Assembly (NCBI RefSeq): GCF_902827225.1
Contig: NZ_LR792632.1
Coordinates: 701,030-765,029 of the forward strand
DNA: 64,000 nucleotides
Reading direction: 5' to 3'
From: Methanocaldococcus lauensis
Lineage (GTDB): Archaea > AGJL01 > Methanococci > Methanococcales > Methanocaldococcaceae
In this document: positions 1 through 64,000 of the stretch, piece by piece
How the letters are laid out: the number at the start of each line of letters is the position of its first letter
Position numbering within the stretch: position 1 is the stretch's first letter
Made by a program: the position numbers and the translations under genes
The notes under the pieces: model-generated
The model's input: only the letters and a program-made list of their open reading frames with translations
Databases searched by the model: none
What the model was told of the DNA's origin: nothing

Positions 1-1953
1 ATTCACCAAGAGGATATTATATTAGACAGTGAAAAAATTGTAATTGATTTAAATAAACTTTATGAATATGGGTTAATGGAATTTGTAGAGTTTTTAGTAG
101 ATAATCCTGAAGAGGGAATTAAATTTATAAAAGAGTGTTACTATGAGGCATACTACACTTTAAAAAACGAATATCCAAAAAACATAATAGTTTCAGTAAG
201 GAATTTGCCAAAAATTTTTAAAACTACAAGGAAAGGGAAGATTTTTACAGTAGAGGATATTAGAAGCAATACTTTAGGGAAGTTGGTAGAATTTGAAGGA
301 ATCATAGTAATGGCATCAAAAATTAGACCAATGCTAAAATATGCATATTATATATGTCCAAAATGTGGAAGAGAATATTATAAGGAGATAGATATTTTGA
401 ATTTTGAGAGTGAAAAATCTGTATGTGAATGTGGCTCGGAATTAAATTTAATTGAAGATAAATCGACATATACTGACTTCCAAGAAATAAAAGTTCAGCA
501 ACCTTTAGACTTAATGGAAAATCCAGAAGAACCTCCAAAGTATGTAACCGTGTTTTTAGAGAACAGTTCAGGAGTGTATGCTGGAAGAGTTAAAATAACT
601 GGCGTTCCAATAAAAATTAGAAAGAGCAAAAAACTTCCTATATATGAAATTTATGTTAAGGCAATACATTGTGAAGTCTTAGATGGAGATGTTAAAATTA
701 AATTAACTAATTCAGATATTGAAAATATTAAAAAATTAGCTAAAAGGCAGGATATCATTGATATATTGGCTGATAGATTAATTCCTGAAATTAGGGGACA
801 TTCAGCAATAAAAAGAGCTGTATTTTTGCAACAAATAAAAGGAGTGAAAAAACCAGGTAAGAGGGCGGATATTCATATACTCCTAATAACAGACCCAGGA
901 ATTGGGAAGACAGTAATTTTAAGAAAAATTGCTGAAATTCCTGGTAATTTGTATGGTTCAGTTACAACTGCAACTGGAGTTGGTTTAACTGCCGCAGTAG
1001 TCAGGGAAAAAACTGAAATTGGAGAAGATACATGGGTTATAAAACCAGGGTTATTGGTTAAGGCACATAAGGGAACTGCCTGTATTGATGAATTAACTGT
1101 TAATAAAGATTTGCAAAGTTATATCTTAGAGGCAATGGAAAGTCAAACAATTCATATTAGTAAAGGAGGAATTAATGCTAAATTGCCTGCTGAATGTGCA
1201 ATATTGGCAGCATGTAATCCAAGATGGGGTAGATTTAATCCAGAAGTTTCTGTAGCTGAGCAGATAAACATCCCTGCCCCACTATTAAGTAGATTTGACT
1301 TAATATTTCCAATTAGAGATGTTTCTGATAAGAATAGAGATAGAGACATTGCAGAATATATTATTGACTTACATAGGGCATACTTAGATGACAATATAAA
1401 TAAAAAGATAGGGCTAAATTATTTGGAAGTTGATGGTGTAAAGATTGACAAGGAGTTTATAATAAAATACATTTACTACGCAAGGCAGAAAAAGCCAGTA
1501 ATTAGCGAAAGAGCCAAAGAATTATTTATTAATTACTATGTTGAAATGAGAAAAAAGCACCAAATAACTGCAAGACAGTTGGAATCTGCTATAAGAATTG
1601 CTGAGGCACATGCAAAGGCAAAGTTAAAGGATGTAGTTGATGAAGAAGATGCCAAAGAGGCAATAAATATTATCACTGAATGCTTAAAAGAAATTGCCTA
1701 TGACCCAGAGACAGGAATATTTGATGTTGATAAAATATTAGGAGTTTCTAAGAAAGAAAGGGATAAATTAATTGTTGTTTATGAGATAATTAAGGAATTG
1801 GCAGAAAAATCAGAGCTCGTTGAGTATGTTGATATTGCTGAAGAGGCTAAAAAGAAAGGAATTAAAGAGGACGAATTAGAAAATATTATTAAAAAATTAG
1901 TTAAGTATGGTGATATTGACGAACCAAAGCCGGGAAGATATAGAATATTATAA
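1..1953 (+). CDS. mcm: MCM replicative helicase homologue (5' partial)
   Basis: Hexameric AAA+ DNA helicase of the MCM family. The frame is open from base 1, so the true start lies left of the window; the ATG at 76 is internal. An N-terminal OB region carries a zinc-binding site (CPKCG, then CECG, about 357-437). The AAA+ core has Walker A DPGIGKT (about 892-912), Walker B CIDEL (from 1081), sensor-1 AACNP, an arginine-finger SRFDL and the helical-insert motif ESQTIHISKGG. A winged-helix domain ends the protein. Walker B is followed by TVN instead of the usual DKM, and Walker A differs from the common GxAKS form, so this looks like one of the divergent MCM paralogues that Methanocaldococcus species carry. 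The helicase gene downstream begins 17 bp after the stop. Confidence 0.93.
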   Translation: MHQEDIILDSEKIVIDLNKLYEYGLMEFVEFLVDNPEEGIKFIKECYYEAYYTLKNEYPKNIIVSVRNLPKIFKTTRKGKIFTVEDIRSNTLGKLVEFEGIIVMASKIRPMLKYAYYICPKCGREYYKEIDILNFESEKSVCECGSELNLIEDKSTYTDFQEIKVQQPLDLMENPEEPPKYVTVFLENSSGVYAGRVKITGVPIKIRKSKKLPIYEIYVKAIHCEVLDGDVKIKLTNSDIENIKKLAKRQDIIDILADRLIPEIRGHSAIKRAVFLQQIKGVKKPGKRADIHILLITDPGIGKTVILRKIAEIPGNLYGSVTTATGVGLTAAVVREKTEIGEDTWVIKPGLLVKAHKGTACIDELTVNKDLQSYILEAMESQTIHISKGGINAKLPAECAILAACNPRWGRFNPEVSVAEQINIPAPLLSRFDLIFPIRDVSDKNRDRDIAEYIIDLHRAYLDDNINKKIGLNYLEVDGVKIDKEFIIKYIYYARQKKPVISERAKELFINYYVEMRKKHQITARQLESAIRIAEAHAKAKLKDVVDEEDAKEAINIITECLKEIAYDPETGIFDVDKILGVSKKERDKLIVVYEIIKELAEKSELVEYVDIAEEAKKKGIKEDELENIIKKLVKYGDIDEPKPGRYRIL

Positions 1954-1970
1954 TACTTTTTGGGATAACT

Positions 1971-4499
1971 ATGGGAAAAATAGAATATTTAAAGAAGGAA
2001 CATTCTGACGAGGAAATTTATAAGATTTTAGAAAAACCAGTAAAAGAATGGTTTAGAAGAAAATATAAAACTTTTACTCCTCCACAAAGATATGCAATTA
2101 AGGAGATACACGAAGGAAAAAATATTTTAATTTGCTCTCCTACTGGAAGTGGAAAAACATTATCTGCTTTTTTAGCAGGGATTAATGAATTGATAAAATT
2201 ATCTATGGAAAAAAAGTTAGAGGATAAAATTTATATTCTTTATGTTTCTCCTTTGAGAGCTTTAAATAATGATATTGAGAGAAATTTAAAGGAACCATTA
2301 AAGGAGATTTACGAAGTATCTAAAGAATTAGGAATTGAGTTGGATAAGATTAGAGTGGCTGTAAGAACGAGTGATACTACGAGTTCGCAAAAGCAAAGGA
2401 TGTTGAAAAAACCACCTCATATATTGATAACCACTCCAGAATCTTTGGCAATATCTTTATGCTCTCCAAAATTTTCTAAGTTATTGGAAGGAATTAAATA
2501 TGTTATAGTTGATGAAATTCATGCATTAACCAATAAAAGAGGTGTTCATCTTTCTTTATCCTTAGAGAGGTTGAATAGAATAGCAAACTTTATAAGAATT
2601 GGGTTATCTGCAACAATTCATCCTTTAACAGAAGTTGCCAAATTTTTAGTAGGTAATGGAAGAGATTGCTACATTGTAGATGTAAGTTATAAAAAAGATA
2701 TGGAAATAAAAGTTTTATCGCCAGTTGATGACTTTATATATACTCCTTCTGAAGAGATTAGTAAAAGATTATACAATTTATTAAAAAAACTTATTGAAGA
2801 GCATAAAACAGTTTTAATATTTACAAATACAAGGAGCGCAACTGAGAGAGTGGCATTTCATTTAAAAAAGATGGGTATAAAAAATATTGAAACTCATCAC
2901 TCTTCTTTAAGTAGAGAACATCGATTAATGGTTGAAGAAAAATTAAAAAAAGGAGAACTGTCGTGTGTTATTAGTTCAACATCCTTAGAGTTGGGAATTG
3001 ATATAGGGAGCATTGATTTAGTTATTCTCTTAGGTTCTCCAAAGAGTGTTTCGAGGGCTTTACAAAGAATTGGAAGAAGTGGGCATAAACTTCACGAAAA
3101 GAGTAAGGGAATAATAATTCCTTTTGATAGAGATGATTTAGTTGAAAATGTTGTATTAGCTTATGATGCTAAAATTGGTAAAATTGATAAGATACACATT
3201 CCAAAGAACTGTTTAGATGTATTGGCACAACATATTGTGGGAATGTCTTTGGAAAAAGTTTGGGATGTTGATGAGGCATATAATTTAATTAAAAGAGCAT
3301 ATCCATATAAAGATTTAAGTAAAGAAGATTTCTTAGATGTTTTAAGATACTTATCTGGAAGTATTGAAGAAAAAAAGGTTTATGCTAAAATATGGTTAAA
3401 AGATAACAAATTTGGTAAGAGAGGGAAAAATGTTAGAGCAATTTACTATATGAATGTTGGAACAATTCCTGATGAGACATCTATATCTGTCTATGATGGA
3501 AAAAGATATGTTGGTGAGGTTGAAGAGGAGTTTGCTGAAAAGTTGATGAAGGGAGATATATTTGTTTTAGGAGGAAAAACCTACAAGTATTTAGGTAGTA
3601 GAGGAAATAAAATCTTAGTTAAAGAGGTGTTCAATGAAAATCCAACAATTCCAGCGTGGTTTTCTGAACAGTTACCATTAGCTTATGATTTAGCCTTAGA
3701 TATAGAAAAATTTAGAAAAGAAGTTTTACATAAAGAAGTTGAGGATATTAAAAATAAGTATGATATTGATGAGAAAACATCTAAGGCTGTAAAAAACTAC
3801 ATAGAAGAGCAAAATAAGTATGCAATTGTTCCTGACGATGAGAAAGTTTTAATAGAAAATTTTGATGAAGAGAAGAGGAGATATTATATATTCCACTTTG
3901 TTGCAGGAAGGAGGGCTAATGAGGCATTGGCAAGATCTTTTGCCAATTACATCTCTAAAATTAAAAATTGCAATGTAAGAATATCAGTAAATGATTATGG
4001 ATTTGCTTTGATACTTCCAAAGAATAGAAAGATAACAAAATCTGATATTGTGGAATTATTAAATATAGACATTGTTAAAAATGTTAGGGAATCTATTGAG
4101 AGAAGTGATATTATAAAGAGAAGATTTAGACATGTAGCCTCTCGAGGTTTTATGATTTTACGAAGATATATGAATAAGAAGATTAGTGTAGAAAAACAAC
4201 AATTTAATGCTGAGATGCTTTTAAAATACTGTAAAGAGGTTAATCATCCTCTATATAGAGAAACAATTCGGGAGATTTTAGAGGATTCTTTAGACATTGA
4301 AAATGCCTTAAATTATTTTGAAAAAATAAAAAAGAGAAAAATATATTATTTAAAATTACCAACTCCTTCTCCATTTGCGTTTAATTTAATAGTATTTGCT
4401 TCATCGGATGTTATATTTATGGAAGATAAGAGAAGGATGATTATGGAATTGCATAGAAAAGTTTTGGAGTTTATCAAGGGAAATAAAAAGGAAAGATAA
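1971..4499 (+). CDS. Lhr-like superfamily 2 DNA/RNA helicase
   Basis: An 842-residue ATP-dependent helicase of the Lhr-core type. Visible motifs in order: the Q-motif region TPPQRYAI, Walker A SPTGSGKT, TPESL, DEXH-box VDEIHAL, motif III GLSATI, motif IV region FTNTRSATE, motif V STSLELGIDIG and motif VI QRIGRSGH. A winged-helix and Lhr-specific C-terminal domain follow. The length fits archaeal Lhr-core proteins (roughly 800-900 residues). The start ATG follows TTTGGGATAACT, a weak ribosome-binding site. It is tightly linked to the upstream MCM gene, which suggests co-transcription and a role in replication or repair. That role is inference from context and family. Confidence 0.93.
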   Translation: MGKIEYLKKEHSDEEIYKILEKPVKEWFRRKYKTFTPPQRYAIKEIHEGKNILICSPTGSGKTLSAFLAGINELIKLSMEKKLEDKIYILYVSPLRALNNDIERNLKEPLKEIYEVSKELGIELDKIRVAVRTSDTTSSQKQRMLKKPPHILITTPESLAISLCSPKFSKLLEGIKYVIVDEIHALTNKRGVHLSLSLERLNRIANFIRIGLSATIHPLTEVAKFLVGNGRDCYIVDVSYKKDMEIKVLSPVDDFIYTPSEEISKRLYNLLKKLIEEHKTVLIFTNTRSATERVAFHLKKMGIKNIETHHSSLSREHRLMVEEKLKKGELSCVISSTSLELGIDIGSIDLVILLGSPKSVSRALQRIGRSGHKLHEKSKGIIIPFDRDDLVENVVLAYDAKIGKIDKIHIPKNCLDVLAQHIVGMSLEKVWDVDEAYNLIKRAYPYKDLSKEDFLDVLRYLSGSIEEKKVYAKIWLKDNKFGKRGKNVRAIYYMNVGTIPDETSISVYDGKRYVGEVEEEFAEKLMKGDIFVLGGKTYKYLGSRGNKILVKEVFNENPTIPAWFSEQLPLAYDLALDIEKFRKEVLHKEVEDIKNKYDIDEKTSKAVKNYIEEQNKYAIVPDDEKVLIENFDEEKRRYYIFHFVAGRRANEALARSFANYISKIKNCNVRISVNDYGFALILPKNRKITKSDIVELLNIDIVKNVRESIERSDIIKRRFRHVASRGFMILRRYMNKKISVEKQQFNAEMLLKYCKEVNHPLYRETIREILEDSLDIENALNYFEKIKKRKIYYLKLPTPSPFAFNLIVFASSDVIFMEDKRRMIMELHRKVLEFIKGNKKER

Positions 4500-4575
4500 T
4501 TTTATAAAAATTTTATATAGTTTAACATCTTATAACTATTTATAACTATTAATTAAAATATTTTTGGTGATACTT

Positions 4576-4980
4576 ATGACTGAGGAACAAAAGACTGAAC
4601 AAAAAAGAAGACTTACTGGAAAGATGAAAAGAATGCTTAGAGCTAAGGCTCACCATTTAGAGCCAGTTGTTTGGGTTGGAAAGGAAGGAAGTGAGAAGGT
4701 AATTAAGGAAGTTGATAGGCAGTTGAAAGCGAGAGGGTTAATAAAAGTTAAGGTTAGAAAAACTGCCTTACTATATGAAGACAAATATGAAATTGCAGAT
4801 AAACTTTCTAAGGCGTGTGATGCAGAGGTTGTTAGTGTAGTAGGACATGTTATAACATTATTTAGACCAAGAGAGGGATGGAAAAAATATTTATCTAAGA
4901 AACCTAAGAAAAAAGTCAGAAAAGATGAGAAAATTATTGAATTGTTTGAAAAGTTTAAAAAGAAGGCAATTAAAGAATAA
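4576..4980 (+). CDS. YhbY/CRS1-domain RNA-binding protein
   Basis: A 134-residue basic protein with one CRM (CRS1-YhbY) domain. It opens with the family signature LTGKMKRMLRAKAH and continues with VVWVGKEG (a GxxG-type loop) and a conserved IKVKVRKTA strand. YhbY proteins associate with pre-50S ribosomal particles, and CRM domains bind structured RNA. A C-terminal tail of about 35 residues is very rich in Lys and charged residues. I chose the ATG at 4576 because GGTGATACTT lies immediately upstream; a longer reading from 4564 would begin inside that ribosome-binding site. A leader of about 75 bp holds A/T-rich candidate TATA sequence. Confidence 0.9.
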   Translation: MTEEQKTEQKRRLTGKMKRMLRAKAHHLEPVVWVGKEGSEKVIKEVDRQLKARGLIKVKVRKTALLYEDKYEIADKLSKACDAEVVSVVGHVITLFRPREGWKKYLSKKPKKKVRKDEKIIELFEKFKKKAIKE

Positions 4981-5023
4981 TTGATAAAAATAGATAAAAA
5001 GATATTCCTAATAGAGGGAAAAA

Positions 5024-5956
5024 ATGAAAAAAATCTATTTAATATTAATAATTCTTTTTGTTATCTTAATTGGAATTGTAGGAGCCACTATATTGGTAGT
5101 TATGAGTTTATCAAATGAAAGTATAGATGTATTTGGTGGAGAAAAAATAGCAAAGGTTTATCTATGCAATGAGATTTATTTTGACTACAATCAAGACTCC
5201 GGTTTATTTATGGAACCTAAAAAAGATGCTAAATATTACATTAATTTATTAGATAGATTAGAAAAAGATGACTCAGTTAAAGGAGTTTTACTTATAGTTA
5301 ATTCTCCGGGTGGTGAAGTTATAGCAAGTGAAAAATTGGCAAGAAAAGTTGCAGAACTTGCAAAGAAAAAACCTGTAGTTGTTTATGTTGAAGGATTAGA
5401 TGCTTCAGGAGCATATATGGTTTCAGCTCCAGCTAACTATATAGTTGCTGAGAAACATTCAATAGTAGGAAGTATTGGAGTTAGAATGGATATAATACAT
5501 TATTATGGATTGATGAAAAAACTTGGTATAAATGTAACTACAATAAAGGCAGGAAAGTATAAAGATATAGGCTCACCATTTAGACCAATGACTAAAGAAG
5601 AATATGAATACTTACAAAAGATGATAAATGAAACCTATTTAGATTTTGTTAAATGGGTTGCTAAGTATAGACATCTTTCAATAAATTACACTCTAAAAAT
5701 AGCAGATGGTAAAATATACACTGGAGAAGATGCAAAAAAAGTAGGGTTGGTTGATGAAGTAGGAACTGAAGAAACTGCATTGAAAAAATTGGAAGAACTT
5801 GCAAATGTCTCAAATCCTGAAATCGTAGAGTATGGATTAAATAGAGATAGAGGTTTATTTGGATTAACATATTACTTGGGATATGGTATTGGAAAAGGAA
5901 TTGGAGAGATTTTATATTCAGCAGGAATTAAAGATGAAAAAATCTTACTACATTAA
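5024..5956 (+). CDS. sppA: Signal peptide peptidase SppA (S49 serine protease)
   Basis: A 310-residue membrane-anchored serine protease that degrades cleaved signal peptides. Residues 1-30 form a single N-terminal membrane anchor. The family motif NSPGGEV lies near residue 93, the nucleophile is Ser128 in DASGAY, and the general base is most likely Lys180 in KYKDIGSP, 52 residues later, the same spacing as in archaeal SppA. Length fits the single-domain archaeal form. It is 43 bp downstream of the YhbY gene on the same strand, so the two may be co-transcribed. A run of T tracts follows the stop. Confidence 0.94.
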   Translation: MKKIYLILIILFVILIGIVGATILVVMSLSNESIDVFGGEKIAKVYLCNEIYFDYNQDSGLFMEPKKDAKYYINLLDRLEKDDSVKGVLLIVNSPGGEVIASEKLARKVAELAKKKPVVVYVEGLDASGAYMVSAPANYIVAEKHSIVGSIGVRMDIIHYYGLMKKLGINVTTIKAGKYKDIGSPFRPMTKEEYEYLQKMINETYLDFVKWVAKYRHLSINYTLKIADGKIYTGEDAKKVGLVDEVGTEETALKKLEELANVSNPEIVEYGLNRDRGLFGLTYYLGYGIGKGIGEILYSAGIKDEKILLH

Positions 5957-5983
5957 TTTCTTTTTTTATTTCTTTTTTTGTTT
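5957..5983 (+). terminator. T-rich archaeal terminator after sppA
   Basis: Three T tracts (T3, T7 and T7 with short interruptions) lie directly after the sppA stop. Oligo-T on the non-template strand is the known archaeal intrinsic terminator. There is no strong hairpin. Confidence 0.5.
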
Positions 5984-6004
5984 ATTTAATTAAACTAAAT
6001 TAAA

Positions 6005-6020
6005 AAATTTTTATAAATGT
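6005..6020 (+). promoter_or_regulatory. TATA-box promoter for the NYN/nucleotidyltransferase pair
   Basis: AAATTTTTATAAATG matches the archaeal TATA-box consensus. A start site about 25 bp downstream would give a leader of about 40 nt before the ATG at 6085. Confidence 0.5.
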
Positions 6021-6084
6021 AAAGTTAATATAATAATATTAAGATTATTATCTATTTTGATTTTGTATTAAATTTGGTGACAGT

Positions 6085-7608
6085 ATGGACAAAAATTTGA
6101 ATATCCTTAAGATAAGGGCAAATTTAATAAAGTATGTGGATGTTGACGAAATAGAAAATTTACCAAAAGTTAAAGTTAAAAGTGTTGAAGAATTTCTTGA
6201 ATCTCACAGAGTCCTTGGAAAAAATGTAATTTACAAATATGAGGATAATATTGAGCAAATATTTTTCTTTGTAGATAATGGCGTTATATTTTATATCCCC
6301 ACCAATGGATTTAAATCATTGCCAGATATGATAGAAGCAAAATCTTTAGGTTTAAGTGCTGAAGAATATTACGAATATTTACAATTTGGAAATATTGATG
6401 AATATAAAAAATACAAATCTTCTGGATTTAGAAATATTGAAGATTATAAAAAAGCAAAAGAACTTGGATTTATAGATGGACTTGAAAAACTTGTAAATGA
6501 AAACATTGCAAAAAAAGTTGATGATAAATACATTATAGAATATCTTTATTATGGAATATTAGAAGAGCAGATATTTTCAAATGATGCTGAGCTCTATTAC
6601 TTTGCATTAGATAGAGGTTTTAAGAGTTTTGATGAATTAGTTGAAGCACTAAAAGCAGGTTTTGGCGATTATAGAGAATATCAAGATGCTTTAAAAAGAG
6701 GATTTAAAGATGCTTATGAATATAATGATGCATTAAGTAGAGGTTTTAAGGATGCAGAAGAATATAAAATAGCAAAAACTCTGGGAGTTTCAAGTGAAAA
6801 AGAGCTTAAAGAGTATAAAGAATTAAAAAGAATATGTGAAAACTTTGAGTTAGAAACATTTGAAGAAGGTTATTTATTAAAGATTTTAATGGATATGAGA
6901 TTAGATGAAACTATAAGTCTCAAAGATTTATACAATAAATTAAAAGAAAAGGAAAGATTAATGAAGATAAAAAAAGATATGCTAAACAAGCTTGCAGATA
7001 TTTCAGGACCTTCGTGGTATTCTACAAGATTTACTACAATAGACGATTTAGAAGAATATTTAGAAAATAGTGAGACTATTTCCTTACTTGGGGAATATAT
7101 TAAAGAGGAAAAAATATTTAGAAGGATATATCCTCCAAAGCCTTCAAGAAGGATTGTTATTATTGATGCAATAACTGTTTTAGGAAATATGCATAATCTT
7201 TCATCTAAATCTATAGAAAACCTTATTAAAAAAATTAAAAATGCAGGATTTAAAAATGTAATGGTTATAGTGGATATAGAAACATACTATAAAATTAAAG
7301 GAAAAGACATTTGGAAGTATTTAATTGATAAATGTAAAATTAAAAGAGTTGAATCAAAAGATGAAGCTTATGACTTTATAATTGACTATATAAAAAACTT
7401 TGGTGCATTAGTTATAAGTAATGCATCATTTAAAGATTATATAATGAAGAATCCAAAATATCCATCATACAAAGAAATTAAAGATTACATCATTCCATTT
7501 ACGATAAAAGATGGATATATTAATATTGATATTGAATTATTGAGAAAGATATATTCTGAACTATGTATAAAAAGACTTGAAAAAATAAAAGAAACTGTGA
7601 TAGTATGA
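6085..7608 (+). CDS. Repeat protein with C-terminal NYN/Zc3h12a-like RNase domain
   Basis: A 507-residue protein whose function I infer only from its domains. Residues about 75-235 hold a run of 12-14-residue repeats with the pattern ALxRGFxDxxEY, clearest around 190-230 and weaker before. A charged helical linker (235-345) follows. Residues about 355-475 resemble a NYN (PIN-fold) ribonuclease: strand VIIDAITVLGN with Asp361, strand MVIVDIE with Asp397, Asp430, and ALVISNASFKDY. In Zc3h12a-type RNases this last motif is SND, so SNA here lacks one acidic residue and activity may be altered. The stop overlaps the next start by 4 bp, indicating translational coupling to the nucleotidyltransferase. 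The start follows GGTGACAGT. Confidence 0.75.
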   Translation: MDKNLNILKIRANLIKYVDVDEIENLPKVKVKSVEEFLESHRVLGKNVIYKYEDNIEQIFFFVDNGVIFYIPTNGFKSLPDMIEAKSLGLSAEEYYEYLQFGNIDEYKKYKSSGFRNIEDYKKAKELGFIDGLEKLVNENIAKKVDDKYIIEYLYYGILEEQIFSNDAELYYFALDRGFKSFDELVEALKAGFGDYREYQDALKRGFKDAYEYNDALSRGFKDAEEYKIAKTLGVSSEKELKEYKELKRICENFELETFEEGYLLKILMDMRLDETISLKDLYNKLKEKERLMKIKKDMLNKLADISGPSWYSTRFTTIDDLEEYLENSETISLLGEYIKEEKIFRRIYPPKPSRRIVIIDAITVLGNMHNLSSKSIENLIKKIKNAGFKNVMVIVDIETYYKIKGKDIWKYLIDKCKIKRVESKDEAYDFIIDYIKNFGALVISNASFKDYIMKNPKYPSYKEIKDYIIPFTIKDGYINIDIELLRKIYSELCIKRLEKIKETVIV

Positions 7609-8630
7609 GAGTAAGGATTAGAGATTTTATAGAAACTAATGAAGGATTATATTTTGCTGTAAATTCATACTATCATCCAGAAGATAGATTTTTATCTTTT
7701 TTAAGATATGTTCCTTATAAATATGTAAATTTTGAAGTTGATATAAGTAATATTAGAGAAATTAATGGAAAAAAATATGTAAAAATAAGTGAAAGTTCTT
7801 TGGCATACAAATTCTTAGAGGAAAATTTTGATAAGTATCTTTTTTATGATGAAACTATCGATGTGTTAATGCACGCAATTCCTAAGGAAGATGTAAAAAG
7901 AATATTAAAACCAAAAGAAAGATTAAAGGAAATTGTTAATGAAGAATATAAATTAAATGAGTTGGAAGAGAAATGTAGAAAGTTAGCTTTAATATTAGAG
8001 GATTATGGAGTTCCAATTAAAAGTATGGGAGTTAGCGGATCTCTATTGTTAAAGTTAAATAACAAAAATTCTGACATTGATTTTGTAATTTATGGTAGAG
8101 AGATGCATAAAAAAGGAAGAGAAGCATTAAAAGAGGCATTTGAAGATGGAAAATTAGAGCCATTATCTGAAAATTTTTGGAAAATTGCATATAAAAAGAG
8201 AATTAAAGATAACACTTTAACTTATGAAGAATTTATATTTTATGAAAAGAGAAAGTATAATAGAGGAGTTGTAGATAATACAATGTTTGATTTACTATTT
8301 ACAAGGGAATGGGATGAAATTATTGGAAAGTATGGGGATAAGAGATATAAAAATTTGGGCTTTGTAGAAATAGAGGGAATTGTGTTAAATGATGATTTTG
8401 CCTTTGACAATCCGGCAGTGTATAAAATTGAATGCTACAATGATGAAGATATAAAAGAGGTTGTTTCTTTCACCCATACTTATGCAGGACAGTGTTTTAA
8501 TGGAGAGGAGATTATTGCAAGAGGAAAATTGGAGGAAGTTATTGATAAATCTGGAGATAGATATAAGAGAGTTGTTGTAGGAACTACAAGAGAGGCATTT
8601 AATGAGTATATAAAGTTAAAAAATTTATAA
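7605..8630 (+). CDS. DNA polymerase beta-superfamily nucleotidyltransferase
   Basis: A 341-residue protein with a minimal nucleotidyltransferase core. The motif GVSGSLLLKL followed by NSDIDFVIYG gives the GS and the DxD metal-binding pair, and DNTMFDLLF supplies a third candidate carboxylate. The first 110 residues and the last 70 belong to no family I recognise; the C-terminal part looks beta-rich. It overlaps the NYN-domain gene by an ATGA and ends 10 bp before mevalonate kinase. Substrate is unknown. The pairing with a putative RNase suggests RNA end-processing or repair, which is inference. Confidence 0.75.
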   Translation: MRVRIRDFIETNEGLYFAVNSYYHPEDRFLSFLRYVPYKYVNFEVDISNIREINGKKYVKISESSLAYKFLEENFDKYLFYDETIDVLMHAIPKEDVKRILKPKERLKEIVNEEYKLNELEEKCRKLALILEDYGVPIKSMGVSGSLLLKLNNKNSDIDFVIYGREMHKKGREALKEAFEDGKLEPLSENFWKIAYKKRIKDNTLTYEEFIFYEKRKYNRGVVDNTMFDLLFTREWDEIIGKYGDKRYKNLGFVEIEGIVLNDDFAFDNPAVYKIECYNDEDIKEVVSFTHTYAGQCFNGEEIIARGKLEEVIDKSGDRYKRVVVGTTREAFNEYIKLKNL

Positions 8631-8640
8631 GGTTTTATTT

Positions 8641-9591
8641 ATGATAGTTGAAACTCCCTCAAAAGTTATATTATTTGGAGAGCACGCAGTTGTTTATGGA
8701 TATAGGGCAGTGTCGATGGCTATCAATTTAACATCAACTATAAAAATTAATAAAATCAATGAAAGAAAAATAATATTAAATTTAAAGGATTTAAACAAGT
8801 CATTAAGTTTAAATTTAAATGATACAAAAGATTTAAATATTTCAAATTTAGATAATAATTTGAGTGATTTTAAATATTGCCTCTGTGCTATAAAAAATAC
8901 ATTAAATTACCTAAATATAGAACCAGAATTTGGCTTTAAAATGGAAATTTCTTCAAAAATTCCCGTGAGTTGTGGCTTAGGCAGTTCTGCCTCAATAACT
9001 GTTGGAACTATAAGGGCTGTTAGTAAATTTTATAACAAACCTCTTAAAGATGATGAAGTTGCAAAACTTGGTTATTTGGTAGAGAGAGAAGTTCAAGGAA
9101 AGGCGAGTATAACAGATACTTTTACAATAACATATAGAGGTATTTTAGAGATAAAAAATAACAAATTTAAGAAAATTAAAGGCAGTTTTGAGGAATTTTT
9201 AAAAAGTTGTAAATTTTTAATAGTTTATGTTGAAAAAAGGAAGAAAAAAACTGCTGAGTTGGTTAATAAGGTTGCCAAAATTAAAGATAAAGATATAATA
9301 TTTAAAAAAATTGACGAAATAGTTGAGGAGGCATTAAAAACAAAAAATAAAGAAGATTTTGGAAGATTAATGACAAAAAATCACGAACTTTTAAAAAAAT
9401 TGAATGTTTCTACGCCAAAACTTGATAAAATTGTTAATATTGGAAATATATATGGATATGGAGCAAAATTAACTGGTGCTGGGGGAGGGGGATGTATTAT
9501 AATATTAGTTAATGAAGAAAAAGAGAATGAGTTAATAAAAGAATTAAATAAGGAGAATGTAAAAATCTTTAAGTGTGAGATGATGAATTAA
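8641..9591 (+). CDS. mvk: Mevalonate kinase
   Basis: A GHMP kinase that phosphorylates mevalonate to 5-phosphomevalonate, the entry to archaeal isoprenoid lipid synthesis. The N-terminus has PSKVILFGEHAVVYG, the mevalonate kinase signature. The ATP-binding GHMP motif is PVSCGLGSSASITVG, and the C-terminal motif is KLTGAGGGGC. At 316 residues it has the usual archaeal length. It starts 10 bp after the nucleotidyltransferase gene. Its last codons overlap the convergent 2TM-domain gene by 4 bp. Confidence 0.95.
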   Translation: MIVETPSKVILFGEHAVVYGYRAVSMAINLTSTIKINKINERKIILNLKDLNKSLSLNLNDTKDLNISNLDNNLSDFKYCLCAIKNTLNYLNIEPEFGFKMEISSKIPVSCGLGSSASITVGTIRAVSKFYNKPLKDDEVAKLGYLVEREVQGKASITDTFTITYRGILEIKNNKFKKIKGSFEEFLKSCKFLIVYVEKRKKKTAELVNKVAKIKDKDIIFKKIDEIVEEALKTKNKEDFGRLMTKNHELLKKLNVSTPKLDKIVNIGNIYGYGAKLTGAGGGGCIIILVNEEKENELIKELNKENVKIFKCEMMN

Positions 9592-9896
9592 TTTTGATGT
9601 ATATTATTTTTTAAAATTTCTCTTGCTCTATATTCTGCTCTTGCTTCTATATCTTTAAGAATATTATCTATCCAATGAATACCATATAGGTAGTGTATTA
9701 ATAAACCTATACCCCAAAATATAAGAGGATATATGAACCAAATTTCTTTAGGAGTGTATAGAAGGTTATCAACTATAAACATTGCATTAACTATTATGTA
9801 GATTATTAAATGAATTAAAAATTTCCTTTTCTTTTTTTCTTTTATTATTTCTCTATATACTTTTTTATAGACATCCAAAGGTATTTCACTTACCAT
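9588..9896 (-). CDS. Small 2TM-domain membrane protein
   Basis: A 102-residue protein with a basic N-terminal helix, two hydrophobic segments (about residues 27-47 and 53-70) separated by a short loop, and a charged C-terminal helix containing ARAEYRAREI. This is the layout of the 2TM domain family of unknown function. The start follows GGTGGTATTAA on the minus strand. It converges with mevalonate kinase. Confidence 0.7.
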   Translation of the reverse strand: MVSEIPLDVYKKVYREIIKEKKKRKFLIHLIIYIIVNAMFIVDNLLYTPKEIWFIYPLIFWGIGLLIHYLYGIHWIDNILKDIEARAEYRAREILKNNIHQN

Positions 9897-9956
9897 TTAA
9901 TACCACCAGTATTATTCTATGTATAATTATATTTATTACTTCAGATATTTATAGAT

Positions 9957-10802
9957 TTATACTTGACACTTTTCTTTTATAAATTCCAATAGATTTCTTC
10001 TAACTTCTCCAATTGTATATCCCAACTTAATGGGAATATTATCCTTTTTATTTAAAATTTCAACTAAATGTGCCACTCTTGGTAATCTTAAATTCGCCTT
10101 TCTTATTGTTTCAACATCACTAAAAACTTCTTGTGGAGTTCCTTCTTTTAAAATCTTCCCATTATATATAACATAAACTTTATCTGCATATACGGGAACT
10201 AAATCAACGTCATGTGTTGAGATAACAATTGTCATTCCCTTTTTATTTAAATCATAAAGTAGTTTCATAATTTGAGCTGCTCCAACTGGGTCTAAGCCAG
10301 CAGTTGGTTCATCTAAAACAATAACTTCTGGTCTCATTGCTAAGATTCCAGCAATTGCTACTCTCTTTTTTTGCCCTCCACTTAGGTGATGTGGTGGCTT
10401 ATCTCTATACTCCCACATACCAACAGCTTTTAACGCCTCTTTAACTCTCTCTCTAACCTCATCCTCTGGTAGTCCTAAGTTTAAAGGACCAAATGCCACA
10501 TCATCTTGAACTGTTGGAGCAAATATCTGGTCATCTGGATTTTGAAATACTAAGCCAACAGTTTTTCTAACTTCAATTAATCCCTTTTTATTATACTTTA
10601 TTGGCTTTCCTTTTATTAAAACCTCTCCTCTCGTTGGTTTTAATATACCATTGAAATGCAAAAATAAAGTTGATTTTCCAGCCCCATTAGGACCTAAGAT
10701 AGATACAATTTCCCCTTTTTTTACTTTAAAATTTATTCCCTTCAAAACCTCAGTTCCATCTGGATAACAAAAATATAAATCTCTTGTTTCAATTATATTC
10801 AT
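9957..10802 (-). CDS. cbiO: Cobalt ECF transporter ATPase CbiO
   Basis: The ATP-binding subunit of the CbiMNQO energy-coupling-factor transporter that imports Co2+, needed for cobamide in methyltransferases. Walker A is LGPNGAGKST, the signature is LSGGQKKR, Walker B is VIVLDEPTAGLD and the H-loop is STHDVD. At 281 residues it has the normal CbiO length. It is the last gene of a minus-strand run cbiM-cbiN-cbiQ-cbiO, 26 bp after cbiQ, with GGTGAAAAT before the ATG. Confidence 0.95.
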   Translation of the reverse strand: MNIIETRDLYFCYPDGTEVLKGINFKVKKGEIVSILGPNGAGKSTLFLHFNGILKPTRGEVLIKGKPIKYNKKGLIEVRKTVGLVFQNPDDQIFAPTVQDDVAFGPLNLGLPEDEVRERVKEALKAVGMWEYRDKPPHHLSGGQKKRVAIAGILAMRPEVIVLDEPTAGLDPVGAAQIMKLLYDLNKKGMTIVISTHDVDLVPVYADKVYVIYNGKILKEGTPQEVFSDVETIRKANLRLPRVAHLVEILNKKDNIPIKLGYTIGEVRRNLLEFIKEKCQV

Positions 10803-10828
10803 ATTTTCACCTTTAAAATTTTAAAAAT

Positions 10829-11632
10829 TTAAAGATAATGCAAAATTAAACTGCTAACTTTAAAGTTTTGAGTTAATAAGGAGATTCCTATAAGGAAAAT
10901 GTCAAAAATAGCAATTGCTAAAATATATGGAATAGGTGGATTTTTAATTCCTCCTAATAATTTTAACTTTCCATCGTAGCATCTTGAAAGCATTGATATA
11001 TTTAACTGCTCTCCTTTTTCCCACGCTCTAATAAATAAATGTGCCGCTAATGCACCCAAAGATTTATATGTAGATTTTAAATTTGCCTCACCCAACCTTG
11101 ACTCCTGTGCAAACTTCATTCTTTCATATTCTTCATAAAGAACAAATATATACCTATATATTAACATAGCCATATCTACAAATTCTTCTGGTAATTTTAA
11201 CTCTCTCAATATGTAAAATAATTCTGGCATTGGAGTTGTTAGGGCTAAGAATAGCATACTACTAACTCCACCGAGCATTCTTCCAAATAATAAAAAACCT
11301 AAGTCAAATCCATCAATATACACTGGAATTTTAAAACCAAATATATCTATATAGAACCATACAACTTTTCCAAAAAGAAATGCAAATAATACTAAATTTA
11401 ATATCCCAAAACTTAGTGGAATTCCTATAAAGACGCCATAAACTCTCTTTGGGACTTTGGCTATAAACAGTAGAATAAATGAAACGATAAAAAATATTAA
11501 CATTGGAACTATAATTGACTTTGATATTAAAGAAATTATTAGCATTGAGATTGCAAAAATAAACTTTAACTTTGGATTAACATACCTTAACTTATTGTTT
11601 ATAGCGATATAATCTACAATATTATGCTTCAT
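10829..11632 (-). CDS. cbiQ: Cobalt ECF transporter transmembrane protein CbiQ
   Basis: The T-component of the cobalt ECF transporter, coupling CbiO to the CbiM substrate unit. About 267 residues with at least five hydrophobic segments and the two short Ala-Arg-Gly-type cytoplasmic coupling motifs typical of T-components, read here as SRLGEA and SRCYDG. I chose the ATG at 11632, which follows GGTGATAAAA; an upstream TTG reading would overlap that site. The roughly 100-bp gap to cbiN contains T-rich sequence on the minus strand that could cause partial termination. Confidence 0.93.
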   Translation of the reverse strand: MKHNIVDYIAINNKLRYVNPKLKFIFAISMLIISLISKSIIVPMLIFFIVSFILLFIAKVPKRVYGVFIGIPLSFGILNLVLFAFLFGKVVWFYIDIFGFKIPVYIDGFDLGFLLFGRMLGGVSSMLFLALTTPMPELFYILRELKLPEEFVDMAMLIYRYIFVLYEEYERMKFAQESRLGEANLKSTYKSLGALAAHLFIRAWEKGEQLNISMLSRCYDGKLKLLGGIKNPPIPYILAIAIFDIFLIGISLLTQNFKVSSLILHYL

Positions 11633-11737
11633 TTTTATCACCAATTTAAAATTAAAAAATAAGAGTTAATTTTTCTTTAAATTGTAGATAAAATGTTAAA
11701 AATAAAATAAAAAGAATAAAAATTTATTTATTATTTT

Positions 11738-12025
11738 TTATTGAGCTAATTCTCTTTTTGCTTTGAAGTATCCTACATAGTAGCCAATGATTATAGCCCC
11801 AATTGCCGCCTGTAAAGCGAATAATAAACTCTCTATCTCTCCACTTGGTGGCTCCCAAATTGGGCTGAACCATGGATGGTATCCAGTAGATTCTATAGCC
11901 TCAGTCCCTACATCGTCAGAACCTTCAAAGTATCCCTGTTCTTCAGTTTTTCCAGCATACATTATTAAAGGAATTGCTACAATTAAACAAACTGCCAATA
12001 AACAAATAATGTGTTTAGTTTCCAA
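11738..12025 (-). CDS. cbiN: Cobalt transport protein CbiN
   Basis: A 95-residue auxiliary subunit of the cobalt ECF transporter. Two membrane segments (about residues 5-24 and 65-84) flank an acidic extracytoplasmic loop containing FEGSDDVG, as in known CbiN proteins, which help load metal onto CbiM. The start is a TTG at 12025, supported by GGAGGTGAATAAC just upstream. It begins 2 bp after the cbiM stop. Confidence 0.92.
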   Translation of the reverse strand: METKHIICLLAVCLIVAIPLIMYAGKTEEQGYFEGSDDVGTEAIESTGYHPWFSPIWEPPSGEIESLLFALQAAIGAIIIGYYVGYFKAKRELAQ

Positions 12026-12027
12026 AG

Positions 12028-12735
12028 TTATTCACCTCCACTAACAGTAGGTTTAACATTTAAGTATGGCTCTAATTCTTTTTCTGGAACTACATTTAAT
12101 TTTTTGAGAATGTCTGGTCTTAACTTCTTAATGTAGTCCCAGATTATCACAATTAAGAACCCTTCAGCAATAGCCAATGGAACTTGTGTATATGCATAGA
12201 TTACTATAAACTTGGTAAATGCCGCAGTGAATGAAGGAATTGGGAATGCCAACGCTAATTGTATTGCTGTAGTTATGTAAGTGAACCAATCTCCAAATAC
12301 TGCGGCAAAGAATATTGCAATATTTGAATTTAGTCCTAATCTCATACAGATTTTATATGCAATAATTGCTGCTGCTGGACCAACAATACCCATTGAGAAA
12401 TCATTAGCTCCCAACGTTGTTATTCCACCATGAGCCAAAAACAATGCTTGGAACAGTAGAACAATTGCCCCTAAAACTGCAGTTATTGGAACTCCAAACA
12501 ACACTGCACTCAAAGCGTTACCACATGGGTGGGAACAACTACCTGTAACTGAAGGCATCTTTAAAGAACTCAATACGAACATGTATGCTCCTGAAATAGC
12601 TACTAAAGGTTTAGCATCTGGATGTTCATTTAATAACTTTCTCAATTGGATTATCCCGTAGGCTATTACTATACCTGACAATATATACCAAAAGGCACAC
12701 CACATAGGTGGTAAGTAACCTTCCATTATGTGCAT
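12028..12735 (-). CDS. cbiM: Cobalt transport protein CbiM (substrate-binding S component)
   Basis: The Co2+-binding membrane subunit, 235 residues. The mature N-terminus MHIMEG carries the conserved His2 that coordinates the metal; an additional Gly-rich segment with GSCSHPCGN contains further candidate ligands. About seven membrane segments. The start follows GGTGATAAC. The nickel homologue NikM is very similar, but the linked separate cbiN favours the cobalt system. Confidence 0.93.
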   Translation of the reverse strand: MHIMEGYLPPMWCAFWYILSGIVIAYGIIQLRKLLNEHPDAKPLVAISGAYMFVLSSLKMPSVTGSCSHPCGNALSAVLFGVPITAVLGAIVLLFQALFLAHGGITTLGANDFSMGIVGPAAAIIAYKICMRLGLNSNIAIFFAAVFGDWFTYITTAIQLALAFPIPSFTAAFTKFIVIYAYTQVPLAIAEGFLIVIIWDYIKKLRPDILKKLNVVPEKELEPYLNVKPTVSGGE

Positions 12736-13066
12736 GTTATCACCTATTCCTGGAGTATTTAGATATTTTTATTTCTTTATTTTTAGGTTTAATTAAAAGA
12801 AACTTTATAGATGTTATAATCATCTTTATACTATATATACTTAACGATTTTTTATTAATATTAAAGTTATGTTTAATTTTATTATTTTTAAAGAATTCTT
12901 CACTGTTTTTCATACTTTATCATACCCCCAAAAATTAAAGACATTTTTAATATTGATTAAATTATCTTTTTTAGTAATAACTTATTTATATAATAACACA
13001 ATTTTAGTAATATTAGATATTACAAATTAAAAGTTTATATAAAAATATGTTATTACGGTGATTGAT
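12736..13066. promoter_or_regulatory. Divergent control region between cbiM and the NicO permease
   Basis: A 331-bp A/T-rich region with no gene. Near the permease side, TAATAAC and GTTATTA half-sites recur (TAGTAATAACTT near 12975, TATGTTATTACGG near 13048), and a palindrome-like TAATATTAGATATTA lies near 13010. These could be operator half-sites for a metal regulator, but I cannot assign one. A TATA-like TTTATATAAA lies about 30 bp upstream of the permease start. Confidence 0.35.
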
Positions 13067-13702
13067 ATGAATCTTTTATTTACAATTACTGCTTTCATAC
13101 TCGGAATGTTACACGCATTAGAACCAGGACATGGGAAAAGTGTTTTAGCCGCTTACATCGTAGGGACTAAAACGAGCATAAAAGATGCTATCCTATTGGG
13201 AATAACTGTTACAGTTTCCCATACTGCAGTCGTATTCTTATTAGGAATAGTTTCAATATACTTACTGGAAAATCTAAATGTAGAAATGGTTCATGATATG
13301 ATGAGTATTATAGGAGGGTTAATCTTAATAATTATAGGGATTTGGATACTAAAAAGTTATTTTCATCCACATGAGCATAAAATAGATACTAAAAAAGGAA
13401 CAATTGCTTTAGGATTATCCGCTGGCTTAGTTCCATGTCCAACGGCTTTGGCAGTTTTATTATTATCAATATCCTCGGGAAATGTAATTGATGGTTTAAT
13501 CTATGTGGCTATTTTTAGTATAGGATTGGCTATATCATTAACTGGATTATTAGTATTACTCATTGAAAGTAAAGAATTTATAGAGAAATATATAGGTAGT
13601 AAAAAAATTTCAAAACTTCCTTTAGTTAGTGGGACTATAATTTTACTAATTGGTCTATATACAATTCTTCATCCAGTTTTACATCCTATTTTAGAATTAT
13701 AA
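13067..13702 (+). CDS. NicO/RcnA-type nickel/cobalt permease
   Basis: A 211-residue membrane protein with about six hydrophobic segments. The first helix contains HALEPGHGKS, the metal-transport signature of the NicO family, and a cytoplasmic loop has HPHEHK. The second half repeats the pattern with GLVPCPTALAVLLLS. NicO members move Ni2+ or Co2+ in or out. Location opposite the cobalt ECF operon fits metal homeostasis. The ATG at 13067 follows GGTGATTGAT; an upstream GTG is part of that site. Confidence 0.85.
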   Translation: MNLLFTITAFILGMLHALEPGHGKSVLAAYIVGTKTSIKDAILLGITVTVSHTAVVFLLGIVSIYLLENLNVEMVHDMMSIIGGLILIIIGIWILKSYFHPHEHKIDTKKGTIALGLSAGLVPCPTALAVLLLSISSGNVIDGLIYVAIFSIGLAISLTGLLVLLIESKEFIEKYIGSKKISKLPLVSGTIILLIGLYTILHPVLHPILEL

Positions 13703-13793
13703 ATTTTTAATTTCAAAAATCATTATATACTATTTTTGTTAAAATTTAATAATGAAATAACCTTATAACCTTCTATATTTTTTGGTGAGTTTA

Positions 13794-14198
13794 ATGAGTT
13801 CAACAATAACAGTTGATGAATTATTAAATAGAATACAAAAATTGGAAAAAGAAATTGAAAAATTAAAAGAAAAGAATTATACAGAAACTAAGGAAATAGC
13901 GATAAGTGTAGCAAGAGAGGAAATTAAACATCAATCATCAATAATAAAAAATGAGGTTAGAGATGAGTTAAGAAAAGAATTAGCAACGAAAGAGGATTTA
14001 CTAATAGTTGAGGAAAAATTAAGAGGAGAAATAAAAGAATTAGACAAAAAGATAGTATTGCTTGAAAAGAAAATTGATTTAACAAACCAAAAAATAGACC
14101 AAAAAATAGACTATTGGATTAAAATATTAATAATTTTAATTATAATATCTCCATTTATTCCAGAAGTTTTAAAAAATATTGGGCTATTGTTAAAATAA
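13794..14198 (+). CDS. Coiled-coil protein with C-terminal membrane anchor
   Basis: A 134-residue protein of unknown function. Residues about 8-110 are one long charged coiled coil (LEKEIEKLKEK, ATKEDLLIVEEKLRGEIKE), and the last 20 are a hydrophobic tail anchor. This resembles DUF1640-type tail-anchored proteins. I use the ATG at 13794, placed after GGTGAGTTTA. Confidence 0.6.
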   Translation: MSSTITVDELLNRIQKLEKEIEKLKEKNYTETKEIAISVAREEIKHQSSIIKNEVRDELRKELATKEDLLIVEEKLRGEIKELDKKIVLLEKKIDLTNQKIDQKIDYWIKILIILIIISPFIPEVLKNIGLLLK

Positions 14199-14281
14199 AT
14201 TTAAATGTATTTATAAATATACAAACATTTTATATCAGATGTTTTAATATATAGTATCTAAACTATGTCCAATGTGATACT

Positions 14282-15199
14282 ATGAATGAGAACATAAAAA
14301 TGTCAAAATTTGCTCATATAACTAAAGTTCATCCGTGCTTCAATGAAAAAATTCACGATAAAGTTGGGAGAGTTCATCTGCCAGTAGCACCAAAGTGTAA
14401 CATTGCATGTAAATTTTGTAGAAGAAGTTTAGGAAAAGAGGCATGTGAGCATAGACCGGGAGTATCTTTAACAATATTAAAACCTGAGGATGTTGAAGAA
14501 TATTTAAAAAGAGTTTTAAAAGAAATTCCAAATATAAAGGTTGTTGGAATTGCTGGACCGGGAGATAGTTTGTTTAACAAGGAAACTTTTGAAACTCTTG
14601 AAATTATAGATGAAAAATTCCCAGACCTTATAAAATGTCTCTCCACAAATGGTTTATTGTTAAATAAATACTACAAAAAATTAGCAGATTTAAATGTTAA
14701 GACAGTAACAGTAACTGTAAATGCAATAAATCCAGAAATTTTAAAAGATATAGTAGAATGGGTCTATTATAATAAAAAAATACATCATAATGTTGAAGGG
14801 GCTAAGATATTAATAGAGAATCAAATTGATGGAATAAAAAAAGCTTTTGACGAAGGATTAGTAATAAAAATAAATACTGTTTTAATTCCAGAGATTAATA
14901 TGAACCATGTTGTTGAAATAGCAAAAGAATTAAAGGATTATGCATATATTCAAAATATAATTCCATTGATTCCACTATACAAAATGAAAAATATGAGACC
15001 TCCAACTTGTGAGGAACTAAAAAGAGTTAGAGAAGAGTGTGAAAAATATATTCCACAATTTAGGGCTTGCGGTCAATGTAGGGCTGATTCAGTAGGGCTA
15101 ATAAAAGAAAGAAAAATATTAGAAGAATTTTTTAAAGAAAAAAATATGGAGCAAAATAAAAATTTAGATGTTTTTGAATTAAAACATTTTTCGCATTAA
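14282..15199 (+). CDS. nifB: NifB-type radical SAM protein
   Basis: A 305-residue radical SAM enzyme. CNIACKFC gives the CxxxCxxC motif for the SAM-binding [4Fe-4S] cluster. The start region [21 protein letters not shown] and the following [15 protein letters not shown] are typical of NifB, and further Cys near the C-terminus (ACGQCRAD) match the extra cluster sites. NifB makes the NifB-cofactor, the carbide-containing precursor of the nitrogenase cofactor. This is the short archaeal form without a NifX domain. No nitrogenase structural genes are in the window. The end overlaps ycaO by 4 bp, tail to tail. Confidence 0.9.
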
Positions 15200-16356
15200 T
15201 AGTAAAGTTTTTTAGCCCTTTGTATTGCATTTTTTGATAATCTATCCCTATCAATTGAATAAACTTCCATTTTTGGAATTATAACCCTAACTGTATCAAC
15301 TCCAATTTTATTTAAATCAACATATATCAGTTTATCAAATCCATCCTCTGAAATTTTGTCCTTTATAAATTCTAAATCCTTTTTTAGGTTATACCTTGCA
15401 TTGTTAGGCATGTCTGAAATATAAATCTCTTCTTCAAATTCAAACCATTTTTTATGTATCCTCTTTAATCTTTCATAAGATATTTTTGAAGTAAATTCCT
15501 TCCTTAATTTCGCATCTCTCCTAAATCCATGTAATTGAGATGCTCTACTTTGAGCCACTTCTGTTAAAGCCCTTAAAATAGCAATTTCTGGGTCTAAATG
15601 GCAACCTACACCCATACACAGCATTAAAGGATTTTTACTTGAATAATCGTCAGAAATTGCGGCAACTACTGGAATCTCAAATTCTGAAGTTAAATCCTTC
15701 AAAATTATATCAACACCAGCATTATTAAACTTTCCAATTAAATCATGTATTAATGGATTTTTAGCATCTTCAGGATTTATCTTCTTTGGAATCTTTCTAA
15801 CCAACTCTGCCAAACTCCATGCATCTCTTTCAATAACCTCTAAAGTTCCATGCAATATTGCCTCATCTAAATTATTTCCACTTGCTAAACCGTTAGTATT
15901 TCCCCTAAATAGCTTACCATAAACTGGATAGAAAACAGCATCTACTGGAACATCTACAGTCTCATTATTAATTATATCAAATCCTTCCACCCATTCTTTA
16001 ACATTCTCATCTGAATATTGTGGCAAAATTAAATCTTTAATGTTTATAGGATTATCTGCCTCTTTTTTAATTTTACTTTCATCGTAACTTGCTGAAAACC
16101 TTTCTATTGCCTCCATACACGCAGAAACTTTTGCTTGAATGTCAGTAGCTCCTTTTCCATAATTTATTGCTATTCCTTCTTTTTCATCAATAACTACTTT
16201 TCTTTTTAAATAATATACAGGAATTCCTAATTTATCTAAATGTTGTATATTTTTAATTTCTAATGTATTTATATCTCTTAATGTATTTTTTATTTTTTCA
16301 AAAGTCTCTTCTGGACTACAAACTCTATAACTTGCTAATTTATACTCTATTTTCAT
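15196..16356 (-). CDS. ycaO: YcaO-domain ATP-dependent cyclodehydratase/thioamidation enzyme
   Basis: A 386-residue YcaO protein. ATP-binding elements are visible: [44 protein letters not shown] and the downstream [12 protein letters not shown]. YcaO enzymes phosphorylate a peptide backbone amide; in methanogens a YcaO installs thioglycine in methyl-coenzyme M reductase, and in Methanocaldococcales this can occur without a linked TfuA. No TfuA lies nearby, consistent with that. The substrate here is inference. A TATA-like GTTTATAAAAAC lies about 55 bp upstream on the minus strand. Confidence 0.88.
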
Positions 16357-16532
16357 TTATCTTCAACCTCATCTTTAAATTTTATAAAAAATATCATTAG
16401 TTTTTATAAACTTACTTTTAAATACTTTTTTATATTGTATAAAAAATTTTTAATTTAAACTCAAAAAAGAGAATAAAACATTTTTGGAACAAATATGTGG
16501 AAAATTGTTTATATCCTTATTTTAATAAATCC

Positions 16533-16555
16533 ATAGGAGGGTTTCACCCTCCTAT
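16533..16555. repeat. Perfect 10-bp stem hairpin
   Basis: ATAGGAGGGT, loop TTC, ACCCTCCTAT. It is unusually GC-rich for this genome. It could be a structured RNA element or the remains of a palindromic mobile unit. There is no gene directly upstream whose transcript it would obviously terminate. Confidence 0.6.
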
Positions 16556-16582
16556 TGGTATACCCCATTATTTTTAGTTATT

Positions 16583-16748
16583 ATCCTTGTTTTAATGGAC
16601 AACCAATTCAAACTGTTTTAATGGACTAACGATTCAAACGCTAAAACTGTTGGAGGAAAACAGTAATTTAAAGGAAAGAATAGCGTTTCCATCCTTGTTT
16701 TAATGGACTAACGATTCAAACACTACCAACTATTGCTTATTCTATATT
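16583..16748. CRISPR. Decayed orphan CRISPR array (three degenerate repeats)
   Basis: The best unit is 37 nt (16685-16721): it begins GTTTCCATCCTTGTTTTAAT and ends GGACTAACGATTCAAAC, with GTTT...AAAC ends as in many CRISPR repeats. A 31-nt copy (16583-16613) and a truncated 25-nt copy (16615-16639) match it. One 45-nt spacer-like stretch (16640-16684) separates copies 2 and 3, and ATTCAAAC at 16741-16748 may be the remains of a fourth. No cas genes are in the window. Copies 1 and 2 have no spacer between them, so the array has decayed and is unlikely to be functional. Confidence 0.5.
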
Positions 16749-17141
16749 CAAACTCCTATATAAATCTTTCTTTTAACACTCGATTTTTCTGACTGCCTGA
16801 TTATCAAAGTATTTATAAGAGTAAGAAAGGTTGTGCAATAATTTTATAAATACAATACACAACCACAAACAAAAATCTCAATAATTAAAAGTTATTTCAT
16901 ATCTTTAAAAATAAAACCAAACTTAAAACACATAAAATAAAAGCAAACAATCAAAATCTCTAAAAAATCTAAATTTTAATCAGAAAAAATTAGTAATACT
17001 TTTTATCAATTTTCTAGTACCAAATCCAAACAACCCCTTTATAAAAGCAAGAAAGTAAAATTAATATTATTAATATGCATATTAAAAAAGTTAATAAAAT
17101 TTCCTTAAGACGACTTATTAGTTGATGTGAGACCTAAAAAT

Positions 17142-18407
17142 TTAAATCAAATCTATCAGCTGTATTGGCTTACTTAAATGCCTTCTTGCAGAGCCTGGAA
17201 CTTCATAAAAGCCTATTTTTAAATCTCTCTCAACTTCTATCTTTTTAATCTCATCATATCCAATTAATTTTTTGCATTTTTTACATTTATATCCTGTTTT
17301 TTTACCTTTTGCCTTTAATGTACCTCCACAGTATGGGCATTTTTTATCCTTAATATACTTTTTTTCTAACTTTAATATCTTAATTTTTTCAATATTTATT
17401 CCTAATGGTTTTTCTCTTACAGTTCCATAAACTGCTATATAATCCCCTACAATCAATTTTCTTATAATGTCTCTAAACTTTTTCGTTGGCTCATAAGATA
17501 CACAGTCAATCTTCCCAGTATTGTCAGATATTCTAAATATTACATGCCCCCCTTCTATGTCTTTTGGATTTTCAACAACTCTTCCATAAACAATAACTCC
17601 AGTGTTTGGATAGATATCTTTAATTTTCATTGGTCTTAAATGAACATCAGTTCCTTGATTTGTTTTAAATATCATGAATCTTTCTGGTTTTTCTCCTTCT
17701 ATCATGTTCATAGCCTTTAATAAAATTTCAGGATTAATTCCTCTAATTCCAAATAAAACAGGACATGGGGTGTTAGGAGTTATTAAAATTTTATTATTTT
17801 CATAATCGTAGTTGTCAAATGTGTATGGAAACGTTTTCTTATCCATTTTTATAACGCTATCCTCATTAATAACTCTTTTTTTTCCCCACATTTCTTTTTT
17901 TCTATATGCCAAAAGTTCGTAAGTAAATGGTGGAGTGGCAGAAATAGCTCCTAATGCCCCTACAATCCCTCTCCCTAATTTGTATTTAATATAATCTCCT
18001 CCAATCTTTAAAATGAATTTTTCAGCGTAATCTATGCTAACTATGTTATATAAAACTTCTTTATAATATTCCTTTAATTTTTCCCTATTTTCTTTGTATT
18101 TATTTTCATCTAAAAACACTATTCCTGGATTAGTATTTTCACATTCAAAATCAGTATATTTTTCAACTATTCTAATAGTTATATCTTTAATTTCATCAAT
18201 ATCAGTTGAAGATAAATCTTTATCTAAAACATGTATTGCTACACCTCCATTACCTCTGGTTTTATATTTAACCATTGGATTCATTCTAATAAGTTTTGGC
18301 ATATCTACAGAATAACCATTATTTTTCAATTCCTCAATTAATAAAGTGCCTATATAGGTAGTGCAATATTTATATGGACTGTCTGTATCGTCAATACCAA
18401 TATACAT
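17142..18407 (-). CDS. tiaS: tRNA(Ile2) 2-agmatinylcytidine synthetase TiaS
   Basis: Modifies C34 of tRNA(Ile2) with agmatine so that the CAU anticodon reads AUA. The 421-residue protein begins MYIGIDDTDSPYKYCTTY, the TiaS kinase-like N-terminal signature. A central domain follows, then an OB fold (VIVYGRVVENPKDIEGGHV) and a C-terminal zinc ribbon with CPYCGGTLKAKG and YKCKKCKK. This is the full-length archaeal architecture. The start follows GGTGAGCTAA. It is divergent from rpiA. Confidence 0.94.
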   Translation of the reverse strand: MYIGIDDTDSPYKYCTTYIGTLLIEELKNNGYSVDMPKLIRMNPMVKYKTRGNGGVAIHVLDKDLSSTDIDEIKDITIRIVEKYTDFECENTNPGIVFLDENKYKENREKLKEYYKEVLYNIVSIDYAEKFILKIGGDYIKYKLGRGIVGALGAISATPPFTYELLAYRKKEMWGKKRVINEDSVIKMDKKTFPYTFDNYDYENNKILITPNTPCPVLFGIRGINPEILLKAMNMIEGEKPERFMIFKTNQGTDVHLRPMKIKDIYPNTGVIVYGRVVENPKDIEGGHVIFRISDNTGKIDCVSYEPTKKFRDIIRKLIVGDYIAVYGTVREKPLGINIEKIKILKLEKKYIKDKKCPYCGGTLKAKGKKTGYKCKKCKKLIGYDEIKKIEVERDLKIGFYEVPGSARRHLSKPIQLIDLI

Positions 18408-18524
18408 TTAGCTCACCTTAATTTGGTATATTGATAATTACAACAAAAATATATAAATGGGATTTTAGTAATTTTTACTTCCAATAACCATATATAAAAA
18501 TAAAAAACTTTACAGGGGATAACT

Positions 18525-19232
18525 GTGGCTAATGAGGATTTAAAATTAAAAGTGGCTAAAGAGGCATTAAAGTATGTTAAGGATGGAATGGTTGTAGGTT
18601 TAGGTTCTGGTTCTACAGCCGCTTTATTTATTAGAGAACTTGGAAACAAAATACAGGAAGAAGATTTAACAGTATTTGGAATTCCTACATCTTTCGAGGC
18701 GAAAATGTTAGCTATGCAATATGAAATTCCATTAGTATCTTTAGATGAGTATGATGTAGATATTGCATTTGATGGAGCAGATGAAGTTGAAGAAAAAACA
18801 TTATTTTTAATAAAAGGTGGAGGAGGCTGTCATACACAAGAAAAAATAGTTGATTACAATGCAAAGGAGTTTATAGTTTTAGTTGATGAAAGTAAGTTAG
18901 TTAAAAAGTTGGGAGAGAAATTTCCAATTCCTGTAGAAGTCATTCCAATGTCCTATAGAGTTGTTATGAAAGCATTAACAGAACTTGGAGGAGAGCCAGT
19001 AATTAGATTAGGAGAGAGAAAAAGAGGACCAGTTATAACAGACAATGGAAATATGATAATAGATGTTTTTATGAAAAATATTGATGATCCAATAGAACTT
19101 GAAAAAGAAATTAATAACATTCCTGGAGTAGTTGAAAATGGAATATTTACAAAAGTAGATAAAGTTTTAGTAGGGACTAAAAAAGGTACTGTTTCCCTAA
19201 ATAGAAATAAAAACAAACATTTAACTCTTTAA
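18525..19232 (+). CDS. rpiA: Ribose-5-phosphate isomerase A
   Basis: Interconverts ribose-5-phosphate and ribulose-5-phosphate. Visible family motifs are VVGLGSGSTAALFI, the catalytic-site DVDIAFDGADEVE and LIKGGGGCHTQEKIV. At 235 residues it is the usual length. The start is GTG at 18525, following GGGGATAACT. A TATA-like CATATATAAA lies about 35 bp upstream. Confidence 0.95.
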   Translation: MANEDLKLKVAKEALKYVKDGMVVGLGSGSTAALFIRELGNKIQEEDLTVFGIPTSFEAKMLAMQYEIPLVSLDEYDVDIAFDGADEVEEKTLFLIKGGGGCHTQEKIVDYNAKEFIVLVDESKLVKKLGEKFPIPVEVIPMSYRVVMKALTELGGEPVIRLGERKRGPVITDNGNMIIDVFMKNIDDPIELEKEINNIPGVVENGIFTKVDKVLVGTKKGTVSLNRNKNKHLTL

Positions 19233-19246
19233 TATTAATTTGGTTA

Positions 19247-20623
19247 TTAATTAGTTAAAGATTGTAATGGTGCGGGAATTCTACCTCCTCTTTTAATAAA
19301 CTTCTCAGAAGAAAATTTACTAACTTCCATAATTGGAGCTTTTCCTAATAAACCACCATAATCTACTACATCTCCAGGTTTTTTTCCTGGAACTGGGATT
19401 ATTCTTACAGCAGTTGTTTTATTATTTATAACTCCAATAGCCATTTCATCTGCTATAATTGCTGAAATAGTTGATGCTGGTGTGTCCCCAGGAATTGCTA
19501 CCATATCAATTCCAACTGAACAAACGCATGTCATAGCCTCTAACTTCTCTAAACTTAATGCTCCTACCTTAACAGCCTCAACCATTCCACTATCTTCACT
19601 CACTGGAATAAATGCCCCACTTAGCCCTCCTACATACGAAGCTGCCATAGATCCTCCTTTCTTAATAGCATCATTTAATAAAGCCAAAGCCGCCGTTGAA
19701 CCATGAGTTCCACACTTCTCTAAACCCATTGCCTCCAATATGTTGGCTATACTATCACCCCTTGCAGGAGTTGGGGCTAAGGATAAATCGACAACTCCAA
19801 ATTTAACCCCCAATTCCTTAGAAACTTCCCTTCCAATTAGCTCTCCAACTCTTGTAATTTTAAATGCCACTTTTTTAATTTCATTAGCCAATGTTCCAAA
19901 GTCGGCATCTGGAAGTTTTTCTACTACTGCCCTAACAACTCCTGGACCAGAGACACCAACATTTAGAACTAAATCTCCCTCTCCAACACCATGAAAGGCT
20001 CCAGCCATAAATGGATTGTCCTCCGGAGCATTGGCAAACACTACCAACTTAGCACATCCTATTCCATTTTTTGTTCTAAATGCTGTCTCTTTAATAATTT
20101 CTCCCATAATTTTTACAACATCCATATTAATTCCAGTTTTAGTTGAAGCAACATTTATTGAAGAGCAAACTCTCTCAGTTTTTTCCATCATAAATGGAAT
20201 TGAATTTATTAATGCAATATCTTCCTTAGTGGCATCTTTATGAACTAAAGCAGAATAGCCACCTAAGAAATCTACTTTAACTTTCTTTGCCGCCTTGTCT
20301 AAGATTTCACCGACTTCTACACAGGCATTTATTTTTTCCTCACTGTCCAAATCTTTAATTGCTCCACCAATAATTAAAGATATTGGTGTAACTGCTATTC
20401 TTTTATTTACAATAGGAATTCCATACTTCTCAGATACTCTATTGGCTGTTTCTACCAAATTCTCAGCAGAAGTAGTAATTTTATTATAGATATGTTCTTT
20501 TAATTCATCCAAATCTTTTGATATGCAGTCTCTCAAACTTATGCCCAATGTAACTGTTCTTACATCTAAGTTTTCCATTCTTATCATTTTTATAGTTTCA
20601 ATTATTTCCTCTGGTCTAAACAT
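19247..20623 (-). CDS. UPF0210 (DUF711) family protein
   Basis: A 458-residue conserved protein related to the PFL-like DUF711 family, of unknown reaction. Recognisable stretches are [53 protein letters not shown] and [18 protein letters not shown] chose the ATG at 20623, which follows GTGATAATT; an upstream in-frame ATG three codons earlier lacks a site. It is convergent with rpiA and is the last gene of a minus-strand run of three. Confidence 0.85.
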
Positions 20624-20645
20624 AATTATCACAATATTTTATGTT

Positions 20646-20885
20646 TTATTCATCAATTCTTTGTGTTCTTCTAACGGTGAAAGCAAACAAAGAGGGTAAA
20701 ATAGCTCCACCAAGTATTGCTTCTGTTAAAGCTACATCTGGAGCCAACAGTGCATAGTATAAATAGGCAACACATAATCCAAAAAATCCTGATAATATAA
20801 TACATTTTATTAAATCTTTCTGTAATAATGATGCTAAACTTGACAATATTGCCATTATTATTACAATGTAGTTTATAATCTCCAT
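20646..20885 (-). CDS. EhbD-like (DUF4040) hydrogenase membrane subunit
   Basis: A 79-residue membrane protein with three hydrophobic helices. LLAPDVALTEAILGGAILPSL is the hallmark of the DUF4040/MbhD/MrpB-like family found in energy-converting hydrogenases and Mrp antiporters. The ATG at 20885 follows AGGTGATATTG; a longer reading runs into the upstream gene. EhbD of the Ehb hydrogenase is the best candidate, since Ehb genes are scattered in this genus and an EhbN candidate lies at 50730-51854. Confidence 0.7.
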   Translation of the reverse strand: MEIINYIVIIMAILSSLASLLQKDLIKCIILSGFFGLCVAYLYYALLAPDVALTEAILGGAILPSLFAFTVRRTQRIDE

Positions 20886-20890
20886 CAATA

Positions 20891-21508
20891 TCACCTGGAA
20901 TAATATTTTTTCCACAGTATTCTTAAACATTCAATAACCATCCTTTTGGCAATTTCATCTAATGTATAAGGAGTTATTGGCTCAAAATCTTTGATAAACT
21001 TTTCAGTTCCTACTACAATATGCCCATCTTCATTTAAATTTAAAAACTTTGCTGGACCCTTTGCATACTTAGCATCACAAACCTTTACTTTTTCATCAAT
21101 GCCAAATACTCCATTAGTTCCTATCGTTTTAATACCTTTACTTTTGCAGTATTCTATAATAGCCTTTGTTGTTGGAATAGTGTCACCACCAGCGATACAT
21201 ATAATTGCAACATCTCCTCTAATTAAGGTTAAATTTTTTTCATTTATATTTACTTTGTAAGATTCTACTCTATCTTTAAAAAATCTTTTTATAAAATCTA
21301 CTTTATACTCTCCAACATTTCCTCCTAATTTTCTATGAATAATATCGTTTTTCTCTATCTTAGCGCTGTCAAAAACATAAACTTTCTCTACTCCACCCCT
21401 ATGCACTTCCAATAAATCAAATATAACTCTAACTCCTAATCTACCACAACCTATAACTGAAACCTCTCCCTTAGGAATTAACATCCTCTCTAAATCTTCA
21501 ACATTCAT
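20891..21508 (-). CDS. ThiF/E1-superfamily adenylyltransferase-like protein
   Basis: A 205-residue protein with a Rossmann nucleotide-binding start (VSVIGCGRLGVRV) and the E1-like segment VYVFDSAKIEKNDIIHRKLGG followed by VGEYKV, matching the D...N..R...G..K pattern of ThiF/MoeB enzymes. There is no C-terminal zinc-binding Cys quartet. In hydrogenotrophic methanogens a ThiF-like protein of about this size (HcgE) acts in the [Fe]-hydrogenase cofactor pathway; this may be that or a paralogue, and no other hcg gene is here to decide. Confidence 0.6.
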   Translation of the reverse strand: MNVEDLERMLIPKGEVSVIGCGRLGVRVIFDLLEVHRGGVEKVYVFDSAKIEKNDIIHRKLGGNVGEYKVDFIKRFFKDRVESYKVNINEKNLTLIRGDVAIICIAGGDTIPTTKAIIEYCKSKGIKTIGTNGVFGIDEKVKVCDAKYAKGPAKFLNLNEDGHIVVGTEKFIKDFEPITPYTLDEIAKRMVIECLRILWKKYYSR

Positions 21509-21615
21509 AAGTATCTCCTATTCAAAAATATTTTATAACTAAACTTTTATATTTAGATAACTCTTTATTATAAAAATATTCTTAAAAAAATTATGACATT
21601 TATGGAGGGATTACT

Positions 21616-22800
21616 TTGATATATGTAGCATTTACTCCTTATGGTGCGTTTGGAGTTAAAGATAACAAGGAAGTTAATAGTTTAGATGACATTGAATATA
21701 AAAAATTATTTGATGAGGAGAAAATTCCAGAAATGCTGTTTTTATTAAGAACGAATCCAAATAAAATGGCAGATGAGTTAAAAGAAGAGTGGAATGATGA
21801 AGTTAAGTTAGAAATTTTAAGCGTTGAGCCATTCAAAATTGGAGAGTATTTGAGAAATAATTTATTTGAAATTGGTAAGGAGTTGGGATACTTTAAAAAT
21901 TATGAGGATTTTAAAAATAAAATGCACTATTGGAATACAGAACTAACAAAGAAACTTATAAAAAGTTATACTCAACAGAAAGATAAAATCATTATTCAAG
22001 TTGCTGAGGCAATATCTGATTTAGATAAAACTTTAAATTTACTTTCAGAAAGATTAAGGGAGTGGTATTCTTTATACTTCCCAGAGTTGGACCACTTAGT
22101 TAGTAAGCATGAGGCTTATGCCTATTTAGTAGCAAAGTTAAAAAAGAGAGAGAACTTTACAAAGAGCCAATTAAAAAAGATACTACCATCAAAGTTGGCT
22201 GAAAAAATTGCTGAGGCGGCAAAAAATTCAATGGGTGGAGAGTTGGAAGATTACGATTTAGATGTAATAGGTAAATTTGCAGAGGAAATTAACCACCTAT
22301 ATGAAAAGAGAAAAGAACTTTATGAATACTTAGAGAAATTGATGAGTGAAGAATGTCCAAATATTACAAAACTCGCTGGCGTTTCTTTGGGGGCAAAATT
22401 AATAGGACTGGCGGGAGGTTTGGAAAAGTTATCTAAGATGCCTGCCTCAACTATACAAGTTTTAGGTGCTGAAAAGGCGTTGTTTGCACATTTGAGAAAT
22501 AAAGCTACTCCACCAAAGCATGGAATTATATTTAATCATCCTCTAATTAAAGGTTCTCCTCCATGGCAGAGAGGTAAGATAGCGAGGGCTTTGGCATGTA
22601 AGTTGGCAATAGCGGCAAGAGGAGATTATGTTGGAGATTATATTGCAGATGAATTATTGGAGAAATTAAATAAGAGAGTTGAAGAAATAAAGAGAAAGTA
22701 TCCTAAACCAAAGAAAAAAAAGAAAGTTAAAGAAAAGAAAAAGAATAAAAAAATTAAGGGTAAAAAGAAACCCAAAAAGAATAAAAAGAGAAAAATGTAA
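21616..22800 (+). CDS. nop5: C/D box snoRNP core protein Nop5 (Nop56/58)
   Basis: The scaffold of the archaeal box C/D RNA 2'-O-methylation complex; it bridges L7Ae, the guide RNA and fibrillarin. The N-terminal domain is followed by a coiled coil (about residues 110-225) and the Nop domain with LAGVSLGAKLIGLAGGLEKL, ASTIQVLGAEKALFAHLR and IIFNHPLIK. The last 35 residues are almost all Lys, as in other archaeal Nop5 proteins. The start is TTG at 21616, after GGAGGGATTAC. Fibrillarin is not adjacent here. Confidence 0.94.
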   Translation: MIYVAFTPYGAFGVKDNKEVNSLDDIEYKKLFDEEKIPEMLFLLRTNPNKMADELKEEWNDEVKLEILSVEPFKIGEYLRNNLFEIGKELGYFKNYEDFKNKMHYWNTELTKKLIKSYTQQKDKIIIQVAEAISDLDKTLNLLSERLREWYSLYFPELDHLVSKHEAYAYLVAKLKKRENFTKSQLKKILPSKLAEKIAEAAKNSMGGELEDYDLDVIGKFAEEINHLYEKRKELYEYLEKLMSEECPNITKLAGVSLGAKLIGLAGGLEKLSKMPASTIQVLGAEKALFAHLRNKATPPKHGIIFNHPLIKGSPPWQRGKIARALACKLAIAARGDYVGDYIADELLEKLNKRVEEIKRKYPKPKKKKKVKEKKKNKKIKGKKKPKKNKKRKM

Positions 22801-22827
22801 AGGAAGAGTATAGATGACAGTCTTCTA

Positions 22828-23128
22828 CCGTTTAAAATTGATAAATTAAATATAGACAAGTATTTAAATATGTATTGAAAAAATATAACGACAAAGAATA
22901 GAATGCATATTGAATGGATTAAAAAACAAACTAAAACTACCGAAATCAAATGAATTCAAAAAATAAAAAAAATTAGTTATAAAACGATAACGATTTTAGT
23001 TAATCTGCCTATATTTCAATAACCTGTCCCATATGCGGGAGTAAAATGGAGTCCTAAAAGAGACATGTCGTTTATTGTCCAAATTGTAAAAAGTAGTCTA
23101 TAATCGCCTATATATTATCTATATCGGG
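22828..23128 (+). pseudogene. Relic of a TnpB transposon (left end, zinc finger, right end)
   Basis: A deleted copy of the element at 36301-37782. The left-end core CCGTTTAAAATTG (22828-22840) matches 36316-36328. At 23022-23095 the zinc-finger codons survive: TCPICGSKMES, a stop, then KRHVVYCPNCKK and a stop. From 23093 GTAGTCTATA to TATCGGG (23128) matches the right end. Everything between the left end and the finger, and the finger to the right end, has been lost or scrambled. The rest of the gap from 22801 to 23178 shows no gene. Confidence 0.75.
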
Positions 23129-23178
23129 AGAATTCCATTAATTTTTAGTAATTAATAAATAATTTAAATGGTGATATA

Positions 23179-23937
23179 GTGATTGGCATAATTGGAGGTA
23201 CTGGAATTAGTAGTATATTAAAAGGAGACAAAGAAGAGATAATAGAAACTAAATATGGAAAGGCAAAAATTATGTTTGATAAAGAAAGAGATGTAATTCT
23301 ATTATTTAGACATGGAGCTAATCATAATACTCCTCCACATAAGGTAAATTATAGAGCAAACATCTATGCATTAAAAAAATTGGGTGTTGAAAGAATTTTA
23401 GCTATAAACTCTGTAGGTTCTTTAAAAGAAGAGTTAAAGCCTGGAATGTTTTTTATTCCAAATGATTTTATTGAATTTACAAAGAAAAGAGAGGAAACTT
23501 TTTATGACGAGGGGAAAGTAGTTCATATAGATATGACAGAGCCATATTGTCCAGAACTTAGAAAAATTTTAAAAGATATTCTAAATAAAAATAATTTCGC
23601 CTATGGAGAAGGTGTTTATGTTTGCACAGAAGGGCCAAGATTTGAAACTAAGAAAGAAATAGAGATTTACAAGAATTGGGGTGATGTCGTAGGAATGACG
23701 GGCTATCCAGAGGTTGTTTTAGCAAGAGAGTTAGAAATATGTTATGTATCTCTGTGTAATATTACAAACTATGCCTGCGGAATATCAAAGAATATTTTAA
23801 CTGTTGATGAAGTTTTAGAAACTATAAAAGAAATGGAGGACAAAATTTTAAAAGTTGTTGAAGAATTTATAAATTACGATTTTGGAGAAAGAAATTGTAT
23901 ATGTAAAGATGCTCTAAAACATGCAATCATAGAATAA
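23179..23937 (+). CDS. S-methyl-5'-thioinosine/purine nucleoside phosphorylase (MTAP family)
   Basis: A 252-residue phosphorylase of the MTAP/PNP family. The N-terminus IGIIGGTG is the phosphate-binding loop, LLFRHGANHNTPPHKVNYRA and INSVGSL are family motifs, YVCTEGPRFET precedes GMTGYPEVVLARE, and NITNYACGI ends the active site. In Methanocaldococcus the orthologue acts on 6-oxopurine nucleosides including methylthioinosine. The start is GTG at 23179, after GGTGATATA. It leads a short operon with a ferredoxin and Sua5. Confidence 0.88.
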   Translation: MIGIIGGTGISSILKGDKEEIIETKYGKAKIMFDKERDVILLFRHGANHNTPPHKVNYRANIYALKKLGVERILAINSVGSLKEELKPGMFFIPNDFIEFTKKREETFYDEGKVVHIDMTEPYCPELRKILKDILNKNNFAYGEGVYVCTEGPRFETKKEIEIYKNWGDVVGMTGYPEVVLARELEICYVSLCNITNYACGISKNILTVDEVLETIKEMEDKILKVVEEFINYDFGERNCICKDALKHAIIE

Positions 23938-23952
23938 TAATTTGGTGATAAT

Positions 23953-24213
23953 TTGCTATCTAAAATTTTAAGTATTTTTAGTAGAAAAAATAATAAAAAA
24001 GATACTAAAAAATCCATAAATAATAAATCACATAAAATCATTGAAATTGATTATAATAAATGTAAGAATTGTTTGTCGTGTTATAGAGTATGTAAAAATA
24101 ATGTCTTTGACATTGAAAATAATAGAATTGTTGTAAAAAATGAAAAAAATTGTACAAAATGTGGAGAATGTGTAAGAGTATGTAGATATGGGGCTATAAT
24201 CCTTTATAGATGA
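23953..24213 (+). CDS. 2[4Fe-4S] ferredoxin-like protein
   Basis: An 86-residue protein with a basic N-terminal extension of about 30 residues, then two CxxCxxCxxxC motifs: CKNCLSCYRVC and CTKCGECVRVC, each for one [4Fe-4S] cluster. Neither motif has the usual Pro after the last Cys. The start is TTG at 23953 with GGTGATAAT upstream, 15 bp after the phosphorylase gene. Electron partner unknown. Confidence 0.85.
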   Translation: MLSKILSIFSRKNNKKDTKKSINNKSHKIIEIDYNKCKNCLSCYRVCKNNVFDIENNRIVVKNEKNCTKCGECVRVCRYGAIILYR

Positions 24214-24234
24214 GATATTAAAAAGGGAGAAACA

Positions 24235-24858
24235 ATGAAATTAAACAAAATAATAAAAATTTATGAACTTGATGAAAAGGAAAGAGTAAATATATTAAAT
24301 TTTTTAAAAGGTGAGATACTAAAAGGAAAAATTATTATCTGTGGAACGGATACATTATATGGAATATCTGCAAATGCGTTAGATGAAGAATTAGTAAAAA
24401 AAGTTTATCAAATAAAAAAAAGAGATTTAAATAAGCCATTATCAATCTGCGTTAAAGATAAAGAAGATATTGAAAAATATGCTTATGTAAATGATTTGGC
24501 TAAAAAGATTATTGATACTTTTTTACCAGGACCTTTAACTATAATTTTAAAGAAAAAGGATGTAATTCCTGATATAGTTTCTAAGGAATACATTGGAATA
24601 AGAGTTCCAGATGAACCAACAATTAGAGAGTTATCAATAGTTCCTTTAACAACAACCTCAGCAAATATATCTGGAAAAGAAAGCCCTACATCTATCGACG
24701 AAATAGACAAAGAAGTTTTAGATAATGTAGATTATGTTATTGATATTGGAAAGTGTAAGTATTCTAAGCCCTCTACAATTATTAAAATAGAAGATAATAA
24801 AATAATTCCTATTAGGGAGGGAGTTATAAAGATGTCTGAAATTTATGAAATTTTATGA
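24235..24858 (+). CDS. Threonylcarbamoyl-AMP synthase (Sua5/YwlC/YrdC)
   Basis: Makes threonylcarbamoyl-AMP for t6A37 of tRNAs. The YrdC domain shows GTDTLYGISANAL, KKRDLNKPLSICV, LPGPLTIILKK, GIRVPDEP and TTSANISGKESPT. At 207 residues it is the single-domain form without the Sua5 C-terminal domain. It begins 21 bp after the ferredoxin gene, with a ribosome-binding site AAAGGGAGA. Confidence 0.92.
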   Translation: MKLNKIIKIYELDEKERVNILNFLKGEILKGKIIICGTDTLYGISANALDEELVKKVYQIKKRDLNKPLSICVKDKEDIEKYAYVNDLAKKIIDTFLPGPLTIILKKKDVIPDIVSKEYIGIRVPDEPTIRELSIVPLTTTSANISGKESPTSIDEIDKEVLDNVDYVIDIGKCKYSKPSTIIKIEDNKIIPIREGVIKMSEIYEIL

Positions 24859-24924
24859 TTTTATTTTAATTTAAATTTGTAATTATTTATTTGTTTATTT
24901 ATGATGTCTATTTAGGTGAATAAA

Positions 24925-25476
24925 ATGAGAAATAATAGGCAGATAGATTGGATAAATAAAATAATAGAAGATATTGACAAAAAATCTTTAAGTGTCCTAG
25001 AGGCTGAAATTATATTGGATGAAATTATAAGTAAACTTAACGAATTGATTTCTGAAATTAATAACTATGTTGCAGAAATACACTATGGATTAAAAATAAC
25101 AAACGAAAATATTAATTTGTCAGTATCTGAGTTGAATGAATTAAAAAATAAATTAGAAGAATATTTAAAATTTGCAGAAAGTTTAAAAGATTACTTAGAA
25201 AAAATTGAAAAAACATATGATAATTCAACAAATGTTAAAAATGAAATAAATAACATAAAAAAATTTTTAAAAGAAGTTTCTATTAATTTAAAAAACATTG
25301 AAAACAGTATAAATAACCAAAATAAAAAGATGGAAACTTTAAATAACAATATTAAATCTTTATATAAAAATCAAAAAGATATTCTTAATTCTTTATCTAC
25401 TACTAAATTTTTATTATATGTAACTATTATCTTAACAGCTTTAAACATCATAATTTCACTAAAAAACTTTTTTTAA
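24925..25476 (+). CDS. Coiled-coil protein with C-terminal membrane anchor
   Basis: A 183-residue protein of unknown function: almost entirely a charged, Asn- and Lys-rich coiled coil (about residues 5-155), then one hydrophobic tail segment (about 160-178). I use the ATG at 24925, after TAGGTGAATAAA. It resembles the tail-anchored coiled-coil protein at 13794 in design but not in sequence. It may be structural or signalling; nothing in the context helps. Confidence 0.6.
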
Positions 25477-25530
25477 ATGATTGAATGAAAATAATATAAA
25501 AAATATAATAAAGAAAAAATAGGAAATATA

Positions 25531-25878
<348 letters not shown>

Positions 25879-25958
25879 CTAATTATAGTTTTATCTTCTT
25901 CTTTTTATAATTTATTTTTTTATTTTTCTAACTTTTTTTAAATAATAAAATTTAGGCA

Positions 25959-27212
25959 TTAGGCAAAAGACGTTTCCTCTTCTGGATATGCAGGCATTTT
26001 GTGCTCTGCTAAATCAAGACCCATTCTTTCTTCTTCTTCACTAACTCTTAAACCTCCTGTTACTAATCCTACAAGTTTAGCAAGTATATATCCTAAACCA
26101 GTTCCATAAACAATGCAAAATACTGAACCTATTATTTGATCTACTAAGCTAACCCCTCCAGCACCTCCAAATAATTCCATTCCAAAGATTCCTGCTAAAA
26201 TAGCTCCAACAACTCCTGCAGTTCCATGAACTGGGACTACTCCACAAACATCATCCAATCCACATTTTTCAATCAGTCTATAAACTATTGGAACTTGTAA
26301 TCCAGCAAGTAATCCAATTATTAAACCACCAACTGGACTAACTACATCGGTTCCTGAACAGATAGCTACTAAACCAGCAACAATACCGTTTGCTGTAAAT
26401 AGAACATCCTTCTTAGAGGCTATTAAAGCTCCAATTCCTCCTCCAGCCATAGCCATTGTTGTTGTTGCACAAACCAATCCTGAAATATCTCCCAATGCTA
26501 ATGAACTTCCTACATTGAACCCATACCAACCTATTGCTAAAGCAAACGCTCCAAAAACTGCCATTGGAATGTTATGCCCTAAAATCGGAATTGGTTTTCC
26601 ATCGACAAATCTACCAATTCTTGGACCTAATGCCATTATAGCTCCTAAAGCTAAAAATCCACCTAAACCGTGGACAACCAAACTTCCAGCATAATCATGC
26701 CATGGAACAATACTTGCTCCCCAAGGACCCAAATAAACAAACAGTGGATATAATAGTGCTGTAATAATTAATGAAATCAATACATAAGCACTGAACTTAA
26801 TTCTTTCTGCAACTCCACCTGAAACTATAGTTGCCGCTGTTGCACAGAATACTAAACCAAAGAACCAGCTCGCTAAATCTAACCCATTGTTTGGCCAGTT
26901 TGTGCCAAATATTTTACTCCACCAGTCAATATATGCTGAAAAATCAAATCCATGTTTCCATAATATTCCACCAATAAACAACCATGCAACACAACCAATT
27001 AGCCAATCAACCATGTTTTTCATCATAACATTGTTAGCGTTTTTCTTTCTAACCTGCCCTCCTTCGAGCATCGCAAAGCCCCACTGCATCATGAAAACGA
27101 GAACTCCCATAACTACAAGGAAGAAAACATCACTCGCATTAGCCAATGTTATTAGTGCCTGAACTATTGTGTGTATATCTGTAGCATTTGTAAATAAATC
27201 TGCTGTAGCCAT
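25959..27212 (-). CDS. amt: Ammonium transporter Amt
   Basis: A 417-residue transporter with eleven membrane segments. Amt signature segments are visible: FAMLEGGQVRKKN, DWLIGCVAWLFIGG, WFFGLVFCATAATIVSGGVAER, HGLGGFLALGAIMALGPR and VPVHGTAGVVGAIL with the pore His. I chose ATG 27212, after GGGTGATACCA. Expression is probably controlled by the two NrpR-type operators just upstream. GlnK is encoded directly after it. Confidence 0.96.
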   Translation of the reverse strand: MATADLFTNATDIHTIVQALITLANASDVFFLVVMGVLVFMMQWGFAMLEGGQVRKKNANNVMMKNMVDWLIGCVAWLFIGGILWKHGFDFSAYIDWWSKIFGTNWPNNGLDLASWFFGLVFCATAATIVSGGVAERIKFSAYVLISLIITALLYPLFVYLGPWGASIVPWHDYAGSLVVHGLGGFLALGAIMALGPRIGRFVDGKPIPILGHNIPMAVFGAFALAIGWYGFNVGSSLALGDISGLVCATTTMAMAGGGIGALIASKKDVLFTANGIVAGLVAICSGTDVVSPVGGLIIGLLAGLQVPIVYRLIEKCGLDDVCGVVPVHGTAGVVGAILAGIFGMELFGGAGGVSLVDQIIGSVFCIVYGTGLGYILAKLVGLVTGGLRVSEEEERMGLDLAEHKMPAYPEEETSFA

Positions 27213-27243
27213 TGGTATCACCCTATAATTTCTCCCAGAAAAC

Positions 27244-27280
27244 GGAATTTATATTCCTATGTAAAAGGAAACTTATTTCC
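27244..27280 (-). promoter_or_regulatory. Tandem NrpR-type operators at the amt-glnK promoter
   Basis: Two perfect GGAA-N6-TTCC sites: GGAATTTATATTCC (27244-27257) and GGAAACTTATTTCC (27267-27280), centres 23 bp apart. This is the known operator form of the methanogen nitrogen repressor NrpR. The minus-strand TATA box at 27296-27304 places the start site inside the first operator it meets, which fits repression. Confidence 0.85.
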
Positions 27281-27295
27281 TATATATATTAGGAA

Positions 27296-27304
27296 GTATA
27301 TAAA
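27296..27304 (-). promoter_or_regulatory. TATA box for amt-glnK
   Basis: TTTATATAC on the minus strand, preceded by an A-rich BRE-like stretch. It lies about 85 bp upstream of the amt ATG and 16 bp from the nearer operator. Confidence 0.65.
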
Positions 27305-27656
27305 TTTTTCTAAAAATCATAAAATTATGAAAAAGAATAACCAAATATACAAATGATTATTTTTTATAAAATCTCAATCTTATAATATATTAAGATTGTT
27401 ATGTATAAAAATATTTTTCTTACTCCTGCGAAGAACTAAATGTTCTCATGTTTAAATCTTTTTTTCTTCTATAACTGACGTCTATTCTTTATCTTGGCAG
27501 TCTCGTTTTAAAATATAGAAAAGTATATATTTCTGCACGGTATTTTAATATAATTTATAAATTGCATGTTACTATTATGACGAAATTCGTAAATTATATT
27601 GTTAGTGTTAAATTAAATATTTAATTATTTATTATTAACATCGGGGAGGGAAAGTT
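27305..27656. other. Intergenic region with TPR-gene promoter and palindromes
   Basis: About 350 bp without a gene. AGAAC-N5-GTTCT (about 27429-27443) followed by a T7 tract (about 27460) could end a short transcript. A TATA-like ATAATTTATAAAT lies near 27549-27561. ACGAAATTCGT (27580-27590) is a perfect palindrome about 25 bp further, where transcription of the TPR gene would start. I could not identify a conserved RNA. Confidence 0.4.
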
Positions 27657-28583
27657 ATGGAAATGCATAATGAAAGCATTTTATGGGAGGAATATTTTGA
27701 TGCACTTGAAAAAAAGAACTACGAAAAAGCTCTTTATCTAATTGACAGAATCTTAGAAATTAGAAAAGCTCCAGACATCTATGTAAGAAAAGGAAGAATA
27801 TTAAGAACAATGGGAAAAAATAACGAAGCATTAGAATACTTTAATAAGGCATTAAAAATAAAACCAAACTACATCCTGGCAAATTTTTTAAAAGGATTCT
27901 TATTGATAAGTTTAGGTAGATTAGAAGAAGCAAAAGATGTGTTTTTAAAATTATATAAATTAAAAAAATCTGACTTATCTGTCAAATATGCTACTGCTTA
28001 TATACTAAAAAAACTTGGAGAATATGATTCAGCATTAAAAATTCTTGAAGATATATTAAAAAAATATCCAAATTCAGCCATTGCCTGGGCAGAGAAAGGA
28101 GAGATACTATATAGAGAAGGAAAGCTTAAAAATTCTTTAGAATGCTTTGATAAAGCTCTAAAAATAAATCCTAATGATTGTCAATCTTTACAATACAAAG
28201 GAGAAATATTATTTAAACTTGGAAGGTATGGAGAGGCACTAAAATGCTTTAAAAAGGTTTTTGAGAGAAGTAGTAAAGATATAAAAGCATTAATGTATAT
28301 AATACAGATTTTAATTTACCTTGGGAGATTACATCAAGCTCTCGAATATACAAAAAAATCTCTAAAATTAAACCCAGAAGACCCACTACTATATCTATAT
28401 AATGGAATTATCTTAAACAAATTAGGAAAATATGAAGAGGCTATAAAGTGTTTTGATAAAGTATTAGAGATTAATCCTAATTTCCCAGAAGCCTGGAATG
28501 GAAAAGCTGTAGCTCTTGAAAAACTTGGAAGAATCGATGAGGCTATAGAATGCTACAATAAAGCAATTGAAATCTATGAATAG
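27657..28583 (+). CDS. Tetratricopeptide repeat (TPR) protein
   Basis: A 308-residue protein built of about eight to nine 34-residue TPR units. The best are near the C-terminus (LGKYEEAIKCFDKVLEINPN, LGRIDEAIECYNKAIEI). No signal peptide or catalytic domain is visible. TPRs mediate protein-protein contacts. The start ATG follows a strong GGGGAGGGAAAGTT site. It sits between glnK-amt and glnA, so a role in nitrogen control is possible but unproven. Confidence 0.9.
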   Translation: MEMHNESILWEEYFDALEKKNYEKALYLIDRILEIRKAPDIYVRKGRILRTMGKNNEALEYFNKALKIKPNYILANFLKGFLLISLGRLEEAKDVFLKLYKLKKSDLSVKYATAYILKKLGEYDSALKILEDILKKYPNSAIAWAEKGEILYREGKLKNSLECFDKALKINPNDCQSLQYKGEILFKLGRYGEALKCFKKVFERSSKDIKALMYIIQILIYLGRLHQALEYTKKSLKLNPEDPLLYLYNGIILNKLGKYEEAIKCFDKVLEINPNFPEAWNGKAVALEKLGRIDEAIECYNKAIEIYE

Positions 28584-28633
28584 ATTTTTATTTTTATATT
28601 TTTATATGTTAATTAACCCTAAACTAAACCGTA

Positions 28634-28666
28634 AATTATATATATGGTAATAGGAAACTTATTTCC
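28634..28666 (+). promoter_or_regulatory. glnA promoter with NrpR-type operator
   Basis: TATA sequence AATTATATATATGG (28634-28647) is followed by GGAAACTTATTTCC at 28653-28666, identical to the amt-proximal operator. The expected start site falls at the downstream edge of the operator, so NrpR binding would block initiation when ammonium is abundant. Confidence 0.85.
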
Positions 28667-28711
28667 AGATTGTTTTAGCAAACAACATTAAAATACATTA
28701 GGGGGATATAT

Positions 28712-30058
28712 ATGAATGTTGAGCAAGCAATTGAGTATGTAAAAAAGAACAATGTTAAATTTATAAGATTCCAGTTTGTCGATATTTTAGGGTTCCCAAA
28801 AAATGTAGCATATCCAGTAAAAAGTGGAGAAAAGGGAATTGAAGAATTAAGAGAAATATTTGAAAACGGAGTATGGTTTGATGGTTCATCAATTACAGGT
28901 TTTGTTGGAATAGAAGAGTCAGATATGTTATTAAAGCCAGATTTATCCACACTCTCTGTTTTACCATGGAGACCTGAAGAGAAAAGTGTCGCAAGAGTTA
29001 TCTGTGATGTTTATAGAAACGAAAAGACTCCATTCGAAGGAGATCCAAGAAGTAGATTAAAAGCTATTTTAAATGAATTAAAAGAAGAAATGAATGGAGA
29101 GTTCTTCGTAGGACCAGAACCAGAGTTCTTCTTGTTAAAGAGAGACCCACACAACCCACACAGATGGATTCCAGCAGATGATGGTGGCTACTTCGATGTT
29201 GAGCCATTAGATGAAGCTCCAGACATAAGAAGAGATATTGTCTTAGCATTAGAAAACCTTGGATTCCACGTTGAAGCATCACACCACGAAGTAGCTCCTG
29301 GACAGCACGAAGTTGATTTCAAATTCGATAACGCTTTAAAAACTGCTGATAGCGTTGTAACATTCAAAATGACAATTAAAAACATTGCTAAGAAACATGG
29401 ATTAAGAGCAACATTTATGCCAAAACCATTCTTTGGAATGAATGGAAACGGTATGCACTGCCACCAGAGTGTTTGGTTTAACGGAGAACCATCATTCTAC
29501 GATCCAGAAGGACCATACAATGGGTTAAGTGAAACCTGTTTAAGCTATATAGCTGGAATTTTAAGCCATGCTAAGGCATTAGTTGCTGTAACAAACCCAA
29601 CAGTTAACTCATACAAGAGATTAGTTCCAGGATACGAAGCTCCAGTAAATATTGCATGGGCTAACAAGAACAGAAGTGCTATAATCAGAGTTCCAGCTGC
29701 AAGAGGTAAGGCTACAAGAATTGAGTTCAGAGCTCCAGACCCAACATGCAACCCATACTTAGCATTCGCCTGTATGTTAGCAGCAGGTTTAGATGGAATT
29801 AAGAAAAAAATGGAAGCTCCAGAGCCTGTTGAGAGAAACATCTTCAAGATGTCAGAAGAAGAGAAGAAACAGTTAGGAATTGAGTCAGTCCCTGCAAACT
29901 TAGCAGCAGCATTAGATGAATTAGAATGTGACGAAGTATTACAAAAAGCATTAGGTAAGCACATCTACGAAAACTATATGGAGATTAAGAGAGCTGAATG
30001 GGATGATTTCAGAATATCAGTTACTGACTGGGAAGTTAGTAAATACTTAATCTACTAA
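28712..30058 (+). CDS. glnA: Glutamine synthetase, type I
   Basis: Makes glutamine from glutamate, ammonia and ATP. The 448-residue protein shows the GS motifs WFDGSSITGFVGI, GPEPEFFLL, APGQHEVDFKF, MPKPFFGMNGNGMHCHQS, NPTVNSYKRLVPGYEAP and RVPAARGKATRIE. The region where bacterial enzymes carry the adenylylated Tyr lacks an NLYDLP motif, so it is the unadenylylated GSI-alpha type. Codon use is noticeably less A/T-extreme than in its neighbours, which suggests high expression. Confidence 0.97.
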   Translation: MNVEQAIEYVKKNNVKFIRFQFVDILGFPKNVAYPVKSGEKGIEELREIFENGVWFDGSSITGFVGIEESDMLLKPDLSTLSVLPWRPEEKSVARVICDVYRNEKTPFEGDPRSRLKAILNELKEEMNGEFFVGPEPEFFLLKRDPHNPHRWIPADDGGYFDVEPLDEAPDIRRDIVLALENLGFHVEASHHEVAPGQHEVDFKFDNALKTADSVVTFKMTIKNIAKKHGLRATFMPKPFFGMNGNGMHCHQSVWFNGEPSFYDPEGPYNGLSETCLSYIAGILSHAKALVAVTNPTVNSYKRLVPGYEAPVNIAWANKNRSAIIRVPAARGKATRIEFRAPDPTCNPYLAFACMLAAGLDGIKKKMEAPEPVERNIFKMSEEEKKQLGIESVPANLAAALDELECDEVLQKALGKHIYENYMEIKRAEWDDFRISVTDWEVSKYLIY

Positions 30059-30090
30059 ATTATTACTTCAAATTTTATTTTTTTATTAAA
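30059..30090 (+). terminator. T-rich terminator after glnA
   Basis: Immediately after the stop, TTTTATTTTTTTATT forms closely spaced T tracts without a hairpin. Confidence 0.4.
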
Positions 30091-30154
30091 CTAAATTTCC
30101 ATAAATTTAAATTAATTTTTTTAGAACAAATAAAATAAAATTATTAGTGATACT

Positions 30155-30853
30155 ATGAAAGCGGTAACTGTTTTAAGTGGTGGATTAGATTCTACTGTAG
30201 CGACATTAATAGCCAAAGATTTAGGTTATGACCTTACAGCAGTTATTTTTAACTATGGGCAAAAAGCAGCTAAAAGAGAGATAAATTCAGCAAAAAAAAT
30301 TTGTGAAATATTAAATATTAAACCTATTGTCGTTGATTTGCCATTCGTTAAACAATTTAAAAAAAGTTCTTTAATTACTGACAAAGAAATTCCTACTTTA
30401 AAAATAGAAGAATTGGAAAGTGAGAAAGTTTATGAAACTATGAAATCTGTGTGGGTTCCTGCAAGAAACTTAATAATGTTTAGTATTGCCAGTGGTTTTG
30501 CTGAAGCTTTAGATGCAAAAAAAGTATTTATCGGAATAAATAAAGAGGAAGGAGTAACATTTCCTGACAACACCATAGAGTTTGTTAATGCATTTAATAA
30601 AGCTTTAGAATATGGAACTTTAAATAAGGTTAAGATAGAGGCACCATTATACGATAAAACTAAAGAAGAGATCGTTAAAATTGGTCATGAGATTGAGAAA
30701 AAGCTTGGCGTAGAGGTTTTAAAATATACTTATTCGTGTTATAAAGACAATGGAGAAGATTTTTTACACTGTGGAAAATGTGAAAGTTGCATTAGAAGGA
30801 AAAGAGCTTTTTTAATGGCTGGCGTTGAAGATAAAACAAAGTATATTGAATAA
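30155..30853 (+). CDS. queC: 7-cyano-7-deazaguanine synthase QueC
   Basis: Converts 7-carboxy-7-deazaguanine to preQ0, the base later used for archaeosine in tRNA. The PP-loop is LSGGLDSTVATLIA. The zinc-binding site near the C-terminus is CYKDNGEDFLHCGKCESC. At 232 residues it is normal length. The later archaeosine enzyme ArcS is encoded at 56572-58194. Confidence 0.94.
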   Translation: MKAVTVLSGGLDSTVATLIAKDLGYDLTAVIFNYGQKAAKREINSAKKICEILNIKPIVVDLPFVKQFKKSSLITDKEIPTLKIEELESEKVYETMKSVWVPARNLIMFSIASGFAEALDAKKVFIGINKEEGVTFPDNTIEFVNAFNKALEYGTLNKVKIEAPLYDKTKEEIVKIGHEIEKKLGVEVLKYTYSCYKDNGEDFLHCGKCESCIRRKRAFLMAGVEDKTKYIE

Positions 30854-30857
30854 GTTA

Positions 30858-31946
30858 TTAATTTTTATTTTTATTTTTTACTCTTGACTTTTTTAATTCA
30901 GATAGTTTTTTAACTGCTTCTAAATCTACATCTTCATCATAAGTTAAGTAACCATTATAAACAGCCCTTTTAAAGAAACCTTCTCCCCATTTATTTCTTA
31001 TTAAAACTGTTGAATATCCTTCCTCACTACCAACATTACCTACTGAAATATCAGATGTTAATCCAGTAAAATCACCACAAACCTTACAGCCACTTCTCAT
31101 TAAATCTTCTAAATCTTTTAATTTGTATTCAACAACATCTCCATTTATTAACTTAATTTTTAATTTTCCAGATTCAATATCCATTTTTCTAATTTCCCAA
31201 GGTTCTATACCTTCTGATTTTAGTTTTTTAATCATTTTATTGTAATCGTAAGTTTCAAAACAGAATATGGCAATCTTCAATCTTATGGCATTTTTAAATG
31301 GTTTTAATAAATCATTATCTGCTGATGCCATTATTTGAGTGATTGCATTAATTACACATGGAGTTCCTACTACTGCCAACTTCTTTAATTTTTTCTCCAT
31401 AACAGCAGTTTTTAATGATTTTAATATAGGTCCTTTCCAAAGATATTTACTTCCTGCCGCTTTTATAACATCTTCTTTTGATAAAGATAAGTATGATGTA
31501 GGCTCTAAGGTAAATTTATCATCTATCATAACAATAGCTCCATCAATTAATCCTTCTTCAAAGGCATTTGCCAATATTGCCGTTACAACCCCACCATTTT
31601 GAGCATTCTTTATTTCTATTAAAGATTTTGCCTTTACTGCTTTTAATATATTTCCTAATCCGTCCTTCTTAGGAACTGAAGATTTTTTTATCCTCGGGCA
31701 AGCATCATAACAAGATCCACATGGGACATCATACACAACTGTTTTACAAAATTCTGCAGAAATTGGATGCTCAGTTGTTATGTCAGTTGGTATTAAGATA
31801 CAAGAACATTCGTCGCATTCAAATTTTACTGGGCTTTCCTCTACAAAATATAAGTTATTCACTGGACATACTGCTACACAGGCACCACAGCCACTGCATC
31901 TATTTGTATCCCAAACTTCCTCTTTTAGATTTTTATATGATTTCAT
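30858..31946 (-). CDS. FrhB-family F420-binding iron-sulfur protein
   Basis: A 362-residue homologue of FrhB, the F420-reducing hydrogenase beta subunit. The N-terminus has a ferredoxin-like CSGCGACVAVCP, with further Cys clusters FECDECSC and CGSCYDACP. The FrhB core follows with AQNGGVVTAILANAFEEG and VVGTPCVINAI. FrhB proteins carry FAD and exchange electrons with coenzyme F420. It is the last gene of a minus-strand run with the three glutamate synthase genes, which suggests it supplies electrons to that enzyme. The ATG at 31946 follows TAGGTGAGATTA. Confidence 0.85.
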   Translation of the reverse strand: MKSYKNLKEEVWDTNRCSGCGACVAVCPVNNLYFVEESPVKFECDECSCILIPTDITTEHPISAEFCKTVVYDVPCGSCYDACPRIKKSSVPKKDGLGNILKAVKAKSLIEIKNAQNGGVVTAILANAFEEGLIDGAIVMIDDKFTLEPTSYLSLSKEDVIKAAGSKYLWKGPILKSLKTAVMEKKLKKLAVVGTPCVINAITQIMASADNDLLKPFKNAIRLKIAIFCFETYDYNKMIKKLKSEGIEPWEIRKMDIESGKLKIKLINGDVVEYKLKDLEDLMRSGCKVCGDFTGLTSDISVGNVGSEEGYSTVLIRNKWGEGFFKRAVYNGYLTYDEDVDLEAVKKLSELKKSRVKNKNKN

Positions 31947-32028
31947 TAATCTCACCTAATCCATCTTAATTTTTAAAATATTACTAATTCTAATTTAAAT
32001 TTAAATAAAAACGAATTATTACATTTTA

Positions 32029-32805
32029 TTACATTAAATCTGGAGTATAGAGTTTTCCAAATGGTCTTTTTGAAATTGGTGCTATTTTTGTCCATTTTGA
32101 ATTTAATAATTTGTTTTTAATTTCATCTGAAAGATTAAACCATTTACAAAATTCTTCAATATATGGCTTAATTTTTTCTAAATCCTCTTTGGTAAATTCT
32201 TTTATATCTGCGGCAACTCCTAATTGGTCTTTATCAACATTACCTCTAATGTATATCGCTCCACCATGTATTCCGGTTCCTATCATTCTCCCTTTAACTT
32301 CTCCTAAATCATTTCCTTTTTCATCTATGTTTAAAACTATTATAATACCTCCTGCCATATATTCTCCTAAGAAATCTTTTGCTCTCCCACCAATAACAAG
32401 AACAGGAACCTTATCTTTGTATGCCTTCATATGTATTCCACTTCTATATCCAACATCTCCTCTAACAAAAACCTTTCCTCCTCTCATAGAGTGGGCGGTT
32501 ACATCTCCACTACTTCCATAAATAACTATTGTCCCGTCATCCATTGTGTTTCCTGGAGCAAATTCAGCATTACCATGGACTATTATTGTTGGACCACTCA
32601 TAAACATTCCTAAGTCTCCACCAGGAATACCATAAATTTCAATAGTTAAATCTTTTTTCTGCAATCCATTTCCAATAAATCTCTGTCCTAAAACATTTTT
32701 TAGTATTATCTTTTTAACATCTGGATTTTTATTTAATATTTCATGAATCTTCTCATTTAACTCCCTATAATGCATATCCTTTGCATCTATAACTACCTCT
32801 TCCAT
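32029..32805 (-). CDS. Glutamate synthase GXGXG-domain subunit
   Basis: A 258-residue stand-alone GXGXG (alpha subunit C-terminal) domain: a right-handed beta-helix that spaces the amidotransferase and synthase sites. Repeats of the type GxMxGGxIxVxG are visible (SMRGGKVFVRGDVGYRSG, YMAGGIIIV, GTGIHGGAIYIRG). In archaea glutamate synthase is split into separate amidotransferase, FMN and GXGXG proteins, as here. The start follows GGTGAAAAATT. Confidence 0.9.
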   Translation of the reverse strand: MEEVVIDAKDMHYRELNEKIHEILNKNPDVKKIILKNVLGQRFIGNGLQKKDLTIEIYGIPGGDLGMFMSGPTIIVHGNAEFAPGNTMDDGTIVIYGSSGDVTAHSMRGGKVFVRGDVGYRSGIHMKAYKDKVPVLVIGGRAKDFLGEYMAGGIIIVLNIDEKGNDLGEVKGRMIGTGIHGGAIYIRGNVDKDQLGVAADIKEFTKEDLEKIKPYIEEFCKWFNLSDEIKNKLLNSKWTKIAPISKRPFGKLYTPDLM

Positions 32806-32878
32806 AATTTTTCACCTTTTAAAAATGTAAATTCTAAAAGATAATAGAAGAGAGAGAATAAACAATAATAGCATTATA

Positions 32879-34411
32879 TTATTCTCCTGCCGCCTTTATT
32901 CCTAAAATTTCAAGTTCTTTTTCATTTAATCCTACTCCCCTTAATCTATCTCTGTTACCTCTTAAACTTTCTATTGAGTTAATTCCTGCCGCTCCTAACA
33001 ATTCTTTAATTTCGTGAGTCCATGCCTTAATTAAATTTGCCACCCTTTTTGCTCCAACTTCAGGATCTAATCTTTTAACTAATTCAGGTTTTTGGGTGGC
33101 AATACCCCAAGCACATAAACCTGTATAGCATCTTCCACATACTCTACAGCCAAGAGCCACCATTGCGGCAGTTCCAATATAAACAGCATCTGCTCCTAAT
33201 GCAATTGCCTTAAATACATCTGCTGAACATCTAATTCCTCCACTTGCTATAATACTTATTTCATTTCTCAATCCTTCCTCTCTCAATCTTCTATCAACTG
33301 CGGCAATAGCCATTTCTATTGGAATCCCTACATGGTCTCTAAATACCTTAGGAGCTGCTCCAGTTCCTCCCTTATATCCATCAATAACTACTGCATCTGC
33401 ATCACTTGTAGCAATTCCAACCGCAATTGCAGGAGCGTTGTGGACAGCTGCAATTTTAACAAACACTGGCTTTTTCCATCTTGTGGCTTCTTTTAAACTT
33501 CTAACTAATTGAGCTAAGTCTTCAATTGAGTAAATGTCATGATGAGGAGCTGGAGATATTGCATCACTACCTTCAGGAATCATTCTTGTTGCTGAAATCT
33601 CTGCAGTAACTTTTTCTCCTGGTAAATGCCCTCCAATTCCTGGCTTTGCTCCTTGACCTATTTTAATCTCTATTGCTGCCCCTTTCATTAAATATTCTTC
33701 ATTTACTCCAAATCTTCCACTTGCTACCTGTGTAATTATGTGATCTGCGTAAGGGTAGAGTGCCTTTGGCAAACCTCCTTCACCAGTTCCCATAAATGTT
33801 CCACATTCTTTAACAGCCTTGGCAAATGATAAGTGGGCATTTAATGATAAAGCCCCATAAGACATGTGTGCAATCATTATAGGAGTATCTAACTTTAAAT
33901 TTGGAGCTATTTTTGTTTTTAACTTGGCTTTTTTAATCTTTTTACCATCTATTTCTTCCTCAACAAATTCAAACTCCAACTGCTTAGGTTTTTTACCAAT
34001 ATATGTTCTTAGCTCCATAGGCTCTCTAAGAGGATCAATAGATGGATTTGTAACCTGACAGGCATCTAATACAATATGGTCAAAGTATATTGGATGTTCT
34101 TTAGCGTTACCCATTCCACTTAACAAGATACATCCAGTTTTTGCCTGATTGTATATGTCAGTTCTCGCATCAATATCCCACAGTGGATGACTTCTCCAAG
34201 AAATAGCGTTTTCTTTAATTGTAATTGCATCTCTTGGACACATTACTACACATCTGTGACATGCTCCACATCTATTTGAATAACTAATAATTCTATCTCC
34301 CTCTCTTCTATGAACTCCCCAAGAACACTCTACAGTACATCTCTCACATAGCATACATTTATTTGGATCTACCTCTACCTTATACTTTGGAGGAACATAG
34401 CTTGGAATCAT
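32879..34411 (-). CDS. Glutamate synthase FMN/iron-sulfur catalytic subunit
   Basis: The 510-residue synthase core, which adds the glutamine-derived ammonia to 2-oxoglutarate. An N-terminal ferredoxin domain has CMLCERCTVECSW and CGACHRCVVMC. The FMN-binding barrel follows (GEGGLPKALYPYAD, KIGQGAKPGIGGHLPGEKV, SPAPHHDIYSIEDLAQL, DGYKGGTGAAPKVF, ASGGIRCSADVFKAIALGAD), and CRVCGRCYTGLCAWG near the end suits the [3Fe-4S] cluster. This is the archaeal arrangement with the ferredoxin fused in. It is 55 bp downstream of the amidotransferase gene. Confidence 0.93.
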   Translation of the reverse strand: MIPSYVPPKYKVEVDPNKCMLCERCTVECSWGVHRREGDRIISYSNRCGACHRCVVMCPRDAITIKENAISWRSHPLWDIDARTDIYNQAKTGCILLSGMGNAKEHPIYFDHIVLDACQVTNPSIDPLREPMELRTYIGKKPKQLEFEFVEEEIDGKKIKKAKLKTKIAPNLKLDTPIMIAHMSYGALSLNAHLSFAKAVKECGTFMGTGEGGLPKALYPYADHIITQVASGRFGVNEEYLMKGAAIEIKIGQGAKPGIGGHLPGEKVTAEISATRMIPEGSDAISPAPHHDIYSIEDLAQLVRSLKEATRWKKPVFVKIAAVHNAPAIAVGIATSDADAVVIDGYKGGTGAAPKVFRDHVGIPIEMAIAAVDRRLREEGLRNEISIIASGGIRCSADVFKAIALGADAVYIGTAAMVALGCRVCGRCYTGLCAWGIATQKPELVKRLDPEVGAKRVANLIKAWTHEIKELLGAAGINSIESLRGNRDRLRGVGLNEKELEILGIKAAGE

Positions 34412-34466
34412 GCTTTCACATCCAAAAATTTTTTAATTTTTTATTATTGTTTAGGTAATAATAAAC

Positions 34467-35555
34467 TTACTTCCAAACTCTTGCAATTACTGGAACTCCT
34501 GCATCAGGCATCCAAACTCTGTCTAAGTCTGGACAAATTCTTCTTATTGCAGATTCTTCACTTGAAATAAATATCAAGTCATCTTTTTCAGCGGCAATTA
34601 ATGGTCTTAACTTAATTCTATCTGTTAAACCAAACATAGTAGTTTCTTTTTCAATATCTCCATTCATAAAGATTAAACCACTTGGTGTTCCAACTGCAAT
34701 GGCAAATGGACCATTTAACATAGCCCCTCCATAAGTTAATCTTATTGCAGTATGCAACTCTCTCTCTTCTTCTGGCATTTTATCAATTTCATCCCAAAAT
34801 CTTGGGGCTAAGGCAGATAATGCATATTCTACTGGAACTTTATGCTTTCTCATTAACAAATCCAAGATATAGGTAACAACTTCAGTGTCAGTTAATAATC
34901 TACACTTATACCCAAACATTTCAACAAACCTTTTATTAGTTCCATAACTTGTTATCTCACCATTATGCACTACACTCCAATTTAATAAATTGAAAGGATG
35001 AGCTCCTCCCCACCACGCCATTGTATTTGTTGGATATCTTGCGTGAGCTAACCATAAATAACCTTCATATCTATCTATTCTATAAAACTCTGCTACCTCA
35101 TTAGGCCATCCTACTGCCTTAAAAACGCCTAAATCTTTACCACTTGAGATAACAAAGGCACCATCAACTTTATCGTTAATTTCCATTACAATATCTACTA
35201 TGACATCCTCCTCTCTATCAGAATATTTTTCATCAACTTCATAGAAGTATCTCCATGGAATATGAACTTTTTCAATTATTCCTTCTTCTGTTGGTATTTC
35301 CTCATCTTTAACAATAGTTCCATACTCTTCCAATATATTTTCAACATTTATTTTTATTTTTTCAAATTTTGGAGTGTTGTCAAATAATATGTGAAATGCA
35401 TAGCAATCTTTATATTTTGTTGGATAAATTCCATAACCTACATATCCAGACCCTTTACCATTACCTCTCTCTTTTAAACTATCCAGTGCTAATGCTATTT
35501 TATCTCCTTTTATCATTCTTTTTTTTCTACTCATAAAACCGATAATTCCACACAT
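34467..35555 (-). CDS. Glutamate synthase class II glutamine amidotransferase subunit
   Basis: A 362-residue N-terminal-nucleophile amidotransferase that releases ammonia from glutamine. It begins MCGIIGF, so Cys2 becomes the N-terminal catalytic Cys. This fixes the start at 35555, which follows GGAGGGTTGTTT; an upstream in-frame ATG would bury the Cys. [21 protein letters not shown] and [12 protein letters not shown] are conserved substrate-site motifs. First gene of a four-gene run ending in the FrhB homologue. Confidence 0.92.
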
Positions 35556-35683
35556 AAACAACCCTCCATAAATTGGGTATAAAAGAGATAAGATTTTGTT
35601 AGGTTTTAAAATATTAGTCAAGGTTATATTTATATAATTATGGTTTGAAAGTTGAACATTATAAATACAAATATAAAAAAATA

Positions 35684-36300
35684 TTACAATGATAAAAACT
35701 GTGATAATTCCATTAATAAATCGTTATATCCATAACTTTTTAGTAAATCCTCAATATTTTTAACTGTTTTGTTGAATCTTTCTATATATTTATTCTCATT
35801 TATATTTGCGTATTCTTGAAGTAGTAAGAGAATGTTTAAAGATTTTTTAAATATCTTTAATAATATTATTATATATATTAATATTCAATAATTCATCAAA
35901 AAATTTATAAATTTTATCGTTTGGAGATTTTGTTAATAATTCTTCTGAAACTTTACTTAAATTTAAACTTTACTTAAATTTTTTAAAGCGTATGACACAA
36001 TTATTTTTATCCTACTTTTATTTTTAGTATTAATATTAGCTAATACAATTTTTTCTATTCCTTTTAACGCATAAATTGCTCTATTTATATTGTTGGATAG
36101 CTCATAAGTTATTATCTTTTTTAAGGATATTATCGCCTCTCTGGTAATTGAAATTGGTGAGTCATTGGCTAAACAGGCAATTTTAACGATAATGGCAATG
36201 TATATTCTAAAAAATCTCTCATCTTGGTTCTTTGTTTTATTATTTAACTCTTCATAATAACTTCCCAATAGAATTATAGCATTTCTTACAGTCATATAAT
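35684..36300 (-). pseudogene. 3' half of a DUF2254-like membrane protein gene, decayed
   Basis: An open frame of 110 codons (MTVRNAIILLGSYYEEL...) ends early. A perfect 17-bp tandem duplication (35948-35964 and 35965-35981) shifts the frame; beyond it the reading SEELLTKSPNDKIYKFFDEL continues, then another 1-nt shift near an A/T run, then KKSLNILLLLQEYANINE to a stop at 35684. The interrupted 5' half is at 37783-38426 on the same strand, with the TnpB element between them, and the two joined would encode roughly 410 residues. The initial ATG is therefore internal to the original gene and this is not an independent gene. Confidence 0.7.
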
Positions 36301-36452
36301 GTTTTAAATATAATGCCGTTTAAAACTGTTTAAAAATATATAGGCATAGATAGACAAATATACTCATTTATCGACAGTTAAAAAAGAAATCTTTTTATAC
36401 TTTGTAAAATAATTCATTAATAATAAAAAGAGATAAAAATTTCGGTGATAAA

Positions 36453-37652
36453 ATGAGGAATAAAATCCCCAACCAAATCATTCTGGCATATAAGGTTTCT
36501 CACAATTATAATATAAATAATTTTCTAATCGATTTTTTAAATCTCTCTCAAAAGGCAGTTGATATTATCTGGAGCAATATCTATTGGAAAGAAAAAGTAG
36601 TTAAACATCGGTATAAAGTTGGAAATAATTATAAATACTACACTACCGTTCGGTTAATCCCAGAAATTCCCAAAGATAAAGATTTTAAGAGGGAGTTAAG
36701 GAGAAGATTATTAAACGGCTGGAATTATGCTTCCCATTATATCGATGCGGCCATTAAAGTGGCATATTCAACAATAGATAGTTGGAAATCTAATTATTTA
36801 AAGGGATTAAGAAAAAGAACTAAGGTGATATTTAAAAGACCCTTCGTTAGAGTTAAAACTACTTTAATAAAATACAATAAAGAAAAAGGAGAAATTAAAA
36901 TTACTATTAAGCCGAGAAAGGAATATTTAATTTTAAACATTAAAGATGAATGGTTTTTCGATAAGGTTAAAGATTGGGAGATTGGAGAAATTATTTTGAA
37001 GGAGAACTCTGCTTATCTAACTTTCAAACAATCTTTAGACCATTCGAATAGAGAAATAATTGTTGGAGTTTATAGCAATCTAAAATCTCTCGATATATAT
37101 CATCCAATTGAAGGATGGATTAGAGTTGATTTATCCGAACTCCATAGAATTAAAGTGGTTTATGATATTATCATTGATAAATTAAAATCTATTTATAAAA
37201 AATCTCCTAAACGAATAGGGAGGTTATTAAAAAAATATCTCAATAGAAGAAAAAACCGAGTTAAAGATTTTATCAATAAACTTACAACTCAATTGTCTCG
37301 TTTATTCCCTAATGCTATTTTTATCTTCGAAGACCTAAATAAGTTCAATATGTACGATAAAAATTCGAAATTTCATAGAGAATTAGATAGAACGAGTTGG
37401 AAGAGTATTGCTAAACAGTTAGAATATAAGAGTATTGTTTTATATGTAAATCCACACTACACATCAAAAACCTGTCCCGTATGCGGGAGTAAAATGGAGT
37501 CCCAAGAGGGGCAGGTTGTTTATTGTCCGAATTGTAAAAAATCATTTAATAGACAGTTAGTAGGCTCTTTCAATATTTTTAAAAGAGGAATTAAATTGGT
37601 TAAAAAAATTGAAAGGCGGAGCTGGGGTCCCCGTGTCTGGGGCGGAGGTTGA
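36453..37652 (+). CDS. tnpB: TnpB-like RNA-guided nuclease homologue with lost RuvC aspartates
   Basis: A 399-residue full-length TnpB, the ancestor family of Cas12. The N-terminal REC/WED part starts MRNKIPNQIILAYKV. The RuvC core is recognisable, but motif I reads VGVYSNL with Tyr207 at the usual Asp, and motif III reads FNRQLVGSFNI with Asn366 at the usual Asp. Motif II FEDLNKFN keeps Glu293. The zinc finger is intact (Cys341, Cys344, Cys358, Cys361). Each lost Asp is one base from GAT (TAT at 37071, AAT at 37548). The frame is otherwise undamaged. Such a protein should bind guide RNA and DNA but not cut; it may be a nuclease-dead regulator or a recently inactivated transposon gene. The start follows GGTGATAAA. 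Confidence 0.85.
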   Translation: MRNKIPNQIILAYKVSHNYNINNFLIDFLNLSQKAVDIIWSNIYWKEKVVKHRYKVGNNYKYYTTVRLIPEIPKDKDFKRELRRRLLNGWNYASHYIDAAIKVAYSTIDSWKSNYLKGLRKRTKVIFKRPFVRVKTTLIKYNKEKGEIKITIKPRKEYLILNIKDEWFFDKVKDWEIGEIILKENSAYLTFKQSLDHSNREIIVGVYSNLKSLDIYHPIEGWIRVDLSELHRIKVVYDIIIDKLKSIYKKSPKRIGRLLKKYLNRRKNRVKDFINKLTTQLSRLFPNAIFIFEDLNKFNMYDKNSKFHRELDRTSWKSIAKQLEYKSIVLYVNPHYTSKTCPVCGSKMESQEGQVVYCPNCKKSFNRQLVGSFNIFKRGIKLVKKIERRSWGPRVWGGG

Positions 37653-37716
37653 TGATATGCTCCCCGATGAACCCAGAGGGGAGCTGAAACTCATGACGCC
37701 CAATCCCGATGTAGTC
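37600..37716 (+). ncRNA. Candidate omega-RNA (reRNA) scaffold of the TnpB element
   Basis: The tnpB 3' end and the bases after it form a GC-rich island in an A/T-rich genome. GCTCCCC (37659-37665) pairs with GGGGAGC across 12 nt, and GGGGTCCCC precedes it. Omega-RNAs of TnpB overlap the 3' end of the gene and run to the right end, with the guide taken from flanking DNA. The same segment (GGGCGGAG...GAACCCAGAG) is the best-preserved part of the relic at 48290-48450, which supports its being functional sequence. Ends are estimated. Confidence 0.5.
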
Positions 37717-37782
37717 TATACCGTCAATTTTAATGGAAAATATTTAAAATGTCTATAATTGTCTATATTTGACTACATCGGG

Positions 37783-38426
37783 AAGACCCCTTTTCTATTA
37801 TGTAATAAATAGTTCTTAAAGGATTTCTTGGAATATCTTTTGCAGATCTGTAATTTACATATTCAGAATTCACTAACCTATAGTTTTCAATTTCCTTTTT
37901 ATCAATTGATTTTATTAACTTCTCTATAACAACTTCAGGTCTTAAATTGTAGATTGTGCTTTTTATATATGGGATTACAATTAAAAAAATCAAAGTATGC
38001 AAAGAAAAACACTAAGTATATTAAAAAATTGTATGGGATTGTGAAACTTCCAATAACAATATCTTTTTTTACTGGTAAAAAACCTAAAGCAAAAACCTCA
38101 TAACCCATTGAAATTAAATAAGATAAAATAAATGCCCAAAATGTTTTGTTTAATATTATATGACCAATTCTTGTTGAATATTGCTGACTAACCATCTGTA
38201 TAGCAATAATTGTAATTGAAACTATTATTCCAATCATTCCTGCCTGAGTTTGTAGTAAAGCACTTAAAATATATCTAACATTATCTGAAAATCCCTCATC
38301 CCAAGAAAAGCAGTGTATGGAGATTATTGTAAGGATAACTGCAATTATTGAAATAAAAATTATATTTCTTATCACATCCTCTTTAAATATTTCAACAATT
38401 CTCAATAAATCCAAGTTTATCACCAA
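37783..38426 (-). pseudogene. 5' half of a DUF2254-like membrane protein gene, interrupted
   Basis: Begins MVINLDLLRIVEIFKED after GGTGATAAACTT. About four membrane segments and TQAGMIGIIVSITIIAIQMV followed by SQQYSTRIGHIIL match the DUF2254 membrane family. The frame shifts at an A7 run (37983-37989 on the + strand): one frame ends after FFFAYFDFF, the other continues IFLIVIPYIKSTIYNLRPEVV to IYYIIEKG, where it enters the TnpB element. The missing soluble part lies at 35684-36300. Confidence 0.75.
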
Positions 38427-38641
38427 TTTATTTAAGATTTATTTATTACTATTTCTATTTAATTTAATAATTTTAATAATTAAGAATTTTTTAAAATTTA
38501 TTTTTAAATCATCTAATTAATTTTTCTAATAACCAAATATCCATTAGATTTTTTTACAAAAAATTTTTTATAATTAAAAATTTTAAATAAACCCTAACCT
38601 CTTCTAAATTACATATTAAAAAACCTAAAGATGGTGAGGAA

Positions 38642-39100
38642 ATGAGAATTTCCCCATTAACAGCAGGGTTGATAGGAGGTTTTACAGCAGCAATGTTGCA
38701 GGCATTGTTTAAAGTGTTCCCTCCACCAGCTTATGGTATCTGTATAGCATGTCACACAAGAGATTTAGTAAATTGGATTGTCAATCACTTATTTGGAACT
38801 TCATTAGGTTTAGCTCCTGTATCAAAAGTTTTTCCTGTTTTAACTGTTGTAGGTATCTTTATTGGGGCTTTAATAGCAGCATTTGTTCATAAAGAGTTTA
38901 AAATAAAACAAACACACAATCCAGCTATTGGTTTTATTTTAGGAATTTTGGTTATTAATTTTGCCCTATTAATGGGAGGTTGTCCTGTTAGAGAGACTTT
39001 AAGAACAGCTTATGGAGATATTATAGCGTTGATTAGTTTAATAGCTATGTTTGCTGGGGTAGTTGTAGCAAGTGAGGTTTACTTAAAAAGAAACCTCTAA
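38642..39100 (+). CDS. YeeE/YedE-family transporter, first half
   Basis: A 152-residue membrane protein with about four helices, carrying one half of the YeeE/YedE (DUF395) fold. Conserved Cys occur in GICIACHTRDLVNW and in MGGCPVRETLRTAYGD; the GGCPxR motif is the family signature. YeeE imports thiosulfate and YedE is linked to selenium use in bacteria. Here the protein is split into two consecutive genes (20-bp gap), so both halves probably assemble. The start follows GGTGAGGAA. Confidence 0.85.
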   Translation: MRISPLTAGLIGGFTAAMLQALFKVFPPPAYGICIACHTRDLVNWIVNHLFGTSLGLAPVSKVFPVLTVVGIFIGALIAAFVHKEFKIKQTHNPAIGFILGILVINFALLMGGCPVRETLRTAYGDIIALISLIAMFAGVVVASEVYLKRNL

Positions 39101-39119
39101 AAATATTTAGGGTGGTTTT

Positions 39120-39593
39120 ATGGAATATCTTCACGTAATTGGAACATTTGTATTTGGAATAATTTTAGGTTATTTATTCCAGAGAGCAAGAATGTGTTTT
39201 GTTGGAGGAATGAGAGATTTCTATTTAATAAAAGATACATGGTTAATCAAAGGTTTATTTGGGTTCTTTGCTGGAGCATTAATTGGATATATTATATTTA
39301 GTGCTGCTGGATTAATTTCAGCGTTTCCGTGGTTTGTTGATAAGGGATTAGCTCCAATTCCAGGAGACCCATTGGGCGCAAGTGGAACTTTAATGGGGCA
39401 TTTAATAGTAGCTATTATTGGTGGATTTGGAGTAGGATTTTTCTCAGTTATTCAAGGAGGTTGTCCATTAAGAAACTACGTTATGGCTGCTGAAGGGAAT
39501 AAAACAGCTATTGCCTATTTAATTGGATTAGCCGTTGGAGCAGTTATATTCCATAAGTTTGTGGTCCCATTAGTAAAGGCAATATTAATTTAA
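39120..39593 (+). CDS. YeeE/YedE-family transporter, second half
   Basis: A 157-residue membrane protein, partner of the preceding gene. It has RARMCFVGGMRDFYLIKD and QGGCPLRNYVMAAEGN, the matching Cys-containing motifs of the second half of YeeE/YedE. About four to five helices. The start follows GGGTGGTTTT. With the first half it would form a thiosulfate, sulfur or selenium transport channel; the substrate is inference. Confidence 0.85.
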   Translation: MEYLHVIGTFVFGIILGYLFQRARMCFVGGMRDFYLIKDTWLIKGLFGFFAGALIGYIIFSAAGLISAFPWFVDKGLAPIPGDPLGASGTLMGHLIVAIIGGFGVGFFSVIQGGCPLRNYVMAAEGNKTAIAYLIGLAVGAVIFHKFVVPLVKAILI

Positions 39594-39623
39594 AATTTAA
39601 ATCTCTTTTTCTTTTGTGATAGT

Positions 39624-40094
39624 ATGAAAGGAAAAAAGATAGCTATTGTTTCTCACTGTATATTAAATCAAAATAGTGTTGTTAATGGTTTGGAGAGAGC
39701 TGAAGGGGCTTTTAATGAGGTTGTTGAAATTCTTTTAAAGAATAACTATGCAATAATCCAATTACCATGTCCAGAGTTGCTTTATTTAGGAATTAATAGA
39801 GAAGGAAAAACAAAAGAGGAATATGACACAAAAGAATATAGAAAACTCTGCAGAGAACTTTTAAATCCAATAATTAAATATTTGCAAGAATATATAAAAG
39901 ATGACTTCAAATTTATTTTAATTGGAATAGAAAACTCTCCAACATGTGATATTTTTAAAAATAGAGGAATCCTAATGGAAGAACTTTTAAAGGAGATTGA
40001 AAATTTAAATATCAACATTAAGGTAATAGAATATCCAAAAAATGAAGAAGATTATGAAGAATTTATAAAAAATTTAAAGAAGATGATAGAATGA
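39624..40094 (+). CDS. TudS-like (DUF523-related) iron-sulfur protein
   Basis: A 156-residue soluble protein with three spaced Cys in TudS-like contexts: SHCILNQNSVVNG, LPCPELLYLG and ENSPTCDIF. In TudS (2-thiouracil desulfurase, DUF523) three Cys hold a [4Fe-4S] cluster that takes up sulfide. The relationship here is by motif only, as the overall sequence is divergent. It lies between the split YeeE/YedE genes and the dehydratase activator, overlapping the latter by ATGA, so a sulfur or selenium role is plausible. Confidence 0.6.
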   Translation: MKGKKIAIVSHCILNQNSVVNGLERAEGAFNEVVEILLKNNYAIIQLPCPELLYLGINREGKTKEEYDTKEYRKLCRELLNPIIKYLQEYIKDDFKFILIGIENSPTCDIFKNRGILMEELLKEIENLNINIKVIEYPKNEEDYEEFIKNLKKMIE

Positions 40095-40822
40095 TTTTGG
40101 GAATAGATGTTGGCTCTACAACTACAAAAATGGTTCTAATAGAAGATGAGAGAATAGTTTGGTATAAAGTTGAAGATATTGGAGTAGTTATTGAAGAGGA
40201 TATTTTATTAAAAATGGTTAAAGAGATTGAGAAAAAATATTCAATAGATAAAATTATAGCAACAGGATACGGAAGGCATAAGATTAGTTTTGCAGATAAA
40301 GTAGTTCCAGAAGTTATTGCTTTAGGAAAGGGAGCTAATTATTTCTTTAAAGATGCGGATGGAGTTGTAGATATTGGAGGACAGGATACAAAGGTTTTAA
40401 AAATTAATAAAGATGGTAAAGTTATTGATTTTATCCTATCAGATAAATGTGCTGCTGGAACTGGAAAATTCTTAGAAAAAGCTTTAGATATTTTAAAAAT
40501 TAATAAAAATGAAGTAAATAAATATAAATCAGATAATGTTGCTAAAATATCATCAATGTGTGCAGTTTTTGCTGAAAGTGAAATAATAAGCTTACTGTCT
40601 AAAAAAATTCCAAAAGAAGAGATTTTAATGGGAGTTTATGATAGTATAATAAATAGAGTTATTCCAATGATAAACAAGCTTAAAATACAAAATATAGTAT
40701 TTAGTGGTGGAGTCGCTAAAAATAAAGTTTTAGTTGATATGTTTGAAAAAAAGTTAAATAAAAAGCTTTTAATTCCAGAAGAACCGCAGATTGTTTGCTG
40801 TGTTGGGGCAATATTAGTATAA
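40091..40822 (+). CDS. 2-hydroxyacyl-CoA dehydratase activator-type ATPase (HgdC/YjiL family)
   Basis: A 243-residue ASKHA-fold ATPase. Phosphate loops are DVGSTTTKMVL and DIGGQDTKVL. Cys120 (DKCAAGTGKFLE) and Cys157 (SSMCAVFAESE) are the two Cys that, in the homodimer, hold one shared [4Fe-4S] cluster. Such proteins use ATP to push electrons into a dehydratase or a double-cubane cluster protein. The likely partner is encoded at 43601-44719. Translation is coupled to the TudS-like gene by a 4-bp overlap. Confidence 0.9.
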   Translation: MILGIDVGSTTTKMVLIEDERIVWYKVEDIGVVIEEDILLKMVKEIEKKYSIDKIIATGYGRHKISFADKVVPEVIALGKGANYFFKDADGVVDIGGQDTKVLKINKDGKVIDFILSDKCAAGTGKFLEKALDILKINKNEVNKYKSDNVAKISSMCAVFAESEIISLLSKKIPKEEILMGVYDSIINRVIPMINKLKIQNIVFSGGVAKNKVLVDMFEKKLNKKLLIPEEPQIVCCVGAILV

Positions 40823-40839
40823 AGTAAATTTAATTATTA

Positions 40840-41979
40840 TTATTTTTCATTTAAGAATAACGGTGGCAAGCTATCATCAACACCTGGGACATAACCAAAT
40901 GTGTCTCTAATCTTCAACTGCATTCTGTGGAATATATATGCTAAAGGGATATCCATTGGGCAAACATCTTCACACTGCCCACAGTTTATACAGCTTTGAG
41001 ATATATGGTTCAATCTAATCCCCTGGAAAATTAAAGGATTTGGCGGGATTTTTCCTTTTTCATCAATATAATCTTTCTCTAATCTACATTCAACACAGAA
41101 GCAGAGTGGGCAGTTATCTCTACAACCATAACACTTTATACACCTATTCCAATATTTCTGCCACTCTTTAAGGTTTGGATATTCATCTTCCAAATGTATT
41201 TTTTGGAATTTTTTAGCCAACTTTATCATGACATTCTCTATTTTCTCTCTAATTTGAATTGCCTTTTCTGAAGGTTCTTTAATTTTGATATAGCCTTCTT
41301 TTTCAGCATCCTCTACTAATTTTTTTCCTTTTTCTGAACAGATTTCAACAAACGTCCAGCCCTTTTCAGCTCCCCAATTTCCACAAGCTAAATCAGCCAT
41401 TCTTGGAACCATAACTTCACATCTTTGGCAGTTCTTTCTTCTACCAAAACCTTTTTCTTCCAACTCATCTATTTTGATAGCTTTATGTTCTCCATTTTTT
41501 AATTCAATAATAAACTTCCCCTTATCTATTTCTTCTTTAACAACATCTAATGGATTAACTTCATAAAATAGCTCAATAATTTTCATGGCAGTTATTGGAC
41601 TTATTGTTCCTCCACAATTCAAACCAATCATATAGATGTTATCTAAATTTACCTGGTTTAACTTTGCTAACTCTTTAATAGCCATCGCATCACATGGTTT
41701 AGTAGAGACGGCAATTTTTTTATCATTCAAATATTTGCTAATTATCTTTCCAAAATTTGTTGGCGCACAGTGCAAAGAGCCAGCAGTTTCTATCAATTCA
41801 TCAGAATTCGTTATAAATGCTGGAATTCCATCGTAAATATCCTCTCCTCTCTTTAAAGCTAAAACTCCATCAACAAGCTTGTTATCTAATAAGTATTTGA
41901 ATAATGCAGTTACTGCTCCACCACATTCTGCTTTCTTTAAAATCTCTTTATCTGTAGCTTGGATTAATGCATATTTCAT
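40840..41979 (-). CDS. fdhB: Formate dehydrogenase beta subunit (FdhB/FrhB family)
   Basis: A 379-residue F420-interacting iron-sulfur flavoprotein. The core starts with [16 protein letters not shown], and [15 protein letters not shown] and [23 protein letters not shown] follow. Near the C-terminus are [19 protein letters not shown] and [12 protein letters not shown], for [4Fe-4S] clusters. It would pass electrons from FdhA to coenzyme F420. It overlaps fdhA by 4 bp (ATGA). Confidence 0.9.
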
Positions 41980-43094
41980 AATATCACCTTAGTTATTTCT
42001 TTTTGAATGTCTTCTAATGAATTGAACCCTAAATCAATTCCAAGCTTTTCAGCTAAGCTTTTTATTATAAGATAATCATCCATAGCTTCTCCAGGAGGGT
42101 TTACAGCTTTGTTTATTTTTTGAATTCTTTTATCAGTGTTTGTAAACGTCCCATTCTTCTCTGCCCAGCATGAAGATGGGAGAACTACATCAGCTAATTC
42201 AGCTGTTTCACTCATTATAATATCTTGGACAACTAAAAATTCAGTATTTTTTAGTGCATCTTTATCGATTAAAGCTGGATTTTCCCCCATTATGTATAAG
42301 AACTTTGAGTTTTTCAATAACTCAAAATATTCATCTTTATTTAAAGGAGGAATGCCAATAAGTGTTGCCCCTACAGTATTGCAGTGCTTAGCAACTGGCA
42401 AAACTTTAGCAATTTTAGGCATTTTATCAACATCTATTGGTGCATTGATTATAATAATAGTGTTTTCATCAACATTACCTAAATCAATATCCTCATAGCT
42501 ATCAACCTTTACAAACTTGTCGGCATTTAATTTTAGGATATCTTTCTCCTCTATATTGAAAATTGTTACCTTAGCCCCTTTATCCTTTGCCTTAACAACC
42601 TTTCTACCAATTAATGCATGTTCAGAAAACACATCACCAATAATTATGATGTTTTTTGCGTTCTCAATGTCATCAATTGTTGTAGAAATTTCAGCATAAT
42701 TGGCTTTAGGAGAATTGCAGATACAATGCCCAATTTTAGCTTTTAAATTATCAGCCAACTTTTTTAATGCATAGTTGTCTTCATTTGTACATTTTCCAGA
42801 GGCAATAAATGTTATATCTTCTGGATTGTATTTTTTTAAATTCTCTGCAATAAAATTTAATGCTTCATCCCAACTGACTTCAACAAACTTTCCATTCTTT
42901 TTAATTAATGGCTTTTCCAATCTCTTTTCATGAGATATTATTTTATAACAGTTTTGCCCATATAAACAGTTCTTTCCTTCATTTATTGGATGTCTTTTGT
43001 TAGGATAAGTTCCAACAACTTTATTATCTTTGATAATTAAATCAATGCCACATCCAACACTACAACCTGGGCATATTGTATGAACAACTTTCAT
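41976..43094 (-). CDS. fdhA: Formate dehydrogenase alpha-like subunit, short form
   Basis: A 372-residue molybdopterin oxidoreductase. [12 protein letters not shown] and GKNCLYG give the N-terminal [4Fe-4S] site, [16 protein letters not shown] is a family motif, and HCICNSP occupies the position where FdhA has HCARLUHSP, so a Cys appears in place of selenocysteine. It ends after the third domain and lacks the C-terminal molybdopterin-binding domain of full-length FdhA (about 670-700 residues). I saw no frameshifted remainder beyond the fdhB start. It may be a naturally short paralogue or use a separate domain. The ATG at 43094 follows GGGTGGTAATT. Confidence 0.8.
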
Positions 43095-43213
43095 AATTAC
43101 CACCCAATATTCTAAAAATAAATAATTATGTATCTAAGCTTAATTTTGATTTTTAGCTTTCTTTTTATCTTACTAACTTTAACTTTTTGATGCTAATTTT
43201 AATATTTATTTTG

Positions 43214-43238
43214 AATATTGTATTACCACACCAATATT
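43214..43238 (-). promoter_or_regulatory. Inverted-repeat operator candidate for fdhAB
   Basis: AATATTG-N11-CAATATT, perfect 7-bp arms. It covers roughly +1 to +25 of the start site predicted from the TATA box at 43259-43268, a position suited to a repressor. It contains one GGTGTGGTAATAC copy. Confidence 0.45.
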
Positions 43239-43555
43239 AATATCAAACTATTATTATTGTATATAAAATTAGCTACTTAATTCAAATTATTATTACTAAA
43301 ATAATAAAAAATTTCAAAAAGTATTACCAAACCGACAAAAAATTATAATTGGGCAATATTAATCTACAAAAACTCTATAATCTTGTTAATAAATTTTAAT
43401 ATTTTAATATTATTATCTACATATATAAATTTTATATCATCATATTTTCTAATAACTACTAATATATCAAGAAAATTGAAGGTAAAATTTTTAATATTGA
43501 TAATATAGTTTTTTAGTAAAAATTTTCAAAAATTTGGACAAAATATATACGATAT

Positions 43556-43589
43556 ATTAGAAAATCTAATAACTAAATAGGTATTAGAT
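43556..43589 (+). promoter_or_regulatory. ATTAGA palindrome at the promoter of the double-cubane gene
   Basis: ATTAGA-AAA-TCTAAT (43556-43570) is about where transcription should start, 5-15 bp beyond the TATA box; ATTAGAT recurs at 43583-43589 just before the ribosome-binding site. The same half-site forms an inverted repeat at 44781-44802 before the next gene. Confidence 0.4.
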
Positions 43590-43600
43590 TTGGTGATATA

Positions 43601-44719
43601 ATGCAATTAAAAAGTATAGAAAAATTAATGCAAAAATTTTCTAATAGAAAAGAACAACTCTATAAGCAAAAAGAAGACGGGAGAAAAGTTTTTGGAATGT
43701 TCTGTGCTTATGTTCCAATAGAAATAATTTTAGCTGCAAATGCAATTCCTGTTGGTTTATGTGGGGGTAAAAATGACACAATCCCAATAGCAGAGGAGGA
43801 TTTACCAAGAAATCTCTGCCCATTAATAAAATCATCCTATGGATTTAAGAAGGCAAAATCATGTCCTTACTTTGAAGCATCAGATATTGTTATTGGTGAA
43901 ACTACTTGTGAAGGGAAGAAAAAGATGTTTGAATTAATGGAAAAGCTTGTTCCCATGCATATAATGCATCTCCCTCATTTAAAAGATGAAGAATCTTTAA
44001 AAATCTGGATTAATGAAGTTGAAAAGTTAAAAGAGTTGGTTGAAAAAGAAACAGGTAATAAAATAACTGAAGAAAAATTAAAAGAAGCTATAGATAAAGT
44101 AAATAAACTTAGAGAGTTATTCTATAAGCTTTATGAATTAAGAAAAAATAAACCAGTCCCAATTAAAGGATTAGATGTTTTAAAAATATTCCAATTTGCT
44201 TACTTATTAGATATTGATGACACAATAGAAGTTTTAGAAGATTTAATTAAAGAGTTAGAAGAGAGAGTTAAGAAAGGAGAAGGTTTTGAAGGAAAGAGAA
44301 TCCTAATAACTGGTTGTCCTATGGTTGCTGGAAACAATAAAATTGTTGAACTCATTGAAGAAGTTGGCGGAGTTGTTGTTGGTGAAGAAAGCTGTACTGG
44401 AACAAGATTCTTTGAAAACTTTGTTGAGGGTTATAGTATAGAAGATATAGCAAAAAGATATTTCAAAATACCTTGTGCTTGTAGATTTAAGAATGATGAG
44501 AGAATAGAGAATATAATAAGATTGGCTAAAGAGTTGGATGTTGATGGGGTTGTTTATTACACATTACAGTGCTGTCACACATTCAATATTGAAGGATCTA
44601 AAGTAGAAGAGGCATTAAAAGAGGAAGGCATTCCAATTATTAGAATTGAAACTGATTACTCTGAAAGTGATAGAGAGCAGTTAAAAACAAGGTTGGAGGC
44701 ATTTATTGAGATGATTTAA
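43601..44719 (+). CDS. Double-cubane-type 2-hydroxyacyl-CoA dehydratase homologue (HgdD/YjiM family)
   Basis: A 372-residue soluble protein of the HgdB/D family. Cys-rich motifs are spread over the length: Cys54 (GLCGG), Cys73 (NLCPLIK), Cys88 (SCPYF), Cys103 (TTCEGKKKM), Cys239, Cys265 (ESCTGTRFF), Cys292/294 and Cys324/325 (LQCCHTF). Stand-alone members such as E. coli YjiM and bacterial double-cubane cluster proteins share this layout and carry an [8Fe-9S] cluster energised by a YjiL-type ATPase. That ATPase is encoded nearby at 40091, across fdhBA. True substrate unknown. The start follows GGTGATATA. Confidence 0.88.
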
Positions 44720-44780
44720 AATAAAAATCCTTTAATTTTCTTTTTTATTTTCCAACTACCAGGTTTCTATATCATAAGAT

Positions 44781-44802
44781 ATTAGATTTCTTAATATCTA
44801 AT
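44781..44802 (+). promoter_or_regulatory. ATTAGAT inverted repeat upstream of the TIM-barrel gene
   Basis: ATTAGAT-N8-ATCTAAT, perfect 7-bp arms, immediately upstream of a TATA-like TTTTATATATTTT. It is the only strong inverted repeat in this 123-bp gap and shares its half-site with 43556-43589. Confidence 0.4.
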
Positions 44803-44842
44803 TTTATATATTTTAATTGCATTAATACATTTTTGTGAGAAC

Positions 44843-45490
44843 ATGATAGGCATTTGCATGCGCTCCGAGAAAGGATACACTTTTAATAATAAATTGGTGG
44901 ATTGGGGATTACATTATAATCCAAAAATAGTCAAAAAAAATAATATTATAGGCTATCATGCACCAATTTTAAATTTGGATGAAAAAGAGAGCGTTTCTAT
45001 TTTAAAAAATATAATTGAAAATATTAAAGGAAAAGATTATTTAACAATCCACTTACATAATGGGAAAAATAAAGATATTGATAAAGAACTTTTAATTGAA
45101 AATCTATCAATAGTTAATGAATTTGCACAAAAAAATAATGTAAAATTATGCATAGAAAATTTAAGAGAAGGTTTTTCATCTAATCCAAACAATATAATTG
45201 AAATAGCGGATGAAATTAACTGCTTTATAACATTTGATATTGGACATATCCCATACAACAAACGATTAGAATTTCTATACATTTGCTCTGATAGAATTTA
45301 CAACTCCCACGTTTATGAGATTGAAATGAATGGAAAACATCTGCCACCTAAAAATCTTAACAATTTAAAACCAATATTAGATGCTCTCTTAGACGTTAAA
45401 TGTGAAATGTTTTTGATTGAATTAATGGATATTAATGAGATTTTAAGAACTGAGAAGATGATAAAAGAATACTTAGAAGCTTATAAATAA
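44843..45490 (+). CDS. AP endonuclease 2/xylose isomerase-like TIM-barrel protein
   Basis: A 215-residue single-domain TIM barrel. Metal-site-like residues are spaced as in the AP-endonuclease-2 family: HLHNG (about residue 71), CIENL, FDIGH, SHVYE and LIELMD. The family includes endonuclease IV, sugar isomerases and others; this short form is not obviously endonuclease IV, so the reaction is unknown. It begins an apparent plus-strand run with a PP-loop gene, apgM and a DUF3343 gene. Confidence 0.75.
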   Translation: MIGICMRSEKGYTFNNKLVDWGLHYNPKIVKKNNIIGYHAPILNLDEKESVSILKNIIENIKGKDYLTIHLHNGKNKDIDKELLIENLSIVNEFAQKNNVKLCIENLREGFSSNPNNIIEIADEINCFITFDIGHIPYNKRLEFLYICSDRIYNSHVYEIEMNGKHLPPKNLNNLKPILDALLDVKCEMFLIELMDINEILRTEKMIKEYLEAYK

Positions 45491-45522
45491 ATTCAAAAGC
45501 TAAGGATAAAGGTGGATAAGTT

Positions 45523-46353
45523 ATGTTATTTCATCAAAACCTCCAAAATTTTATTGATTTTAAGAAATCATTTAAAGAGCTAACGCTGTCTGATGAAACA
45601 TTTAAAATAATTGAAGAAAATGGGATTAAGTTAAAAAATATTGCCATAGGAGAATTTTCAGGTAGAGATAGTGTAGCAGCAATAATTAAAGCTATGGATG
45701 AAGGTATCGATTTCGTTTTGCCAGTTGTTGCATTTACTGGAACTGATTATGGAAATATAAACATTTTTTACAAAAACTGGGAAATTACAAATAAAAGAGT
45801 TAAAGAAATTGATAGAGATAAAGTTTTATTGCCATTACATTTTATATTCGAGCCAAAACTTTGGAATGCATTAAATGGAAGATGGGTAGTTTTACTTTCA
45901 AAAAAATATAACTATTACAGCCCATGTATTGGATGCCATGCATATTTGAGGATATTGAGAATCCCTTTGGCAAAGCATTTAGGAAATAAAATAATCAGTG
46001 GAGAGAGGGTTTACCATAACGGAGATTTTAAAATTGACCAAATAGAAGAAGTTTTAGATGTTTATAGTAAAATTTGTAGAGAATTTGATGTAGATCTAAT
46101 TTTACCTATAAGATACATAAAAGAGGGAAAGAAAATCAAAGAAATTATAGGAGATGAATGGGAGCAAGGAGAGAAGCAATTTTCATGTGTTTTTAGTGGA
46201 AATTATAGAGATAAAGATGGAAAAGTAATTTTTGAGAAGGAAAGTATTTTAAGGTTATTAAATGAATTCATATATCCGGCATCAATTGAGATTTTAAAAG
46301 AAGGATACAAAGGGAATTTTAATTATCAGAATATTGTAAAAAAGTTCCTTTAG
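45523..46353 (+). CDS. PP-loop-like ATP-binding protein
   Basis: A 276-residue protein with a modified PP-loop: GEFSGRDSVAAIIKAM, where SGRDS replaces the usual SGGxDS. YSPCIGCHAYLRILR supplies a CxxC of the kind found in sulfur-transferring or tRNA-modifying PP-loop enzymes. Further Cys appear at CREFD and FSCVFSG. Substrate unknown; it sits 7 bp before apgM. The start follows GGTGGATAAGTT. Confidence 0.65.
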   Translation: MLFHQNLQNFIDFKKSFKELTLSDETFKIIEENGIKLKNIAIGEFSGRDSVAAIIKAMDEGIDFVLPVVAFTGTDYGNINIFYKNWEITNKRVKEIDRDKVLLPLHFIFEPKLWNALNGRWVVLLSKKYNYYSPCIGCHAYLRILRIPLAKHLGNKIISGERVYHNGDFKIDQIEEVLDVYSKICREFDVDLILPIRYIKEGKKIKEIIGDEWEQGEKQFSCVFSGNYRDKDGKVIFEKESILRLLNEFIYPASIEILKEGYKGNFNYQNIVKKFL

Positions 46354-46360
46354 TGAGAAA

Positions 46361-47647
46361 ATGAGGGCTATTTTAATATTATTAGATGGTTTAGGAGATA
46401 GAGGTTGTGAGATTTTAGATAACAAAACACCATTACAATTTGCAAAAACACCAAACTTGGATAAATTGGCTGAAAATGGCATGTGCGGTTTAATGACAAC
46501 ATATAAAGAAGGTATTCCATTAGGAACTGAAGTTGCCCATTTTTTACTTTGGGGATATTCCTTAGAAGAATTTCCGGGGAGGGGAGTTATTGAGGCATTA
46601 GGAGAGGATATAGAAATAGAGGAAAATGCCATATATTTGAGGGCTTCTTTAGGATTCGTAAAAAAGGATGAGAAAGGATTTTTAGTTGTAGATAGAAGAG
46701 CTAAAGATATCAGCAGAGAAGAGATTGAGAATTTAATAAATTCTTTACCTACATGCATTGATGGATATAAGTTTGAGCTATTTTATTCTTTTGATGTTCA
46801 TTTTATATTAAAAATTAAAGAAAAAAATGGATGGATTTCAGATAAAATCTCTGATTCTGACCCATTCTATAAAAATAGATATGTTATGAAAGTTCAACCA
46901 ATAAAAGAGTTATGCAAAAGTAGTGTAGAATATAACAAAGCAAAAGACACTGCAAGGGCTTTAAACAAATATCTTTTAAATGTTTATAAAACCCTACAAA
47001 ATCATAAAATAAATAGAAAAAGAAGAAAAATGGAAAAAATGCCTGCTAATTTTTTATTAACAAAATGGGCATCAAGATATAAAAAGGTAGAGAGCTTTAA
47101 AGAAAGATGGGGAATGAATGCTGTAGTTTTAGGTAGCAGTTCAGTATTTAAAGGATTAGCAAAATTCTTAGGAATGGATTTTATAAAGATTGAGAGTTTT
47201 GAGGAAGGAATAAATTTAATTCCTGAGTTAAATTATGATTTCATTCACTTGCATACAAAAGAAACTGATGAAGCTGCCCACACAAAAAATCCATTAAATA
47301 AAGTAAAAGTTATTGAAAAGATTGATAAACTTATAGGAAATTTAAAATTAAATGATGATGATTTACTTATAATAACTGCAGACCACTCAACACCTTCTGT
47401 TGGAGATTTAATACATTCTGGTGAAAGTGTTCCAATAATATTTTATGGAAAAAACGTTAGAATCGATAATGTTAAAGAATTTAATGAAATTGCCTGCTCT
47501 AATGGACATTTGAGAATTAGAGGGGAAGAATTAATGCATATAATTTTAAACTATACAAATAAGGCACTATTATATGGTTTAAGAGCTGGAAATAGGTTAA
47601 GATACTATATTCCAAAGGATGATGACATAGAACTTTTGAAAGAATAG
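46361..47647 (+). CDS. apgM: Cofactor-independent phosphoglycerate mutase (aPGAM)
   Basis: Interconverts 3- and 2-phosphoglycerate with two Mn ions in archaeal glycolysis/gluconeogenesis. The 428-residue protein has the alkaline-phosphatase superfamily motifs ILLDGLGDRGC, LGTEVAHFLLWGY, the metal-binding HLHTKETDEAAH and ITADHSTPSVGDLIHSGESVP. Length matches the archaeal ApgM family. It is probably co-transcribed with the PP-loop gene upstream and the DUF3343 gene 10 bp downstream. Confidence 0.93.
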   Translation: MRAILILLDGLGDRGCEILDNKTPLQFAKTPNLDKLAENGMCGLMTTYKEGIPLGTEVAHFLLWGYSLEEFPGRGVIEALGEDIEIEENAIYLRASLGFVKKDEKGFLVVDRRAKDISREEIENLINSLPTCIDGYKFELFYSFDVHFILKIKEKNGWISDKISDSDPFYKNRYVMKVQPIKELCKSSVEYNKAKDTARALNKYLLNVYKTLQNHKINRKRRKMEKMPANFLLTKWASRYKKVESFKERWGMNAVVLGSSSVFKGLAKFLGMDFIKIESFEEGINLIPELNYDFIHLHTKETDEAAHTKNPLNKVKVIEKIDKLIGNLKLNDDDLLIITADHSTPSVGDLIHSGESVPIIFYGKNVRIDNVKEFNEIACSNGHLRIRGEELMHIILNYTNKALLYGLRAGNRLRYYIPKDDDIELLKE

Positions 47648-47657
47648 GAGGGATATT

Positions 47658-48230
47658 TTGATAGGAAAATTAAAAAATATTCTTAAATTAAAAAAAGATA
47701 AAGAAACTGAAAAAGATAGCCTAAAAGGAAAGGGATTAATTATATTTGAAAATACAAAGGATGCCATGAAAGCAGAAAGTATTCTAAAAGATAAATATAA
47801 AATTAAGGTAGTTGCTCCTCCAGTAGAAATTAGAGAAGGATGTGATTTGGCAATAGAATATGAGTTAATTGACGAATTTGGAATTAAAAGAGAATTAGAG
47901 AATAACAACATAAAACCTTTAAAATTTATCTCTTTAAATGATTACTCTTTAAAACCATTGGAGTTAATAAAAATTAAAGAAGTTGATGGATTCATTTTAG
48001 TTAGATGCGGAAATATGAAGATAACTATTGATAAAGAGGGTAATATAGTTAATATCTCTGGTGGTGGTTGTCCTGATGTTCCTTATTTAGCATTAAAATT
48101 AAAAGGAAGAAATATTAAAGATATTAAAGAAGAGGAATCACCAAAAAGTTTGGGCTTTACCTTATGTGCATACACATTAAATAAAGCGTTTGAAAAGGCA
48201 AGAGAATTGTTTATTGAAAATGAACGTTAA
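47658..48230 (+). CDS. DUF3343-domain (putative Se/S carrier-like) protein
   Basis: A 190-residue protein. Residues about 25-80 match DUF3343: LIIFENTKDAMKAESILKDK, then VVAPPVEIREGCDLAIEY with Cys. The DUF3343 family has been linked in bacteria to sulfur or selenium handling. The C-terminal half contains ISGGGCPDVPYLALKLKGRN and LGFTLCAY, with further candidate thiol residues, and I do not recognise it. The start is TTG at 47658 after GGAGGGATATT. It ends against a transposon relic. Confidence 0.7.
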   Translation: MIGKLKNILKLKKDKETEKDSLKGKGLIIFENTKDAMKAESILKDKYKIKVVAPPVEIREGCDLAIEYELIDEFGIKRELENNNIKPLKFISLNDYSLKPLELIKIKEVDGFILVRCGNMKITIDKEGNIVNISGGGCPDVPYLALKLKGRNIKDIKEEESPKSLGFTLCAYTLNKAFEKARELFIENER

Positions 48231-48285
48231 AATTAAAGTTAAAGATTTTGAAGTTGAAGAGTCTATCCAATATAGAGAAAAATAG
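48220..48285 (+). pseudogene. Truncated 5' end of a former gene
   Basis: ATG within the last codons of the DUF3343 gene opens MNVKIKVKDFEVEESIQYRE and stops after 21 codons, where the TnpB relic begins. The overlapping start is typical of operon genes here, so this is likely the first part of a gene cut by the insertion. A chance short frame cannot be excluded. Confidence 0.35.
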
Positions 48286-48289
48286 GAAA

Positions 48290-48450
48290 ATGTTCATATT
48301 GGACTTGGAAGTTATCAACTCTATATCTTTCTGGATTCATTGGGAGTATATCATTGATCTCCGCCCATGTCGAGGTTTTTATTATCTTCCCACTGGTTAA
48401 ATTAGATAATAACTATTAGGGACTTCATTTCTCTCCCACATCTGGACAGC
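48290..48450 (-). pseudogene. Relic of a TnpB element, reverse orientation
   Basis: On the minus strand, TGTCCAGATGTGGGAGAGAA (about 48429-48448) matches the first zinc-finger codons of the TnpB gene at 37470-37490, and GGGCGGAGATCAATGATATA followed by a match to GAACCCAGAG (48329-48366) matches 37640-37680. Coding sense is lost between them. Sequence from 48450 to 48667 is probably older relic but has no firm match. No gene is intact in this 437-bp gap. Confidence 0.65.
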
Positions 48451-48667
48451 TATAATTTTTATTTCTTATATACACTTATATTCGGATCTTTCGATAATAA
48501 AAATCTATTAATGTCTATATTTAGATTCATTGATTGCATTTAGGTTTTTGTATTTCTTTCGAACTCGTTTAATATATCTTAATAGAAGTAATACATTGTA
48601 ACCGATTTATAGCTTATATCCTCAAACAGCTTCTTTACTTAATTATTTAATACCCAATTAAAAATAT

Positions 48668-50641
48668 TTATTTTGATAATAGTTCAACAACTCTCTGTTC
48701 AATTTCATCAACTGGCTTATTTAATATGTTTGCCAATGCCTCTGCAAATATCTTAGCATACTTCATAACATACTTTCTTTTCTTTTCTTCTTCAGCCTCT
48801 CTTCTAATTCTTGATAAATACTTTTCCAATTCTCTACCACAAATCATCAATGCATGTCTAATTTCGTTATAAATTTCTTCATTTTCATTTTCACTACATG
48901 CTACTGCCTGCTTTCCAGCAGATGTGTAAGGGATAAATGTAGATATTAGATTAACAAACACTGTTATTGGAGCGTCTTCCCCTCTCAAACCATATCTTCT
49001 CCAATTTATGCTTTTTACTGCCTTGGTTAAACCGCATGCGGAAGCATCATATAGCAAAGGGACATGATTGGCAAACCTCATAATTTCCATTCTTCTACCT
49101 TCATCACTCTGCCTTCCTGCATTACCTCCATAGGCGATAGCTACTTCAACAGCAAAGGGTATTCCTCCCCTATAGGTTTTTGGATTTCTTGTAATTGCCT
49201 TAACGAAATCTGGATTTAAAAATTCTTTTAACGACTTTTCAATATTTTCAGCCCCTATTGGTCTTAATCCAGTTGTAGGAGGAGCCATAAACTCCATACT
49301 TTGTAGGCAATCGACAATCATCTCCGCTTCATCCCAAGTCAATTCCTTAGGATTTTTATTTAGAATATTTTTAACATCCTTTTCTAATTTTTTTAACTCC
49401 TCATCAGAAATTAATCCTTTCTTTTTTATAGTAGCAATAAACTCCTCTGGTGGCTTTACAATATTTTTAATTTTTTTATTTAATTCTTCAACAACTGAGG
49501 CTGATAAATAATTCTTTTCAGCCCATTCCATGAAGTTTTCAGGTATCTTTTTAAAGTGATTTTTTATTTTATTAATTTCCTCTTTATTTAGCTTACTGAA
49601 CAGATATTCCATAGTTATATATTTTAAAGCATATCTCTTCAACTCATCCAAACTTTCTGGAAGATTTGCAATTAACATCTTTACAGTATCTATTTCTTCA
49701 TTATTTAAATAATCTTTAAATTTAGTTAAATATTTATCAATATCTATATTTAAATAGCATTGTATAATCATACTCCAAAATACACTATCTTTAAATTTCT
49801 TTAATATTAAATCTCTCAATAAATATTTTTCAAGTTCTTTAATTCTTTTTGTTGTAACTCTTGAAAGTTCAGAAACGAGCATTGAAGAAACTTTTTTTGA
49901 TTTTGTTTTTCTTGCAATATATAGTAATTCATCAGTAGTTAATCCATAAGGGTGGGGCTTCATTTCCTCTGGTTTTTTTGGTAGTTCTTTAACAACTCTA
50001 TCAAATACAACTTCTCCATAAGGATCTTTTAATATAATCTTAGCGTGAGGTGTTGCTAAACTAATCCTTCTCAAATACTCAAATGGACCAAATTCTCCTC
50101 TATTATAACTAACTTCTTTAAACTCTCCTTCTACTCTTGTTCCTCTCCACTTTCCTTTTCTAACTTTTTTTGATACAATTTCTCCTTCATTTTTCTCTAC
50201 ATTCATCTTTACTTCAACTTCATAAATTTTACCATCTCCAGTAGATGTTATAATTTTTAAAGGCTTTCCAGTAGTTATTTGTGAAAATAATAAAACACCT
50301 GCCGCTCCAATTCCTTGTTGTCCTCTTGATTGAATAAATCTATGCATCTTAGAACCAGCCAACATTTTCCCAAATACCTTTGGAATAAACTCTAAAGGAA
50401 TTCCTGGTCCATTATCTTCAACCGCCACTTTGTAATGATCAGCCCCTAACTTCTCAATCTCAACTTTTATATCTGGTAAAATTCCTGCTTCTTCACAAGC
50501 ATCTAAACTGTTAGTAACTAACTCATGAATTATAGTCGTTAAACTTCTAACTTTTCCACTATATCCCAGCATGTGCTTATTTTTTCTAAAAAATTCAGCA
50601 ACAGAATGCTCTTTAAATTCTTTAAATAAATCTTTGCTCAT
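48668..50641 (-). CDS. top6B: DNA topoisomerase VI subunit B
   Basis: The ATPase subunit of the type IIB topoisomerase, which relaxes and decatenates DNA. The GHKL fold shows [20 protein letters not shown] (N box), VEDNGPGIP (G1) and [14 protein letters not shown] (G2). A transducer domain follows with [20 protein letters not shown]. At 657 residues it is slightly longer than many. The subunit A gene is not adjacent here. The ATG at 50641 follows GGTGAGATGT; four upstream codons are part of the leader. Confidence 0.95.
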
Positions 50642-50729
50642 ACATCTCACCACGATACTCTTTCATACTCATAAATAGAAATTTCAAAAATAGATACATT
50701 TAATTAAAAAAAGTAAAAGTTAGTAATAC

Positions 50730-51854
50730 TTATTTTTTTCTGTTAGTTTGAATAATCATCCTATCAGTGCAAGTAAAGCAAGGATCACAACTTGCTATAA
50801 TTAATTCAGCGTCTGAAACATGATGCCCTGGAAGAATTGCCTCCATACATGCCAAGTTAGTTAATGTTGGAGTTCTAACCTTTACATGTCTAACTCTTCC
50901 ATTTTCATCTAATCCATAAGAGTAATAAACCTGCCCTCTTTGAGCTTCATTATATACATTTATTGGTTTAAATGGTTTTAGTTCATAGTTTGGATTATAT
51001 ATATTTTTATCTAAGTTTGGCAACTCTTTCAATCCTTGCCTAATAATCTTAATACTTTCAAAACATTCGTAAAATCTTACTGCCAATCTACTGAAAACAT
51101 CTCCATCATCAAATATAACTTCCTCAAATTCAAAATTATCATACACTGGCACTATTCCCTTTTTTCTCATATCACAAGATAGTCCTGAACCTCTTGCTGT
51201 TGGTCCAGTTGCATGCAATTTTTTAGCAGTTTTTTTATCTAAGACACCAACATCTTTAATTCTTGCCATAATCATTGGGTCATTTATAGTTCTATTTAAT
51301 AATTTATTTAAATTTTCTTCAAATTTTTCTAATCTTTCCAATATTGATGGGATTTTGCTATCATTTATGTTACATCTCGGTCTAATTCCTCCAATTATTG
51401 GGCAAGAATTTTGAACTCTTCCACCAGTAATTTCTCTCAAAATTTGCATTATTGGCTCTCTAATCATAAATGCCCTAAAAGCCATAGTTTCAAAGCCAAT
51501 AACTTCAAAGGCGTGACCAAATAATAACATATGAGAGTGTAATCTTTCAAATTCTTCAACTATTGCCCTTATATACTCAGCCCTCTCTGGAACCTCTATA
51601 TCACAACCTTTTTCAGTTACCATAACATTAGTCCATACGTGAATGTGAGAACAAATTCCACAAATTTTCTCTGACAAGATACTAATTTTTTCGGGTGGTA
51701 GCCCTTCCATAATGAGTTCTATTCCTCTATAATTAACGCCAATTACTAATTCAGCCTCCTTTATAATCTCATCTTCAATAAATAATCTTAATCTATGAGG
51801 TTCAAGCATTGTAGGATGTACTGGACCTATGGCAATCTCTTCTTCACACTTCAT
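50730..51854 (-). CDS. ehbN: [NiFe]-hydrogenase-like large subunit of energy-converting hydrogenase (EhbN candidate)
   Basis: A 374-residue group 4 large-subunit homologue. Both metal-binding CxxC pairs are present: [11 protein letters not shown] near residue 62 and [11 protein letters not shown] near the C-terminus, so all four Ni-Fe ligands are intact. [16 protein letters not shown] and [16 protein letters not shown]-like stretches match EchE/EhaO/EhbN proteins. The gene stands alone, as is usual for Ehb genes in this genus. EhaO is the alternative. The ATG at 51854 follows GGTGTTGTTT. Confidence 0.8.
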
Positions 51855-51985
51855 AAACAACACCTAATTTTTAAATATAATCTAACAGAATTAACTATAA
51901 AATTTATCATAATTAATAATGATAATTTACTTTATATAGTTTTGTTTTAATAGGACATTTACAGAATTTTTAATTGGTGATAGTT

Positions 51986-53263
51986 ATGACTCAAATGGAC
52001 GATGCAAAAAAGGGAATTATCACTGAGGAGATGAAAATTGTATCTGAAAAAGAAAGAATTGATGTTGAAAAACTTAAAAAACTTATTGCAAAAGGTTATG
52101 TTGTTATTCCAAAAAATGTTAATAGAGATACTGAGCCAGTAGGTATTGGTAAATATTTGAGAACTAAAGTGAATGCAAACATTGGAACATCCCCAGATTT
52201 CGTAGATATTGACTTAGAGATAAAAAAGGCAAAAGTTGCTGAAAAATATGGGGCAGATACTATAATGGATTTAAGTACTGGAGGAAACTTAGAAGAAATT
52301 AGAAAGGCAATTATGAATGTAGTTAATTTGCCAATAGGAACAGTTCCAATTTATGAGGCTGGAAAAATTGCAAGAGAAAAGTATGGAAGAGTTGTAGATA
52401 TGGATGAAGATTTGATATTCAATGTTATTGAAAAACAGGCAAAGGAAGGCGTAGATTTTATGACACTACATTGTGGAATAACTAAACAATCCGTTGAAAG
52501 ATTAAAAAAAAGTGGTAGAGTATTGGGAGTAGTTAGTAGAGGTGGAGCATTTTTAACAGCCTATATTTTATATCACAACAAAGAAAATCCGTTATACAAA
52601 AACTTTGACTATCTCTTAGAGATTTTAAAAGAGTATGATGTAACTATAAGTTTAGGAGATGGAATGAGACCGGGATGTTTATTAGACAATACAGACAGGG
52701 CTCAAATTGAAGAACTTATAATATTAGGAGAATTAGTAGAGAAATGTAGAGAAAAAGGAGTTCAATGTATGGTTGAAGGGCCAGGACATATTCCTTTAAA
52801 CTATATTGAAACTAACATTAAATTACAAAAGAGCTTATGTAAAAATGCTCCATTCTATGTTTTAGGGCCTGTAGTTACAGATATAGCCCCTGGATATGAT
52901 CATATAACAGCCGCAATTGGAGGAGCGTTAGCAGGCTACTATGGGGCTGATTTCCTTTGCTATGTAACTCCAAGCGAGCATTTAAGATTACCAACAGTAG
53001 AGGATGTTAAAGAGGGAGTTATAGCCACTAAAATAGCGGCTCAGGCGGCAGACGTTGCTAAAGGTAATAAATTGGCGTGGGAAAAAGAGAAAGAGATGGC
53101 TTACGCAAGGAAAAACCACGATTGGAAGAAGCAGTATGAGTTGGCAATAGATAAAGAAAAAGCAAAAAAAATGAGAGAAGAGATTCCTTCAAAAGAAAAA
53201 AGAGCGTGCTCAATTTGTGGTGACTATTGTGCCTTATTGATGGTTGAGAAATTTTTAAGGTGA
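51986..53263 (+). CDS. thiC: Phosphomethylpyrimidine synthase ThiC
   Basis: A radical SAM enzyme converting AIR to HMP phosphate in thiamine synthesis. The 425-residue protein has NANIGTSPD, DLSTGGNLEEIR, MTLHCGITKQS, SLGDGMRPG, VEGPGHIPLN, APGYDHITAAIGGA and the C-terminal cluster motif CSICGDYCA. The ATG at 51986 lies after TTGGTGATAGTT. It precedes the desulfidase gene by 5 bp. Confidence 0.95.
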   Translation: MTQMDDAKKGIITEEMKIVSEKERIDVEKLKKLIAKGYVVIPKNVNRDTEPVGIGKYLRTKVNANIGTSPDFVDIDLEIKKAKVAEKYGADTIMDLSTGGNLEEIRKAIMNVVNLPIGTVPIYEAGKIAREKYGRVVDMDEDLIFNVIEKQAKEGVDFMTLHCGITKQSVERLKKSGRVLGVVSRGGAFLTAYILYHNKENPLYKNFDYLLEILKEYDVTISLGDGMRPGCLLDNTDRAQIEELIILGELVEKCREKGVQCMVEGPGHIPLNYIETNIKLQKSLCKNAPFYVLGPVVTDIAPGYDHITAAIGGALAGYYGADFLCYVTPSEHLRLPTVEDVKEGVIATKIAAQAADVAKGNKLAWEKEKEMAYARKNHDWKKQYELAIDKEKAKKMREEIPSKEKRACSICGDYCALLMVEKFLR

Positions 53264-53268
53264 ATTTT

Positions 53269-54441
53269 ATGGAAAAAAATGAATTAATTACTGAAATCTT
53301 AAAGAAAGAGATTGTTAAGGCATTAGGTTGCACTGAGGTGGGATTAATTGGCTATACAGTTGCTAAGGCTAAGCCAGATGATGTATATTCAATAAAAGAG
53401 ATTAAAATAATTTTAGATAAAGGAACTTTTAAAAATGCATATTCAGTAGGAGTTCCAAATACTGGAAAATTTGGGATACTTCCAGCAGTTGTTGGTGGTT
53501 TGTTAGGAAATAAAGAAAATGATTTAGAAATATTTAAAGATATAAAATATGATGAAGAATTAGAAGAATTTATAAAAGATAAATTGAAAATTGAAGTTAT
53601 AGATTCTGAAGTTTATTGTAAAGTATATATTGAGGCGGATAAAACTTATGAGAGTGAAACTAAGGGTAGTCATTCTGGAAAAGTCATAGATGAAACTTTG
53701 AAAGAGGCTTATAAAAATCTAACTCTCAAAGACTTTATAGATTATTTAGATGACATTCCAAAAGATGTAATTAATTTGATAAAAGAAACAATAAATATAA
53801 ATAATAACCTCTCAATTCCTGAAGTTTCAGAAGATTTTATAAATTTAAATATAAATGATGATATTCTAAATAATATGGTTAAAAAAACAGTTTCAGGTGT
53901 TTATAATAGAATGATTGGTGTTAATAAGCCAGCGATGGCTATTGCTGGCAGTGGAAATATGGGTTTAGTATCTACTTTACCAATAATCGCCTACGATGAA
54001 ATTAACAATAAAGATGAAGAAAAACTAATTAAATCAATTACTTTATCTTCTTTAACTACTATATATTCAACCTACTATTCCTCTTATATTTCATCAATGT
54101 GTGGATGTGTAAATAGAGGTGGCATAGGGGCGGTTTCTGGTTTGTCATATTATATTCATTACAATGAGGAAAATATCATTAACTATATAGAAGAGAGTAT
54201 TAAGAGTTTTACAGCAAATTTAACTGGAATTATTTGCGATGGAGGTAAAATAGGCTGTGCTTTAAAAATAGCATCAGGAGTTTTTGGTATCTATTTATCT
54301 CTATTTTCAAAGGTTCCATACAACAATGGAATTGTTGGAAAAAACTTTGAGGAATGCATTAAAAACATTGGAAAAATTGGAAAATCTATGAAATCAGTAG
54401 ATGACGCAATAATAGAAATATTAAAAAGTAAGGAATTATAA
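53269..54441 (+). CDS. L-cysteine desulfidase
   Basis: Releases sulfide from L-cysteine without pyridoxal phosphate, using an [4Fe-4S] cluster. The 390-residue protein matches the UPF0597 family: KALGCTEVGLIGYTVAKA near the start, SGSGNMGLVSTLPIIAY, SSMCGCVNRGGIGAVSG and IICDGGKIGCALKIASG; the Cys in these match the known cluster-site Cys of the M. jannaschii enzyme. The ATG at 53269 follows AAGGTGAATTTT. It is coupled to thiC, so the sulfide could supply cluster assembly, but that is inference. Confidence 0.92.
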   Translation: MEKNELITEILKKEIVKALGCTEVGLIGYTVAKAKPDDVYSIKEIKIILDKGTFKNAYSVGVPNTGKFGILPAVVGGLLGNKENDLEIFKDIKYDEELEEFIKDKLKIEVIDSEVYCKVYIEADKTYESETKGSHSGKVIDETLKEAYKNLTLKDFIDYLDDIPKDVINLIKETININNNLSIPEVSEDFINLNINDDILNNMVKKTVSGVYNRMIGVNKPAMAIAGSGNMGLVSTLPIIAYDEINNKDEEKLIKSITLSSLTTIYSTYYSSYISSMCGCVNRGGIGAVSGLSYYIHYNEENIINYIEESIKSFTANLTGIICDGGKIGCALKIASGVFGIYLSLFSKVPYNNGIVGKNFEECIKNIGKIGKSMKSVDDAIIEILKSKEL

Positions 54442-54451
54442 ATTAGATGTT

Positions 54452-55648
54452 TTATTTGTTCAATATAATTTTTATAACCTTTTTTAAAGTTAAATTTTCC
54501 TCATATAACAATACTCCAATTTTAAACAGTTTTATTGAAAGAATGAAAGATAATACAATACTAAAAACCATAATTAATGTTGATATTATTATTTCAGTTA
54601 AAGGTAGTTGAGTTACACTTTCTCTTAAAACTACTGTATATGGTAATGTAAATGGTATATATGATAAAATTTTAGCGATGTAGTGATTTGGATTAACCAT
54701 TATCGTGTTCATAAACATTATTGGAATAATTTGAACAATTATTATTGGAGATATTAGTTGAGAGGCATCCTTAGGATGAGAGAATAATGAGGCAATTCCG
54801 CATAACAAAGAGGAATAGAACAAATATCCAAGTATAAAGTAAATTAATGCAAATAACACTAAGTATAATGAAACTTTAACTGCATATATTATAATTACAG
54901 GTAAAGCAAATATAAGCCAAATACCTATTTGAATTAAACCTACTATAGATATTCCCAATATTTTACCAAACATTAAATTTTCTGATGATGCATAACACAG
55001 TAGAATTTCCATAATTCTATTTTGTTTCTCTTCAATAATTGAGGAGACAATAATTCCAGATAATGATGTAATAGCCATATAAAGCAAAAATACAAAGCCC
55101 ATTGGCAATAGTTGAGATAAAAATGATTCTTTTTCAACTCCTTTCTTAGAAACAAAATAGATCTTAACATTTATAGGATTTACAACCCTATTGTAAGTTA
55201 AATTATCTACTTTCCCTTTTAGTAAGTTTTTAATTATAATATTAGATAGTGTATCGGTTATTAAAGGATTTGGCGATTTTGTTGCCGAGTAAATTATTAT
55301 ATTCCCAGTTTTTAAGTAATCTTTGGGAATAACAATTAAAGCATCTATTTTTTTATTTAAAATGTCCTCTTTTCCCTTTTCAATACTTTGATATTTTATA
55401 AAGTATATTGTTATAGTTTTATTACCGATATTGTTTTTTACCACTTTATTTGGAATTTCTAAGCCAAAATTATCTATATAGCCCACTTTAAGTTCTTTAA
55501 TGTCAAACATCATTAAACTACCCATTACAGCCAAAGATATCATAATTATAGGGACTATTACAGTAGATATTAAGAACTGTTTTCTTTTTACATTACTAAA
55601 AATTTCTCTCTTTCCAACTGTAAATATTTTTTTAATGTCTATTTTCAT
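54452..55648 (-). CDS. natB: ABC-2 type exporter permease (NatB-like)
   Basis: A 398-residue membrane protein with one N-terminal helix, a large extracytoplasmic domain (about residues 45-180) and five to six C-terminal helices, the NatB layout. SSIIEEKQNRIMEILLCYASS is the characteristic ABC-2 coupling segment. The ATG at 55648 follows GGGTGGAATT, which lies inside the end of natA. The sodium extruder NatAB is the best-known relative; the substrate here is not known. Confidence 0.85.
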   Translation of the reverse strand: MKIDIKKIFTVGKREIFSNVKRKQFLISTVIVPIIMISLAVMGSLMMFDIKELKVGYIDNFGLEIPNKVVKNNIGNKTITIYFIKYQSIEKGKEDILNKKIDALIVIPKDYLKTGNIIIYSATKSPNPLITDTLSNIIIKNLLKGKVDNLTYNRVVNPINVKIYFVSKKGVEKESFLSQLLPMGFVFLLYMAITSLSGIIVSSIIEEKQNRIMEILLCYASSENLMFGKILGISIVGLIQIGIWLIFALPVIIIYAVKVSLYLVLFALIYFILGYLFYSSLLCGIASLFSHPKDASQLISPIIIVQIIPIMFMNTIMVNPNHYIAKILSYIPFTLPYTVVLRESVTQLPLTEIIISTLIMVFSIVLSFILSIKLFKIGVLLYEENLTLKKVIKIILNK

Positions 55649-55661
55649 AATTCCACCCGAA

Positions 55662-56447
55662 TTATTCAAAAAATAACTCCTCTAATGAGTATCTAACTTC
55701 AAATTTAATGACATTTTCAGCACTTTCCTTTAAAATTTTTATTGCCTCATTGTATGGAATTTCTTTTTTTATCAATCTTCCATTTTCTAAATATTCGATG
55801 TATGCCATTTTTCTACAAATATTTTCAATTCTTCCATAATGAACAACTTTTCCATTTTTTATTATTAAAACTCTATCACACAATCTCTCAATTTTTTCCA
55901 ACTGATGCGTTGATAAAAGAATAGTTTTACCTTCGTTTTTTAATTCATACAATATATTTTTTAATAATTTAGTATTAAAAACATCTAAACCAGAAAATGG
56001 CTCATCTAAAATAAGTATATCTGGATTGTGTATAACTGACACAATAAATTGAACTTTTTGCTGATTCCCCTTAGATAACTCTTTAATTTTTGAAAATTTG
56101 TAATTGTAAATATTTAACTTATTTAGCCAATAGTTAATATTTTTATTAATTTCTTCTTTTTTCATTCCCGCCAATTCACCAAAAAATTTTAACACATTTA
56201 CAACTTTTTCATCTCTATAAAGCCCCCTCTCTTCCGGCAAATAGCCAATTTTTCCATTAATTTCAATGTATCCTTCATAATCTTCAATAATCCCCGCCAA
56301 TATCCTCAAAGTTGTTGTCTTCCCAGCACCATTATGACCCAATATTCCAAAAATTTCTCCTTCATAAACCTCAAAAGAAATATTATTAAGAACTTTTTTA
56401 TTACCAAAATATTTAGACAAGTTTTTCACAACTACTCTTGGTTTCAT
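55662..56447 (-). CDS. natA: ABC transporter ATPase (NatA-like)
   Basis: A 261-residue ABC ATPase. Walker A LGHNGAGKTTTLRILAG, signature LSKGNQQKVQFIV, Walker B ILILDEPFSGLD, switch LLSTHQLEKIERLCDR. The N-terminal ABC domain is followed by a short C-terminal tail. Forms an exporter with the permease encoded downstream. The start follows AAAGTGAAAAT. Confidence 0.92.
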   Translation of the reverse strand: MKPRVVVKNLSKYFGNKKVLNNISFEVYEGEIFGILGHNGAGKTTTLRILAGIIEDYEGYIEINGKIGYLPEERGLYRDEKVVNVLKFFGELAGMKKEEINKNINYWLNKLNIYNYKFSKIKELSKGNQQKVQFIVSVIHNPDILILDEPFSGLDVFNTKLLKNILYELKNEGKTILLSTHQLEKIERLCDRVLIIKNGKVVHYGRIENICRKMAYIEYLENGRLIKKEIPYNEAIKILKESAENVIKFEVRYSLEELFFE

Positions 56448-56571
56448 ATTTTCACTTTATTTAATTTTAATTATCTATCTTTGTTTTAACTATTCAACAT
56501 TAGGTATTTATTTAAGTTTTTATCGTAAAATTAATTAAAAAGATAAAATTAAAACTTAAAAATGTGATAGG

Positions 56572-58194
56572 ATGCTTGAACCAATTGCCTACGATATTGG
56601 AAGGTTGTGCAAAGAGAAAGATAAAGAATTGACTCCAAATTTAATAAACATTGACATTGAAGTTAATGGTATTAAGATGCCATTTGATGTTCATAGGGAA
56701 CTAACAACTCTATTTAAAAAATCTTTTACTGGAACTGTTGAATATAAGGGAGAGATAATTAAGTATCAAATATTAAATTTTGGTAAGTATATTGATTTAA
56801 TAGAATTGGAAGATGTAGATTTATACATTATAGGTGATGGTAGAAGATTGATAGAAAGAAAAGAACTACAAATAATTCCAAAAATTAGAGAAAAAATATC
56901 TCCAAATTCAGCAATTTACTTTCCAGCAGTGTTTCCTTGGGAAATTCCACTTTTGGTTTATATGGGCGTTGATTACTTCGATGATTCATTGGCAAAGTTA
57001 TATGCTTCATTAGGATACAAATTTACAAAAAATAGAGTTTTAAAACTAAATAATTATAATTTTGATGAGTTATTAAATTACAATAGAGAAGTTTATAGAG
57101 AGATATTGGAGGAAGTTAGATTAGGTATAAAAAATGGATTTTTAAGAAATATTGTAGAGGAAACATCTATATCTTATCCATATCTATGGGCAAATTATAG
57201 AAGGTATAAGCCAGATTTAAGAAATATTCCCTTATCAAAAGAGAATAAAATTATAGTTACCGCAAATATAGATATTCCAGAGGTTCAAAAATATTTAGAT
57301 AGGTTGGATAGATATGAGCCTTATTCTAATATAGTGGTTTTACTTCCTTGCTCATCAAAAAAGCCATATTCTATATCCCAATCACATCAAAAGTTCATAA
57401 ATGCAATAAAATCTGCAAAGGTTGTTGTTGAAGAGGTTATACTTACATCTCCTTACGGTTTAGTTCCAAGACCTTTGGAGGGAGTAGTAAATTATGACAT
57501 TCCAGTAACTGGAAATTGGAGTTTTGAAGAAATAGAATTAATAAATAAATGTCTAAAAAACTTTTTAAAGAAAGTTAAGAATAAATTCAAAGATTTAATT
57601 GTTATTGCTCATCTACCAAAAAATTACCTTGAAATTTTAGATTTAGATAATATAATTGTTACTTCAAAGGATAATCCTACATCAAAAGAATCTTTAGAGA
57701 ATTTAACAAATACATTAAAAGAATATAAGTATTTAACAGAAAACCTAAAAATTAATAAAAAAGGGCAGAAAATTCATAACATTCAGCAACTTGCAAAGTT
57801 TCAGTTTGGAATAAATTTCATTCCTAATGAAATATTTATAAATCACAGAAAGCAAATATTTATAAATGAAAATATGAATAATGATAAAAATATACAGATC
57901 GCCTCTATAAATCCTAAGAATGGATTACTTGTATTAACATTGAAAGGAGGAGAGTTATTATGGAATGTTGGAAGGAGAAATATTAACTATGTGGAAGTAA
58001 ATTATAATATTAAAAAAGGTTCTCTTTTCCCTCCGGGATTCGTTGATTGCAATGAAAATATATCCTACAACGATGAGGTTGTCTTAATAAAGGATGAAGA
58101 ATTTTTAGGCGTTGGAAGATCTTTAATGAGTGGATTTGAGATGAAAAAGGCAAGGCATGGAGCATTAGTAAATATAAGAAATGTTAAAAGGTGA
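56572..58194 (+). CDS. arcS: Archaeosine synthase ArcS
   Basis: Converts preQ0 at position 15 of archaeal tRNA to archaeosine (G+15). The 540-residue protein has a tRNA-guanine transglycosylase-like N-terminal domain, the ArcS hallmark PCSSKKPYSISQSHQKF near residue 262, and a C-terminal PUA domain with WNVGRRNINYVEVNYNIKKG and MKKARHGALVNIRNVKR. The transglycosylase active-site residues are absent from the N-terminal part, as in other ArcS. QueC, which makes preQ0, is encoded at 30155. Confidence 0.9.
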   Translation: MLEPIAYDIGRLCKEKDKELTPNLINIDIEVNGIKMPFDVHRELTTLFKKSFTGTVEYKGEIIKYQILNFGKYIDLIELEDVDLYIIGDGRRLIERKELQIIPKIREKISPNSAIYFPAVFPWEIPLLVYMGVDYFDDSLAKLYASLGYKFTKNRVLKLNNYNFDELLNYNREVYREILEEVRLGIKNGFLRNIVEETSISYPYLWANYRRYKPDLRNIPLSKENKIIVTANIDIPEVQKYLDRLDRYEPYSNIVVLLPCSSKKPYSISQSHQKFINAIKSAKVVVEEVILTSPYGLVPRPLEGVVNYDIPVTGNWSFEEIELINKCLKNFLKKVKNKFKDLIVIAHLPKNYLEILDLDNIIVTSKDNPTSKESLENLTNTLKEYKYLTENLKINKKGQKIHNIQQLAKFQFGINFIPNEIFINHRKQIFINENMNNDKNIQIASINPKNGLLVLTLKGGELLWNVGRRNINYVEVNYNIKKGSLFPPGFVDCNENISYNDEVVLIKDEEFLGVGRSLMSGFEMKKARHGALVNIRNVKR

Positions 58195-58199
58195 AAAAT

Positions 58200-58709
58200 T
58201 TGGACAATGTTGAGAGAATTGTTAAATTGTTATTGATGGATAAAGATTTTAATGATAAAGAGAAATTGAGGGATTTATATAAAGAATACATAAAAACAAA
58301 GGATGAAATTAGTTATTTAGAAAATATTCTTGAAGATTTTGAAACCTTGGATACAAATATAAATCATATTAAAAGATATTCTGAAATTGTAAAGTCATTA
58401 TTACCTAAGTTGAGTAAATTTACCAATATCCCTATTTTTGTTGATATTGTTAAAATGTTGGAAACTGTTGATAATATTGATACAAAAGAACTTGAATCAT
58501 TAAGATGGGAAATTAATAAAGAGATAGAGGAATTAAATGATAAATTGAAAACTATAAGAAATGAGATAATGGCTATAGTTGTTAATGAGTCATTATCAAA
58601 AATAAGATCTTCAAACTTAGAGGAATTTTTAAAATACTTAGAAAATAACAAAGAAAATAAAAAACTTGAAATTGATGAATACAAAGAAGAGCCAAAAGTC
58701 GTTGATTAA
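58200..58709 (+). CDS. Coiled-coil hypothetical protein
   Basis: A 169-residue, mostly helical, acidic protein. I do not recognise it. Two coiled-coil stretches (about residues 20-60 and 85-125) with no membrane segment or Cys. The start is probably TTG at 58200, since GGTGAAAAA precedes it at the spacing seen elsewhere; a GTG at 58191 is inside that site. It follows arcS directly and overlaps the HD gene by 4 bp tail to tail. Confidence 0.6.
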   Translation: MDNVERIVKLLLMDKDFNDKEKLRDLYKEYIKTKDEISYLENILEDFETLDTNINHIKRYSEIVKSLLPKLSKFTNIPIFVDIVKMLETVDNIDTKELESLRWEINKEIEELNDKLKTIRNEIMAIVVNESLSKIRSSNLEEFLKYLENNKENKKLEIDEYKEEPKVVD

Positions 58710-59473
58710 AAGTTAATCTCTTCAAATACTGGTTTTTCTTTTTCTACTTTTGCATATACTGAGATGTAATCTTTTATACCACTCCACTTTATTTTTTCCC
58801 CTAAAACTTCTTGAATTTGGAATATTCCTGCCTCATTTGATAAAATTACTTCAATTTTAACCGGTTTTTCTTCTCCTTCCTTTATTATAACTTTCTCTAC
58901 GGATGCCGCTGATACTGAATGAATATCATAGCATTTTTTACATATTGGAATTCTTGACCTTCCTTTTGTCATATCTGTTCCATCGGCAACTGCTATAACT
59001 CCCGCCTCAATAGTTAAACTCATAATTCCCTCACTGTGTGAATAAATAGCGTGTAATATTTCAGTAGTCATTTGATAAGCCTTTTCTTCATCGTAGTATT
59101 TTTTTAATATCTCTTCAATAATATTCATAGATAAATAGGCAGAGTGCAAATGATGTATATCTCTATGAATAGCATTTCCTATATCGTGTAAATACGCCCC
59201 CATAATTGTTATAACCAAAGAATCTTCAAAACTTCCTTTACAATCCTTCATAAAACTTGGCTTTATCCCTTTTTTATACAATATTTTTAATATCTTTATT
59301 GCGTTGTTAGTTACAATTTTTGAATGTGTCTTTCCGTGGTCGTTATATCCTAACCTACCAACAGCCATTATATTAGACATTTTTAAAAAAGTATTGACTT
59401 TTTTATTTTTAGATAACTCGTTGTAAATTTTTTTTGGAATTCCAGTTAATGATTTAATCTCTTCATAGTTCAT
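58706..59473 (-). CDS. HD-domain phosphohydrolase
   Basis: A 255-residue protein of the HD family. LHDIGNAIHRDIHHLHSAYL holds the metal-binding HD and later His, NDHGKTHSKIV adds an upstream His, and AIYSHSEGIMSLTIEAGVIAVADGTDMTKGRSRIP completes the site. A small beta-rich C-terminal domain follows. HD enzymes hydrolyse phosphate esters of nucleotides; substrate not deducible. The ATG at 59473 follows GGGGAGAAAT. Confidence 0.85.
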   Translation of the reverse strand: MNYEEIKSLTGIPKKIYNELSKNKKVNTFLKMSNIMAVGRLGYNDHGKTHSKIVTNNAIKILKILYKKGIKPSFMKDCKGSFEDSLVITIMGAYLHDIGNAIHRDIHHLHSAYLSMNIIEEILKKYYDEEKAYQMTTEILHAIYSHSEGIMSLTIEAGVIAVADGTDMTKGRSRIPICKKCYDIHSVSAASVEKVIIKEGEEKPVKIEVILSNEAGIFQIQEVLGEKIKWSGIKDYISVYAKVEKEKPVFEEINF

Positions 59474-59730
59474 ATTTCTCCCCAGAATAATTTTAATATT
59501 TATATTCAAATATTTTAATTAATAGGACAAAATTTAAAATTAAAGAAAATAAAAAATAATAAATTATTAAACACTAATTCAATAATTATCTGATCAATTA
59601 ATAAATTATTAGAATTAATTTAGAGGTAATATAGAGTTAGCAATAATTTTAGTTATTATTTTACTCTTATGTGTCTACGTTTTATTATTTTCATCAAAAA
59701 ATTAACTGTGTAAATGTCTAAATTTTATAA

Positions 59731-60795
59731 TTATTTTCTATCCTTTAACTTAATCATATCATCAAATAAGAACATTGTATCATGTGGTCCAGGTCTCGCC
59801 TCTGGGTGGAATTGAACTGAAAATATTGGTAGATCATTATGCTTAATTCCTTCAACTGTCATATCGTTTAAGTTTATAAAACTCACTTTGACATCGTCAG
59901 GCAAACTTTCCTCTCTAACGGCAAATCCATGGTTTTGAGAAGTTATATAAACTTTATCTGTTTTTAGGTCTTTAACTGGCTGATTTCCACCCCTATGACC
60001 AAACTTCATTTTGTATGTTTCTCCTCCAAATGCCAATGCTAAGAGTTGATTTCCTAAACAAATTCCTGTTATTGGCACCACTCCAATTAAATTTTTAATG
60101 CATTTAATAACTTCTTTTAACCTTGCAGGGTCTCCAGGACCGTTAGAAATTAAAACAAAATCTGGTTTATACTCTAAAATTTCATCATATTTTGTATTGT
60201 ATGGAACTTGAACTACTTCGCAGTTTCTTTTAACCAAACTTCTTATTATATTTAACTTAACTCCGCAGTCAATTAAAACACACCTTGCTTTTCTGTTGGT
60301 AGTTTTATGAATTATCGTTTCTTTAGTGGAAACTAATGGAACTAAATCAATATCTGATATATCTTTATATTTTTTAACTTTATCTAAGAGATCTTTAATT
60401 TCTTCATCACTTATTTTTTCAGCAACTTTTAAACAACTTTTTACAACCCCTTTATCTCTAATGTTTCTTGTTAAGAATCTTGTATCTATATCTTGAATTC
60501 CAGGGACATTATATTCTTTTAAAAAGTCATCTAAGGCTTTATTAGTTACTTCTCTAACTACAAAGCCCTCTGCCTTTATGCCATCTGACTCAAACCATTC
60601 TTTTTTAACTCCATAGTTTCCTTGTAGGGGATATGTCATCATTACTATCTGTCCTTTATAGGAAGGATCTGTTAAAACTTCCACATAGCCAGTCATAACT
60701 GTTGTAAAAACCAACTCTCCAAAAACTTCTTTTTCTGCTCCAAAACCTTTTCCTTTAAACACAATTCCATTCTCTAAAACTAACACTGCCTCCAT
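59731..60795 (-). CDS. carA: Carbamoyl phosphate synthetase small subunit
   Basis: The glutaminase subunit; its ammonia feeds CarB for arginine and pyrimidines. The 354-residue protein has the CarA N-terminal domain ([37 protein letters not shown]) and a class I amidotransferase with [31 protein letters not shown] carrying the catalytic Cys, and [14 protein letters not shown] with the catalytic His. The ATG at 60795 follows GGTGAAAATT. Reading further upstream would only translate the adjacent MITE-like element. CarB is not in the window. Confidence 0.94.
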
Positions 60796-60815
60796 AATTT
60801 TCACCAAAATACCTA

Positions 60816-60927
60816 TATAGCTTTGTGCAAAAGTAGTTATAATAAATAAGGCATTAATGAATGCCTTCCAAAAGGAAGGCATTCAAATTTTCCTTATAAA
60901 ATTTATTTTATTTTGCACAAAGCTATA
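60816..60927. mobile_element. MITE-like element with perfect 17-bp inverted ends
   Basis: TATAGCTTTGTGCAAAA (60816-60832) and TTTTGCACAAAGCTATA (60911-60927) are perfect inverted repeats 112 bp apart end to end. The inside holds a perfect 12-bp stem, TGAATGCCTTCC, loop AAAA, GGAAGGCATTCA (60858-60885). No coding capacity. The ends recall the TTGCA-containing inverted ends of IS6-type elements, but no transposase with such ends is in the window. Confidence 0.75.
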
Positions 60928-61087
60928 AACTATACACATATATATAGGATTAGGATAAATCATCTATACTGAACTGATCTTATATTGCATTATTATAGTT
61001 TATTATATAGTTTTGTTTATGTTATAATGTAGTAATGAGATTCGAATACCTCTCATAAGGAAGATCTAATTTCTTCATTATTAATTT

Positions 61088-61103
61088 AAAAGCTTATATA
61101 CAC
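61088..61103 (+). promoter_or_regulatory. serA TATA-box promoter
   Basis: AAAGCTTATATACACC contains a TATA box with an A-rich upstream BRE-like flank. A start about 25 bp downstream leaves a leader of about 35 nt before the ATG at 61156. Confidence 0.55.
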
Positions 61104-61155
61104 CCTCTATAAATGACATTAACTACAAAAAACATCCTATGTTGGTGAATAGATT

Positions 61156-62730
61156 ATGGTTAAAATATTGGTTACAGATCCACTGCACGAAGAGGCTATA
61201 AAGATATTGGAAGAGATTGGAGAGGTTGAAATTGCAACAGGATTGTCTAAAGAGGAGTTATTAGAAAAAATTAAAGATGTAGATGTTTTAGTTGTAAGAA
61301 GTGGGACTAAGGTTACGAGAGATGTTATTGAAAAGGCTGAAAAATTGAAAGTTATAGGTAGAGCAGGGGTTGGTGTAGATAACATAGATGTTGATGCCGC
61401 TACTGAAAAAGGGATTATTGTGGTTAATGCCCCAGACGCTTCATCAATTTCAGTGGCTGAATTAACAATGGGTTTAATGCTTGCCGCTGCAAGGAATATT
61501 CCACAGGCTACAGCATCTTTAAAAAGGGGAGAATGGAATAGAAAGAGGTTTAAGGGAATTGAGTTATATGGAAAAACTCTTGGAGTTATTGGTTTAGGAA
61601 GAATAGGACAACAAGTTGTTAAAAGGGCTAAGGCATTTGGAATGAATATTATTGGATATGATCCTTACATCCCAAAGGAAGTTGCTGAAAGATTAGGAGT
61701 TGAGTTGGTTGATGATATAAATGAATTATGTAGGAGATCTGATGTAATAACACTTCATGTTCCTTTAACGCCAAAAACTAAACATATTATTGGTAAAGAA
61801 CAAATTGCATTAATGAAAAAGAATGCAATAATTGTCAATTGTGCAAGAGGAGGATTAATAGATGAAAAAACACTATATGAGGCTTTAAAAAATAAAAAAA
61901 TTAGGGCAGCAGCATTAGATGTTTTTGAAGAAGAACCTCCAAAGAACAATCCATTATTAACCTTAGATAATGTTATTGGAACTCCTCATCAAGGAGCTTC
62001 TACTGAAGAGGCACAAAAGGCGGCTGGAACAATAGTTGCTGAACAAATAAAGAAAATTTTAAGAGGAGAACTTGCTGAAAATGTTGTAAATATGCCAAAT
62101 ATACCTCAAGAAAAGTTAGGAAAATTAAAGCCATATATGTTATTGGCAGAGATTATGGGTAATATAGTTATGCAGGTATTGGATGGATCAGTTAATAGAG
62201 TGGAAATTACTTATTCAGGAGAATTATCAAAAGAAAAAACTGATTTAATAAAAAGAGCCTTTTTGAAAGGATTATTATCTCCAATATTACTGGCAGGAAT
62301 TAACTTAGTCAATGCCCCTGTTATCGCTAAAAATAGAAACATCAATGTAGTTGAAAATACTACATCTGAGGAAAAATATGGAAATGCTATTAAGATAAAT
62401 GCTGAAAGTAATAATAAAAAGTTTTCAATTGTTGGAAGTATAATAAACAATAAGCCAGTTATCTTAGAAGTAGATGGATATGAAGTTAATTTTATTCCAG
62501 AAGGTGTTTTAGCAATTATTAAACACATAGATAGACCTGGCACAATAGGTAAAGTTTGTATAACTCTTGGAGATTATGGAATAAACATTGCAAGTATGCA
62601 GGTTGGTAGAAAAGAGCCGGGAGGAGAGAGTGTAATGCTTTTAAACTTAGACCATACAGTTCCTGATGAGGTTATAGAGAAAATAAAAGAAATCCCAAAT
62701 ATTAAGGATGTGGCAATAGTTAATTTATAA
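61156..62730 (+). CDS. serA: D-3-phosphoglycerate dehydrogenase
   Basis: First enzyme of serine synthesis. The 524-residue protein begins VKILVTDPLHEEAIKILEE. NAD-binding GLGRIGQQVVKRAKAFG, NCARGGLIDE with the catalytic Arg and GTPHQGAST with the catalytic His are visible. An ASB domain and a C-terminal ACT domain (IKHIDRPGTIGKVCITLGDYG) give the long, serine-regulated form. The start follows TTGGTGAATAGATT. Confidence 0.96.
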   Translation: MVKILVTDPLHEEAIKILEEIGEVEIATGLSKEELLEKIKDVDVLVVRSGTKVTRDVIEKAEKLKVIGRAGVGVDNIDVDAATEKGIIVVNAPDASSISVAELTMGLMLAAARNIPQATASLKRGEWNRKRFKGIELYGKTLGVIGLGRIGQQVVKRAKAFGMNIIGYDPYIPKEVAERLGVELVDDINELCRRSDVITLHVPLTPKTKHIIGKEQIALMKKNAIIVNCARGGLIDEKTLYEALKNKKIRAAALDVFEEEPPKNNPLLTLDNVIGTPHQGASTEEAQKAAGTIVAEQIKKILRGELAENVVNMPNIPQEKLGKLKPYMLLAEIMGNIVMQVLDGSVNRVEITYSGELSKEKTDLIKRAFLKGLLSPILLAGINLVNAPVIAKNRNINVVENTTSEEKYGNAIKINAESNNKKFSIVGSIINNKPVILEVDGYEVNFIPEGVLAIIKHIDRPGTIGKVCITLGDYGINIASMQVGRKEPGGESVMLLNLDHTVPDEVIEKIKEIPNIKDVAIVNL

Positions 62731-62734
62731 AAAA

Positions 62735-63325
62735 TTAAACTTTAATTTCAAATTTTTTAATTTCATCAATATGCATTCTATCTTTTAAAAACTCTTTAGG
62801 TATTAAATATAAATATTTTGGCTCGTATGGCTCTCCTTTTAATCCTAAAATAACTGCATCAATATTTTCAGGATAATTTAGTTTTATAATTTCATTAATT
62901 GGATATGTTTTTTTAAATATAGGATATACTTTGTATCCTTTAAAGTATATTCCATCATCTTTTAACTCCGCCCCCACATTTTTCAAATAATATATAAAGG
63001 TTTTTGTAGTTTCATCTAAGTTATCTAAATTATTTAAAGAAATATTTTTTAGTTTATCTGAACTATCTTCTATCTCTATCCTCTTACCAAAGTTTATTTT
63101 TACATAGCCATTATTTGAAACATCTTCAATTTTTATCTTCTTTCTCTTAATTTTATACAATATTTTTTTAAAAAAATCTTTTACTTTGTATTTAAACAAA
63201 ATATAGATTAAAAATACCCCCAATATTACTAAAAATAAAGGTAGCATCAATATAGCTAATATCAATAGAATTAAAAATATTATAAAACCTTCTAAAATTC
63301 CCAATCTATAAACTTTAATTTTCAT
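62735..63325 (-). CDS. Membrane-anchored hypothetical protein
   Basis: A 196-residue protein with one or two N-terminal membrane helices (about residues 12-45), a Lys-rich linker, and a soluble C-terminal domain of about 110 residues with [20 protein letters not shown] and [17 protein letters not shown] do not recognise a family. It overlaps the upstream PP-loop gene by 11 bp, so the two are probably co-expressed. Confidence 0.65.
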
Positions 63326-64000
63326 ATAAATCCCTCAAAGATTTTTTAATTAACCTTACATATTCTTCCTTTTTTGGAACTACGATAATTTTTTTAGAAG
63401 GAAGTTTTATTGACGCCCTAAAATTATATTTTTTTGCAACATCTGTAACAATTTTGTTGTATTTATATAGTTTATTAAATAAATCTTCACTTAATTTTAC
63501 ATCTTCATCAGCATACTGCAAACAACAGCCCTCCCTCCAAAAACCAAATTTATCTCCAACTTCATGTGCCTTTTCTATTTCAATATTGTAGTATTTCATC
63601 AAATTTAAAACATCTTCATAAGATAATCTTATCAATGGTCTAAAAAATAAAATTTCCTTATCTTTACCTTTACTATACTTTTGAGGAACTGGTGTGAGTT
63701 CCATTTTATTATAGACAACTTCTCCATAAACCTCTCTCAAATAGTTCATTACAGCCCCAGAAACTTTTTCAAGAGCAGAGTCTCCCGTCATAATTATTCT
63801 AATTCCCCTCTCTTTTGCTATATCTACTGCCTTATCTTTCATTATATTTTTACATATTCTACAAATACTACTTCCCTTAGCCCCTTTAATCCTTTTTAGC
63901 AATTCGTTAGTTATCTCATAATATATGACTGGGATATTATATTTTTTAGATATTTTTTCAACCATTTTTTTTGAAACATCCCAACTCCATTTATGATAAA
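63315..64000 (-). CDS. TtuA-like PP-loop tRNA-modifying protein (5' partial)
   Basis: The frame is open to the right edge ([15 protein letters not shown] at the end), so the N-terminal PP-loop lies outside the window. The visible part has [20 protein letters not shown] with a Cxx[41 protein letters not shown] and [10 protein letters not shown] with further Cys. This matches the adenine-nucleotide alpha-hydrolase family of tRNA thiolation enzymes (TtuA/TtcA/Ncs6). The exact tRNA target is not clear. Confidence 0.75.

What the first reader, a model, noticed from the sequence alone, without database searches (positions are those of the whole stretch)
36453..37652. Full-length TnpB with both RuvC aspartates replaced
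The open frame is intact over 399 residues, with zinc finger and central Glu293 preserved, but the RuvC-I Asp is Tyr207 and the RuvC-III Asp is Asn366. Each change is one base. Loss of two of three catalytic residues without any frame damage is the pattern of nuclease-dead TnpB proteins (TldR-type repressors described in bacteria), or a recent mutation. The neighbouring element-split gene shows several other mutations, while tnpB shows none, which gives some weight to retained function.
Basis: partly seen in the sequence, partly recalled or inferred. Interest (0 to 1): 0.72.

Follow-up and report, generated by a model that had tools for sequence, protein, structure and literature searches.

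The report
Disabled copy of rearranged-site archaeal TnpB
This is one inactivated copy of a jumping-gene nuclease (TnpB) in a heat-loving methanogen; only one of the two reported damaged residues is really damage, while the other marks an archaeal TnpB group in which one catalytic acid is missing from its usual place and a new acid stands elsewhere in the active-site region.

Summary
The 399-aa frame and Tyr207 are real; the reading 'two catalytic Asp lost, TldR-like' is mostly not. Tyr207 sits on the RuvC-I catalytic Asp. It is unique among 26 distinct intact ORFs of its clade and shared only with a truncated pseudogene in the same genome, through mosaic (converted) sequence; the sister strain's copy at the pseudogene's locus has Asp. 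Asn366 is not the RuvC-III catalytic position: ISDra2 D361 aligns with Gln368, and [N/D]RQ is fixed across the clade (Methanococcales plus Sulfolobales ISSis5), so it is ancestral, not damage. All 26 clade members carry Asp at RuvC-I Asp+7 (D214); none of 54 DED relatives does. This suggests the third carboxylate was relocated, not lost. The element is IS607-type without tnpA: CC/GG core, exact empty site in strain SG1, TnpA beside relatives. Its guide RNA covaries strongly and is intact here. The gene also has a +1 A frameshift replacing its C-terminal tail. The guide has no good target but its own empty site. Best reading: a recently inactivated copy of a mobile TnpB with a probably rearranged active site. 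A TldR role is unsupported.

The parts
36316..37790 (+). IS607-type element without tnpA, from left CC core (36316-36317) to right CC core (37789-37790)
   Evidence: Ends conserved with L002; exact empty site with a single CC in strain SG1
36453..37652 (+). tnpB, 399 codons, predicted unable to cut
37071..37073 (+). Tyr207 (TAT), RuvC-I catalytic position; Asp (GAT) in all 18 aligned relatives
37092..37094 (+). Asp214 (RuvC-I Asp+7), proposed relocated carboxylate, intact here
   Evidence: 26/26 DEQ have Asp, 0/54 DED do
37329..37331 (+). Glu293, RuvC-II catalytic Glu, intact
   Evidence: invariant
37548..37550 (+). Asn366, not the catalytic position (aligns with ISDra2 D359)
   Evidence: varies N/D among relatives
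37554..37556 (+). Gln368, at the ISDra2 D361 position, fixed in the clade
37602..37608 (+). 7-A run, +1 frameshift relative to L002/L014 (6 A); replaces the C-terminal tail
37615..37788 (+). Predicted guide-RNA (omegaRNA) scaffold overlapping the 3' end of tnpB
   Evidence: z -4.7; 17 of 33 pairs with two-sided changes
37791..37808 (+). Flank that would serve as guide; matches only its own flank and the SG1 empty site
   Evidence: exact guide start not determined

Best explanation
The locus is one copy of a tnpA-less IS607-type element in a Methanocaldococcus strain. Its TnpB belongs to an archaeal clade (Methanococcales and Sulfolobales ISSis5) in which the RuvC-III catalytic Asp is Gln and a new Asp stands at RuvC-I Asp+7. 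Shown: this sequence swap and its fixation in 26/26 clade members, the IS607 ends, the structured guide RNA, and the D207Y and frameshift lesions of this copy. Inferred: this copy, lacking Asp207, cannot cut and is a recently inactivated element rather than a domesticated repressor (about 0.85). Inferred more weakly: Asp214 stands in for the missing carboxylate, so that normal clade members still cut DNA under RNA guidance (about 0.5). The intact guide RNA here could still be used in trans by the intact copy L002 in the same genome (untested).
For: D207 invariant in the 18 aligned relatives, Tyr only here and in pseudogene L003. L003 is the same insertion as SG1's L026, which has Asp; L003 is a mosaic, window-like at 11 of 12 diagnostic sites at 36896-37091. 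Window-branch substitutions 12 synonymous/11 nonsynonymous, like its sisters. [N/D]RQ fixed in the clade and Asp+7 in 26/26 against 0/54. Empty site in SG1 with a CC core; IS607 TnpA beside relatives. Covarying guide RNA.
Against: The inactivity of Tyr207 and any cutting by the clade are not measured. The Asp+7/Gln pairing is probably a single evolutionary event, so the perfect correlation carries the weight of one change. The model gives no coordinates, so the D207-D214 geometry is unchecked. The lack of other damage would also fit retained function.
Confidence: 0.75

Rival explanations
1. The whole DEQ clade is a natural RNA-guided DNA binder that does not cut (as Cas12m), kept by IS607 elements to regulate transposition or protect the donor site; the window copy is a further-degraded member.
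For: The canonical RuvC-III Asp is missing in all 26 members; guide RNA and fold are kept; Cas12m is a natural precedent.
Against: D207 and E293 stay invariant, which a mere binder would not need; an Asp appears at RuvC-I+7 together with the loss.
Confidence: 0.35
2. The window copy is a TldR-like repressor whose Tyr207 was selected to keep binding without cutting.
For: Only one radical change at an otherwise invariant site; the rest of the protein and the guide RNA are well kept.
Against: Guide matches only its own flank and the SG1 empty site; insertion absent from SG1; Tyr207 also in a truncated pseudogene; no neighbouring non-transposon partner gene was identified.
Confidence: 0.06
3. The first Asp of DRQ (position 366) is the replacement catalytic residue of the clade, so N366 members, this one included, are doubly impaired.
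For: ISSis5, the Acidianus virus copy, L016, L017 and L018 have D366.
Against: N and D alternate among close relatives (L015 N beside L018 D), most mobile copies have N, and the position is also N in LaTranC.
Confidence: 0.1

Closest known systems
IS607-family TnpB, e.g. ISSis5 of Sulfolobus islandicus pYN01 (WP_012717887.1)
   Same: 33% identity to L002 TnpB, IS607 context, RuvC-I Asp+7, RuvC-II Glu, DRQ in RuvC-III
   Different: ISSis5 keeps its tnpA, D207 equivalent and D366 equivalent; the window copy has Tyr207, Asn366 and no tnpA
ISDra2 TnpB (IS200/IS605, 8bf8/8h1j)
   Same: Fold, zinc ribbon, RuvC-I/II positions
   Different: Catalytic D191/E278/D361 all present; window has Tyr, Glu, Gln
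TnpB clades with RuvC-III rearrangement (RIII-r4; Nety 2023, PMC10278001)
   Same: Non-canonical RuvC-III residue in a transposon TnpB
   Different: The defining paper is not held, so whether this clade is part of it could not be checked
TldR (PMC13418256 and Wiegand 2024)
   Same: RuvC-I catalytic residue mutated in an otherwise intact frame
   Different: Inactive state not conserved, still a transposon insertion, no trans target found
Cas12m
   Same: RNA-guided TnpB/Cas12 fold that binds target DNA without cutting it; fold match
   Different: CRISPR effector; details of its altered active site recalled, not tested

Membership tests
TnpB (RNA-guided nuclease family) | Cas12f1-like TNB domain and TnpB/Cas12f fold | tested here: met
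   PF07282 49.9 bits over the cut-off 26.3; relative's model matches Cas12f/TnpB/Fanzor structures. NCBIfam guided_TnpB 77.7 bits, below its cut-off of 100
TnpB (RNA-guided nuclease family) | Structured guide RNA at the 3' end of the element | tested here: met
TnpB (RNA-guided nuclease family) | Canonical D-E-D RuvC triad | tested here: not met
   Y-E-Q here, D-E-Q in the clade
IS607 element | Insertion at a GG/CC dinucleotide without further target duplication | tested here: met
   Empty site in SG1; definition from PMC6188088
IS607 element | Serine recombinase TnpA | tested here: not met
   Absent in this copy; present beside relatives
TldR | RuvC catalytic residue(s) lost in an intact frame | tested here: met
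   D207Y, with a C-terminal frameshift
TldR | Inactive state conserved in a lineage | tested here: not met
   Private to this copy and a pseudogene of the same genome
TldR | Guide that targets a host gene elsewhere | tested here: not met
TldR | RNA-guided repression without cutting | not testable with these tools
   needs experiments
RuvC-III rearranged TnpB (RIII-r4) | Clade placement and residue pattern of the defining paper | not testable with these tools
   Paper not held

The most novel reading that the evidence does not exclude
An archaeal IS607 TnpB clade spanning Methanococcales and Sulfolobales has moved its third RuvC carboxylate from RuvC-III to the second strand of RuvC-I (D207, D214, E293, with Gln368) and remains a working RNA-guided nuclease.
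Probability: 0.42. Interest if true: 0.62.

Novelty: new variant of a known kind. Interest (0 to 1): 0.45.

Why it matters
Calling a TnpB 'dead' from motif positions misleads if the catalytic acid can sit elsewhere. This clade offers a clean test: a fixed Asp-to-Gln change in RuvC-III paired with a new Asp in RuvC-I, in many mobile copies, thermophilic hosts and archaeal viruses. Either outcome (a working rearranged site, or an ancient mobile RNA-guided binder) would inform how RuvC nucleases such as Cas12 lose or keep cutting.

Tried and rejected
Rejected: N366 as the catalytic position; damage of both sites in this copy; TldR. IMG/VR scans with A2 found no relative and with P0003 two short matches; the broader A5 scan gave DED proteins used as controls. 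The single genome-contig scan gave Methanococcales only. Rfam had no significant match. Altae-Tran 2023 and Wiegand 2024 are not held. Model coordinates are not given, so the D207-D214 distance could not be measured.

Full report
Observation. The frame 36453-37652 is intact over 399 codons; Tyr207, Glu293, Asn366 and the four zinc-finger Cys are present. Pfam, NCBIfam and PDB searches place it in TnpB, and a model of its closest D207 relative (mean pLDDT 77.7, pTM 0.49) matches Cas12f, TnpB and Fanzor structures.

Which residue is which. In alignments to ISDra2 TnpB the RuvC-III motif DRD aligns with NRQ: N366 with D359, Q368 with D361. That D361 is the catalytic residue of ISDra2 is from my own knowledge; PMC8612924 names D191 and E278 and its held text does not print D361. 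LaTranC has HNRD, so N at the first position is found elsewhere.

Ancestral state. A copy in the same genome, 92% identical, has D207 and the same NRQ. All other intact Methanococcales members have D207, E293 and [N/D]RQ, including the many copies of one genome, G035, which has eleven matches. A Sulfolobus islandicus IS607 TnpB (ISSis5) and an Acidianus virus copy have DRQ. The tree puts the Methanococcales DEQ proteins on one well supported branch against DED relatives; long branches make the order of outgroups unsure.

The swap. Across 80 aligned TnpB ORFs, every one with Gln at the RuvC-III site (26, window included) has Asp at RuvC-I Asp+7, and none of the 54 with Asp at RuvC-III does; those have mostly Ala, Thr or Val. 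This is probably one event on the tree, but it is exact and fixed over two archaeal phyla. The residue lies in the second strand of the RuvC-I hairpin of the model (strands 202-208 and 212-217). I infer that Asp214 may supply the lost carboxylate. Nety 2023 notes that TnpBs with rearranged RuvC motifs need not be inactive, and one RuvC-II-rearranged ortholog was active.

Lesions of this copy. Tyr207 (GAT>TAT) is one of three private changes at sites otherwise invariant in 18 relatives; the others are V10I and P125V. The window branch carries 12 synonymous and 11 nonsynonymous changes, in proportion like its sisters, so there is no sign of long neutral decay. A one-base A insertion at 37602-37608 changes the tail; tails also differ or are cut short in several relatives, so it may matter little. 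Pseudogene L003 of the same genome also has TAT. It is the same insertion as L026 of strain SG1, which has GAT. Along L003, window-like and L026-like tracts alternate; from 36896 to 37091, 11 of 12 diagnostic sites are window-like, and window and L003 differ at 7 of 351 positions in 36866-37216. Gene conversion between copies best explains the shared Tyr; its direction is unknown.

The element. Strain SG1 (Methanocaldococcus sp., LR792634.1; listed as the same species) has the uninterrupted site AAATATAATGCCTTTTCTATT. The window holds CC-element-CC; IS607 inserts at GG without duplication (PMC6188088). Relatives carry an IS607 serine recombinase upstream; the window copy has none. In SG1 the host gene reads through this junction in frame, although it seems to carry a stop of its own upstream.

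Guide RNA. The 3' segment 37615-37788 folds better than all 200 shuffles (z -4.7). Over 13 sequences 98.4% of cells pair and 17 of 33 pairs show two-sided changes, against 0-3 for slid structures. The scaffold is intact in the window. The 20 bases from the right core match only their own flank and the SG1 empty site; 3-mismatch hits are no more than in controls. There is no sign of a regulatory target; the intact D207 protein L002 could use this RNA in trans (inference).

Conclusion. This copy is best read as a recently inactivated, non-autonomous IS607-type element. The general interest lies in its clade: TnpBs with Gln in RuvC-III and a new Asp in RuvC-I. Whether that clade cuts (a slight lean) or only binds DNA needs the assays listed.

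Noticed in passing
window 22995-23099 (G000:C1:724024-724128): Short fragment matching TnpB residues 331-365 with stops; similar ~84-base fragments occur elsewhere in this genome and in SG1.
   Followed up: no
L017, L018, L031, L058; L020, L063, L064, L068, L079, L082, L083 (3' ends): Extra hairpin modules (GGAAGCGAAGCTTCC type; CTCGGAGCGAAGCGACGAG type) inserted in the guide-RNA region of several relatives, changing the reading frame of the tail.
   Followed up: partly
L003 versus L026 (G000:C1:646764; SG1 orthologous insertion): Mosaic pseudogene with alternating tracts, pointing to gene conversion between element copies.
   Followed up: yes
L116 and records MK054236.1, MK054237.1: Archaeal viruses (Acidianus tailed spindle virus, Sulfolobus spindle-shaped virus) carry ISSis5-like TnpB, 88-98% identical to the plasmid copy.
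   Followed up: partly
A3 alignment, window residues ~326-330: Methanococcales DEQ proteins lack about five residues before the zinc ribbon (YKAKxxGxxV to YKSxV) that Sulfolobales DEQ and DED relatives keep.
   Followed up: no
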